A DNA stretch of 64,000 bases, taken from Antedon mediterranea. Taxonomy: Eukaryota > Echinodermata > Crinoidea > Comatulida > Antedonidae. Below, piece after piece: positions 1 to 64,000 of the stretch. The stretch's first letter is position 1, and each line of letters opens with the position of its first letter. The notes beneath the pieces were generated by a model. It searched no databases, had not been told where the DNA came from, and worked only from the letters and a program-made list of their open reading frames with translations. The stretch covers positions 16,092,922 to 16,156,921 of the forward strand of contig NC_092678.1 in NCBI RefSeq assembly GCF_964355755.1, in the 5' to 3' direction. Both the position numbers and the translations under genes were made by a program.

Positions 1-1308
1 AGTTCCAACATACTTGATCACCTTTATGCAAATTAGCTACTTCACAAAAGTACCTTATAAATGAATATGGTGGCTCATTCAAATCACGTCGAATAGATTT
101 AAAAGAAGAAAGATAAAGCGCGCACGTACACAGAAATACGTTATCGTTTGTATAATCACGTGTTTGGTCTTTGCATATTGTCTTACTACAACACAATTTA
201 CTTCTTGGAGAAAGGACAAGAATAGTACATCAAAATTAACACTGTTCAGGTAAGTCGCAATTGGCCTACACATTTTTAAATACCACCCGATTTTGTAGCT
301 GTCAACAGATTGATTCTAACTGACAATTGCAAGTCAACTAGAAACGAGTATAGCTGTATCAAACTGTATTACATCTAAATATAAATTATGGTTAATTCTG
401 ACATAGGCGAGCACAATGCAAAAACTTCGGTACAAATCACCGCCTATGTATACCTATAGGTATACATAGGCGGTGATTTGGTATACCTTATCTATCTCAG
501 ATGTACGGCGAAACGTAGATTTGATAACATTAGTTTTCACATCGACGCTATTGTTCAATATTTATATCTTAGGAAGATATTAAAGGGTTTTATAAGAAAT
601 GTTCTGATTTCAATCGGTAAATTATAACTCTACGTGCGGTAAGTAATTTTCGGGTTCACGGTAAGGTAAGATGTGTCAATCACCTAGCAAGTTCCCTGCA
701 TGGTTGGTTCAACCAGGGAGTTGTAACCTGTTTCAACTAAGTTGGCCGTTTGTTTTTTTTTTTATTTTCGGACCGCGCGTGTGAAGGTATAATACTGTAG
801 TACATAAAGATCAAATTAAATCCTAAACATAGGAGTAAATTGTGGGAAATAATTACATAAAATTACATCGAGAGAATTGATGATAAGAGCTTTTGTTTGA
901 AATCGAATGAAACCCCGATAGCTGCCAGGACTTTATGTATATATACTATGCGCTATCTGAGTCTTGTCAGGACCCTGGGATACTTCTGCCCATGTTGCAA
1001 GCCGTCTAAAACGTCTTCCTTCTTAGGCCTAAACGCTTTTGTTGGTTGGGTAGTATTTGAACACTTGTCTATAAAAAATACTTTTAGGTTTATATTTGTT
1101 TAATATTTAAAAAAGCGTGTACTTGCATTTTAATAGTTCAATACATTTCTTTTTAACTATAGTCTATCAAGTTTATTGACTATGTATTTGTTATTACATT
1201 CATAAACTCTGATCAGAACCAGTTTAAACAACTGATTTGGTATTTGTACACTTTTTGAAATAAGATATTATGTTAATTAATACTTTCTAATTGTGTGTTT
1301 CATTTCAG
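1..1308. other. Upstream flank / presumed intron of sulfotransferase copy 1
   Basis: No convincing coding sequence is seen. The stretch ends in a pyrimidine-rich acceptor (tttcatttcag, AG at 1307-1308). The first exon expected from the two paralogues (cytosolic tail plus signal anchor) is not recognisable here, so it either lies upstream of the window or has diverged. A 48-bp perfect palindrome lies at 433-480. An open frame at 897-1103 has no recognisable domain and is not called. Confidence 0.5.
433..480. repeat. 48-bp perfect palindrome
   Basis: Two 24-base arms (left arm starting caaatcaccgcctatg) meet at a central cctatagg with no spacer, and every base is matched. Symmetry stops abruptly one base outside on both sides. 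It could extrude a cruciform or be the fused ends of a small foldback element. No function is shown. Confidence 0.9.
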
Positions 1309-2380
1309 AAAAAATATTTCTTCGAGAGAAACGCCTATTTATAAGATGAATACTAACGGTGACAACATAACACATGAGTGCAATGTAGTAAAGCACATTG
1401 TATTTGTAAAAACACACAAAACAGCAAGCACTACCATAGCTTCAATCTTTCAGCGGTTTGGTTATTCAAGAAATTTAACATTTGCCATCCCTCAGAAGGG
1501 ACATACTTTTTCTATCTTAGACTTATTCAAGCGTGAAATGGTATTTTCAGTTTCATCAGGAAATAAAATGCGTAAGCAACCATTAGATAGTTACCATCTC
1601 CTTACCAACCATGCAAGGTACAACCGTAAGGAAATGGATGTGGTTATACATGCTGCAATGTATGTCACAATCATTCGTGAACCAGTAGCAAACTTTGAAT
1701 CGACTTTTGGATATTTTGATGCAGAAAAGCTGTTAAAAGTACCGCAAAATATAAATTCTTTAGAAATATTTTTTTTAAATCCAAATAAGTTTGTAGCGCG
1801 AACATTCTTTGGTTGGCAAAGAGCTAGAAACGGCCAGTTGTTTGACCTTGGGTTAAGTCACGAAGACTATGACGATCAGGTCAAAGTTCAGAACAAAATC
1901 AAACATCTAGACTCGGAATTTGATTTAGTTCTTATCACAGAATACTTTGATGAATCTTTGATATTATTGAAGAAGTTGATGTGTTGGAGTTTCGAAGATA
2001 TTCTCTACGTTTCTAAAGGAATACGAAGTGCTAGTCATCGATACGCCCTCAACGATGAACTTCAAGCAAAAATACGCGAATGGAACCATGCTGACGTCAT
2101 GTTGTATAACCACTTTAATAAGACGTTTTGGAGAAAAATTAAAGAATATGGAGACAGTTTTCAAAAAGATCTTTCTGAATTCAGGAACAAACAGCGAACA
2201 GTGTTGAGTCATTGTGTTGATGACCGGAATGTCGATGATTCGGATAGACGAGAGAACAAGTTCATTCTGAAATCAGACGCAATTGTTCGCGTTTTTTGTA
2301 AAGCACTGCTAAGAGGTTATGTTGAATACACTCGATTTATTCGAAATACCATGGTTAATAGAGATATGGGTAGCTTGTAA
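1309..2380 (+). CDS. Galactose 3-O-sulfotransferase-like, copy 1 (catalytic exon, 5' partial)
   Basis: This exon encodes about 357 residues of a Gal3ST-family enzyme. The family transfers sulfate from PAPS to the 3-OH of terminal galactose on glycolipids or glycans in the Golgi lumen. The 5'-phosphosulfate-binding motif KTHKTASTT is near residue 33 of the exon, and the 3'-phosphate motif TIIREPVANFESTFGYF near residue 128. Family blocks RNGQLFDLG, DLVLITEYFDESL and MLYNHFN follow. The acceptor AG is at 1307-1308, and the first codon is completed by the previous exon (phase 2, as in the paralogues). An apparent upstream GTG start at 1295 lies in the intron. The protein ends in NRDMGSL and lacks the basic tail of copies 2 and 3. 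It is also the most divergent copy. No stops or frameshifts are seen. Acceptor specificity cannot be told from sequence. Confidence 0.88.
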
Positions 2381-2580
2381 AGAATGTGATCAGCAGACAG
2401 TAGGTCACAATACCTGGATAGTCGATGACTGATGACTCTCAGTTAGATTGACAAAGAAAAAGTGACATTACACTCTATATCCCTCACTATACTTGAAACA
2501 TGCAAGCCACCATTGTCAACATTATTGTATAAATAAGCAGACTACAGAGTAATAAAAGTCTTTTATTTATCTGAAACTTG
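2381..2580 (+). terminator. 3' UTR and poly(A) signal of copy 1
   Basis: An AATAAA hexamer lies at 2551-2556, about 170 bases after the stop, followed by a T-rich stretch. This fits a short 3' UTR. It does not align with the 3' flanks of copies 2 and 3. Confidence 0.6.
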
Positions 2581-2985
2581 ATACATGTCGTGTTTGTGAT
2601 AATTTGGATAGCATACCAGTAGGCCTATGCTTTGATTATACAGGAATTATACAACTAAAATTAAGTAGGCCATTTGTTTGAGTTTGAGAATGAAACTAGA
2701 TCTTGAAATCTAAGTTTTCTAGATCTAGAAAACTCGGATATATCTGAGATCTGAGTTTTCTAAACACCCATCTTATAGCATTTAATGATTTCTAGTAACC
2801 AGAAGTACAATCAGAAATGTGACCTATTGTAACAACAAAAAGTTTTACCTGAATTCTAGTATATTTTATCGTTCAATAATATTTATCGAAACTACACCTT
2901 TACAGCGGTGGCGGCACACGTTCGTACAAGGTGTATTCTTAAAATACATAGACAAAAAACAAAAATACCAAATCAATTAAAAAAA
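2580..2985. other. Non-coding spacer
   Basis: Nothing coding is seen. A short imperfect inverted repeat around 2700-2762, built on agatctagaaaactc-like words, is the only structure noticed. Confidence 0.5.
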
Positions 2986-4520
2986 AAATAAATAAACCCA
3001 CCGACATAATAACATAATAACATAATAACAAGATTTGTATAGCGCACATACCACTCAAGAGTGCTCAAGGCGCATAATACATGATCGCTGTCGGTCACTG
3101 AAATGTTCAAATTACAAAACATTAAGTAGTAATAACTAAACATAATATTTTGACAATAGTGAAGAAGTAGTAATAACTAAAAATAATATTTTGACAATAG
3201 CAATAATGAAGAACTAAAAATAATTAAATACATATAACAACAGTAAATAATATAATAACTGAGAATAACAATTGAAAATATATACTGTACTGCCCTCTAT
3301 ACCACAACAAGACAAACATTAACGTGAAAATGACACAAAGAGCAAACTCCAGTTGCACTTTGTGTGCTCTTGTACTTGGCTAATATATTGAAATACGAGA
3401 AGTATTTGTACACACTGTACGATGAATGCTTCTACATACTGTGCATAGTTTATAGAAGTTTATAAAGACTACGGAGAATGTTGTTAGTTTAATATTTTAG
3501 AATAAATAACACTTTTTGTATGTCTATTGTGATTGTTATGGGAGTTCATTTTTCTCCGGCGTACTGCTTTTATTCGGTACATATGCCTAAGGTTAATATT
3601 TTCTAGGTCTTTGTATTGCATATAAAGGAGGAAGTAAAGATCTCCTCCCAGAGTATAATAAGGCGGAAAATATAAAATAATTTATAGGCCTATATTTAAG
3701 TAAAGCTCATGGTTTTGTTAAAGTCTTTCTTCTCTTTGATTTCAAATTTTCAGGCAATTTGGCCTGTGTTTTTTTGTTTTGAAATAACAAAAATATATAT
3801 ATTTTTAATATTATAGACAAATCCGGCACGGAACATGAATTTTAAGCCGCCCGGTGATATACTAAAATTGAATTAATTAATTTTAAACGATAGAGATGAG
3901 GAGAATGAGAAAAAGTCCGCCCAAACCGAGATTCGAACCAGGAACATTCTGCTTGATATGCAGATGTCATAACCATTATACCACTGGGGCTTTCATGGTA
4001 TTGTTCAAACTCGAATTACTTTGATGAATACAAATCTCCAAATACATATGCAATAAATGACTAACAATGGCTAAATAACTTGGTAGCAATGGGCCTACGG
4101 CAAACAAATCAGAATCCGCAATTGTAAGACGTTTACAGTGCCAATCTCGACATAACAAAGATGAGCATAACTAGAACTCAGTCCGGGACTACTTTCCAAT
4201 TTAGGCATTAATACCACTAGATTTCTTAATGTAAAGAAGCTGCACGTTTGTACGAGCAAACTCAAGTTGCCAGGTGTTGTATGCACTTTTTTCTTGGTTA
4301 ATATCTTTAAATAAGAAAAGTAATTTCATGTACGATTCGAAAAAAATCTTCCAACTGATATTTCCAACATTACAAGGTATGTAATTCTTTTATTTGTTGG
4401 TATTACTTGGAAATCAATTTCGTCTGTCGAGTAGGTAATTTTTGATGGCTGCAATAAATGCGCTTGTTATAGTAATAATTGCCGAATTAAAACTAGACCT
4501 ACACCCCAAGTAAAATGCCC
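2985..4520 (-). repeat. Dispersed repeat R1, copy 1, with tRNA-headed SINE part
   Basis: About 1.5 kb aligns with 29762-30679 plus 32520-33515. The part at about 3830-3992 reads on the minus strand as a tRNA-like head (A-box-like tggtataatggttatgac, B-box-like ggttcgaatc) followed by a body ending in a conserved gccgcccggtgatatac block. The same body recurs at 24296-24395, 30540-30679, 22555-22640 and 56412-56450. Within this copy, 3006-3082 is an extra AT-rich piece, with an atagcgc...ctcaaggcgc core, that is absent from copy 2. Confidence 0.75.
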
Positions 4521-4554
4521 GATAGTGTACATTAAGTGAAAAAACTTTTTTTTT

Positions 4555-4695
4555 TTTTTTGGCTGTTTCACTTTATCGTTTTGACTTAGCATTTTGCTTA
4601 TTTATTTGTACGTCAATTGCCATCCAGCTACTGATACCAATAGCACTGTGATTTGTTAAGCAAATTGCCTTAGGATTTATATATTTTATATACAT
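4555..4695. repeat. Dispersed repeat shared with 25610-25735
   Basis: A stretch of about 130 bases (ggctgttt, then ctttatcgttttga, then cagc-actgatacc) matches 25610-25735 in the same orientation. Both copies end in an AT microsatellite. No coding content. Confidence 0.65.
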
Positions 4696-4699
4696 AGAA

Positions 4700-5700
4700 A
4701 AAATAGAAGTTATAGTTTGTTTTTTTTCAATTATTTCTTGGTAATAATACGTGTAGACCTAGAGATTGAAAACAATTACAGTATATTGTATTTTTTCTGA
4801 ATATTATAACATTGTATTGTTGCATGTTATAATAATTATTCTGTAGTACTACTTTAGTTCTGACCCAATATTAATGATGTACTTAATATCTTACGAAATG
4901 AAATGCCATCTAAAAGGTGTCAAAATGACATTATGGGCTATCACACTCGTTATAATGTTAGTCAACTTAAATACTAAGAAACCTTAGACCTAAGAAACGC
5001 TTAAATTGATATTGATATTTTTTTCCCAACAGAAAAAAAATGTCTTTCACATACAGACAATTACATAAATATATCAGAATATAAAGTTAACAAATATTAT
5101 TGTAAATTTATTTTAATTTCTCACAATTTGTGTATTAATCTAAGAACTAAAAACCAATTCATGTTGAAATAAAGTGTTAGAGTAAACAAAAAGAAAAATT
5201 AATAGTAGTAGTAGTATACTAAATATTGAAATAAGTTATTTTTATGTCCATTGTTGCTGTACGCCACTCGGATAAACTCGACGGACAGACGGAGCCAATT
5301 TCAAACTCGCAAACATGATCCTTTGATAATATCGAACAGAAGTTTCTTCTCAATAAAATTAATGACACCCACACCCTAACATAAAAGTATTCGTAACAAA
5401 CTGAGAGTTATTAAACTACGCGTGCGTGCTAATTGCTCGAATTAAACGGCAACTGACCAATGAAAATGCGATGCGTTATTTTCTTTAATTCAGTACCCCT
5501 AAATTAAGTTCCTAGTTGTTGTTATTGTGTGCATTCCAAAATCTTTCACCAGGTGTCATGTTTAGCAGGTAAATTTTAGTCAATGATAATTTGCATATTC
5601 ACGTACACGTTTTCTCATTCACTTCTGACAATATCTCAGTTGTATGGGGTTACCCGTTCCGTCGTTAGATACTTTAGAGTCTGTTCTTGTACTGGATTAT
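4700..5700. other. AT-rich non-coding stretch
   Basis: No gene or recognisable repeat family is seen. Only short open frames are present. Confidence 0.4.
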
Positions 5701-5870
5701 GTGATGATGTAAGTTAATACAAATGAATATACACTGCAATGGAATCGGTGCAATACTTCTAGACATGTATCACATTATTATGCTGTTTTTAGACACCCTT
5801 TGTTTTGAAGTGAATATTGGAAATATATTTAAGGTAAGCATAATGGATGTCACTGTATGTTATAATAAAC
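5690..5870. repeat. Dispersed repeat shared with 39895-40040
   Basis: About 140 bases, starting near gattatgtgatgatgtaag, are almost identical to 39900-40035. A weaker tandem echo follows at 5925-5985 (ctgtttttggaccccctt). Very high similarity in non-coding DNA implies a recent copy event. Confidence 0.7.
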
Positions 5871-5989
5871 TCTGCCTAACAAAACAATATGGAGTATTGG
5901 ACATGATTGAATGATTTTTTATTTGCTGTTTTTGGACCCCCTTTGTTTTGAAATGAATGTTGGAATTATATCTAAGGTAAGCGTGTGCA

Positions 5990-7010
5990 AGTCCCTGTAT
6001 TTAAAATACGCTTTGCAGCCTAACAAGATATTATCGATTATTGGATCTGAATGTCTTGATTTTCTAAATGTTTTTCTTTTCACAAATAAAGTGTGTATGT
6101 ATCCAACGGTGCATATCCGTTTCGAAAGGTGAAGGAGACCACCCTTCCCTCCTAAACAACATAGGTAGAGAGGATATGTCCCTACCCTACCCCTAATATC
6201 AGCGCCGTTTTATGTATGATGTTTGATTATGGCTCAACTTCAACATTGCTTACAATGACATTGTTCCTTTAAACAAAAAGCCGGGAAAACTTACCCTCAT
6301 GTTTAGACAAAAAAAATGATGTTCGCTGAATCAAGGCTCGCCCCACTGTAGTGTTAAAACATAATAGTATGTTTCAGATTCTCAGTGATGTATCTTTACA
6401 TACGATAATATTTCCCATGGGGTTTGTTAAACTTTATAAACTGGATTTCAAATTAACTTGATTGCACAATATCTTATTACAAATTATTTTAAATAAGCTT
6501 TTGTTTATAAATATGTCGATCAACATCACTAGTAAAATTGTTATGTCATATTGGCTATAAAAAAAACTATAGTACCACCCCCGATAGTGCATTTGGCGTT
6601 TCATAGAAAATTATTATCAGTGCTGTATATCTCCACTGTGTGGTAAAGTAGTTTTCATATAAAATTGATGTTTGTAAAAATATCAAGTTTTTCCTTTAAT
6701 GTTTTACATTATCTGTTTTTAACACATACGTTTGTATGCTAAAATACAATCTCTGTTTAGAGACAGTACTTAAGTGCTTAAGATTCTTGTAGACTACATA
6801 ATATATTGATTAGTTACCACTTCTATTGTCATAGCATTGTTTCGTTGCGTCATAGGACAAGAGATTTAGTCAAGAGGTGCTTTTTTAAATGACATTATGT
6901 ATTTTCGTCCAGTCTAACTAGATGCTATACGTGATGTTAACATATAAAAACTGACTGTATGGTAAGTAGATTTACTAATGTTTAATTAAATGTTTCTAAC
7001 ACCTTTTATA
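5990..7010. other. Non-coding stretch
   Basis: Nothing recognised. Short open frames only. Confidence 0.35.
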
Positions 7011-7017
7011 TCGCAAC

Positions 7018-8200
7018 GGATGTAGGCCTACCGTAATAAGTCGGTCATAACCGGACATTAAAATGTAGGCCTACTTGTGGCGCTTTTATTTTCTTCATTA
7101 AGTAGTTATTAGGTTACAGGGAGGCCCAGACATCTTTGAAATCCCGACGGATGTACCGTAATAAGTCGGTCATAACCGGACATTAAAATGTAGGCCTACT
7201 TGTGGCGCTTTTATTTTCTTCGTTAAGTAGTTATTAGGTTACAGGGAGGCCCAGACATCTTTGAAATCCCGACGGATGTACCGTAATAAGTCGGTCATAA
7301 CCGGACATTAAAATATAGGCCTACTTGGGGCGCTTTTATTTTCTTCGTTAAGTAGTTATTAGGTTACAGGGAGGCCCAGACATCTTTGAAATCCCGACGG
7401 ATGTACCGTAATAAGTCGATCATAATCGGACATTACGATGTAGGCCTACTTGGGGCGCTTTTATTTTCTTCGTGAAGTAGTTATTAGGTTACAGGGAGGC
7501 CCAGACATCTTTGAAATCCCGACGGATGTACCGTAATAAGTCGATCATAATCGGACATTACGATGTAGGCCTACTTGGGGCGCTTTTATTTTCTTCGTGA
7601 AGTAGTTATTAGCTTACAGGGAGGCCCGGACATCTTTGAAATCCCGACGGATGTACCGTAATAAGTCGGTCATAACCGGACATTAAAATGTAGGCCTACT
7701 TGTGGCGCTTTTATTTTCTTCGTTAAGTAGTTATTAGGTTACAGGGAGGCCCAGACATCTTTGAAATCCCGACGGATGTACCGTAATAAGTCGATCATAA
7801 CCGGACATTAAAATGTATACCTACTTGGGGCGCTTTTATTTTCTTCGTTAAGTAGTTATTAGGTTACAGGGAGGCCCAGACATCTTTGAAATCCCGACGG
7901 ATGTACCGTAATAAGTCGATCATAATCGGACATTACGATGTAGGCCTACTTGGGGCGCTTTTATTTTCTTCGTGAAGTAGTTATTAGGTTACAGGGAGGC
8001 CCAGACATCTTTGAAATCCCGACGGATGTACCGTAATAAGTCGATCATAATCGGACATTAAGATGTAGGCCTACTTGGGGCGCTTTTATTTTCTTTGTGA
8101 AGTAGTTATTAGGTTACAGGGAGGCCCAGACATCTTTGAAATCCCGACGGATGTACCGTAATAAGTTGGTCATAATCGGACATTGAAATGTATTTCGGGC
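7018..8200. repeat. 125-bp tandem satellite, about nine copies
   Basis: The word atgtaccgta recurs at 7151, 7276, 7401, 7526, 7651, 7776, 7901, 8026 and 8151, an exact 125-base period. A first, interrupted copy lies at 7018. Variants alternate in blocks (cggtcataacc versus cgatcataatc), which suggests multi-unit amplification. No coding content. Confidence 0.95.
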
Positions 8201-8870
8201 TCCTAAAATAAGAAAAAAATTTGTGTTGTATGGGGATTACGGTATAATTGATCTCGGCTATAGGCCTAACTACCAGTGGAAATGTTTTTTGTACCGTAAT
8301 AAGTCGGTCGTAATCGGATATTAAAATGTATTTGGGGCTCTTAAAATAAGAAAAAAGAATGTGTTGTATGTGAATTACGGTATAATAATAATAATATCCT
8401 GGATTTATATAGCGCCTAATGTTGTGAAACCTCTAAGCGCTGTACATAAATTAATATAAAAAAAAGGAAATCCAACCATGCCAAAACAAAAAAAAACATA
8501 ACCGAAGTAAGGGGATACGCCTTCGATATAATTCGGTATACTGTAATTGATCTCGGCTATTGGCCTAACTACCAGTGGAAATGTTTTTTGCACCGTCATA
8601 AGTCGGTCATAATCGGACATTAAACTGTATTTGGGGCTCCTAAAATAAGAAAAAAAAATTGTGTTGTATCGAGATTACGGTATAATTGATCTCGGATATA
8701 GACCTAACTACCAGTGGAAATGTTTTTTGTTCCGTAATAAGTCGGTCATAATCGGACATTAACATGTATCTGGGGCTCCTAAAATAAGAAAAAAATGTGT
8801 GTTGTATGGGGATTACGGTATAATTGATCTCAGCTATAGACCTAACTACCAGTGGAAATGTTTTTGTTTA
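8200..8870. repeat. Second satellite sharing its core with the 125-bp array
   Basis: Units of roughly 150 bases start with the same ccgtaataagtcggtc core but continue into a different body (ggggctcctaaaataag, then gattacggtataattgatctc, then aactaccagtggaaatg). About four units are visible. One is interrupted at about 8389-8540 by a piece containing the common atttatatagcgcc...taagcgctgtaca repeat. Confidence 0.85.
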
Positions 8871-10365
8871 AATGTTCGTTTTAATTTATTAAAAAATACG
8901 GACGTGTATATCATTTAATACGGTATGTTATTTCAGACCTCAATATCAACGCTGTTGATATTGTTTCTATTTTATTTTTCTTATTTTAAGCGCCCCCCTC
9001 CCCCTTCCCAAATACATTTTAATTTAATATACATCCACACACCGTACAGTTCCCATTTATTTTCTTTAAAAAAACTAGAATATGGCATTAACATGGTTTT
9101 TTTTGTTGATGTAGGCTATGTATTGTAATATTTAGTCTGCAAAGTATGGGATTCACTAGAGTAATTAAGTTATGTGGCTATATTCATGGTCAAAATCTAT
9201 ACATAATTTGCCAGTCAATTCAATATTCCTCTTATTGTGTTTATGCCTATATGCCACTTATGAAGAAAAAAAAACACTATTTTGGTATGTAATTGCCTTA
9301 TGTATATTGTTAACAGTTATATTTTGACCAATGAATTAATTGGTGAACTACTAATAAAACTGTTTTTTTTTTATTTAGAAGTAATTAGTAACCGAGGAAT
9401 GATGTATTGAAAAGGTTCAACAAATGATTTAATGTTCATCTAGTTTTAAAGGTAAGCCCATTTTAAGATTTATGATTTAAAATTTAGAAAGCATGCTGTC
9501 CAAATGCACTAATTATTATGACAAACCTATAGATATTGTGCTATTGTTGTACTTCTAATGGGGTCATGGAAATACAATGGATCGATAAGGCGTTTTAACA
9601 CCATTAGTAATTGTTGTATGTTCACGCCTTCAATAAAGGTATTACATCGATTTTGATATTGGTGGTCAGATTTTTTTGCATGTTGTTATTGTAAATTATT
9701 GCTGGAGACCCGAACCCACGATCTGTCGTTCATTAAAAAAACCACTGGACGTGAATTACACTAAAGACTGGGAGCCCAATTGAATAAGGGGTACAGTACC
9801 TTATAGTCTGTATTGTTGTAACGATACTACAAATTATAGCTTCGCGTCAAGGAATTGAACTAATTGATAATAGAATTTCACTGAAAATTTAAATATTTTA
9901 ATTCGTCGAATTGGTTTTTTTTTCATTTTGTGACCACACAAAAAAAGGATTCAACCAAATTAAATGTGAGTATAATTAAAAGAAATCGTAACTTTATTAT
10001 TACTAAACGATTAGCATGTTGTTTTTTTTTATAATAGTAGTTAATGACATTTTCTTGTAATGTCTCATCAATAAATACATTATAAAATAGGACATTTTTC
10101 CGAATGTATCTATTTTTCACAATTCAATAACAGATAAATAAAATGAAATCATGTAAAATATTTTAATTCCATAGAATATTATGTACCCCATTTTGTAAAT
10201 ATAAATATATATAATTATATATAAATATGTTCTTTGTGGTATTTTAATGTATTTGTTGTATTTTTTTATATTTATAAATATTTTTAACTTTATCTCTGAT
10301 ACCACTTTTTCTTCTATTTTATTCCGAAATGAATAAATATTTTCATTTTATACTTTACTTTTTTT
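8870..10365. other. AT-rich spacer upstream of copy 2
   Basis: No gene is recognised. The presumed promoter and any 5' UTR exon of sulfotransferase 2 should lie here. A T-run followed by AG at 10368-10369, 12 bases before the start codon, could be a splice acceptor for a 5' UTR exon. Confidence 0.4.
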
Positions 10366-10381
10366 TTAGTCATTATCAAAG

Positions 10382-12397
10382 ATGAGAAAAGCCCAGGCGT
10401 TGTTAAAATGCCGATCTAACAGCACCATATTGGCCTTTCTGTTGTTTGTCTCTGTCGTCTCTGTTGTCATTATGCTGGAGTTTGAACTTGCAGTGAATAA
10501 GAACAGCTGGCACAAGAATGTCATTGTGCCATTATGGGCTCATCATCGCCGGTAAGTTATTTACATTTTTTCCTCCTAAATTTTATATTTGTATTGTCCA
10601 CCAGAACAAAAAAAAAATTGTTTAGTTTTGTTGTTGAATGTGCCATTTTAATGTCACATAATAAAAAAAAACGTCAAATTGGATCAATGGATTTGGAATA
10701 CCCAGAACAATATACATACCTGTAGAATAATTCTGTCTACCTTAAGAAGGCCTACTCAAAATATTATCTAATATTTAATTAAACGAATGAAATAACATTC
10801 TATAGACTTAGAATAACATTATACAAATGGTAAAACGATTACTAATATCAAAACACATTTAAAATACCTTAAAGAATTTACTATACTGAATTAAAAAAAT
10901 TCTCATGAATTTGGAATTAGAAATGTGAATTATAAGTGGCATTTCTTATAAACATTTAATTAACAATCAATAAGTTTAAATTAATCTATATTTATTTATC
11001 CTGATTTGTTGAAAATATATGAAAGTTTATATTGTATCTATCAACATCAAATTAGAGTACAAAGAATAGATAAATACAACCACCATCACAACATGTTTTT
11101 ATGTGAATTGTGTTAATCAGATCTACTAATAATTCTAACTATAACTATAGACCTAGAATCAGTATATTTATTTACTACTATTTTGTTTTTAAATTTCAGT
11201 GAAATCGATGGAAACAATGACTATGTGTATTACAGTAATAAAACCAATGGCAACATAAGTGTACCTTCACCAACACAAGCGAAATGTACTGAAGTCGATT
11301 ACATTGTGTTTCTAAAAACACACAAGACAGCGAGCACAACTCTAGCCTCCATTCTCGAGCGATTTGGCTACATCAGAAATCTACTTTTTGCTGTTAGTAA
11401 AAGTGGACATATTTTTTCTCTTTCAAATTTGTTCAACCGCGACATGGTACCGTCGCTCTTCTCTCTAAACTCTAAACGTTTAAACACATCATCTAAGCAA
11501 ACTGGATATCATCTACTTACTAACCACGTACGATACAACCGTCCAGAAATGGACGCTGTAATACACGATGCTAAGTACATTACGATCATTCGCGAACCTG
11601 TCGCAAATTTCGAATCAGCTTTTGGTTATTTTGAAATAGCTAAACATCTTGGATTAACAAGTCATAAGAATCCTATTGAAACTTTCATGAAAACGCCGAA
11701 GTTATTTCTCGACAAACATTTCTACCAGTGGAAAAGAGCTAAAAACGGCCAATTATTTGACCTTGGCCTAGAGCATGACTCATTTGATGACTACTACACT
11801 GCCAAGTATAAGATTCGGCAGCTGGACTCTGAATTCGATTTAGTTCTTATTACTGAATATTTTGATGAATCTTTGATATTGTTGAAGAAGTTGATGTGTT
11901 GGAGTTTTGAAGATATTCTCTACGTTTCGAACGGAATACGAAGCGCTAGTCATCGATACGCCCTCAACGATGAACTTCGAGCCAAAATACGGGAATGGAA
12001 TAGTGCTGACGTCATGTTGTATACACATTTTAATGAAACATTATGGAGAAAAATTAAAGAATATGAAGGAAATTTCGACAAAGATCTCATCGAGTTCCGA
12101 TTACGGCAGCAGCAAGCTATGAACAAATGTATTGACGATGAACGACTTAACAAGAACGACAGACGAGAAATTAAATATGTCTTAAAACCTAACATGACAA
12201 AGTCCATTTTCTGTCAAAATTTGCTAAGAGATGATGTAGCATATACTGATTTGATTAGAAACAAAATGAAGCAATATGGCCTGTATTTATCCTCCTCACC
12301 TAAGAAAAGTGTTCCCATTCTTCCGAGGGCACGAAAGCCACATTCTTCTTACAATCATTCGCGTCGTAGGCCTCAACGACATGTTAGAAAAACTTAA
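10382..12397 (+). CDS. Galactose 3-O-sulfotransferase-like, copy 2 (two exons)
   Basis: Exons 10382-10551 and 11200-12397 (intron GTAAGT...TTTCAG, phase 2) give 455 residues, close to the size of animal Gal3STs. The start is the ATG after tatcaaag, which opens a short basic tail (MRKAQ) and a hydrophobic helix at about residues 18-35, typical of a type II Golgi enzyme. The luminal domain has the PAPS motif KTHKTASTT, the 3'-phosphate motif IIREPVANFESAFGYF, and the blocks NHVRYN, KNGQLFDLGLEH, DLVLITEYFDESL and MLYTHFNETLW. NKT, NIS, NET and NMT are potential N-glycosylation sites. A basic tail (RRRPQRHVRKT) closes the protein. Reading frames are intact, so it is probably functional. The role in galactose sulfation is by family, and the substrate is unknown. 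Confidence 0.9.
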
Positions 12398-13207
12398 AAT
12401 ATGTATTTGTTAAAATTGTAGTAGTATGCCATTATCTATCAACACACTTGAGTTGTTAGAGGACGGTAATTTTAATGCAAACTTTTCTTCACATTAACGT
12501 GTTTCTGACACTCTCTTGACGATGACTATCCAAAAATAAACTCGAACAAGGATTATTGAGTTACCAGGTAATTAGTGATTGTTACGCAATCAATTCTATC
12601 AAGAATAATTTCATAAATTTCCATTTTACTTTGTAAAATCGATATGCTGGTAATATTCGTCAACATCAATTAACTAGTTAATCGGTGAATGTTCAAGGTA
12701 ATTTGGAAAAGTCCGTTGATCTCTGTTTTTAAAATGATCAATAACTATCAGATTCCTACAATTTTTTAAAAAAGATTAGTTAGTTAAAAGTTAAATATGG
12801 AGAGTGTTAATCTGTCTGTGTTTCGCTATTGTACAATATTACGATAATGATGATGATAATCTCAATTAATAACGTAACTATGGTATATAATGTTGCATCA
12901 TGTTTTGTAAATTGACTTATAATAATTAATTGTTATAGTATATGTTGTGAAACGTTGGGTGTTTTCACAAATTATAATAATAAAAAAAAGATGTACAGTT
13001 TTAAATAGTCTACTGTGTTTCGACTTAATATTTAAAAACTATTGAAGCCACTAAGGATAGATTTAAAGAGAATGCTTCCATTTATTAAGCTATTCCCCCA
13101 AGGCCTCTTTGTTAAACTTCCATCTGAAGTTTTCAAGAGACATCCACCAAGTACCAAATGAGTAAGTATTTTTTGTCACATTATCTTCTTTGGGATTTGG
13201 CAGTCCA
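12398..13207 (+). terminator. 3' UTR/flank of copy 2, homologous to copy 3
   Basis: This flank aligns with 59544-60360 almost throughout. An AATAAA at 12979-12984 corresponds to one at 60123-60128 in copy 3 and is the best shared poly(A) signal. Homology continues to gcagtcca, is broken by the insertion at 13208-16104, and then resumes. Confidence 0.65.
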
Positions 13208-13954
13208 CACGGTGGTTTCGATTATAATAACTATGGACATAAATTGTGTTTTCAACGCGCTTTTATTTTTTACGCTAACCAAAGCCTTTGTTGTTAAGGT
13301 TTTGCTGCACGTTTGACTGAACGCGAGAGCCAAGAGAACATCGCAGAGATAGCGATAATTACTAAGCTAGTAAATTAAACGTTACAATCATAATATAAAA
13401 TTTTAACAACAAATATTAATAATTGCAAGTAAATATACTAGTTTTACAACAAGCAATGAAGTAATACTTCAAATTCTGCAATATTAATTCAGTTATTGGT
13501 AAAAATAGTACGATAGTTTTAACGATCGTATTCGATAGATATAATTGTAAATAATTAAATATCGCCCTCAAAAAAAGCGCAAAGTACCTTGCACTCATCG
13601 TCTGATATCTGTCGAACGTAGTCACTTCACCGAAAACTGACTGTTCAACGATCATTTTCAATATTTATTCTTTCACCGTTTAAGTTTTCGTTTTGACGTA
13701 AAAACTGGTTAGATCTCCACACACCTGGAAAATAAGACTACTTTTTAAACTATAATGACATTTGATGTGAGTATTTTGGCATATTAAGATGCCTAGCCAG
13801 AGAGGGATACACTGAACTACCTGTATAATTCATAGAACGTTATTTACATTATCATTTTACTGTATTTCATTGTATTATTTGTGTTGTGTAAATAAATTTC
13901 TGATTACAAAAATTACATAATTAATTAGGCATAGGCCTACGAATAATACTAATT

Positions 13955-14782
13955 ATGGATTTCCTTTCTGAATCTTTATTAAATATTTGTAGAATTTGAA
14001 TAAAATTCAAAATTTCTGACCGAAAATATGAACTTAAAAGCATCAAAACACAAACTTTAAATTTTCTAAACATTAAAATTGTTGAAGAAGATAAAAATGT
14101 TCATCCATCATATGTTTGTCATACTTGTCAATCAGCTGCATACAAACAAACGACATTAATTACACCTTACATCTGGAGACAACACGATGATTTACATTGC
14201 ACAGCTTGTTATCTTTATGAATATCAACAGAAACAAGGTCACAGGATAAAATTCAATAAAACAACTTTCATGCAATATTTAAAATTCAATTCATTAACTG
14301 AGCAATTCACCCTTTATGACCAATCAGCACTGTCTTTGTTTCAATGTTCTATTGTAAACATATTCTGTCGCTTGATAATGTAGAAACTCCGTGTTCCCAC
14401 CATTTTTGTATGTACTGTCTCTGTCAATTTTCTGTACTCTTCGACTACGTAAATTTCCATGTTTTGCCTGTGCGTCACCGATAACATTTGAACGTGACAT
14501 GAAAAAACCATCATTACTAGTAGGCCTACAACAATCTTTGCAAACGGTTGAATTGCAATTTCGGTTGTGTAGAAAATGTCTGAAGTATAACGAGTGCAGT
14601 CAGCATAAATGCACAACAGAGGCTGAGCAACGGTATAATGCTGTAACCAATTCAATTAAGACCATAAACAAGGAAATTGTTGACGATAAGATACCCGAAC
14701 CTTTCCAGCAAGGAAGTTGGTATACAAATTACTAAAACAAACAAAAGAAATTGAGTTACCAACAAATGGAAGAGAAGGCCTG
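13955..14782 (+). pseudogene. RAG1-like N-terminal zinc-binding region, decayed
   Basis: From an ATG at 13955 the frame reads LLNICRI, then a TGA at 13997 where the second Cys of a C-x2-C would be. The motif HPSYVCHTC follows, then W-x2-H-x5-C-x2-C (HDDLHCTAC). This order matches the N-terminal zinc region of vertebrate RAG1 (CRIC, HPTEFCHNC, then W-H-C-x2-C). One missing base near 14353 shifts into a RING finger: VETPCSHHFCMYC aligns with the RAG1 RING (DPVE-x-C-x-H-x-FC-x2-C). A further shift near 14430 leads to the last RING pair PCFAC and a Cys/His-rich tail (CRKC...C..HKC). A GTGAGT at 14783 could be a splice donor. One stop and at least two frameshifts make it non-functional as read. 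Assignment to RAG1-like rather than another RING/ZAD-type protein rests on motif order and on the element's ends. Confidence 0.78.
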
Positions 14783-15066
14783 GGTGAGTTATTTTTTTTA
14801 GAAAGCCAACATTTTTCACAAAACCACTGTACCAAAGTCCAGAGATTTTATTGAATAATGGGCAAATCAAATTAACCTAAATATTATAATATAATAGTAT
14901 ATATATTTTAGACATTATTTTTAAAAACTGACCATCAATTTCAACTACTCACCATGGCTTCAAAGAAACACGCGTTCTTGCTCGCCATCCCATAATAAGA
15001 TAAAATAACCGCTCATTTAACATGTTCTCATGAATATTCATATTTTTTTCGTTTTTGAGGCTCTAA

Positions 15067-15946
15067 TATGGAACGCCGTTTACGCAACATTTCAATGATA
15101 TGAATTTTATGACGCGATATGTGAATGAAATGCATCGATATGAATTGAATGGTGCGATATATGAATGAAATGTTTTGAATTGAATGCTTTGAATTGAATG
15201 TTTTGAATGAAATGTTTTGAATGAAATGTTTTGAATGAAATGTTTTGAATAAATTGTTTTGAATGCAATGTTTTTAATGAAATGTTTTGAATGAAATGTT
15301 TTGAATGAAATGTTTTAAATGAAATGTTTTGAATGAAATGTGTGAATTGAATTGAAAAGTCAAACTATTGATGGCGTATGTCATTCCCGCTCGCGATTTT
15401 TTTTCTCAACCTCTTAGGCCTAAGCGTGGGTACCCTCATCTCCTTTCCACGCTGCCTTTACAGAGAATCCTAACAGACCTGGGTTCGGAAATATGTATTC
15501 CAATGTTTCAGGTCTGTTAGGATTCTCTGTAAAGGATCCATATTGATGACAGCGTGGAAAGGAGATGAGGGTACCCAGGCCTAGGCCTAAGAGGTTAAAA
15601 CAAAATCGCGAGCGGGAATGACATACGCCGCCAATAGTTTGACTTTTCAATTCAATTCAAACATTTCATTCAAAACATTTCATTCAAAACATTTCATTCA
15701 AAACATTTCGTTCAAAACATTTCATTCAAAACATTTTATTCAAAACATTCAATTCAAAATATTTCATTCAAAACATTTCATTCAAAACATTTCATTCAAA
15801 ACATTCAATTCAAAGCATTCAATTCAAAACATTTCATTCATATCTCGCGCCATTCAATTCATATCGATGCATTTCATTCACATATCGGGCACATATCGCG
15901 TCATAAAATTCATATCATCAAAATGTTGCGTAAACGGCGTTCCATA
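15067..15946. mobile_element. Foldback element nested in the RAG-like insertion
   Basis: The 880-base element is almost entirely a giant hairpin. Ends TATGGAACGCCGTTTACG and its complement are flanked by 6-base duplications CTCTAA (15061-15066, 15947-15952). Each arm carries a tandem array of a unit of about 12-14 bases (ttttgaatgaaatg on the left, its complement on the right). A second unique palindromic block at about 15410-15600 turns over near 15490. The long open frame across the right array encodes only a repetitive FHSKHFIQN peptide and is not a gene. Confidence 0.88.
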
Positions 15947-16104
15947 CTCTAATTCGTTAATTGTATAGGTCACTCACAAAATCCAAGAAAAAAACGTGGC
16001 TTCCGGGTATACATTTAGTGCGCCCTCTCTGGTTAGTTTATGGAAAATATTAGATTAAAATTATAGAGGGTGTATGACTTTTTGTCAATAACGAAACCAC
16101 CGTG

Positions 16105-16372
16105 TCCACTGCATGACACATCACTCATAAAGTTCTCAATATGCTTCTATATTTTGCCATTTCTCTAGCTCGGTCTCTTTTCATTTTCCCTATCCTTAGT
16201 TGCCAATCTGCTTGTCAATGTATTATCCACATATGTTTAATCTATATGAAACACAAACAGTTTCCCCACTGCAGTACGCCGCTGTGTGACATCCGATTCG
16301 TCTGTATGTTGCTACTGAGATGTTCATGGGCTATATGAAAAGTTCTTAAACAAAATATAACTGATTTATGAA
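16105..16372. repeat. Resumed paralogous 3' flank (matches 60356-60626)
   Basis: About 265 bases continue the alignment with the copy 3 flank right after the RAG-like insertion, beginning tccactgca and ending near ctgatttatga. They mark the far end of the sulfotransferase duplication unit. Confidence 0.85.
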
Positions 16373-17149
16373 AATGTACAGCACTAGGTGCATACTTAGT
16401 GAAAATGAATTTTTCTATGCAAACAATCCTACAACTGGCAATCTATGGATATAGGCTTATCAAAGCGAGACTGATTTCACATGGGTATCGACAGAATGCA
16501 GTAAATATAAAAGTACATAAATACCTGGAAATATCTAATAAAATATATGTTCAGACATGTTTAGAACATGGAGGTATTTACCTCCATGTTTAGAACTTAT
16601 ACTCTTATTTTTCAAACTGTTTAAAGTAGCAGCGCAAACCAAAATTACGTTTTGTGTGAACGCGTTTATTATTAGTGTGTTTAAAATCGGGATGAAAAAA
16701 CGGGAGTAATTCGAGTTATCCCATTCAATGTTTTAGACATAATCAATTGAATTATCTTATATTTTAATACAGTTTTCTTTGTAATTTACTTGTAGTTCTG
16801 TAGTAAGTAAAGTGTGGTTTGTGTATTATAGGTTATTAATTTCTTTTGTTGTTTATGCAGATAAATGAGAACCAAATGATCATAAACCCGGTGAAGGTGA
16901 AGACTGTGTTGAGGTTGAAAATACGAAATCAACAGACACATGGAATGATGGCCCTTGTTATAGGTTAAACGCATATGTGTGTGAAATAAGTAAGCGGATA
17001 TATCAACTATTAAAGATGTATTGTCCCCCAAAAATATGAAAAATTAAGATTAATTAAATAAGACTTTGAATAGGTTATTTTGTAGTTTTAATAAAGTTAA
17101 TCACTTCAGTAGAACAAAAATGGGGTAAACAATGTTTTCACTTATAAAA
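16373..17149. other. Non-coding spacer
   Basis: No gene is seen. A 20-base-scale inverted repeat lies around 16555-16590 (catgttt-agaacatggaggta and its partner). The rest is AT-rich. Confidence 0.4.
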
Positions 17150-18198
17150 GTGACAATGATTTCGGCAGCACTTGGTCCTTTGAAGGAAAGAAACGGTTCA
17201 TCTCGTCAGGCTATTGCTAATGTAATATAATGTGTGGAGGTTTTACTGTATTAAAGTATCGCTTGGTTGATTGAATGTCACAGTTGTTTATTCAATAATA
17301 CGTTATAATACACCATCAATACAATATATAAATACAGAAAAAGGAACAAAGTATAAGAGTGATGCAGCTGTAAGTGAGGTGTGGCTGTAGATGTGCTTCT
17401 GAAGAAGTATCGGTAAGGTGTGTGCTCCAAGAAGTGTATGTGAGGTGTATATCGGCTTCAGTTAATTAGCATATGTCATCATCATCTCTTAGGTCAATGA
17501 TTGGTCATAAGTTGGTCCAGGGCCTTTCTGGAGGGATTGATTAATTGTATATTAAGGTATTTCAATGATGGATATCATTGTCAAATATGTACTTAAATAG
17601 TGTCAATCTCTATTGGTTCAACAATGGGAAAGTTCATAAAGTTAAGCAAAGTGTTTTCATTAGGGATTTAATATATGGAGTAAATGTTTAAAACATCTGG
17701 ACTGGACCTTCTGTGGAAAATTCATGAACTCAATTGAATTGTAATACAAAGGTTGATTTCGCAATTATAAATTTATATCATTACATTACACTAAGTACAT
17801 TTTTGCCAACTACAAAGTCGATGCCAACATAAAAAAAACCTATCTCCGTATGGCGTTGAAACGCGGAGTCGAGAGCAACAAACTAGTCCAAACCGAAGGT
17901 ACTAGAGCCAGTGGTTTATTCAAGCTAAATCAGACTGCAGCAAAAGTTGATGCGGCTGCAAAGGCAAAGAAGGAACAGCTAAGAATAAGGCAGTTGACCA
18001 AAAAGACCAAAAAAACAGCTGCAAAGAAGGCAAAGAAACCAGCTACCAAGTCACTTAAAGAAGTCGGAAAAAAGAAGCCATCTTTTAAGCCTAAAAAGGC
18101 TAAATCTCCTGCAAAGAAGCCAAAGACCAAGAAGGCCAAAAATCCGAAAGCTAAAAAAGGCTTCAATATCACCAAAGAAGGCAGCTGCAAAGAATTAA
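17150..18198 (+). pseudogene. Histone H1 pseudogene interrupted by an LTR
   Basis: The first half of the winged-helix domain is read at 17150-17220 (VTMISAALGPLKERNGSSRQ, then AIA). It resumes at 17795 with YIFANYKVDANIKKTYLRM and runs through ALKRGVESNKLVQT into a lysine/alanine-rich tail. The break is exactly the LTR at 17221-17790 plus its CTAA duplication. Removing these restores the I-A-K-Y-I junction of metazoan H1. An A-run near 18155 shifts the frame: the ancestral frame reads SISPKKAAAK and stops with TAA at 18196, while the current open frame runs on to 18233. The N-terminal tail is not recognisable. H1 normally binds linker DNA. This copy cannot encode a complete protein. Confidence 0.9.
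17221..17790. mobile_element. Solo LTR-like element, copy 1, inside histone H1
   Basis: The 570-base unit begins TGTAATATAATG and ends ATTACATTACA (TG...CA, with the 6-base inverted end TGTAAT/ATTACA). It is flanked by CTAA at 17217-17220 and 17791-17794, a 4-base duplication. A second copy at 51303-53971 has its own 4-base duplication. No internal coding region or second LTR is adjacent, as expected for a solo LTR. A short-TIR DNA element cannot be fully excluded. Confidence 0.85.
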
Positions 18199-18222
18199 AA
18201 TATTTACGACCAAAAACCAAAC

Positions 18223-18237
18223 GGCTCTTTTAGAGCC
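18223..18237 (+). promoter_or_regulatory. Histone 3' stem-loop (H1 pseudogene), shortened loop
   Basis: GGCTCT-TTT-AGAGCC keeps the six-base-pair stem of replication-dependent histone mRNAs with the ACCA-type flank. The loop is 3 bases instead of the usual 4, so SLBP binding would probably be impaired. The stop of the frameshifted frame lies inside the stem-loop. A purine-rich aaagaga at 18250-18256 resembles the downstream element that pairs with U7 snRNA. Confidence 0.8.
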
Positions 18238-19087
18238 ACCAAATATCCTAAAGAGATTTGATCGCTTTCACGTATATCCTTTACTGAAATAATAAAATGT
18301 TATGAATGCATAAAAAGATGATTTGGATATACGCCACATTTGTTTTATAATCCATTTATGAAACATTACAAATAGTGCAATATTTTATAATAATTTGCTT
18401 TTTTTTTTAAATGGCAAAGAAAAAGTTATTATACACATGAACATAATACAGTATCACAGTTATGGATATAAAAGATGATTCCTTATATTAATATAGCATA
18501 CTAATTTAAACATCATTGCTTATCAAAGAAAATAATTATAATTCTATTGTTGAAGGAGGTGGAAATGAATCAATTCATCTTCAATTTTTACTATCTTGAG
18601 ATGCTTTGATTGAGTACATGCCACTAATTAAATGCAACTGGTGTTGATTATCAATTAAATAGAATCGCTCCCGATTTCCCCTTTTGATATCTACGTTGTT
18701 TTTAGGTTCGATTGGATAGCTATTCCTTTCACCTTATACAGACGGGTATAATGTAATTGTAAATTACTGCATACATAAACGGTATATTTATTATAATTTA
18801 TAAATAATGTCCATGTTACAAATGTTTCAACCTTTGATTTCGACGAATGAAAAGTTAAATCTACTGAAGTGAATGAATAAAGGTTGAATTGGTTAACTAA
18901 TATTTTTATATAACACAATATAAAACAAACGACGGTAAAGTGAGTCAACACATTTTATGATTCAATATTTCGAACTTTCTTTGTTCAACTTCAGGAATGC
19001 ATGACAAAGAAAAACCAACTTTTATTTCTCACAAAAATACAAAATCAATTGCTTTTATTGTTTACCATATCACATTTGATCATCCTC
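18238..19087. other. AT-rich spacer
   Basis: No gene. A piece at about 18635-18690 (atgcaactggtgttg ... aatagaatcg) has a diverged partner at 23808-23885, on the other side of the large inverted-repeat element. Confidence 0.4.
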
Positions 19088-19341
19088 CTAGGCCTACTCC
19101 TAGTCAATTATGGTTATTGATTATTCGAATTACGTAATTAGTTTAGTAGCTCATCTACCTTTTTAGCAGGGCATAATGAATATCGTAGCTAGGCTAGGCC
19201 TACTAGCGTGAAATCAACCAATTATTTGGGTGGTACGAGGCGGTACGAGGGGGTGGTGTATAGGAAGTTAAGTACGAGTTGGCGTAGGTACGAGTCGACC
19301 AGGGTAAACCCACTAGCCCTACTAGAGCATAGACTATAGTC

Positions 19342-20397
19342 CGGGTGTCACGAAACCTAAGACCACGAAAGCTAAGACCCCCTAAGACCTAAGATCACGA
19401 AAGCTAAGACCCAAGACCTAAGATTACAAATACAAAGATATACTACAGCTTAAAAACAATACTTGTTTATCCATAAATAATTTTAAACATAGTAGGTTTC
19501 ATTTATTACCATAAATAAAATTAAATACTACCGCAAAACATAGATAAACTCACGTTATTTTCGCCCGTTGAGTAAATGTATATTTTTTCTTTACAACAAA
19601 CAAACTTGACGGGTTGTTTGTTGGTATATATTTACTCCAACTGTGTTGGTTCAGAGAATGTTTTTCTTTCGCACCTGCCTTTCTTGTATTTTGACTCCAA
19701 ATTTGTTGACTTTATCCTGAATACCACACTTTAAAATTAGGACTTATAAGTACTTTCAGAAGGAGAAACACATAAAAACAAATAAATAAATCCTTTAAAT
19801 TGATGATTTTACAGACGTGTTTCGTTGTACACTGTAACTCCTCCCATGCTCAATGTTTTTGTTTCTATGGAGCGCCAAAAGAGCAACAATAATAGAACAA
19901 GTATAAAAACAGAAAGAAAACGAAAACAAAAACAAAAAAAAACTTATTATCATGATTTTTAAACTAAAATTTATTTGCGAGTATTTATTTCTTCGTACTA
20001 GCATGATTATACTATTATCATTACAATTTTAATTTTACATTGTTCCATCCACACTGTAGATGGACTCCACAGAATTTTCAGCCCTCTATATAATTTTTGC
20101 TCTTTTGACGTTCCATAGAAACAAAAACATTGAACATTGGGTAGACCTACTGTACTGTAGGCTAGTCATGCAAAATTCGCAAACAGTATGTGTGCGAGAA
20201 AAACATCTGTAAAATCATCAATTTAAAAATGTATTTGTTACTTTTTATGTGATTCTTTTTCATAAAAGTGCTAATTCTAAGGTGTGGTATTCAGAATAAA
20301 AGTAGGGAGTTAAAATTCAAGGCAGGTGCGAAAGATAAATATTGTAATCTTAGGTCTTGGGTCTTAGCTTTCGTGGTCTTAGGTTTCGTGACACCCG
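19342..20397. mobile_element. Foldback-type DNA element with 8-bp target duplication
   Basis: The 1,056-base element has ends CGGGTGTCACGAAACC and its complement. It is flanked by CTATAGTC at 19334-19341 and 20398-20405. The uninterrupted site is present in complement near 23170. Arms carry a degenerate tandem of the word cctaagaccacgaaagctaa, then unique inverted blocks (for example tgtttttgtttctatgga) that meet near 20030. It is non-coding. An 8-base duplication fits hAT or P superfamilies, but without a transposase the class is open. Confidence 0.87.
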
Positions 20398-20491
20398 CTA
20401 TAGTCCTGCGAGAATGGGAAATCTGGCCTAGATAGGCATAGGCCTACATTAGGTACGCCGCAAAAAAAGCTATGCTATGAGCATAAAAAGG

Positions 20492-21736
20492 GGTGCAGGT
20501 CAAGTCGGCCCTATAACCGTCTCGGCCAAAGTCAAGTCGGCCGCACGTCAAGTAGGCCCAAAGTCAACTCGGCCCCAAGTCAACTCGGCCTCAAGTCAAC
20601 TCGGCCTCACGTCAACTCGGCCAAAAACTAATCGGTCAACTCGGCCACAATAAAGTATGGAACGCAAAAAGTGCTTAATATTATTATGATTCTTACTATC
20701 CACGCTTTTAAAAAAATGAATAAAAAAAAAATATATAATTAAATAATATCATATAAAAAAATGAACTCATTCCCCCGGTCAGTGAAAACACGTAGCAGTT
20801 GTAGAGTCGAAAAAGCTGCCAAAGGCGCAGCTACGAATTGTTTTCAATTGTGCAATTTGAAATTTTATTAAACGTATTAATAAAGGAAATTTGGTGAAAT
20901 CATTCCTAATTTTTTTGCTAAATATATTATTGAGGCCGAGTTGACTTGAGGCCGAGTTGACTTGAGGCCGAGTTGACTTGAGGCCGAGTTGACTTGAGGC
21001 CGAGTTGACTTGAGGCCGAGTTGACTTGAGGCCGAGTTGACTTGAGGCCGAGTTGACTTGAGGCCGAGTTGACTTGAGGCCGAGTTGACTTGAGGCCGAG
21101 TTGACTTGAGGCCGAGTTGACTTGAGGCCGAGTTGACTTGAGGCCGAGTTGACTTGAGGCCGAGTTGACTTGAGGCCGAGTTGACTTGAGGCCGAGTTGA
21201 CTTGAGGCCGAGTTGACTTGAGGCCGAGTTGACTTGAGGCCGAGTTGACTTGAGGCCGAGTTGACTTGAGGCCGAGTTGACTTGAGGCCGAGTTGACTTG
21301 AGGCCGAGTTGACTTGAGGCCGAGTTGACTTGAGGCCGAGTTGACTTGAGGCCGAGTTGACTTGAGGCCGAGTTGACTTGAGGCCGAGTTGACTTGAGGC
21401 CGAGTTGACTTGAGGCCGAGTTGACTTGAGGCCGAGTTGACTTGAGGCCGAGTTGACTTGAGGCCGAGTTGACTTGAGGCCGAGTTGACTTGAGGCCGAG
21501 TTGACTTGAGGCCGAGTTGACTTGAGGCCGACTTGACTTGAGGCCGACTTGACTTGAGGCCGACTTGACTTGAGGCCGACTTGACTTGAGGCCGACTTGA
21601 CTTGAGGCCGACTTGACTTGAGGCCGACTTGACTTGAGGCCGACTTGACTTGAGGCCGACTTGACTTGAGGCCGACTTGACTTGAGGCCGACTTGACTTT
21701 GGTCGAGACGGTTTAGGGCCGACTTGGATCGAAACC
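20492..21736. mobile_element. TIR element carrying an expanded 16-bp minisatellite
   Basis: The 1,245-base element is flanked by CATAAAAAGG at 20482-20491 and 21737-21746. Its roughly 50-base ends are inverted (tcaagtcggccctataaccg and, complemented, ccaagtcggccctaaaccg). Inside each end are copies of a 16-base word related to aagtcaactcggcctc: a few irregular copies on the left and an enormous regular array on the right. The central 20650-20930 is unique and non-coding. The intact site lies in the right arm of the surrounding palindrome near 23091-23106. Confidence 0.85.
20932..21699. repeat. 16-bp minisatellite, about 48 units
   Basis: The unit gaggccgagttgactt repeats without interruption about 37 times. 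The single-base variant gaggccgacttgactt then repeats about 11 times from about 21524. The array lacks stops in one minus-strand frame, which creates a 291-codon open frame encoding only a 16-residue periodic peptide (SQLGLKSTRPQVNSA). That frame is not a gene. Confidence 0.95.
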
Positions 21737-23449
21737 CATAAAAAGGCCTCATAGTAGAGCCAAAGGTGTTAGCCCACTACTACGGATCACTAACATCTAG
21801 GGCTAGCTAGCCTAGGCCTATGAGAGTTAATTTTAAATTAAGTAGTTACTGTAGGCCTATGGCTTCAGTAATTTCGGTCGCATTTTCGGCCTACTTTTCA
21901 GGACATGTGAGAGGTGAGGTAGGTTAGCCCAGCTAGGCTAACCTGTAAGTGTAAGTAGTATTCTAGCCCATCCATGTGATGGGTACGAGTTGGCATTGGT
22001 ACGGGTTGACCCGTATCCGTATTGTAGCTAGGGTGCTGGTCAACCCGTACCCAAACCAACCCGTATGTAATATAAATATACTTTTATTAGCATGGGTACG
22101 GGTTAACCTGTAACCTTCTAGCTAATCGTACTAAGCCTAGAGTAGGTCTATGCCACCCAGACCGGCTACAATAATGGTCTATTCTGTTACCATACTGTAA
22201 TGTGGTCCAGGTTGAGGGGCCAGGAATGATGGTAGTGCCAGTATACCGTGTACTGTAGTTTAGCCTCAAGGCAATACCATGTAGCCGTAGTAGCTTGGAG
22301 AAATACAGTAGAGATTTATGAGACTTGGTGTGTGATGATTCAGTATGATAATTGGTCCTGTAAAAAATAAAATTGTTGAATTATGAAGAAAATATTGTAA
22401 AATATAACAAGTAAATTATACTACTGTATAGTATAATTAAGGGGTAACCGTATAATATATAATTATATAATAAATGCAATGGCAATTACTAATATTATGT
22501 ATACAATATTACATTTAAATTCATATATTATTTTATTATGATAAGGAAATCTGTTTTAGAATGAGAAAAAGCCGCCCAAACCCATATTTGAACCCAGCTA
22601 TCAATAAAGCTACAGTATAAACAGAATAGACCATCAGGGTAGCATAGACCTACTCTAGGCCTAGAAAATTTTCTAGAAGGATACAGGTCAACCCTTACCC
22701 ATGCCAAATCATACCCAAATTTTGGTTTACTCATACCTAAAATGTTGGCCCACCCGTACCCATCATGGGCTGGCTCGTACTCATCATGGGCTGGCCTGTA
22801 CCCATGTTTAATGCTATTAAATGTATATTTATATTACATACGGGTTGGTTTGGGTACGGGTTGACCAGCACCCTAGCTAGAATACGGATCAACCCGTACC
22901 AATGCCAACTCGTACCCACCTACCTCACCTCTCACATGTCCTGAAAAGTAGGCCGAAAATGCGACCGAAATTACTGAAGCCCTAGGCCTAACTACTTAAT
23001 TTAAAATTAACTCTATAGGCCTAGATAGTAGTGATCCGCAGTAGTGGGCTAACACCTTTCTTTGCTTTGGCTCTACTACGAGGCCTTTTTATGCTCATAG
23101 GATAGCTTTTTTGCGGCGTACCTAATGTAGGCCTATGCCTATCTAGGCCAGATTTGTCATTCTCGCATGACTATAGCATATGCTCTAGTAGGGCTAGTGG
23201 GTGTACCCTGGTGGATTCACCCCCTGGTCGACTCGTACCCATGCCAACTCGCACTTAATTTCGTACCCACCACCCCCTCGTACCGCCTCGTACCACCCAA
23301 ATAATTGGTTGATTTCACGCTAGTAGGCCTAGCCTAGCTACGATATTCATTATGCCCTGCTAAAAAGGTAGATGAGCTACTAAACTAATTACGTAATTCG
23401 TATAATCAATAACAATAATTGACTAGGCCTAGGCCTTTCTTGCATGGCA

Positions 23450-24290
23450 ATACCATAAATCTGCTACTATTCTGGTTGCCGAGTGGATCTTATATTGAAT
23501 ACATTATTATAACGTTACAAATGGTCTCCAGATAGGAACCTATTGACAGCGATATCGTGTATTAAAAGTACTTAATACAGTCAGATAGGTCTCTGGTAGA
23601 CTGTCGACAGTCTTCCAGATTGAGTGTACTAACAGCTACAGAATCGGGTGACAGAATCAAAGAATGTACTTTTATATGTATTTTTTTTATTTTATCTAAA
23701 CTGTATAATTATTTTTAAAATGTAAATATTATAATACTGTATATAATTAAGTTTATCAAAGAAATTGTACATCGTTTAGGCCTATAATGTTTAAAATCTT
23801 GGAAACAATTAATGCAACTGGTGTTGTATATTTTTATCAATACAATCATTTTATTTATAATATAAATAGAATCGATTCCCAATATCACACAAACTCAGTT
23901 TCAATGAAACAAGGCATGACTCAAAAACTTGATTTCGACAAAATAAATATGTTGAACCGTGGAGGAAATACAGTATATAGAAAGAAATACAGAATATGAG
24001 TTGCCTGTCAAAAAAAACACATTGTATTTACAACCAAAATTCAATACAAACACAACTGCTTTCTGGTTGTATTTTTATTATACCGAATAAATAAAATAAA
24101 TAAATAAATATGAATAATCCGAATTAACATTGATTCACAACGTGAATCTACATCATGTTGACATAAGCCATTACAATTGTTACTGTATAACGAAACAAAT
24201 GTCAGATTAAAGTGGTGTGTCGAAAGTGAAACTCTACTAATTACACCATAACATAGTGCGTAGATAATGCTATTAATTACACGAGAATAA
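23450..24290. other. Non-coding spacer
   Basis: No gene is recognised. A partner of the 18635-18690 fragment lies at 23808-23885. Confidence 0.4.
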
Positions 24291-24295
24291 TTCTC

Positions 24296-24395
24296 GGTTG
24301 GGGGGACTTTTTCTCATTTTCACAGATTTAAAATTAATTTAATTTCAGTATATCACCGGGCGGTTTAGAATTGATGTTCTGTGTTTATAAAATTA
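24296..24395 (+). repeat. SINE body fragment
   Basis: The block ggggactttttctcatt to gaattgatgttctgtg is the reverse complement of the SINE body at 3830-3930 and 30540-30640. The tRNA head is missing on this copy. Confidence 0.65.
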
Positions 24396-24818
24396 TATAT
24401 TCATTTTATTTTAAAAGATATAACAGTATAACAAATCTGAATAAGCATTGGACAACTTGAATCATGTTCACATTGGCCTATATAATATTGTTACTGTATA
24501 ACAAATACAATTTGGACTCTTTTACAATGTTATTTAATATAAGATATTTTTGAGAAGCTATGCATGGTGGTGACAAATGTTCATAAAAGAAGACATCATG
24601 CTTGTACTATTGTTTCAGTGGGGATAGTTCATATTTTTTTTTTAGGTTAATCAAATTATTTATGTGAGCATAAAAATCTAAAAATTTACTGTACATTGTT
24701 TTTTAGATTTAGTATGAATTCGAATCTAACCGGTAAATTTGTTTATAATATGTTTATTTGTTTATTATTGTTTCACACAGCAGTGGATGAAATAGGCTAT
24801 GAGATGAGATGAGATGAG

Positions 24819-24991
24819 CTGCCCGTGATAACAAGAAGAGCATACTCATCCCTCGTCATCTTCGACTTGCCATCCGTAATGATGAAGAGTTGAACCGACC
24901 TATCGGTAGTGTGACCATCGCACAGGGAGGTGTACTACCAAACATTCAAGCCGTACTTCTACCAAAGAAAATCCAGGCCAAAGCCAAGTAA
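24819..24991 (+). pseudogene. Histone H2A C-terminal fragment (5' truncated)
   Basis: The frame reads [20 protein letters not shown], then [30 protein letters not shown] and KIQAKAK, then TAA. This is the last 57 residues of a canonical H2A: end of the alpha-2/alpha-3 region, docking domain and tail. The first two-thirds of the histone fold are absent. The sequence just upstream is a short gatgagatgagatgag repeat. Substitutions such as KSIL for KTRI and RPIGS for KLLGG suggest relaxed constraint. It cannot form a nucleosome core by itself. Confidence 0.88.
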
Positions 24992-25026
24992 ATCATCGTA
25001 CTGCTAACGGCATTCTCAAACCAAAC

Positions 25027-25042
25027 GGCTTTTTTCAGAGCC
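25027..25042 (+). promoter_or_regulatory. Histone 3' stem-loop (H2A fragment)
   Basis: GGCTTTTTTCAGAGCC, 36 bases after the stop, is the replication-dependent histone stem-loop of normal 16-base length. One stem pair is changed from C-G to T-G. The ACCA flank follows, then an aaaagaaa purine stretch where a U7-pairing element would be. Confidence 0.85.
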
Positions 25043-25044
25043 AC

Positions 25045-25554
25045 CACTTGTCCAAAAGAAATTGCAAATGGCAGTTTTAAACAAACCACAGCTCGTAACT
25101 AGGCCTATCCACTAATTATCGATGATGCCGATCACATCACATAAGTTTTGCCCGAGTTTTTAAAAACAATTTTTTTTTTAAATTCATTAAAAAAAATAAA
25201 ACCATAACACAAAATCACTAAAAATATAAAGTAATAGGTATCAAAGTATTATGAACGTTTAAATAAAGTAACTTACAGTGATCAAACAATATTAAAAACT
25301 ATCAATTATTATTTCCATTTTTTAAAGTAAATAATAAGTAATTGTTAATTTGGTAAATTCTGTATTTTTTTACAATTAGGTAACTAATCTAACTGAATAT
25401 AATTAATTAATCAGATATATACATTTTATAACATAATTTGTTTTTTTTCTCTTTAGCCTAACATAATATTAATAAATTGATTGATTGATTGAAATATATA
25501 TTTATACTGGGTAACCTCTTCAGTCAAAGACTGGTCTCCCAGAGGGCCCAGTTG

Positions 25555-25591
<37 letters not shown>

Positions 25592-26690
25592 CTCTGCTAA
25601 CTTTTCTGGCTGTTTACTTTATCGTTTTGATTTAGCTTTTCGCTTTTATTTTTGTATCTCCATTGAGATCCAGCCACTGATACCCACAGCATTGTCATTT
25701 TTTGCAGTAATTTGCCTTTGGATTTATATATATATATACATACATATACATACACACACCCACACACACCCATATACATTTTTCTAAAAAAGTAACTTTC
25801 AGTGGTCAAACAATATTAAAAAATATAAACAGACTTGATTTTTAACGTAAAAAATCGTACTTTTATTTAGAAATTCTGCATTTATCATATATAACTGCAG
25901 ATAATATTAATACAATAGACTAAAAAATACAGTAAAATATAGGCGGCCTAATTATTAAAAATATGTTTTAAAATGGCCTGTGGATGTTGTCCGAGGCCTT
26001 GAGGGGCCACTATACTACTGAATTTAAACTGAAAATGTACTCCTAAACTTCTAATATACCCATAAATCATGGATCCTTCAAAATATTGGTTTTGATTATT
26101 GGTTTAAAAAAAATACGTCATCCATACTTTGTGCCTTCTCTAAGCTTGGTTCAATTCACATTATGCAAAGGTTGTTTGATATAATGCACTGAGTTGCATA
26201 ATCGCAAGAAAATACAGTCTCGTCCTGGAGTGCCGCGGTACCATAGAACGGCACGCAAGCGTGTTGACCAATGAAGAGCGGGAGTTCGGATAATTCATCG
26301 CTTGTGATTGGTTACAAATCATACGTTTTTTTGCATGGGAACCATCGACGTAAAGTTGTAGAACACTATTAATGTAAATTTAGGATTTAGGAGTTCATCG
26401 AACTCCTGGTTAAACGCATGGTATACCCTAGTTAAATTCACATCTTCAAAGTAATGATAGGCCGCCGGATAATTGTGTATGTCGGTTGTGAATGGCCAAA
26501 ATCCATACAGATGAACCTCGTCACAAAATAAGAGCGAAGACGAAAAAACCTAAAAAAAAAAAGAAGAAAAACAATGAATATTTTAATATAATATATTTTA
26601 AAATAAAGCATAACCATAATGGAGATATCTACCACCAACAATTCATCTTGCTTGTGGTCATGTGTTTTACTACAGAGACCACTGTGACAA
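25045..26690. other. AT-rich stretch with SINE tail and simple repeats
   Basis: No gene is seen. The part at 25490-25550 is the complement of the 3' part of the SINE at 34331-34650 (actgggtaacctcttcagtc). The part at 25554-25590 is (TA)n, 25610-25735 repeats 4555-4695, and 25725-25770 is an AT/CA microsatellite. Confidence 0.5.
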
Positions 26691-27455
26691 AAAAAAATGG
26701 CTGCCTGTGTCAACAGAGTTTCAGAACGGAAATCTATTCAGATTTTCAAAATAATAAATGGTTTATCTCCTGAGTACTTAAAAACCAGTCTTTATGTTCA
26801 AAACCAAATTCATAATTATAAAACTAGATTTTCTACGATAAGAAAGTCTATCTATAAACCAAAATCAGGTATACATAGTGAGGAATAAGTTGCCCAATTA
26901 AGTAAACCTACAATATGCTCAATCTCTTATTTTTTTCAATTTTCTCTTAAAGAAGCAATATAAATCAGTACAAAGGAATATGGAGAGTCGATTGTTTATG
27001 TACGATGCTTTATTTATGTATGTTCTTAGGGATGTTGATGATGACATTAGACGTCAATACAGATCTTATACACTAGCACGTAAATTCAGCAAATGCTTGA
27101 TGTTCAAATCTTATTGCATTTCTCTTCTTTGTGTGTTTACAACAATGCTCTTCGATTATTTTTAAGATTGCCTAGACACTGCAGTGCTAGTGATATTTTT
27201 TGTTATTATTAATTTTCATTGTTACAGATAATGTAAGCTAGCAAAAATGAAATTATAGAATATATTGTGGTGGTATCATTTGAATCATCCAGGCTCCATA
27301 ACAAAATGATGGAGATCCTGAGATGATCTGAATACCGGTGTTTTTTGTTTTTTTTTTTGCGTCTGCCTTTTTTATTTAAACTGATTTATGCAATTTATTT
27401 TGTAACTATGGACGTCCGTTTTCGAAATAAAATTAAATGAATGAATGAATGATTA
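26690..27455 (+). mobile_element. LINE 3' fragment (CR1/L2-like)
   Basis: Two broken pieces of a reverse-transcriptase C-terminal region are read. One is RIFKIINGLSPEYLKTSL-like at 26715-26885. The other, at 26980-27165, is a copy of the C-terminal segment of the LINE at 41112-43490 (shared LMFKSYCIS). The fragment ends in a 3' UTR with an (AATG)n tail at about 27430-27455, typical of 3' ends of non-LTR elements. Confidence 0.72.
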
Positions 27456-27459
27456 TCTT

Positions 27460-28750
27460 GATTTATAGTAATACTATTAAGTATCAGTTCTTGTAATCGT
27501 TGTATTTGTTATGTTTTTTCTACAATTCTGTTAATTATAGGCCTATAGAAGTTTCATTTAGAGACCACAGTATAGTAGAAATAAGATGCTAATTGTACTT
27601 TCCTGTATTTTTATCCTTGATTGATCCTTTACAAAATAAAAAAGAAAACGTTTTTACAACTGGATCATGGAGGTATAAAACCCACAATGTATACATGTTT
27701 TTGGATGAATGCACCAATTATTAGGTTTGCATGCATGATGATTTCACTACGACTATTGTGTGTGTATTTACTTTTGGCGGCAGAAGGTGTTGGATTACTA
27801 TATTGGGACACCACTTACTTCCAGATGATTTATACCAAGATAAAACACTATTGGCTCCATTTTGTTACAGCTCAGGTACAGGCATGACTTTTAAATATAA
27901 TATCTGATTAATTGTACATAAATCAAATATTTGTAACAGAAATCAAGACGAAAAAACATGAATTCCATTAATATGGTCAAATACAACATTTGGCAAAATT
28001 CTGCCATAAAAACCAAGAAGACTTTTTTTCAGTAATTAGGTAGTTGAACTTAATGTAATAACATGTCTGGTGACTCCCTAGAAGGTGAAAAAAAGATGGT
28101 GGATATACGGTTGATAATTTTTGCTACAGCATGAAAATAAAAATATGAAGTTTAATAAAAATACCAGAAATGTAAAATTCAAGTTATATAACCTATATTT
28201 AGTCATCTGATAACATTTTTACCACACCGTTTATTTTTCATCTTTTTAAAATGCCTCTCTATTTACAAAATTTGTGTACAAACGAATACAGATTTTACTG
28301 TGTAATTTGAACTATCCCCACACTGATAAGAAAGTGCTTATTTTCAACAAGCTCGTGTAACACAAATAAAATCCCCAAAAATTATGAAAACTATAGAGCG
28401 ATAATTATTGGAATGTATGATCAATAGAAATTGTTTGCCCGCACCTGGCCTTTGAAACTATAATATTGTAAATCATTTTTATTTCAAGATATATCATAGG
28501 ACGAAAAAACATTTTCACCCGTACCCTTAATACGAATTGATTTCTTTGTCCGCAATGTGTATACCATTGTGATTGTGAATCGTTACACGGTACCTTTTTG
28601 TATGAACAGTATTTAATATTGTAAACTTGTTGTAGTACGGGTTTTGTCTAAATTTATTAATGTTTTTTTCAAGGTAATAATTTATTTTTTGATCAAATTA
28701 AATGGACATTAAATGGGATATTCAACAAACAAATTTCTAAAGATGATTTA
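27460..28750. other. Non-coding stretch
   Basis: No gene or repeat family is recognised. Open frames are short and unsupported. Confidence 0.35.
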
Positions 28751-28759
28751 GTTTAGTTT

Positions 28760-29090
28760 AAATTGGCTATCGAGACTCATTAGGCTGACCACCACTTGCA
28801 ATATTTTCGCCGTATACAGTATAAACCTCAATTTTTTTAAAGGAATTTACTTATTTATTTCAATAACTATATACAGTAGTGACTTCAGTGGTGTATAGTT
28901 TGTAACGTTTTATAATTTGTTTTTGTACTTTTTTACGTGAATGTACGTATTGTGTATGTACCATGTTTCTATGTGGTTACATTTTTACCATTTTTTTACC
29001 ATCAATTTTAATGCTTTTAATATAAATAACTTGTAATTCAGCTTCAGCTGCGAAGACGATTTGAAATAAAATAAACGAACGTATAAACGT
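28760..29090 (+). mobile_element. Possible LINE 3' end
   Basis: The word ggctatcgagactcatt and a downstream atttgaaataaaataaacg tail look like a non-LTR 3' UTR and tail. No coding part is attached, so this is a weak call. Confidence 0.35.
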
Positions 29091-29224
29091 AACTTCTGGC
29101 AGTTTATGCTTATAACGTTAATGTACCAATGGCCTACTTTAAACTAAATATAATAAGTCAACGTTGCAACTCTTTTACATTGTAGAGTGCCAAATCACAT
29201 GTTCTAATGGATGTCCACATGAAG

Positions 29225-29600
29225 AAGATTCCGGGTTAAATCCTTTTCAAATATAGTTCAAATTGAGAGATGATAAATCAATGTCAAAGGTTAATAATGT
29301 TAGAAATAGCACTTCCATTCATTTTTGGACAAACTTTTCATTAAAGTTAATATAAAAACATACATTCTAACGATTTTGACATCATAATTAAGTATCTGTG
29401 ACTAGCGGTTTCCAAGATACAGAATAGCCTACGTTATTAAAATGGCCGCCATTTTTAGTCGCGTGGACGCAACTCTATAGTTCACTATGTCGGTCGGTCG
29501 GTCGGTCTGTCTGTCGGTCTGTCGGTCCGGTATCACTATGCGTTTTAGCACGCGACTTATGGCTGTTGGCCTTGTTAATTATGCAAATTAGGCTACTTCC
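29225..29600. repeat. Dispersed repeat R3 (interrupted by R4)
   Basis: The sequence resembles the degenerate tandem units at 44090-44740 (caaaggt, cttcc-tcatttttgg, tcattaa, cattctga-cattttgac, then gccgccattt and attatgcaaattagg). The R4 element at 29452-29576 sits between gccgccatt and aattatgcaaattagg, which are contiguous at about 44722-44752. Confidence 0.7.
29452..29576 (+). mobile_element. R4 short element, copy 1
   Basis: The unit begins tttttagtcgcgtggacgc, contains a (CGGT/CTGT)n tract after ttcactatgt, and ends with tagcacgcgacttatggc and ggccttgtt. The internal inverted words GTCGCGTG and CACGCGAC lie close to the ends. Further copies are at 42406-42540 (minus), 49062-49183 and, decayed, 54449-54530. 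Confidence 0.85.
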
Positions 29601-29761
29601 CGTTGTCGATTAATGTTCTAACGTTGATAAATGTGTTCAGTAGGGTCTAAAGAAGACGTTTCATCAAAAAAACCTTTCTTGCAATTTGTGTTCAAAAAGG
29701 GTAATTTTTTAAAAATTCTTAAAAATACACAGAAAATAAACAAAAATAAAAAAACAATAAA

Positions 29762-32700
29762 AACAAAAATAATAATAAACCCACCGACATGATCGCTGTC
29801 CGTCACTGAAATATTCAAATTACAAAACATTAAGTAGTAATAACTAAACATAATATTTTGACAATAGTGAAGAAGTAGTAATAACTAAAAATAATATTTT
29901 GACAATAGCAATAATGAAGAACAAAAAATAATTAAATACATATAACAACAGTAAATAATAATTATAATATAACTGAGAATAACAATTGAAAATATATACT
30001 GTACTGCCCTCTATACCACAACAAGACAAACATTAACGTGAAAATGACACAAAGAGCAAACTCGAGTTGTTGCCGGGTGTTGTGTGCACTTTTTCTTGGC
30101 TAATATATTGAAATACGATAAGTTTTGTAATTACGAAGTAAGTTAATTTGTATACAGTATACGATGTATACTTTTACACACTGTGCATAATAGAAGGTTA
30201 TAAAAACTATGGAGAAGGTTGTTAGTTTAATACTTAAATACTTTATTTCTTGTATGTCTATTGTAATTTTTATGGGAGTTCATTTTTCTCCGGCATGCGT
30301 GCTTTAAATAGGTATGTATGCCCCAGGTTAATATTTGCTAGGTCTTTGTGTTGCATATAAAGGAAGTAAAGATCTTAATAAGGCGGAAAATGTAAAATAA
30401 TGCATTGGCCTATATTTAAGTAAAGCTCATGATTTTTTAAAGCCCCTTTTCTCCTTGATTTATAATTTTCACGCAATTTGGCCTGTATTTACTTTTGAAA
30501 TAAAGAAATATATATTTTATATATTAAACACATCATGCACCAAACATGAATTTTAAGCCGCCTGGTGATATACTGAAATTTAATTAATTAATTTTCAACG
30601 ATAAAGATGAGGAAATCTGTGAGACTGAGAAAAAGTTCGCCACAACCGCGATTCGAACCCGGAACCCTCTGCTTGATATCAGAGGCGTTCGCAGGACTAT
30701 TTTAAGAGGGTTGCCTAAGCTGTAGAAACTGAGTATTTGAGCAAGCAAATTGTTAAATGACACCCCTAGATGGCCGCAAATGGTTTTGTTTATAATCCAA
30801 AATAATTCAAAATGTTTTTTTTAATGAGAATGTATTAGGTCTACTTGCATAAAAAACACAGAAAAATTAACTTGGTCTGCAGTAAAGTGAGATGGCCATT
30901 TGTTTAAAAATTAAATTACTTGAAACCGTCACCTGCAAAATACAATTAAATCAAAGGTAATCAACTTAACTGGGCTAGATCATGTCGACTACATTTAGGC
31001 ATACAATAATAATAAAATAACAATAACAACAATGTATTCATGCTGAAATCTAGGCTAAGCAATGTAAAATTAACTAGGGCCTACTTTTAAGCTTACCTTT
31101 TTTTTTCATCTTTTAGCCCGTGGCTGATACTGATAACATGTACTTCAGCTGTATATTAAACAGTAGGCTCTACTGATACAAAAATAGGTTTTATGTGCAA
31201 AATAAAAATAATTATTAAATATATGGACTTGTTCCACGTAACAGTCATCATATCGCATGCTTTCCGCACTTAATTGTGAATCCAGGGTAATACAATTCTT
31301 GCGCATTTGGGGGGAAAGTCCTGGGAATGTTTACTCCTTTCGTAGTGTAACCGTCGGACTTTACCTATGCCAAATGTGTACGGTAACTTTATTAGATTAC
31401 CTCAAAAGAAGGGAATATTATAGTTTCCCACTTTGGGGTACTTACAATCTTAAAAACTTACACCCAAGTTGAAGGAAAAGGGGAGTTTTACTCCAAGGAG
31501 GAAACAAATTTACACGAAAATATGGTGTAAAATCCGAATTATTTTTTACAGTGTAGGTATTCATGCAGTGATGAAGCGGAGGATTATTTTTGCAGCGTTC
31601 CATTTAAAATAAATGTTGCTATAAAGAAATATTTTGGGTGTGAAGGTTGTTAAATTCGTTGGCGCCAGCATTACTTCTTTTACCAATTTTACCAATTAAG
31701 CTAACAACAAAACATTCAACAATGATAAAATGCCCTGCAACTACTTTATGACTAAGCCTCTCCAAAATGTTAATTTTTAGAACTTTTTAGAGAACACACT
31801 AAGTAATTTTTTTCATCAATGCGGTACTTCTGGTATGGTAGTAAATAAAATACTATTAATTAATGTAAATTAATTATTATTATCAATTAATTATTTAAAA
31901 AGTTTGAAAAATATGAAGCTGCTGCTATAAATATTGAGGAAAACGTTAAATTGTATTATTTTGAATTAAATGCTAAATAAGTCAGCAATTATTTCATTTT
32001 CATTTATCTACTATAAACTGTACAATAAATAATAAATATAAAACAAAGAAACTAATTATAGGACATTTGCAGAAAGAATGGAAAATCAAAACTATACGCA
32101 AAATTATGATTTGGCCTTAAATTATGGAAAAAACGCAATAATTATGAACAAGTCAACCATATGACAGGTTTTTGCCGAACACAGTGTGTGTTGGCCTTTT
32201 CGTACCTCTCATCAGGAGAGAAATACATCCCTCTGCTCTCATGACGCGCGTACCACAAACAACTAGTCAATCAGAAATTTATTCTGCACATGCTCAGAAA
32301 ATCTCTGTGCGCGGTATAGTTGGCCTATTAGTGACTGCTTTGCATTCGGACAGTTTACAAATATTCTCTTCCAGACTGGACTTCTATAACGTATACATAT
32401 GGATATTGTATACAATGAAATGGGACTCAATTTTAATTTAGTGGCAGAAACAACATTATTAGTATGAAATAAGTCTGTTGCCCGGGTCACTAGGGCAACA
32501 CCCCTGGGTCCGCCCCTTGGATATGCAGATGTCATAACCATTATACCACTTGGGCTTGCATAGTATTGTTCAAACTCGAATTACTTTGATAAATACAAAT
32601 CTCCTCATATTCGTGTTTAATTATATGCAATAAGTGACTAACAATGCGAAAGTAGGTACCGTAGTGTAGGTCTACGACGGAACAAAGATGAACATTTCAT

Positions 32701-33515
32701 TTTCATTTTCATTTTATTGTTCCACATAAAATATGACAAGACAAAGAAAAAAAAGAATTAAACCTGGGTAGTTATTTGTTTATGTGAGGAGACTCAAGTA
32801 AGCCAAAAAAAGGCTTTAAGGCCGAGTTCCAAAATACATCACATAGTACATGGTAACGTAAAATGTCTTTCTAAAAAAAGGAACAAAAAGCCAAACTGAT
32901 TTGATTGAATATGAATACAAGGAAAAGTAAGGAATAAATTCACATAGTAACAAACTTATTAACTATCTAAAGAATATTGATGGATTAAGTATTGTTTGCA
33001 TTTTTTTTTAAACGAAAGTAAGGTAGGTAATAATTTAATGTTTAAGGTTAAATTATTCCATAAAAATGGTCCGTTAAAAATGAAAGAATTTTTCCTGAGG
33101 GCTGTAGTGTACTTTTCATAAATAAAATGTTTCCGGGTAACATAACTAGAACTCAGTCCGTGACTAATTTCAATTCAAATTGTGGCATTACTACTGCTAG
33201 ATAAATCAATGTAAATAAGGCTACATGTTTGTACGAGCAAACTCGAGTTGCTGGGTGTTGTATGCACTTTTTTCTTGGCTAATAATTTGAAATAAGAGAA
33301 GTATTTTTATGCACGATTTGAAAAGTTCTTCCAATTGATATTTTCAACATTTCAAGGTATGTATTTCTTTTATTTTTGGTATTATCTTGGAAATCAGATT
33401 CGTCTGTCCAGTAATGTTCGATGGTTACAAAAAAATGCGCTTTTTATAGTAATAATTACCGAATTAATACTAGGCATACACCCCAAGTATAAGGCCCGAT
33501 ACTGTAGACCTACAT
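29762..33515 (-). repeat. Dispersed repeat R1, copy 2, split by insertions
   Basis: It aligns with 2985-4520 as two blocks, 29762-30679 and 32520-33515. The gap is filled by the R2 element at 30680-32519. A second interruption at 32696-33141 is a LINE-like 3' end in minus orientation ((ttcatt)n tail at its left), flanked by AACAT duplications at 32691-32695 and 33137-33141. Confidence 0.8.
30680..32519. mobile_element. Non-autonomous TIR element R2, copy A
   Basis: The 1,840-base insertion in R1 is flanked by GATAT at 30675-30679 and 32520-32524. The intact site is ttgatatgcagatg near 3953. Ends are CAGAGGCGTTCGCAGG and, complemented, CAAGGGGCGGACCCAGG. A shorter inverted copy lies at 37945-39267. 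No transposase is recognised. The open frames at 31257-31472 and 32172-32441 have no known domain. Confidence 0.82.
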
Positions 33516-33654
33516 CATTTTATTTATTTTATTTCATCAAAACCAACAGCAACGAAAGTTGCCACTTAAATATATGAAACAGAAAACAGATACAATAAAT
33601 ACTCTATATAAATAATATATGAAGAAAACTTAAATAAATATGCAAATAGTAAAA

Positions 33655-36445
33655 ATTAGCCTACTGAGCACGATTCTTTCTTTCTTTATTTATTTCGTAA
33701 TTTGGCCTTCCGCCCATATTACATAACATGAATCAATATTTAGGCGGTCGTTTCTTAAACTAAAGCATTTTCTAAAACATTAAAATAAAATTATTTCTCT
33801 TGATATGGCCATTCCTTAAGTTAATACTTTTTTCAAAGTATATAAAAAACAGTCTTAATTCTCTTTTATTTCTAAATACATAATTCAAATAGGTATATAT
33901 ATTTTGATTTTTGATTTTAATGTATTTCTGTCTCTCAGATTGATATATAAAGGACAGCTAAATAAAAAATGCAATTTGTCTTCAATTTCACCAGTATTAC
34001 AAAATAAATAGATTCTATTTTCTCTAATTATTTTAAAATGTCTTCCCTTCTCAATAAATAAATTATGTGTTGATAAACGAAATCTTGATAAAAGTGTCCT
34101 GAACTTAAAATTTAAATCATGTAAATAGTCATCTGTAACATAATCAGCTTTACAATCATTATAAAATCGCAAACGTGGGTTTTGTTGGAGACTGTCTCTT
34201 TCTTTATGTAAATCTGTATCGTATACCATCTGGCTGAAATTATGTAAGAAATTATTATTTATATAATTTAAATAAAAAATATAATTAAATCCGTAATAGT
34301 TAAGAATATATTAATGACTACTAATATAGTGAGTGAGTGGCCGAGCGGTTAAGACAGTGGAACCGTAATTACGTAGCCATAACATCGGCAGGGGTTCGAG
34401 GCTCACTCACTCCATGGTTCTGGTGGTAGAACGAGTCTTCTCGGATAAGGACTATAAACCATAGGTCCAGTGTACACATCTAGCTCGTGTGCACTTTAAA
34501 GAACCTAGTACATCTTTCGAGACGAGTAGGGGGTTACCCCGGTGTATTAGTACATCACAGCCACTGATCACCAACTGGGCACTCTGGGAGACCAGTCTTT
34601 GACTAAAGAGGTTACCCAGTATAAATATAAATTTCAATTCAATATTTAACATTAAGTGCCCAGCAGTCGCTTCCGTTCTCGGCCCAGGTCTTTTGTTGAA
34701 GAAGACATATTTTTGATAGTCTTGTGTCTTCCATCATTAATATTTTAATCCAGTAACTTATCATTCTAATAATGTCTGTAATACTGTAATTGGATATGGC
34801 CTACTTCACTTCTGGCCGCCTCGTTGGGACACGACTGTTGGACATTTAATGTATATTTACAATGGTTAAGATGGATATTTTCAATTTCTTTTCCTTCTAT
34901 ATGCCCCCATATTTCGCATCCATATAAGATAATAGCGAGGATCTTTGTCTCAAATAGCTTTTCCTTAATTTTAACAGAATTGTAACCTAAATCAGATAAT
35001 TTCCTTCTTAAATTAAACATGGCTCTTTTTGTCTTGTTTATTGTGACCTTTTCCATGGTGTTCCATTTACCTTGGCTGTTAATGGTGAAACCTAAATATT
35101 TAAAATTATTTACAATTTCTATATAATTTCCATTTAGCGAAAATTTATCATTGTTACTTATTTTTCCTCCTTTTCTGAAAACCAATATTTTTGTTTTTAC
35201 ATTATTGATATTGAGGCTAATTTCTGTGCAATATTTCTGTAATTGATCTATTTGTTTTTGAATTCCGATTTTAGAATATGACATGAGCATAAGGTCATCT
35301 GCATATATTAAGTGCGAGATAACTGTTGTACCTATTGAACAGAAATGTAAATCATTTTCAAATAAAAATTGTTTTAGGTCATAAAGAAACATAATAAATA
35401 ATATGGGCAATAGGAGACAGCCTTGTTTAAGTCCTCTGGTGCTTTTAAAACTATTTGTTAGTCCATGTTGTGTTTTAATTTTAATATTTACATCCTTATA
35501 TATTGCTCTTATAATATTATATTAATATATAAAGGAAGACCCATTTGTTTAAGTTTAGTAAATAAAATATTTCTACTAATACTATCAAACGCTTGCTTGA
35601 AATCAACAAATACACAATAAAGTTTTCCCCTTTTCTTATTTAAGGCCTTTTTAACTAAAGTGTCTAAAATGAACATGTTATCGGTTGTGCTGTATCCCTT
35701 TCTGAACCCTGCTTGTTCTTCTGGTATAATATCATTTTGCTCTACCCATTCTCTGATTCGTTTTTCTATAATCCATGTAAATGTTTTGCTAAAAATAGGT
35801 AATAAAGTAATGGGTCTGTAATAGTTTACGTTATTTGGGTCATTCCCTTTGTAGATGGGAACTAAAATTCCAATTGTCCAACTGTCTGGATATTTACTAG
35901 ATTTAATAATAAAATTAAAAATATTAGTAATTATTTGTAAAATATATAGTAGGTAAGGGTCTTAAAAATATTAGGTGTTAAACCATCAATTCCCGATGAT
36001 TTATTTAATTTAAAATATTTAATGCTGTCTATAACTTCTAATATTATAATCAGGGGGGTATTATTCTGAGTTAGAGCTGGATTTTCTATTAAGGGTGGCT
36101 CGTTGCTTCAAACTGATTTATTGAATACCGATTTGAAGTAGTCATATCAATTTTTACACTTTATAGAAATATTGCTTAATAATTTCTTTGAGTCTTTAAA
36201 CATGTCCCAAAATCTTTTTTCGTTTCTGTGTAAAGCTGTTTTTCTCCTCATCTCTTTCAAATATTCTATGTTTATTTTTAATTAGGTTTTTATAGACTAT
36301 TTTGCTTTCTACATATTCTTTATTCGCATAATGGAACGTGTCATTATCGAACCATGGCTTGTCTACGTTTGGTCTATTGTTATTGCTAATGAATATGCAT
36401 GATTTAACCTTCTTTTCAAACTTTAGCAAGAATGCACTGTGAGAT
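33655..36445 (-). mobile_element. LINE with endonuclease-linker, RT and C-terminal parts (decayed)
   Basis: Read on the minus strand from high to low coordinates. A linker with PWFDNDTFHYA is at 36430-36196. RT motifs follow in broken frames: PEEQAGFRKGYSTTDN near 35730, VFVDFKQAFDS near 35610, and GLKQGC then LIYADDLMLMS at 35430-35290. The thumb KYLGFTINSQGKW and a TKILAIILYGCEIWGH block come next. A C-terminal half-zinc region (LFCNTGEIEDKLHFLFSCP) is at 34229-33885. The SINE at 34331-34650 interrupts it. Several frameshifts make it inactive. The YADD RT with GLKQGC is Jockey/I/R1-clade-like. The exact clade is not determined. Confidence 0.85.
34331..34650 (+). mobile_element. tRNA-derived SINE inserted in the LINE
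   Basis: The head has 7-base acceptor-like pairing (gagtgag with ctcactc), an A box (gtggccgagcggttaagac) and a B box (ggttcgaggct), as in class II (Leu/Ser-type) tRNAs. The body contains ggataaggactataaacc and gtgtgcactttaaagaacc. This resembles a central domain shared by many marine invertebrate SINEs. The 3' part ctgggagaccagtctttgac also occurs, in complement, at 25490-25550. It splits LINE coding sequence between about 34320 and 34660. Confidence 0.85.
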
Positions 36446-36454
36446 CTGTTACGG

Positions 36455-37800
36455 AGTTTTCACTCGTGTTCGAATCTGCTTCTATGTTATTAATGGTTTC
36501 TTAAATGGATTATTAAAAAAAGAATACAATGAGTCTTGAATGAAGAAATGACTATTGAAAAAAATATCAACATTTGCATTGGACTCACATAAATAGTTAT
36601 ACAAAGAAGGAAAGCGTGTCTGAAACCGCTTTTTCGAGACATTTACTCTATTAAACGGAACATAGAAAGTGGACTTGACTCTAGTTTTACGAGAAAGAGC
36701 ATGTAAACTTAAAAGAGAGCAACAGTCGCAACTAAACAAACAATTGACACTCTTATAAAGAAACATCAAATCAGACACACTTCTTCTAAACTTAAGAGGT
36801 TCAAGACAATTAACAAAGAAACCTAACAAACTTATTTTGAACACGTAGGCGCCTTGTAGCATGAATATCAGAAATGGAATTAAAAGTAACAGAGGATAAT
36901 TCTAAATTAGGCCTAACAAGCGTTTTTTACCAATTAACAAGGGGTTTAGGGTAGCTAATTCCCCTACATTGCCTCCAAATGAAGCCAACCATTTTATTAC
37001 TCTTACTAACAATGTGGTCAATGTGCTTGGAAAATAAAGTTTGGAATCGAAGAATATTCCCAGATCCTTATGGTATTGAACTTTGTCCAAGTTCTAATTA
37101 TTTATTTGATAAGTAAACGAAATGGGTTTTGATTTAAGAGTCATTGACTTACATTTGGAGACATTTAGTTTCATACCCCAAGATTTAGACCACTGCACTA
37201 GACCATACATTACCTAGCATAGCATTAATACTGTATCGTCGTTAGAAGAAAATAATACGGTATAATTTAATATCATCCGCAAATAAAAGAAACTTGGAAA
37301 ATTTAGCAATTGTGGTTAAATCGTTAATAAAAAGTTAAATAATAAAGGACCAACACTGAGCCCTGTGGAACACCTGAAAGAATAGGTAACCAACCTGGAC
37401 TATTGACCCATAACAAGAACTCTCTGCTACCTTCCACTCACGTAAGATGATGGTAGCTGGTGTAGTTTGCCAGTGATACCAAATGTGTTCAAACTTGTAG
37501 AGAAGGAACTCATGTGACAACCCGTCAAAAGCGCGTGAGGAATCTGTATAAACAACATCACATGCTGTTCAGGGCCTGGATTTTTTTCTACGTCGTCTCC
37601 GTCAATAATATTATGTTGAATGCGGCTGTATGGTTGGAGTAGTACGAAACGGGTCTCTTTGCAAATTTAAGTTTACTGACGACAGGATCAAGTTTGTAGT
37701 TAACTGGATGATCAAATTGAATCAGTAAGCTTGAGCTATCACGATAGAAGATAGCAATTGTAGTGCAATTAATTGTTAGTTAAAACAATTGTTAGTTAAA
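36455..37800 (-). mobile_element. 5'-truncated LINE, second family (RT palm and C-terminus)
   Basis: On the minus strand the sequence near 37390-37330 reads GVPQGSVLGPLLF, the RT B-motif. Near 37300 it reads LLFADDIKLY, the catalytic FADD box. At 37090-36900 comes YHKDLGIFFDSKLYF (thumb), and at 36862-36482 the C-terminal LEPLKFRRSVSDLMFLYK region. The segments lie in different frames with stops, so the element is dead. This organisation is typical of CR1/Rex1/Jockey-like non-LTR elements. Confidence 0.82.
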
Positions 37801-37944
37801 ACAAAGGGCCGAGCTCACTAAGCAGGAAATCCTTGGTGAGGATTGTTTATTTGAGAAAGTCGGTATTTTGTTTTGCGTGCAAGTTACAAGCCACGATAAA
37901 AAGCACACTTTGGGTGGGAAGGCAAATTCAATGCTTATTATAGC

Positions 37945-39267
37945 CAGGGGCAGACCCAGAGGTGTTGCCCTAGTGGCCCGGGCAACACCCTTAATTTCAT
38001 ACTAAATGTTGTTTCTGCTACAAAATTAAAATTAAGTCCAATTTTATCGTATACAATATCCACCCGGACCCGGAACTTGATAGGTTTAGTCATAAAGTAG
38101 TTTCAGAGTTGCAGGGAATGTTATGGAAAGGAGGAGTAATTTGCTAGCGCCAACGAATGTAACGGCCTTCACAACCAAAATATTTCTTTGTACAGTAACA
38201 ACATTTATTTTAAATGGAACGGTACAAAAATCATCCGCTTCATCACTGAATTAATACCTAATAACCAGACAAGGATGTATCTTTGTTACATTTTACTTTC
38301 AATCCATTTTTCATATCACGCAATCCACTTTTCAACAATATAGTAGTATAACAACATTTTGATTGAATAGTCAGTTATTCGTTACAGTTTTGACTTTGAA
38401 TAAACCATGAACGACAGAACAGATCTTTCCTATCTAAGCTCGTGTATGTAGGTAGCCTACTACGTCATTCACAAATTACCCACGCATAGAAGTTTTATGC
38501 TCGCGTCATCACAGATTACCTCTAATGGATCAAGCATTCACACATGAAAATGAAATGAAAATTCATCGACAAACGGAATATAGCCTATATTCATTAGGCG
38601 TATTGCCAAGGCTAATAATCGATTTGTCCATAATTATTGCAATTGTTAGGCCAAATCATAATTGGAACCGTCTTATACCAGTAGCAGAGCAAATTTTGCT
38701 TCTTTCTGCAAATGTCCTATCATTACTTTCTTTGTTTTATTTTGTAGTGTGGTTTAAACAACACTTTTGTAAAGTTTATAGTGGATAAATAAAAATGAAT
38801 TTTTAAAAATTGTGGTTTTAACATCTGACTTTATTTAGCATTTAATTCAAAATAATAAAATTTAATTAATTAATATATTTATAGTAACAGCTTCATATTT
38901 TCTGTATAACTTTTTAAAATTGTTAATTGATAATTAATTTAAATTAATTGCGTACAGTTATTAGAATGTATTGCCGTACAAAAGTACCTTCATGGGGAAC
39001 TTCCTTCCCCGTGACGTTCGCATTGAACGAAAAAAAAAAATGTTATCCTATATTGTTAGTCGCGTATGTTTTATTACCGGCGGAATAATATAGGCTACAA
39101 TCATTTGTTTGTTAGCGACGTTTCCGGCGAAGTACAGGTTTATCATAAATATTACGTGCGAGAATATCATTTGCGGCCATCTGGGGATGTCATTTAACAA
39201 TTTGCTTGCTCAAATACTCAGTCAGTCTTTGGGTAACCCTCTTAAAATAGTCCTGCGACCGCCCCTG
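37945..39267. mobile_element. Non-autonomous TIR element R2, copy B
   Basis: The 1,323-base element is flanked by ATAGC at 37940-37944 and 39268-39272. Ends are CAGGGGCAGACCCAGAGG and, complemented, CAGGGGCGGTCGCAGG. It aligns in reverse orientation with copy A at 30680-32519, with about 0.5 kb missing. The open frame at 38525-38788 has hydrophobic stretches but no family resemblance and is not called. Confidence 0.85.
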
Positions 39268-39274
39268 ATAGCTC

Positions 39275-40250
39275 TATCTATATTTAGTTACAGCAATTTG
39301 TTGAGAAAACTAAATACTACCAATGTAAATAGATAGGTGGTATTGATACAGTTGGGTAGGCCTACGTATTGGCTGGTGGCCTAGAAAAAAATAATCGAAT
39401 GCTATAATGTAAACTACAGTAGGCCTACATGATACCAGTGTAAAATATTAAATCCACTATAATCCTCTATAATGATGATACACTACTTCATAGCCACACA
39501 TAAATATTGTATGTAACCGCAGCGTTCCATTTTTTGTACGTCGAAAGGCTATATACTTTATGCATGCTGACTGCCAGTGATCTAAACAATAGGTACGCGG
39601 TTGTCTAGCTCTGTCCTTTGTACGATTCGTTTGTGCCCTAGCTCACGATAAAGGCGTCAATATCATGTGGCATCCTGTGACCAAAAATTCGTATAATTTT
39701 TCAGGTGAAAATCGGCAACCAATTAATTTGTAACTCTTACAAATTTACAGACACACGTATGGCTAGACGTAGCCTACGCTCATAAGGTATTATATAAGGA
39801 GTTATTCACAAACGAGTTTACGAATTTTTCAATTTATTTACAAATAACCTTTTGTGGGGTACGTATTTGGAGGATTTTCAGAGATGAAATGTCTCGTACT
39901 TGATTATGTGATGATGTAAGTTAATACAAATGAATATACACTGCAATGGAATCGGTGCAATACTTCTAGACATGTATCACATTATTATTCTGTTTTTGGA
40001 TCCCTTTTGTTTTTAAATGAATATTGGTGGAATTATACCTACTGCCTATTGCGTAAAAAACGGCAAAACTAACAAACTGCATCGGGTTTCGTATAATTAT
40101 TATTAATGCCATATTATTATAACCATCCATACAAGTCTGATAAAAGTATGACGAGTGAGGGCGCACTTTATTTTATGTAAGGTCATTTTTATTTGTACAT
40201 TTTTAAACACATATCTGTATATATTTTAGTTGTTTTGGTTTTTTTTTATT
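39275..40250. other. Non-coding stretch with a short dispersed repeat
   Basis: The part at 39900-40035 is the near-identical partner of 5690-5870. Nothing else is recognised. Confidence 0.5.
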
Positions 40251-40254
40251 TAAT

Positions 40255-41105
40255 ATATTACACAGAGGCTCCTTACAAGGTGGAACCACCTTAGCTTCAA
40301 GGCGCCTCAGTTAATAAATACAACATTTTAAAACAAACAAAAAACTGACAGAAACAGCAATCAAATCTTCCAGCAGAATTAACAAGAAATTGTTGTACAT
40401 AATAAAACAATAAAGCATTTTCACAATTCGAAAGAAGATCGGAACCAAAAATAAAAATTACACTTACAAAATTAAAATTATACGTAAATTAAAATTATAC
40501 GTTAAAGAAAAATCCTTGGCTAAGATATCCTCAATAATCGAGTTAGCCGAATTGTAAATTTAGATTATTGAAGTTTAAACTAACATAGTTATCTAAAATG
40601 TTTACGTGTAAAAAGTATATATTTCATATTTTTAGCATTGAATGTTACATTCCATTTTTTTCCCAATTAAAAACGACATTCAGATCACCATTTAATTTTT
40701 GTTCTGAAATATTACGATCTGTACAAATATCATATAACGAAGTATCATCTGCATGTAAACTAATATTATATTTGATATTATCAACCATATCATTTATAAT
40801 TACAATAAATAAAAATGGACCCAAAACAGATCCTTAGGGTACTCCTGCTATAATGGTCACCCAAGGAATGGTACTTCCTTCAATAATAACACGTTGTTCA
40901 CCTGAGTTTATAACTTTGGAACCATTTTAGAAGAGTGCCATTAATTCCATATTGAATTAATTTGTATAATTTCATTATGCTAAACATTATCGAAGGCTTT
41001 GAAAATATCCAAAAATACCGAGACTACTTCTTTCCTTAGATCTAAAGCTCTAATAAATGTATCTATAAGATAAAGAAGTTGATACGTTGTCGAGTCACCT
41101 GGTGT
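40255..41105 (-). mobile_element. LINE fragment (RT palm)
   Basis: On the minus strand SVFLDIFKAFDN is read near 41020, GSVLGPFLFIVIIND near 40830-40790, and HADDTSLYD near 40750, with D-D of the catalytic box preserved. A stop lies just before GSVLG. It abuts the 3' end of another LINE at about 41110. Confidence 0.8.
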
Positions 41106-41111
41106 AAAATT

Positions 41112-43490
41112 CAATTCAATTCACTTTTATTTCAGAACAAAGTCCATATCATAACACATAACAATATTCTAATAAATAAATATAAGTAAGTAAAAATATC
41201 TATACCACATGTCGCACATAATAATGCCGTCGGAAAACCATCGATTTTCAACTGGAGTAAAATAACATTATAATGGCTATACTGATACAAGTTAACTATA
41301 CGTAAAATATACATGATATTATGTATATAGAAGTTCAATCTATTTTCTGTGCAACTTAAAATCCTTTAGAATTCGAGAAAAAAACACAAGTTATTAAAGT
41401 ATTACAGCTTTTTTCAATTTTTGTTTTGAAACAAAAAATATATTTCCGAATGTACTCATAGAAGAAGGGAAGATGGTTATCAACAAACATTGCACTAGCA
41501 CTACAGCTCCTTGAGCGTTTTAAAATCTTTCTAAATGCGTTATTATAACAGACCTGTAATGACTTCATAGTTTTTACATTAAAATCAAACCATAAGGCCG
41601 CACAATACATACTAATACAGTATGACTTAAACAAAGTAATCTTAACATTCGTTGAGCATTTACTAAATTTTCTACAAAGAGTGTTACTAGCATACTTAAT
41701 GATCGATACTGCCTTTTAATATCCAGTTCGTCCCAGTATCATTACTGATAACACAACCAAGGTATATAGTGGATTGAACGTAATTTAGTTCTTTACCACA
41801 TAGAACAGTTACATAATTACCATTCAGTTTTCTTGTCCTAGGGCAAAAGCAGATTGAAATTGAAGAAGAGGTTTATTTGCATATCAAAAACTGCACGCTC
41901 AAAAATGTTTGCAAAGTTGGAAAGTATAGAAATAGGGCAGTAGTTCTCAATAAGGGATGTATTGCCTTTTTTATATAGAGGAATGACATTTGATTTTTTC
42001 CATTCCACAGGAAAGTATCCTTGGCTTATGCACAATTTATAAAGCTTTGTCAAATGGGGTGCAATAATTTCAGCAGATTTTTTTAGTATGATACTGTGAA
42101 TTTCATCAGGTCCCACCGCCTTGTTTTTATTCAGCATCGTTATTAATTTCATGATCTTATCAGCAGATAATTTTAGAGTCTCGATGTAGTTCTATACGTG
42201 AATTCCGAAGGAAAATCATCATGATTAGGAATAAACTATTTACATTTAAAATAATTGTTACAAGTTTTAACTTTCTCACTATTTAAAGTTAGTACATCAT
42301 CGTTTAAATTGATTGGAGGAATCTTATAAATTACAAACTGAATTTATGGTAGACCACCAAGTTTTTGAATCACAGTTTTTATACTTTAATAAATCAAATT
42401 GTTTATCCAACAAGGCTAACAGCCATGAGTCGCGTGCTAAAACGAATAGTGATACCGGACCGACAGACAGACCGACAGACCAACAGACCGACCGACCGAC
42501 ATAGTAAACTATAGAGTCGCGTCCACGCCACTAAAAAGGTTTGTTTAGCTTTTCTTATTGCTTTAACAACTTTTGCGCGAATTTTCTTAAAACGTTGAAT
42601 ATGCAAATTTGAATTATTTCGAGTGGAATGGGCACGATTTCTTTTGGGAATAAGAGTTATAATTATGTGCATCAATCCAAGGCTTGTCATTAGGACGCAC
42701 AGTTATAATCTTAGATATAATATAGTTATCTTCAACCTTTGAAGATAAATAAACTTCTTCTCAATTTACAGAATTAAGAGCATTACGAAATAAATTAAAA
42801 TAATTTTTCTCAAAAAAATATATTTTACGATTGTATGGCTTGTCCCGTGTGATACGAATATCAATATTTGCATATACTGGACTGTAATCACAATTTAAAA
42901 GAGGGCACAATGCACCAAAATCATTAATATATATACATTTTTACTAGTAACTATATGGTCAATACAAGACCGTTGGTTTTTTTATACGTGTTGGCATATT
43001 AATGTGTTGAGTTAAACAGTTTTGTTGTACAAATTCGTAAAATGATTTTCCAAATCTATTTGTGTTACCATTATTGTACCAGTTATTATTTTGAGCATTC
43101 ATATCGCCCATCATTAAAGTTAAGCTGTGTCGAAACAAAACAAAGTTATTAGTACTGTTTTGAAAATAGTCAAGTAGATCCTGATCAGATTGAACATCAC
43201 TTTGTGGTGGCCTATAACATACATAAGTCAAAATCATCCAGTTTGAAACTTGTATTTCACACATTATCACATCTGACAAGAGATCAGTACAAATATGGGA
43301 ATTAACTAAGTGTATAGAATTAGATGTGTAAAGAGCACATCCGCCGCCATGCCGGTTTCTATCATTTCATTGTTCAGAATAGTTTGATCTAGCCATGTTT
43401 CTGTTAAGGTAATAATATCACAGTTATTTGAATTTCCAATGTGTTGGAATTTCAGCTAGTTTACCTGGAACGATTAGACTACGTATACAG
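41112..43490 (-). mobile_element. LINE with AP-endonuclease and partial RT, interrupted by R4
   Basis: Read leftward. An AP-endonuclease segment at 43280-42959 has YVCYRPPQSD and LMMGDMNAQNNNW. A linker follows at 42690-42310 (KIRAKVVKAIRKAKQTF, then FDLLKYKNCDSKTWW beyond R4). RT fingers lie at 42152-41838 (NKNKAVGPDEIHS, WKKSNVIPLYKKG). At 41830-41740 the thumb YLGCVISND appears directly, so the palm with its YADD box has been deleted. The C-terminal segment LMFKSYCISMYCAALWFD ends near 41356, and the 3' end near 41112 has a ttcaattcaattc tail. Confidence 0.85.
42406..42540 (-). mobile_element. R4 short element, copy 2, inside a LINE
   Basis: The 135-base unit is in minus orientation and flanked by TTGTTTA at 42399-42405 and 42541-42547. 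On both sides the LINE linker sequence continues, so the 7-base duplication and the boundaries are well supported. The (CGGT)n-like tract is present. Confidence 0.87.
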
Positions 43491-43494
43491 CAAA

Positions 43495-45372
43495 ATTTCA
43501 AATTCTTAGCAGGAAAAAAAATTCTTGTTTAAAGATTTACTTCTTGTAATAAGTAATTTTCTTCTTGTCAAGATTTAAAATTACTTAAAACAAGAAAAAT
43601 TGTACTAAGACAGAAACAGTTTCTTGAATTAAGTCTCGCAATTTTACTTATTTTAAGAAATATTTTACTTAAAATAAGATGTTAATATTATATTATCCTA
43701 AACAAGAATATTTTTCCTGAATCAAGAATCGCGATATTCTTGTAAATACTTATTTTGAGAAATATTTTACTTAAAATAAGATGTTAATATCATAATATCC
43801 TTATCAAGAATATTTTGCTTGAATCAAGAATCGCGATATTCTTGTAAATACTTATTAGATGAGAATGAGATTGGGTATTTTTTGTCTATACAATTTTCTC
43901 TCATTTGCGTTACTCTAGACTCACTACAAATAGGACTATATTCAACTTCATTCAGTATACTTCGTTCAATTGCACATGCAAGTAGACATCTTCGACAAGT
44001 GCTCAAAAGTGGATTGTAAAATAATATAAATATACAGTTAACTTGAACAAATTTATAAATGTTATGTATTTAACAAGTCAATAACTATAATTCCTGACAT
44101 TTTTTTGATAAATCTTCTATTAAGCAGAATAGAAACATATATATTCTGAACAATCTGACACCAAAATGAACTTTCCACTCCAACCCAATAATGAGATATG
44201 GAAATTTGCCTGAAAAAACATGTCAAAGGTCAAATATGGTATTTATGGTCATTATTTGAGAAAAAACTTTATTATAGTAAATATAAATGTTTATGTTCTG
44301 AACATTTTGACACCAAAATTAACTCTCTATGACAAGTAGTTTTATGGATATCAAAATGTATTAACCGTAACAAGGTTGGTAATTACACCGTAACAAGGTT
44401 GGTAATTACACCGTAACGGTCAAAGGCAAAACTGAGTACTTCCGGTCATTTTTGGATAAAATGTTTCATTAAATTAAATAGTAACATATATATTCTGAAC
44501 AATTTGACACTTAAATAAACTGTCTGTGACAACTATTTACTGAGATATGGCAATGCCTTAAAATATGGGTCAAAGGTTAAAACTGGTACTTCCGGTCATT
44601 TTTTTCAAAAATCCTTCATTACAGTAAATAGGAATGTTTATGTTCTGAACATTTTGGGCTAAAAATCAACTCCCTATGACCAATATTTTTAGAGATATAG
44701 ACTGTTTAAGCGAAAATGTCCGCCATTTTAAATTATGCAAATTAGGTGACCCAATGGGTCATTTTGCTTGGCGCCCATCAAAAATTGAATTTGTATAGGG
44801 TGGGCAACCTGTATACCAAATTTGGTGCTTTTGGAAGAAACTGAACCAAACACCCTTATTTCAGCCCTAACAGACTCCACTATATCAAGAATAGATTTGC
44901 TTGAATCAAGAATCGCGATATTCTTGTAAATACTTATTTTGAGAAATATTTTACTTAAAATAAGATGTTAATATCATAATATCCTTATCAAGAATATTTT
45001 TCTTAAATCAAGAATCGCAATATTCTTGTAAATAAATATTTTGAGAGATATTTTACTTAAAATAAGATGTTAATATTATATTATCCTAAACAAGAATATT
45101 TTTCTTGAATCAAGAATCGCGATATTCTTGTAAATACTTATTTTGAGAAATATTTTACTTAAAATAAGATGTTAATATCATAATATCCTTATCAAGAATA
45201 TTTTTGCTTGAATCAAGAATCGCGATATTCTTGTAAATACTTATTTTAATGAATATTTTACTTAAAATAAGATGTTAATATCATACTATTCTTATCAAGA
45301 ATATTTTTCTTAAATCAAAAATCGCAAACTTTTTATAAATACTTTAATATTTTGACAAAAATTTACTTAAAT
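43495..45372. repeat. AT-rich tandem array, about 105-bp unit, interrupted
   Basis: The unit is built on caagaatcgcgatattcttg (itself a short inverted repeat), atatttacttaaaataaga and gttaatatcataatatcc. It repeats at about 43560-43855 and 44885-45350. The intervening ~1.0 kb (43857-44885) is a different sequence containing four degenerate units of about 160-190 bases (R3-like: cattctgaacatttgacacc, cttccggtcattttt). Confidence 0.85.
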
Positions 45373-45374
45373 TA

Positions 45375-45412
45375 TTATAACTAGATGGTACGCTCGCTTC
45401 GCTCGCGTACCA
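45375..45412. repeat. GC-rich hairpin
   Basis: An 11-12-base stem agatggtacgc / gcgtaccatct encloses tcgcttcgctc. It stands out in a very AT-rich surround, at the boundary between the tandem array and the duplicated block. It could be the end of a mobile element or a terminator-like hairpin. No class is assigned. Confidence 0.6.
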
Positions 45413-45504
45413 TCTAGGTCGTGCCCACAGATGGTTCTCGAATACACAGTAATTTCAGCGTAAAAAAATGCTTTTTTTAATGTATGTACTGCAGGACGAT
45501 AATA

Positions 45505-46912
45505 GTTATTATTGTTTACAGAAACGAATAAATAGACACGATGATTTATGTATTAAACTGAAATTAGCACACTGGGAATTACTTCCGAAAGAGAAACTTG
45601 TCACAAAATGAGTCCAAATTTGTTATTTGGACTCATTTAAACAAACCCAATTTGTGTTTTGTGTGTAACATTAGTTTTGAGGGATAGGGAAGAGGATATG
45701 GGTACAAAGAAGAACAATGTTTTAATATATTATTTATCTACTCAGTAACGAAATATGTTTTTCACTTTGATAGGCCTATAAATAATATACCACTTGATAC
45801 AGTAACACATTTGCGATTTAATACTTTGTTAAACTGTCACTGTTACAGTCCATTGAAATAGCATGTACATGTAACGATACACGTACCACTACAACGTTTA
45901 TATTCTTTGTAATTATTAATTAATACAAACGTTGAGAAGCAACTGTCAGTAGTACAGTTTATTTGTATATTGTACGTTTTATATAACAGTAGGGCCTACT
46001 CACAGGCCTATAAATAATATACCACTTGATACAGTAACACATTTGCGACTTAATACTTTGTTAAAACTGTCACTGTCATAGTCGATTGAAATAGCATAGT
46101 ACATGTAACGATACACGTACCACTACAACGTTTATATTCTTTGTAATTATTAATTAATACGTTGAGAAGCAACTGTCAGTACTACAGTTTATTTGTATAT
46201 TGTACGTTCTATATAACAGTAGGGCCTACACTCACAGTAATACGTTTATTTGTACATGATTGTGTTATACATCTACCAGTACCCACACTCACAGTAAATT
46301 CAATGGCGACCACAAGTTAATACGTATTTACAGTAATGTCCAAGTATTGCAATACTTATCTATATATAGGTTTTAGGTTAATTTTCCAAGGGCCAATAAA
46401 TTTACCTACAGCTGGTGGTACTTGTGTTAAAGCAAAGAGTTATTATTGGAATGTCCATTCATCGGAAATCAATACATTTGTATAAATGTATATTAAATCT
46501 ATCAAAATAGTATGTTTTTAAGAAAATAAGTCTGTCTTCAACATTATGATGCTGTACTCGAGCTGTTCAACCGGTTTTCATCCATTAAAAACAATTATCG
46601 TAGGAGGAGATAGGAAAATGCGAAGCATCCTCGTATTATTGTATGCGGGTATTTTTCAAGATAGACATGCATTGGACAGTGTATACCACGATCGGAAAAC
46701 ACCCCTATTTGGAGCAAATCGTTGAACCTAAATTCGTTTTAATCGTCAATAACTAATTATCGAACTCCATTTAATTAGTAAACAGGGTTACATCAGGTGG
46801 TTAAAATCAGTATCGAAAGGACGAACCAACTTTATATACCATCGAGTAAACATTCTAGAAGTAAGGCGCAATTTACCGAATTTTGCCCTTACGTAAATTT
46901 ATATATAGATTA
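45505..46912. repeat. Duplicated non-coding block, copy A
   Basis: It aligns with 62633-63786 in the same orientation, with shared landmarks gagtccaaatttgttatttg, tgctgtactcgagctgttc and gcgggtatttttca. Copy A has an extra internal tandem duplication, 45772-46003 and 46004 to about 46235 (232-base period). No open frame is conserved between copies. Confidence 0.85.
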
Positions 46913-46914
46913 TC

Positions 46915-48275
46915 ATAACAAGACTGTTTTGCTTGAATCAACATTTCACATTAGAACACAAAACAAATACAGTAAAAAAAGATGATCGGTAATAATTTAT
47001 TAATTAAATGTGTTTATAGACTATAAATAATGAATACAAGTAAATGGCCTCCAATCTAAAAAGTGCTATATCCCCCAAGGATCAATTTTACGACCACACT
47101 TAATTTATACACTATGGTCGTGTTTATACAACACCCTAAATTTGAACACGGCTTTAATTTTTAGCGTGTTGTTCGGACCGAGGTCAACCCACCTTAACGT
47201 TTGCTGTTATACGAGAAATCACGATACCGTGTTGTACCGGAAGTTTCATCAACACGCAGTGCATGCTAGGATAAAAGGTCAAATCGTTGATCGCTTGAAT
47301 TGGCGGAGTTGTCAACAATCATCGTCGCCTCCTCGCTGTATGTCCGATGTATTCGCGCGGTTTTTACCATTTTCATTATTGTCTTCGTTCACGTTTGCAT
47401 TGTGTTTATTTTGTTCTCGTTTCATTTAAATTAATAAAAGTTATTTTAAGGGTTTCATTGTTTCATCTATACACTCTATACACTATGGAAGAAGATGCCA
47501 TTTTTGCGATGTTATTTTTTATTCTGTTTGGAGTGGGAAATGATAGAGGCCTACTACCACTACGAGTTGGCCCCACTAGGCTAGGCGTAAGACGTGGTAG
47601 GAGGATGATTGCTGGCAGCGAAGCAGCAATAAATGGGCCCAATCTTGTTAGCAACGTCGCATGACATGATTGATATTACGACCTGTTTTAACGAGAGGTC
47701 AAAATATACCCTGAGGACACTTCCAACACGGTAACGGCGACCGGGAATCCACCAAATTTTAGGATTCAGCCAAGTAGCCTTTTTTGCAATTAAAATCTCA
47801 TTACACGGAATCTCTTTGTTGTTATACAACACACTTCTCGTAGGCGTGTAGAATATGCGTGTAATAGCGTGTTGTATAAACAACAAAGTCAAACAATCTA
47901 CAAAGGCATGTAAATAGTGTACAGATAATAGTATTTGTGTTACGCTAGCGACCGGACAGGACAACAAACAAACACAGATAAACCATCATTGGATGGAAAT
48001 GTCATTTATTAAAATGACGAATATTAAAACGTGTATATTGGTAAAACATAGATGACACATCACTTAGTATAAAACTTAATTATATTACATAATATAAAAT
48101 GGGTCACGCCCTATACGTTATGTCATCTGAAACATAAATCAAATACTGCATAACGGATATCAGTAATCAGAATATTTAAACAAAGTATAAATCAAAGTAT
48201 TAAACTCTACTTACTAAACAGTACTTAATATTAGGTTAACACATTTGACTTAAGCATCAAATATATACATCTATA
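46915..48275. other. Possible TIR element and uncharacterised short frame
   Basis: The words gtgtttatacaacacc near 47117 and gtgttgtataaac near 47866 are inverted and may be element ends. Between them an ATG at 47485 opens 60 codons (MEEDAIFAMLFF ... RRGRRM) ending at 47664. It has no recognised domain and could be a decayed first exon of a transposase. It is not called as a gene. Confidence 0.35.
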
Positions 48276-48417
48276 AATCTACTTGAGTCTGATTAAAATA
48301 CAATAAAATATGAAATTGGCTGTATATAAGACATGAGTCTGGGTGTCAGCGCCAAAAACCCAGCCTTGGATGGGTTCCCACCCAGACCAAACAAAAACCA
48401 CGGACCAGACCTGCCCC

Positions 48418-48712
48418 TTATGAACTGAACGATGAAATACGAATGTATTTCTTGAAAACAGAAGATTTCCATCTCCCAAATTTTTGAATGAGGCTATCTG
48501 ACCTGCCTAATGACGCAGCATGTGTTGCTGCCCCAATACGAAAACTGTGGCCCTTGTAATGGCTCGGATTCAACCCAATAAACGACACTGCCGCTCTCAG
48601 CCGGCACGACACAAATTGTTGTGTTACCGCCTTGCCATCAAGGTGCTGAAACAAGGGACCTGTGGACTGTTGGCAATGTGCGAGGTAGTTTGTTAGTGCG
48701 GCTACTGGGCAG
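48418..48712 (-). pseudogene. Tyrosine recombinase C-terminal fragment (DIRS/Ngaro/Crypton-type)
   Basis: On the minus strand the frame reads TDCPVAALTNYLAHCQQS, then YKGHSFRIGAATHA, then GRWKSSVFKKYIR and a stop at 48418. H-x-x-R (HSFR), the GRW block and the final YIR fit the second Arg/His, Trp and nucleophilic Tyr of tyrosine recombinases. The first catalytic Arg and the core-binding domain are missing because the fragment is cut near 48712 by LINE sequence on the other strand. YR retrotransposons and Cryptons encode such enzymes. Which type is present is not decided. Confidence 0.8.
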
Positions 48713-48713
48713 T

Positions 48714-49450
48714 CTGTATGCAGATGATACAGAACTTCTGATATACAGTAAATGAAGTGCTTGCAAAAATTAATGAATATTTACAAAATATCAAAACATG
48801 TCTAGCAATTAAAAAACATAGCCTAATAAAACACAACAACCCAATAAAGGCTTGAAAAATTAGCAAATTGATCTAAATTCACTGTTTCAAAGTTGTAACT
48901 TCCAAATAAATTGTTATTATTAAACATAGAAAATTCTGTTCGGTTGCAGAAAGTAAAAATCTACAGTAGATAAATCTGTGTGATAAACAAATAGATAATG
49001 TTAAAATAAAGTATTGCCAGGCTTGTACTACTTTTTAAAAAGTCTTGTTCCAAAACATGTATTTTTAGTCACGTGGACGCGCGCGACTCAATAGTTCACT
49101 ATGTCGGTTGCTCGGTCTGTCTGTCGGTCCGTTATCACTACCGTATGCGTTTTAGCACGCGACTTATGGCTGTTGGCCTTGTTCTAATGTATAATAGATT
49201 TATCTCCCCACAGTTTAACTAATTGTAATATTGTGTGGGGCAGATCAAAAATAAAAAAATACACTACAAATGCTACAAAACAGAGTAGCCAAAATATTTA
49301 CATAAACAAGGAAATATGACTCCAATACACAAGCCCTGCAAAACTTAAACTGAATAGGCCTAAACCTTGACTCTCAACTGCATAACAATGAAGCCAAAAT
49401 GTTGGATAAAATAAACCAAGTGCCACAATATTATCTAATTACACCCAAAA
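48714..49450 (+). mobile_element. LINE RT fragment, third family, interrupted by R4
   Basis: The fragment starts abruptly at the catalytic box YADDTELLIYS. After a frameshift it continues VNEVLAKINEYLQNIKTCLA. After a long decayed part and R4 (49062-49183) the C-terminal motif CNIVWG is read near 49230, then LQNRVAKIF and NNEAKMLDKINQ near 49270-49420. The order matches RT palm to C-terminus of L2/CR1-like elements. It is 5' truncated and dead. Confidence 0.8.
49062..49183 (+). mobile_element. R4 short element, copy 3, inside a LINE
   Basis: It has the same ends as the other copies (tttttagtcacgtgg start, gcacgcgacttatggctg, ggccttgtt end) and a shorter CGGT/CTGT tract. LINE coding remnants lie on both sides. 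The target duplication is not clear. Confidence 0.82.
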
Positions 49451-49538
49451 TAGATACATACAATATCAATATCGCTTGTATTCTATTTTTATAACAAAAT
49501 AAATAATTATATTCTTGATTACTTATTTTTTATCAAAG

Positions 49539-52500
49539 ATGAGAAAATCTCGGGTGTTGCCGATGCAAGGGCGATTTAATGGCAACAAATTGGCCTTTCT
49601 GTTGTTGGTCTCTGTCATCTCTGTTGTCATAATGCTGCTGGAGTTTGAACTTGCAGTCAATAAGAACAGCTGGCACAAGAATGACGTCATTGTGCCATTT
49701 TGGGCTCATCGTCGCCGGTAAGTTATTTTAATTTTTTCTTTCCTAAAATTTAAAGTTATATTGTCCACCTGAAAAATTAATTTGTGGTATTTTTTTAATA
49801 TACCATTTTAATGTCACGTATTTATTTATCCATTCTAGTTTATTGAAAATATATGAGAGTTCAAATTGAGTCTATTAACCCAATGTAAAAGAACGAATAC
49901 ATCATTACATAAGGTCACTTTCATCAGTTGACACAAGATCAAAGGTCAACATTTTTATATGCATATTATTAGTTAATTATTTGATCAGTAAAGTTATAGT
50001 ATTTCATTATAACGTTAATCAATATAATTATAATACTGTAATTAATCAAATCAGACATAAAATGTTACGCTGACCTTAAATAAAATAGACGGTTAAAACA
50101 CAACTTATAACACTTTGCAAAATTAATTTTGCAAAGATGGTCAGAACATGGTTGCAGGCCTGCAATATTAATTTTGAGGCAATATAATATAACAATTTAA
50201 GGCAATAAACACTCTGATTTGATCTGCTCTGTTTATGTTGGCAATATATAATTTTGGTTTTTATTTGTTTTGGTACTCCGATAACTGAGAATACTTAGCC
50301 AGTCTGTGCACCTTAACTGGTAAACAAAATACAATTATGTGGTTTTTGTCTAGATTTGGTAGCTTTGTAAAGTTTACAGATTAGTCTTCATTGGTTTTTC
50401 ACAGGCGCCTTGAGCACTTTGGTGGATAAGCGTTTAACAAAATCTTACTATACTATTGGTTGTCACTTTTTTCATCCAAATTGCAATCAGAACATACCAG
50501 GGTTAACATTTATCAATATTTGCTTATACTTTTGCTTAAGCTAAAATATTTAAGAAGTGCTTAAGCAAATAACTTAATCTTATTTATCAAACCGTCTTGG
50601 AAAAATGTTCTTGTTCAATTTTACTTTGCACATGCGCAAAATTAAACTCTAGAAGGCAGCAAATTATGTCTTAAGACAAAAACATTCTTACTTTCGTGTT
50701 CGCATTAGCTTTTTTCTCTTAAGCCCCTTTCTCACAGAGCTGTGTGCCAGGAATGTTGCGGGAATATACCATTACCATGCCGGTATGATTTTCTGTGAGA
50801 ACGGGTCGTCTTGGCATCATGCCGGCATCGACATGACCTGCTTTAGACCTAGTAATATTACTGGGATATTCTCCGCAATGCCAAACGGGCATTCTGTGAG
50901 AACGTAACGCCAATATATTTAATTCCCCGTCGAGGCTTTGACACCTTGCGCGGTCAAGTGTATCACTTTGGCGCCGATTAATTTCAATTAACAATAATAA
51001 TGTCAAAGTGGAGGGATAATGAGATAAGAGAGCTGTTAAAATAAGGGGACAAGAAGAAATTTGTAGCATATAATCTATAGGCCATAGGCCTACTTAGCTC
51101 TTTGTTGGTGCCTGACCCTTCGTCGCCTTGTAAATTGTACAGCCTGCAGATTTCTCCTTCTAAGGTGTTTTACAGATTGCCGATGACGGCTAATTAATTG
51201 CTGTACCTGTATAATATATGCACAATATACTGTACATAGCATGTATTGCATAAATATGCTATATATGAAGATAATAATCTGTAACTTAAAATTCGCCGCC
51301 ATTGTAATATAGTGTGTTGAGGTACTGACTTGCAATGAGGACTCTACTCGCTTGACTGCAGTAACACATATATTGTTTATTCATTATAATATTTCAACTT
51401 GGTGATACAATAATAATGATGCAACTAACAAACTGACTAAGGAACAGAGGATGCGGTGATGCTGTCGGTGAGATGTGAGTGCAGGTCTGCTTCTGAGGAA
51501 GTGGCTGTGAGGTGTGTCTGGGCTCTTCTGAAACTTGGGGGTATATTGGCTTCGGTTCATTTGCATATGTCGTTACATTATCTCAGAAGCTAATGATTGG
51601 TCCTAAGTTGATCCAGGGGTGTTTAAGTGGGAGTGATTGATCTTATCTGGGGAGGTTACAATGATGAATTGGCCCTTTCAAATCTTTGCTTAAAACTGTC
51701 AATATCTAATTGTTTTACGATGGGAACGGTTAGAGAGGTCAAATAAACTGTTTACTTTGGGATTTAAATGAGAAATTTAAATGAAATATCAAAATTCACA
51801 AATGTATCATAAATTGTTATTTTCAGTTATTTCTAATCTTTGATATAATTACTTTATGGGAGAAAAAAAAATTAGAAAAAAAATGTGAAAAATTGGATTA
51901 TTTAGGCCTTATAAAATTCTCTCTAGCAACGGCTTTTGGACTATAAAAAACTAATTTACCTATGTATTTTTGAAGAAAAAAAGACAGAGCATGTTTAGAA
52001 AGCTTATTCAGAATCAACCAATCACAGGTTCTCTCTCAAACAGGCTTTATTGTCATGGTTCAGTGGCTATGAAACCACATGTTATTCATTCATAAAGCCA
52101 AGCTAACATTGTTAACATTGTCAACAAAAGCTATCAAAATGTATCAAAGTAAACAGTCAAAATTTGTCTGAAATTTGTGTTTAGATAGTCTTTATATATT
52201 TTAGAATACTTTAGTATTGAATTTAAATGGGATCTTCAAGAAATAAAGCCAGAAAAAGAGCTAGAAAGTTTCATGGTATACAAGCATAGTAAGCCCAGGC
52301 CTGATGATGATCAGAATGAGTCTAACAGTGACGCTCAAGAAGGTACTAGTACTAGGCCTAGCCTTAATTTATCTGCTTCAGCAATAAAATTGAAGAGATC
52401 TAGAGAAAGTTCAGAGTCAGGTAATGAATCTATAGGACTTGAACATTGCCAGGATGGATATGTATTTGTTAGTGTTGAGTTGCTATGTAGTTTTATTGAA

Positions 52501-55500
52501 TGCAACACAAGATGTCATGAATGCAAATGTGAGGTATCATGCGGACTGAATGTAAAAAACAAACAAGGTTTCTGCCATTTCATCAGCGTTCAATGTACAG
52601 AGTGTGATTGGAGTACACAGTTTCAAACTTCCAAAGATGTTGAAAAAGATGAATCTGTACAAGGAAAGCTCACAAAAGAGATAAATGTACGCATGGTGGC
52701 TTATGCCAGGGCAGTCGGAAAAGGACATTCATGCCTCACAAAACTTTGTATATTGGCAAATTCACCCCCACCTATGACAGAGGATTGCTACAACAGCATA
52801 TTTGAAAAAAAGTCCTTGCAGCATCAACTGAAGTTGCTAGAGAGAGCATGAGAAAAGCAACAAGTGAAATAAGAACTGATGATAGCGTCAAAGATTGTGG
52901 CCTTCATGGGAAAACTCAAAACGTAAATGAATGTTTGAACAAACTTATTTGGGACAGATGTTCAAAAGAATATTTTGTAGAGAGCCCTATTATAAAGGAT
53001 GCTGTAAATATGACTGTCAGCTATTTCAATGATGGATGCAGTAGCTTTTTGGAACTTTTTCTTTTATTAAATATAACACCAGGAACTTTGACAGAGTTGG
53101 CATGCGAGAAAACTGACTAAAAAAGAATCATGCATGCAGAAAATAAAAAATCCGATCGACAAAAGACGAACATCACTTAGACACATAAAAAAAAGGGTGG
53201 ATTGACAAAAGGCAACAAGAAGAAGGAGATGTGTATACACCAGGGGGACATTAGTGGGGTTTTTGCTCAAAAAGAACAATAAAAATGAACTTTTGCATGC
53301 GTGCTGATATATTATAATGTGTATATGATTTTCCGCCTCCGTTTCCGTGGAACCATATTTTGATCAATTTGGTATCTTTGAAACATGATTACTCAAAATC
53401 AACTGTATCAATCTTGATAAAATTTGGTATACATACAGCACTAACTGTACTCTACTGCATAAAATAAAATTAATAATGTTGTGTTTGTTAATAACTTAAT
53501 TTACTCATATGAATAATATAATGAGCCATCGAAACATTTTAAAAAGTCGTATATGATTAATATTATCAATCTGTCATAAAATATTTTAGGTTTTAAAGGT
53601 TCATGCAGTGCATTATGATGTAATAGATGTAATTACAAAGTTTGATTGAATTCCATTTAGCCAATTTTAAGATATGGTGTTTTAAAGATTTACTGTAATT
53701 TGATACGTTGGGGGCCATTTTGAATATATAATTAGCGCTAATTAAAAATTTGTTTGTTTAAATATAATTGTTATGACCTAATTTACAAATAAAACTTACT
53801 GTTACCTTTATTTAAACTAAAATTAAATAAATGACTTTTTTACCCATGTTCTTTTAAAACATCTGGACAATTTCTCCTCTGGACATTCTGGGTCAAATTC
53901 GTGAACTTAGTTGATTTCTAATACAAAAGTTGATTTCTCAATTATAAAAGTATATCATTATAATTATTACACCATATATCGCTATACAAAAATAATAACA
54001 ATAAAGGACGCCCTCAATAATTATTTTGTCAGATACTTTTTATTGGCCGAATATGCCCGACTCCTTTCTCACAAAAATCCGGTATATACCGGTTATATTT
54101 CCGGCACGATAGTCCAATGAGAATGGGTATATGCCGGTAACAATACCGGCACGACGCCAGCGTCATACCGGTATATAGCAGGCACATCTGTGAGAAAGGG
54201 ACTTTAGCAATGGCTGCACTATAACATTTTATCTCCGTATTTTCACTCCCAACAAGAGAGGGCATTCTGGCTACTAGTATTTTTATTACTTGAAATAGAG
54301 AAAGAGCACAACAGTCGGAAATACATACGAAAATCATTTGCTCATTCTGTGAAGATTTTGGTCATTTGGTTTAGTTTGCAACAAAGTTTTGATTATCTCT
54401 ACACGTAACCACCAGGAATGATTTCTGATTTCTCTTTCGAAAAAAAGAAGAGACTCTACAGCTCACTTTGTCGGTTGGTTGGTAAAAACTAATTTGAGCA
54501 CGTGACTGCAGCCATGTATATGGCTTTGTTTATATTAGTTGACATTGACTTGGTTCTTTTAGTCTCCGACCCTTGTCACTGCCAATAATGATTTTTGATA
54601 TCCCATTCATTTTATCCTAATAGTCTATTGTTTTCCAATACAATGTAATGTTTTATTATGAATAAGCTTAAATTGAAATGAAAATATCTTACGTTCGTTA
54701 TATAGACGCATAAAGAAGAGAATCAGATGAGTTTATTCTCTCCTGACATCATACTCCTAACTTTGAACAGTATATATGCAACCTTGGGAAAGGTGGATCT
54801 TAACTGGCTTTCCTTCTCTTCAGAAAACAAAATGTGTACTACACTATGAACAGGAATCTGTGGCTAGCAACAATATCGAGACTCATATAAACAGTGTGGT
54901 CTGTTTGTGTAGTGAGTTGTGGATTCCAGTTTTTATTATTCAATAAAAGAAAAAATCTAAGTCATTATTGATCAAGATTATAGATCTGAGTAAATGTGTC
55001 GTCAACTAGGGAAACATGCAATATTCTCTTAATATTTTCAAAAGGACATAGTGACGAATCCAAGATCATTAAATAGAAAATGATGGGATCAGTGAATGGC
55101 CAGAGTCCTAGAAATTGTGAATTGAAATTAAAGGTGGGGGTGGTATTCTCTGATTCTGACATTAGGGTTGGTGAGTACCCTGCCAAAATACGCAAACTAT
55201 GCCAAAATACGCAAATTGAGGGCGCTATGCTTTGCCAAAATACGCAAATCATGCCAAAATACGCAAATTTGCTTTACCAAAATACGCAAATCAAGCCAAA
55301 ATACGTAAATTGAGAGCGCTATGCTTTGCCAAAATACGCAAATCTGCTTTGCCAAAATACACAAATCATGCCAAAATACGCCAATCTGCTTTGCCAAAAT
55401 ACACAAATCATTCCAAAATACGCAATTTTAGGGCGCTATGCTTTGACATAATACACAATTCATGCCGAAAAGCACAAATCTGCTTTTCCAAAATACGCAA

Positions 55501-55826
55501 ATCATGCCAAAATTCGAAAATTGAGGGCGCTATGCTTTGCCAAAATGCAAAAATCATGCCAAAATACGCAAATCTGCTTTGCCAAAATACACAAATCATG
55601 CCAAATTACGCAAATTGAGAGTGCTATGCTTTGCCAAAATACACAAATCATGCCAAAATACGCAAATTGAGGGCGCTATGCTTTGCCAAAATACGCAATT
55701 CATTCGCTCCTCTTGTAAATAGGCTTGAAAAAAACAAGTATTGGCTTAGCAAAAGGTACAAAAACGTAGCCGTATACTTTACTATCATAATTGTGTTAAA
55801 TGTTTATATATATATATATATATATT

Positions 55827-55886
<60 letters not shown>

Positions 55887-58800
55887 CAATGATGTTGCGT
55901 AGCACTGTGTAAATTATATATAAATCATACTGTAAATTATAGAAACAGTGCTCATATTCGGAACATGATCTCATAATCGCGTCGAGCATAGCTCATTGGC
56001 GAAAGTTCCGTATTTTTTAGTTGTATGAAAAAATGTCTCTGGCTGGATTCGAATCATTGATTTACATATACACAATATGATTTAAAAAACCGTTGCGAAT
56101 TAAAGTTGGAATTTATTCTGACTTGTCAAGCCTCCACTGATTGTGAGGGCGTTTGTTGTATGAGAGAATGTATCTGGTGGGTGAAAATCTGTGATAATAC
56201 CATACATGGCTCTGTGGCCTAGTGGTATGATACTCGCCCTGTAAGCGAGAGGTTGCAGGTTCGAATCCAGCCAGAGACATTTTTTCATACAACTAAAAAA
56301 TACGGAACTTTCGCCAATGAGCTATGCTCGACGCGATTATGAGATCATGTTCCGAATATGAGCACTGTTTCTATAATTTACAGTATGATTTATATATATA
56401 TATATATATAAACAAATCAGGCACAGAACATTAATTCTAAACCGCCCGGTGATATATATATAAATCAATGATGTTGCGTAGCACTGTGTAAATTATATAT
56501 AAATCATACTGTAAATTATAGAAACAGTGCTCATATTCGGAACATGATCTCATAATCGCGTCGAGCATAGCTCATTGGCGAAAGTTCCGTATTTTTTAGT
56601 TGTATGAAAAAATGTCTGGCGGGATTCGAACCTGCAACCTCTCGCTTACAGGGCGAGTATCATATAACCACTAGGCCACAGAGGAGCCATGTATGGTATT
56701 ATCACAGATTTTCACCCAGATACATTCTCTCATACAACAAACGCCCTCACAATCAGTGGAGGCTTAACAAGTCAGAATAAATTCTAACTTTAATTCGCAA
56801 CTGTCGTGTCAATTGATTGAAATTGAAAATACGGAACTTTCGCCAATGAGCTATGCTCGACGCGATTATGAGATCATGTTCCGAATATGAGCACTGTTTC
56901 TATAATTTACAGTATGATTTATATATAATTTACACAGTGCTACGCAACACCATTGATTTACATATACACAATATTATTTAAAAAACCATTTAAAAAATAT
57001 ATACTGTATTTTAGCTAAAATTCAGTATATAAAATAATTTAACTTAATTACATAATGTACAATAAACACATGATAGTATTGCCCAATAGAATTTACTCAT
57101 TTTTTTAGGCACAGGCCTAGCCTAGGTAGGGCTTCTACTTCTAGGCCCTAGCTAGCTACCATTTTAAAACCCAAAAACAATCGAAATAACTATTCCGAAT
57201 CCGTCTTATGCTACATTACGCGAGTTAACATATTATTTCAGATGAAAAACATTGAGTTTTATATTGTTTTATCCATACGTAATTACACTGGCATTAAAGA
57301 TATAACATTAAAATGTAGGCCGTTTATGAGCTATTTCGCCGATTTCTTATCGCTGGGAAATTCCCCATCAGACAGCAGGGACATCGATCGATCGATCGAG
57401 GAGTAGGCCTAGGCTAGAGGCCTAGCGTGCATGCCGGAACGGGTGGAATATTATTGCTATATAAATAACAAGTTTGAACAAAAGAGCTTACGAAAATCTT
57501 AGGTAAAAAAATCAAAATGCGGTAGAAAACGTCGAGATAGCGGTAGCGCGGTATATGGGTACTAAAAGCGGTAGACTACCGCGAGTAGCGGTAGACTTGG
57601 GACCCCTGAAAGTCTCGGCTTTGACTTTGAATTAACGGTGTTGCTGGAAAAAATTGCAGAGATTTGCTATCAGACGATCAAAAGCTTGAAATTACCGCGA
57701 CGATAAACTTTCGCCGTGAGGGCACTATTTATGTATTTTTTCGGCTTTTGGAACTATCGCAAACATCGTTAAAATGTCTTGTTTTTAATAATATTCTCTA
57801 ATCTTAGACAATTTGTCCTAATGCTAAATACAAAAAATAAAGCAAACACTGTAAGATTGGAAGAAAACTTTATTAATTGGTCATTGTAAGTAATTATATA
57901 ATAATTGTAAATAATAGTTTTTATTTGGTTTTATAGTTACGTTCTATGATTGGTCAATATTGAATCACAAATGATTTTTTATATGGTGATTGAATAGACA
58001 CCTATAATCATAAAAATGTAATAAAATACCAAATTGTGCTTCGAAAAATGTGTTATAATACATATACATAATACATTGTTGTAATTGTTAAATTTTGAAC
58101 TTTAATCCTTTATACTGTATCTCAAAAACGCTTCCTATCTTGATCGATTACCTTCCATAATCGTTGTATGGCAATTTGTCCCTTTCGGGCAGTGATTCCC
58201 CCCTCTTGCAACCGGACTATAACGAATAGATAAATACAACCACCACCATAACATTTTAAATTTAATAGAAAGCTCTATACTCTATAGTCAATATTTATTT
58301 ACATATTATTTTGTTTTAACTTTTAACTTTTAGTGTAATCAATGAAACACAAGCGAAATGTACTGATGGAAACAATGTGTGTAATGAAACAAATGACAAC
58401 ATAAGTGTACCTTCACCAACACAAGCGAAATGTACTGAAGTTGATTATATTGTGTTTCTAAAAACACACAAGACAGCCAGCACAACTCTAGCCTCCATTC
58501 TCGAGCGATTTGGCTACATCAGAAATCTACTTTTTGCCGTTAGTAAAAGGGGACATACTATTTCTGATTCACATTTGTTTAACAGCAATATGATACCTTC
58601 ACTCTCTTCTCTTAACTCTAAAGGTTTAAATATATCATCTATGGGAACTGGATATCATCTACTTACTAACCACGTAAGATACAACCGTCCAGAACTGGAC
58701 GCTGTGATCCACGATGCTAAGTACATAACGATCATTCGCGAACCTGTCGCAAATTTCGAATCAGCTTTTGGTTATTTTGAAATGGCTAAACATCTTAGAT

Positions 58801-59543
58801 TGACAAGTCATAAGAATCCTATTGAAACGTTCATGAAAACGCCTAAGTTATTTCTCGACAAACATTTCTACCAGTGGAAAAGAGCTAAGAACGGCCAATT
58901 ATTTGACCTGGGCCTAGAGCATAAAACGATTGATGACTACTACACTGTAAAGCAAAAAATTCAGAAACTGGACTCTGAATTTGATTTAGTTCTTATTACT
59001 GAATATTTTGATGAATCTTTGATATTGTTGAAGAGGTTGATGTGTTGGAGTTTTGAAGATATTCTCTACGTTTCTAACGGAATACGAAGCGCGAGTCATC
59101 GATACGCCCTCAATTTTGAACTTCGAGCAAAAATACGCGAATGGAATAGTGCTGACGTCATGCTGTATACACATTTTAATGAAACATTATGGAGAAAAAT
59201 TAAAGAATATGAAGGAAATTTCGACAAAGATCTCGCCGAGTTCCGATTACGGCAACAACAAGCTATGAACAAATGTATTGACGATGAACGACTTAACAAG
59301 AAAGACAGACGAGAAGTTAAATATGTCCTAAAACCTAACATGACAAAGTCCATTTTCTGTCAGAATTTGCTGAGAGATGATGTAGTATATACTAAGTTGA
59401 TAAGAAACAAAATGAAGCAATATGGCCTGTATTTACCCTCCTCACCTAATAAAAGTATTCCCGTTGTCCCGGGGGCACGGAAGCCACATTCTTCTAATAA
59501 GCATTCACGTCGTCGGCCTCAACAACGTGTTAGAAAAACTTAG
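49539..59543 (+). CDS. Galactose 3-O-sulfotransferase-like, copy 3 (two exons, long intron)
   Basis: Exons 49539-49717 and 58334-59543 (GTAAGT...CTTTTAG, phase 2) give 462 residues. Exon 1 encodes a basic tail (MRKSR) and a hydrophobic anchor around LAFLLLVSVISVVIMLLEFE. Exon 2 carries KTHKTASTT, IIREPVANFESAFGYF, KNGQLFDLGLEH, DLVLITEYFDESL and the basic end RRRPQQRVRKT. It is very similar to copy 2 in exons, intron ends and 3' flank, so the two are recent duplicates. Just after the intron, copy 3 repeats the segment TQAKCT twice, a local duplication not present in copy 2. The reading frame is intact. An apparent GTG start at 58377 is internal to the exon. The 8,616-base intron against 648 in copy 2 is due to mobile DNA, so splicing should be confirmed. 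Confidence 0.87.
49718..51298. other. Intron of copy 3, first part
   Basis: Up to about 49895 the sequence aligns with the copy 2 intron (for example tttattgaaaatatatga). The inserted DNA follows. At 50723-50910 one arm of a MITE-like repeat (cccctttctcacagag with gccggcat words) is seen, related to 54055-54205. Confidence 0.55.
51303..53971. mobile_element. Solo LTR-like element, copy 2, split by a Mutator-like relic
   Basis: The outer parts 51303 to about 51770 and about 53825-53971 align with the LTR inside histone H1. Ends are TGTAATATAGTG and ATTATTACA, flanked by CCAT at 51299-51302 and 53972-53975. The roughly 2 kb between them is the transposase relic. The candidate insertion target is a TTAA (gggatTTAAatg on the left, aaaaTTAAata on the right). 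Confidence 0.82.
52227..53120 (+). pseudogene. Mutator-like/Kolobok-type transposase relic with deleted core
   Basis: An ATG at 52227 opens MGSSRNKARKRARKFHG, then a frameshift leads into the frame at 52273. This has a Cys-rich segment (CHECKCEVSCG, CTECDW) and then NVRMVAYARAVGKGHSCL and SPPPM. These motifs are characteristic of the 'Mutator-like transposase' domain of Kolobok-like animal transposons. A second shift near 52815 gives EVARESMRKATSEIR. After an internal deletion the C-terminal part GKTQNVNECLNKLIWDRCSK and YFNDGCSSF follows, with a stop at 53118-53120. The catalytic DDE core is missing, so the element is non-autonomous and inactive. Confidence 0.8.
54055..54205. mobile_element. 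Short MITE-like element
   Basis: About 150 bases with inverted ends (ctcctttctcaca and tgtgagaaaggg) and internal repeats of accggtatata/tatgccggta type. Related words occur at 50723-50910. No coding capacity. Confidence 0.7.
54449..54530 (+). repeat. R4 short element, decayed copy 4
   Basis: It matches R4 at agactcta-agttcact-tgtcggttggt and gagcacgtgactgcagcc, with the tract largely lost. The boundaries are approximate. Confidence 0.55.
54535..55175. other. Intronic spacer
   Basis: Nothing coding or repetitive is recognised. Confidence 0.4.
55180..55705. repeat. Tandem array of ccaaaatacgcaaat units
   Basis: Units of 17-19 bases (gccaaaatacgcaaatc with variants) alternate with gagggcgctatgctttg. 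The two together form a higher-order period of about 55-100 bases. The units lack stops in several frames of both strands, which creates overlapping open frames of up to 128 codons. These are products of the repeat, not genes. Confidence 0.9.
55800..55882. repeat. (TA)n microsatellite
   Basis: About 80 bases are almost pure TA dinucleotides next to the palindromic tRNA-bearing element. A second short tract is at 56395-56410. Confidence 0.95.
55883..56960. mobile_element. Paired palindromic elements with a tRNA-like core
   Basis: Two neighbouring units (about 55883-56397 and 56458-56960) have the same arms, with landmarks gcgtagcactgtgtaaatt and gctcattggcgaaagttcc and their complements. In unit 1 the core (tRNA-like at 56208-56278) points right. 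In unit 2 the same core is inverted (complement at about 56625-56697) while the arms keep their order. The left arm of unit 1 continues into a complementary copy of the tRNA 3' half (ggctggattcgaatc at 56039-56053). This implies that the tRNA-like end took part in forming the palindrome. Confidence 0.8.
56208..56278 (+). tRNA. tRNA-like sequence (probably tRNA-derived repeat)
   Basis: The 71 bases have near-complete acceptor pairing (ggctctg with cagagac, one mismatch), a D-arm with the A-box-like tggcctagtggtatgatac, an anticodon stem ctcgc/gcgag and the B box ggttcgaatcc. The loop CCTGTAA would give anticodon TGT, but base 33 is C rather than the universal U. With its position inside repeated palindromes, this argues for a tRNA-derived element rather than a working tRNA gene. 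Pol III transcription is possible. Confidence 0.5.
56965..58333. other. Intron of copy 3, last part
   Basis: Mostly unrecognised. From about 58222 (gaatagataaatacaaccac) the sequence again aligns with the copy 2 intron (11064 onward) and ends in the acceptor cttttag. A (CGAT)n tract lies at about 57384-57398. Confidence 0.55.
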
Positions 59544-60626
59544 AATGTGTACTTGTTAAAATTGTAGTACTAGGCCATATGAGTAGTTAGAGGTGGTGTA
59601 AGTTTAATCCAAACTTTTCTTCACATTATGTTGTTCCTGACACTTTCTTGACGATGGCTACCCAAAATCAAGGATTATTCAGTTACCAGGTAATTAGTGA
59701 TGGTTACGCAATCAATTCCATCAAGAATAATTTCATAAATTACAAATAGTTTGTAAAATCGGTGATGCATATGCTGCTAATATTCGTCATGTCACCATCA
59801 ATTAACTAGATAATCGCTGAATGTTCAATGTAATTTGAAAAGTCCGTTTCATTACGCTGTTGATCTCTTTTTTTAAAACGTCATAATTATTAATAACTCA
59901 ATCTTTTCAAAAAGGATTTGTTGGTTAAACTTTAAATATGGAGAGTGTGAATCTGTCTTTGTTTCACTATTGTACAATATTACGGTAATAATAGTAATAA
60001 ATAATAATCTCAACTAATAACGTAACTATGGTATATAATTTTGCATCATGTTTTGTAAATTGACATACATTTTTATAGTATATGTAATTGTGAAACGTTG
60101 ATTGTTTTTCACAAATTATAAAAATAAAAACAGATGTACAGTTTTAAATAGTCTAGACAGTGTTTCGACTTAATATTTAAAATATAACTATTGAAGCCAC
60201 TAAGGCTAAAGTTAAAGAGATAGTATCCATTTATTATAAGCCATTCCCCAAGGCCTCTTTGTCAGACTTCCATGTGAAGTTTTCAAGAAGACATCCACCA
60301 AGTACCAAATGAGTAAGTATTTTTTTGTCACATGATCTTTTTTGGGATTTGGCAGTCCACTGCAGGACACATCACTCATAAAGTTTTTAATTTGCTTCTC
60401 TCTTTTCCCATTTCTCTATCTCTGTTTGCCTCTTTCCATTTTCCCTATCCTTAGTTGCCAATCTGCTTGTCAATGTATTATCCACTAATATTTTTAATCT
60501 ATATGAAACACAAACAATTTGTCCGCTGCAGCACGCCGCTGTGCGACATCCGATCTGTCTGAATGTTGCTACGGAGATGTCCATGGGCTATATGAAAAGT
60601 TCGTAAACAAAATTTTTCTGATTTAT
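59544..60626 (+). terminator. 3' UTR/flank of copy 3, with the empty site of the RAG-like element
   Basis: It aligns with 12398-13207 and then directly with 16105-16372. The poly(A) hexamer AATAAA is at 60123-60128. The junction gcagtccactgcagg at 60353-60367 is continuous, whereas copy 2 has 2.9 kb inserted at this point. Confidence 0.8.
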
Positions 60627-60639
60627 GACTTCTTAAATA

Positions 60640-61015
60640 ATTAAAAAAAAGATAGTAAATGTGGAATTCAAGATTATAAAAGCTAAAACCGTGCAAACGG
60701 CACCATTACCATTGATAGAGGTGAGTCGATTGGTCAGGCGCAATTTCAAGTAAAAGAAAAACCACGCGGTCGTGGATTACTCACTTCCATTTTATAATAA
60801 TAAACATTAGGACGATTTATGAAGGCTTTACAACTATATATTGTTATATATTTCTAAAATTTTATAGTGTAGGCCCTACGTTTATTCGTTTTCTTTCACT
60901 CTTGGCGTGTGTACAAAATCGTACTATACAGAAATGATTGTCCCATTCAAGTGGGTATAGAATCACAACAACTGGGGGCGCTATTTTCATAGTACACAGT
61001 GCGTTCTCAATGTTT
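60640..61015. other. Non-coding spacer
   Basis: Nothing recognised. Confidence 0.4.
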
Positions 61016-61985
61016 ATAGAGTTCTGCGGTGTGACGTCACAACCATAGATGGCGCTGCGTGGTTGCTAGCGCAACCAAATAATATGCGTTCAACGCTACT
61101 ATGTTGATATACTGCATAGATCTGTATTTCTATCAAATTATATATCTTAGCTTGATTTTTTAGACTTAAACTGTAGTTGAAGAATAAATATTTAGTGCTC
61201 TTTTGAAATGTTAGTTTGTTTTTATTGAAAATTATTAAGTTTTAAAATGACTACTTCAATAAGCATATTCCAAACAATTGGTGACCTTGTAGTCACTCAT
61301 GCAGGTTGAACGCATTTTTTGGTTGGCTAGAAACCACGCAGCGCCACCTACCCAGAGTCATATATATATAGAGAGTTTCGACTTTGAATGGAGTAGAAGC
61401 CATGTTTGTGTCCAACTATTCCTATGTAGAGTATGGAGTCTTTTGTTTTGAAAATGTATAACGTTCAAAAGGCTTTAACTATCGAAATTAATATCAAAAC
61501 AATCAATTTGTTTTAAGGTTTTTATTAAAATAATAAAAAAATTATAAAGTTACTGCGAACATAATTTTAAACAACAAAAATAGCAATTTCGGAACGGCTC
61601 TGGCTGTGCACTTCATGCACGTTCTACGCGTGCGCGTTTATTTTGTACAGCGATTCTCTATAGTAATGCATTGTTTTTAAATTTTGTTGTTTAAAATTAT
61701 GTTCGCAGTAACTTTATGATTGATAACAAAAACCTTTAAACAAATTGATTGTTTTGATATTAATATCGACATTTAAAGCTTGTGAATGTTATAAATTTGT
61801 TAAGGAAATGACTCGACTCCATACTCTACATAAGCATAGTTGGACACAAAGATGGCCGGTGTGCACCCCACGTGACTTTCTAAAATCTGTGAACGCAATG
61901 TCGAAACTCTTTATATATATGGCTCTGCACCTACCGTACATGCAGAACCACCTACTTTCGTGACGTCAGTACCGCAGAACTCTAT
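61016..61985. mobile_element. Foldback element with CRE-like motifs in its ends
   Basis: The 970-base element has ends ATAGAGTTCTGCGGT and the complement. Each end includes a perfect TGACGTCA palindrome (about 61033 and 61961). Further in, 61365-61600 and 61670-61915 form long imperfect inverted arms (for example aaaattatgttcgcagtaac against its complement) meeting near 61640. The target duplication is unclear. The open frame at 61745-61963 lies across an arm and is not a gene. Confidence 0.78.
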
Positions 61986-61989
61986 GTTG

Positions 61990-62630
61990 CAAATATTCCT
62001 GGAATAATTATAATTTCAAAGTCAAAATTTTCAAATATTTCAAAATGTACACAACTTAGGCCTACCATTTGGCAGATAAGATTTTTGGAGGAGAGAATAA
62101 AACATCGGAAAATAGAAGATCTTGAAATCGCAGTTTTTCTAGAGCTCTAGAATACTCAAGAAAGATCTGATCTGAGGTAACTCTAGACGCAATATCCTAG
62201 GTAGTAGAACATGGGATGTCAGGACGCCCTCTTTCTAATCAGTATTCAGTAACCTTAAAAACAAAACGAGAGAAAGCGTTTCTCCACAGAGATCTAAATA
62301 TCGCTCTCTAGACATGTAATTGGCTTAAATTATGTTTTATTCAGTACCATTGAACTACTGAACACTTTTGATTCGTAAAACCGTATATCAACAGGACACG
62401 CTGCTTGTACCGTATGCCAACGAACCACATTAGTATCAAATCAGTTATAGGCCTACTGAGAGAATGTTCATGAAAACAATACTTATGTTCCTACAGTACC
62501 TTGGGATGTGTAGGCCTATATTGTGATTTTTCAGAAGCAATGACAAATGTTTATCTTTTCCCAGTATCAAGGAACATCTTCACTTCATCAATATGAGGTT
62601 GATAAATTATATAAACATTATAAAACATTG
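61990..62630. other. Non-coding spacer
   Basis: No gene. A gatctagaaa-type short inverted block near 62120-62170 recalls the one at 2700-2762. Confidence 0.35.
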
Positions 62631-62632
62631 TC

Positions 62633-63786
62633 TTTTACAGAAACAAATAAATAGACACAATGATTTATGTAGTCAACCAAAATTAGCACCTAGAAACTTG
62701 TCACAAATGAGTCCAAATTTGTTATTTGGACTCATTTAAACAAACCCAATTTTGTATCTATTAGAGTTGAGCGTTGGGAATGAGGATAGGTACAAAGAGG
62801 AACAATTTTTTAATATATTCTATATATTAAATGGTTCTATAATATATTTCTTTATTATCCACTCTCAGTAACGAAATATCTTTTTATAGGCCTATAAATA
62901 ATATACCACTAAATAGTCTGAGTAAAACATTTCCGCTTTAATACTTTATTAAAACTGTCACTGTCTCATGGTCGATTGAAATAGTAAAGTACATTTAAAG
63001 ACCACTAATACGTTTATATTTTTGTAATTATTAATTAATACAAACGTTGAGAAACAACTGACAGTAATAAAGTATTATATTATTATGTGTTTAATCTAAA
63101 AGTAGGGGCTACCCACACTCACAGTGATAAAGTTTATTAGTATATTTGTTTATATTATATTTAACAGTACCAACACACTTTTGATTCAAATGGCGATCAA
63201 AAGTGGTTAATACCTATTTGCAGTATTGTATAGCATTACAATACTATTTCTGTTTATTCTCCAAGGGTCTATAAATTTATCTACTTGTGTTAAACCATGG
63301 AGGTATGCAAGTATGGTTAAACCAAATAATTTGGAATGTTCCATTCATTGCAAATCAATACATTTGTATAAACGTATATTAAATGTATCAAAATAGTATT
63401 TGTTAAAGAAAATCAACATTATGATGCTGTACTCGAGCTGTTCAACCGGTTTTCAGCCATTAAAAACAGTTATCGTAGGAGGAGATAGGAAAATGCGAAG
63501 CGTCCTCGTATTATAGTATGCGGGTATTTTTCACGAAGGACATGCATTAAACAGTGTATACCACGGTCGGAAAACACCCCTATTTGGGGCAAATCGTTGA
63601 ACCTAAATTCGTTTTAATCGTCAATAACTAATTATCTAACTCAATTTAATTAGTAAACAGGGTTACATCAGGTGGTTAAAATCAGTACCGAAAGTACGAT
63701 CCAACTTTATATACCATCGAGTAAAAATTCTAGAAGTAAGGCGCGATTTACCGAATTTTGCCCTTACGTAAATATATATATAGATT
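62633..63786. repeat. Duplicated non-coding block, copy B
   Basis: It is the partner of 45505-46912 in the same orientation. It lacks the 232-base internal tandem duplication. The best-preserved part is the right third, 63420-63770 against 46545-46905, which is nearly identical. Confidence 0.85.
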
Positions 63787-64000
63787 TATTAAGTGAATGT
63801 GTGCACATTCTGAGTCCATCGCCTTTCTAATAATATTGTAATTTTAACTATACGTGCAACATTATTGTATATACATAGACGCGTAGGCTCTGCATTAACA
63901 ATGCTTGTCATTCTGATTGGGTTTAGGCTAGGACAAAATATAACACAATTCCCAGGGGATAATGATTGTACCGTTTCAAATAAGCTGACGTCCGTTGGTT

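Follow-up and report, generated by a model that had tools for sequence, protein, structure and literature searches.

The question raised by this locus is what kind of mobile element left a decayed, zinc-rich coding exon in the genome of the crinoid Antedon mediterranea. The exon lies in a window of 64,000 nucleotides (the whole stretch of DNA that was analysed), and the initial annotation took it for a relic of a RAG1-like transposon. We propose instead, with high confidence, that it belongs to a Chapaev DNA transposon, of which this copy is dead and internally deleted, and that the region represents exon 1. Two features define the exon.

13955 to 14773, plus strand: decayed exon 1 with Chapa-type zinc blocks, a RING and a C2H2-like zinc; interrupted by a stop behind CRI and, starting at the RING, by frameshifts; open counterpart at 1151-1975 of the related locus L016
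14784 to 14789, plus strand: GTGAGT, the probable equivalent of the relatives' exon-1 splice donor, where the relative reads NGR then VSYFF

Translation of 13955-14782 gives NICRI(stop), HPSYVCHTC and IWRQH..HCTAC in that sequence. The RING, DNVETPCSHHFCMYC, sits one frame on from these zinc blocks, and the third frame supplies FPCFAC, then CRKC...H.C. The motif series first noticed here (CRI(stop), HPSYVCHTC, W-x2-H...C-x2-C, RING, PCFAC) is therefore present in order, and the accompanying view of a decayed copy with a frameshift ahead of the RING is borne out by the RING in the next frame, the stop after CRI and two single-base losses. Among relatives whose exon is still open, the nearest is L016 (L003 is the same copy; contig C4), with 93.6% DNA identity over 1,747 aligned columns; compared with it, the window exon has the two losses from the RING on and additional small indels. 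L016 reads CRICG at the position of CRI(stop), and its exon is open throughout: MDFHSESLLNICRICG...HPSYVCHTC...WRQH..C..C...RING...C..C...H.C...NGR, then GTGAGT.

Nine loci around zinc-block matches in the same genome were considered (L016, L017, L018 and L020-L025), of which six were aligned; L020, which closely resembles L022, the broken L021 and the frameshifted L025 were omitted, and L019, the C9 copy, served for comparison only. Exon 1 can be aligned end to end across these six families, with 19 invariant cysteines and histidines in the zinc blocks (first-row numbering: C12, C15, C57, C60, H79, C84, C87, C133, C136, C149, H151, C154, C157, C172, C175, C202, C205, H216 and C218). An HMM built from five other families, with the window and L016 excluded, was run against all window open frames of at least 20 amino acids. 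It recovered three overlapping frames of the exon (E 4.8e-29, 4.3e-19 and 1.7e-8); the next-ranked frame (E 0.56) lies inside the same element, and the best elsewhere scored E 0.69. Judged by these scores, the resemblance of the window frames to the family is not chance.

The resemblance to RAG1 emerges from the family profile. Comparison of the exon-1 profile (A1) with the PDB gave 154 sequences up to E 1; among the best 60 of these, the top six were all RAG1. On full-length RAG1 (6oem), the profile covers residues 102-378 (E 1.5e-13) in a co-linear alignment of zinc blocks, RING and C2H2-like zinc, and the RAG1 zinc dimerisation domain (1rmd) matches at E 2.2e-9. The Pfam model RAG1_imp_bd (cut-off 23.3 bits) scored above its cut-off in two of four relatives, L024 (31.2) and L016 (23.9), and below it in L017 (18.3) and L018 (13.6). 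The proposed correspondence in order with the RAG1 N-terminal region thus holds. Because the profile is co-linear with RAG1 102-378, we conclude from these alignments that the zinc module of the Chapaev family is homologous to that region; in vertebrate RAG1, the importin-binding/Chapa region and the RING zinc dimerisation domain follow one another in the same arrangement, whereas in the present transposon family the module is attached to a DUF1280 core. The window letters alone match RAG1_imp_bd only at E 0.11 (12.5 bits, under the cut-off), and a PDB search with the window protein P0001 returned three matches, RAG1 not among them. The suggested check against a RAG1 zinc-domain profile therefore succeeds for the relatives L024 and L016 and fails for the window copy, whose link to RAG1 is made through its relatives for this reason.

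Could the likeness be that of an unrelated RING or ZAD gene that resembles RAG1 by chance? The RING part leaves room for such a reading, since the UHRF1 and BRCA1 RINGs match the profile at E 1.2e-8, the level of RAG1 chains matched in the RING part alone; a RING match taken singly is therefore not specific to RAG1. In three of the four relatives scanned, Pfam RING models scored under their cut-offs, and none was listed for L016. However, the match includes the zinc blocks ahead of the RING: a 137-residue RAG1 chain (21wb) is matched only there, at profile positions 4-88 (E 3e-5), and RAG1_imp_bd exceeds its cut-off in two relatives. ZAD was named by no Pfam scan (these were general scans rather than ZAD-targeted ones). 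The outcome held out beforehand as refuting a RAG1 link, best matches to unrelated RING or ZAD proteins without a RAG1 match over the zinc pairs, is contradicted by 21wb, and we give chance resemblance practically no credence.

Homology to the RAG1 N-terminal region leaves the parent element to be decided, and here the relatives' cores are informative. A protein search of the genome, taken to E 0.1, gave 34 zinc-block matches with the window counted, and in 28 of them a DUF1280 match follows within 6 kb downstream on the same strand; the remaining six, the window copy among them, have none inside 6 kb. The genome holds at least 53 DUF1280 matches. Pfam DUF1280 was found in all five relatives' cores, with E values no higher than 0.1 and as low as 3.6e-17. 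The cores also show C-x2-C (seen as CLFC, CIYC or CLYC), LH(I/L)SLG and H-x4-H, and candidates for the acidic triad in GGDKGG, FGDY(E/D) and EQGGE. In the literature, Chapaev elements are marked by C(2)C, LH and H(4)H motifs, by ends of the CAC/GTG type and by duplications of 3 to 4 bp (PMC4079192); DUF1280 denotes Chapaev transposases, of the same clade of RNase-H-like enzymes as RAG1 (PMC3985635); and a Chapa domain with a RING occurs in two Chapaev subgroups (PMC4411706). The relatives thus show the Chapaev core in DUF1280, the three motifs and the candidate DDE residues, and the Chapa-then-RING order that these papers give for Chapaev (CMC group); the window copy differs in having lost its core by deletion and in carrying a foldback insertion. 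In L016, the LH exon was not found in the 1.5 kb searched, so this copy too is incomplete.

Why the window copy has no core is apparent from its alignment to L016, which defines the following features.

13208 to 16104, plus strand: internally deleted Chapaev-type transposon copy with a later foldback insertion inside, from the alignment to L016 and the ends
13204 to 13207, no strand: target site duplication TCCA, left copy
13208 to 13220, plus strand: left terminal inverted repeat CACGGTGGTTTCG, 13 bp, starting CAC
14937 to 14939, plus strand: deletion junction, where L016 position 2129 passes to 7650; about 5.5 kb gone, including the core exons
15067 to 15946, no strand: foldback (long inverted repeat) element of 880 bp inside the transposon, flanked by CTCTAA
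15947 to 16104, plus strand: 3' end of the Chapaev copy, from the L016 alignment
16092 to 16104, minus strand: right terminal inverted repeat, the reverse complement of CACGGTGGTTTCG
16105 to 16108, no strand: target site duplication TCCA, right copy

Three blocks make up this alignment: window 13207-14939 equals L016 412-2129, 14937-15067 equals 7650-7780, and 15947-16104 equals 7774-7930. Compared with L016, the window copy therefore lacks about 5.5 kb and has gained an insert of about 880 bp. A search of the genome with the junction (14790-15066), in which the best candidates were scored, listed 14 matches, and among these only the window's own spans both sides. On the alignment evidence, the core is missing through the copy's own internal deletion. 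The idea of a fossil that keeps the N-terminal region by nature has to be given up accordingly: the relatives retain the core that this copy lost.

The same data bear on the proposal that the window holds a stand-alone element coding only a RAG1 N-terminal-like protein. Such an element has a precedent in Aplysia N-RAG-TP, which, as described in PMC8355894, is composed entirely of a RAG1 N-terminal-like region; it resembles the present case in that a mobile element carries a RAG1 N-terminal-like protein. The window copy does have the N-terminal exon only, and the six zinc-block matches without a nearby DUF1280 would suit this proposal. Both flanks of the window copy, however, align to a 7.5-kb core-bearing relative with the middle gone, the junction occurs in none of the other 13 matches listed, and most relatives here, unlike the Aplysia element, also carry a transposase core (28 of 34 matches with the core downstream). 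We regard a stand-alone element as extremely unlikely.

The ends of the element support assignment to Chapaev. The target duplication is 4 bp in the window (TCCA; the fifth flanking base is mismatched), in L016 (AGTA) and in L024 (GCTG), within the 3 to 4 bp expected of Chapaev. L016 has the same CAC/GTG ends as the window's 13-bp repeat, with 13 of 16 end bases, and L024 has a CAC/GTG pair with 12 of 16. A third pair, in L023 (13 of 16, TCTC duplication), is located in a TCTC repeat and is less sure. Ends were thus recovered in three of the eight loci tested; in the other five (L017, L018, L020, L022 and L025), no CAC/GTG pair with a 4-bp duplication was found, L017 and L018 having too little 5' flank for the search. 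When the bases of the flanks were shuffled 100 times, with the best 4-bp-flanked CAC/GTG pair out of 16 end bases as the statistic, 12 of 16 was reached in none for L016, two for L023 and none for L024, and 13 of 16 in none for any of the three; the end pairs of L016 and L024 are each better than 100 of 100 shuffles. CAC...GTG ends and a 4-bp duplication are shared with Chapaev as described in PMC4079192, PMC3985635 and PMC4411706. The case for membership in Chapaev consists of Pfam DUF1280, the motifs, the ends and these papers.

Four further loci, L002, L004, L005 and L006, were rejected as separate insertions. In each, a related element is embedded in a longer unit whose repeats are about 99% identical; their similarity continues about 640 bp beyond a mutated 5' end, reaching the edge of the loci examined, and AAC and TAC stand at their ends. 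As copies of a larger repeated unit, they were excluded from the target-duplication evidence.

Duplication length and core also decide against the reading first given to the locus, in which a RAG-like (RAGL/ProtoRAG/TransibSU) transposon left a relic that retains the N-terminal region alone. That reading draws on the homology to RAG1 102-378 and on the lancelet, whose RAG1L, according to PMC7204232, also has N-terminal zinc motifs and a ring zinc domain; consequently the zinc region alone cannot separate Chapaev from RAGL. TransibSU, according to PMC4411706, is without a RING. The V(D)J heptamer is CACAGTG. The element's end at 13208, CACGGTG, differs from it by a single base, which could be counted for a RAG-like origin; the likeness may mean little, because CAC is common to Chapaev ends generally. 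What distinguishes the two families is the core and the duplication length. RAGL elements share N-terminal zinc motifs with RAG1 but have 5-bp duplications and a RAG1-type core with RAG2L, whereas the duplications here are 4 bp and the relatives, including near-identical ones, have DUF1280 in place of a RAG1/Transib-type catalytic core. A search of the genome with PF12940 (RAG1 core) gave no match, a weak argument given that its control also matched nowhere. Neither RAG1 nor Transib was matched when the core profiles were compared with the PDB by sequence (A2 without the short exon bearing the second acidic residue, A3 including it); the distance between the DUF1280 core and that of RAG1 is too great for these sequence searches. 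A RAG1-like transposon as parent thus fails on both counts, and we consider a RAG-like relic very improbable.

With Chapaev as the preferred identity, an outline of its mechanism can be proposed. Fuller relatives appear to have one transposase gene of roughly ten exons, as suggested by the predicted exon joins, in which the N-terminal zinc module (Chapa, RING, C2H2-like zinc) precedes the DDE RNase-H-like core (DUF1280). Complete copies probably encode a multi-exon transposase that, from what is known of the family, would bind the element ends, excise the element at CAC...GTG and reinsert it with a 4-bp stagger that yields the duplication. By analogy with RAG1, the RING/zinc module could serve in dimerisation or as a ubiquitin ligase. 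With a disrupted exon 1 and no core, the window copy cannot encode a transposase and probably makes no working protein; since both ends are kept, it may once have been mobilised by other copies.

In itself, the window relic is ordinary. The relationship between Chapaev and the RAG1 N-terminal region is real but previously described, and this is one more genome confirming Chapaev transposase homologues of the RAG1 non-core region. In several Chapaev families of this genome, a zinc module that is open and collinear with RAG1 is linked to a distant DDE core. It is conceivable, though we would bet against it, that they preserve the architecture that donated the RAG1 non-core region and that the module remains in use, for instance as a ubiquitin ligase regulating transposition. 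The original function of the RAG1 N-terminal region, before it became part of the V(D)J recombinase, is better studied in the fuller relatives than in the relic.

Other mobile sequences accompany the element. The foldback at 15067-15946 has 290-nt arms, 95% complementary, with internal repeats spaced by 14 bp. Its first 68 bases have at least 40 full-length genome matches at 99-100%, its own included (the best 40 of 303 candidates were scored, and some matches are the two arms of one copy), so the family has spread recently; its position within Chapaev sequence indicates that it inserted after the Chapaev copy. Six copies elsewhere in the genome (L008-L013) share an identical 59.4-bit, 35% match and an open frame of 297 amino acids, which suggests a recently active family.

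The window also contains a fragment of a Mutator-like transposase at 52189-52848 (PF20700, E 2.3e-9), an open frame like linker histone H1 at 17757-18230 (PF00538, E 5e-10) and an open tandem repeat at 20782-21768, with units like VGLKSSRPQVKSASSQ and three overlapping minus-strand frames readable. Three long open frames (1277-2377, 11117-12394 and 58320-59540) match galactose-3-O-sulfotransferase (PF06990, E 5.3e-67 to 6e-64) and form a local paralogue cluster.
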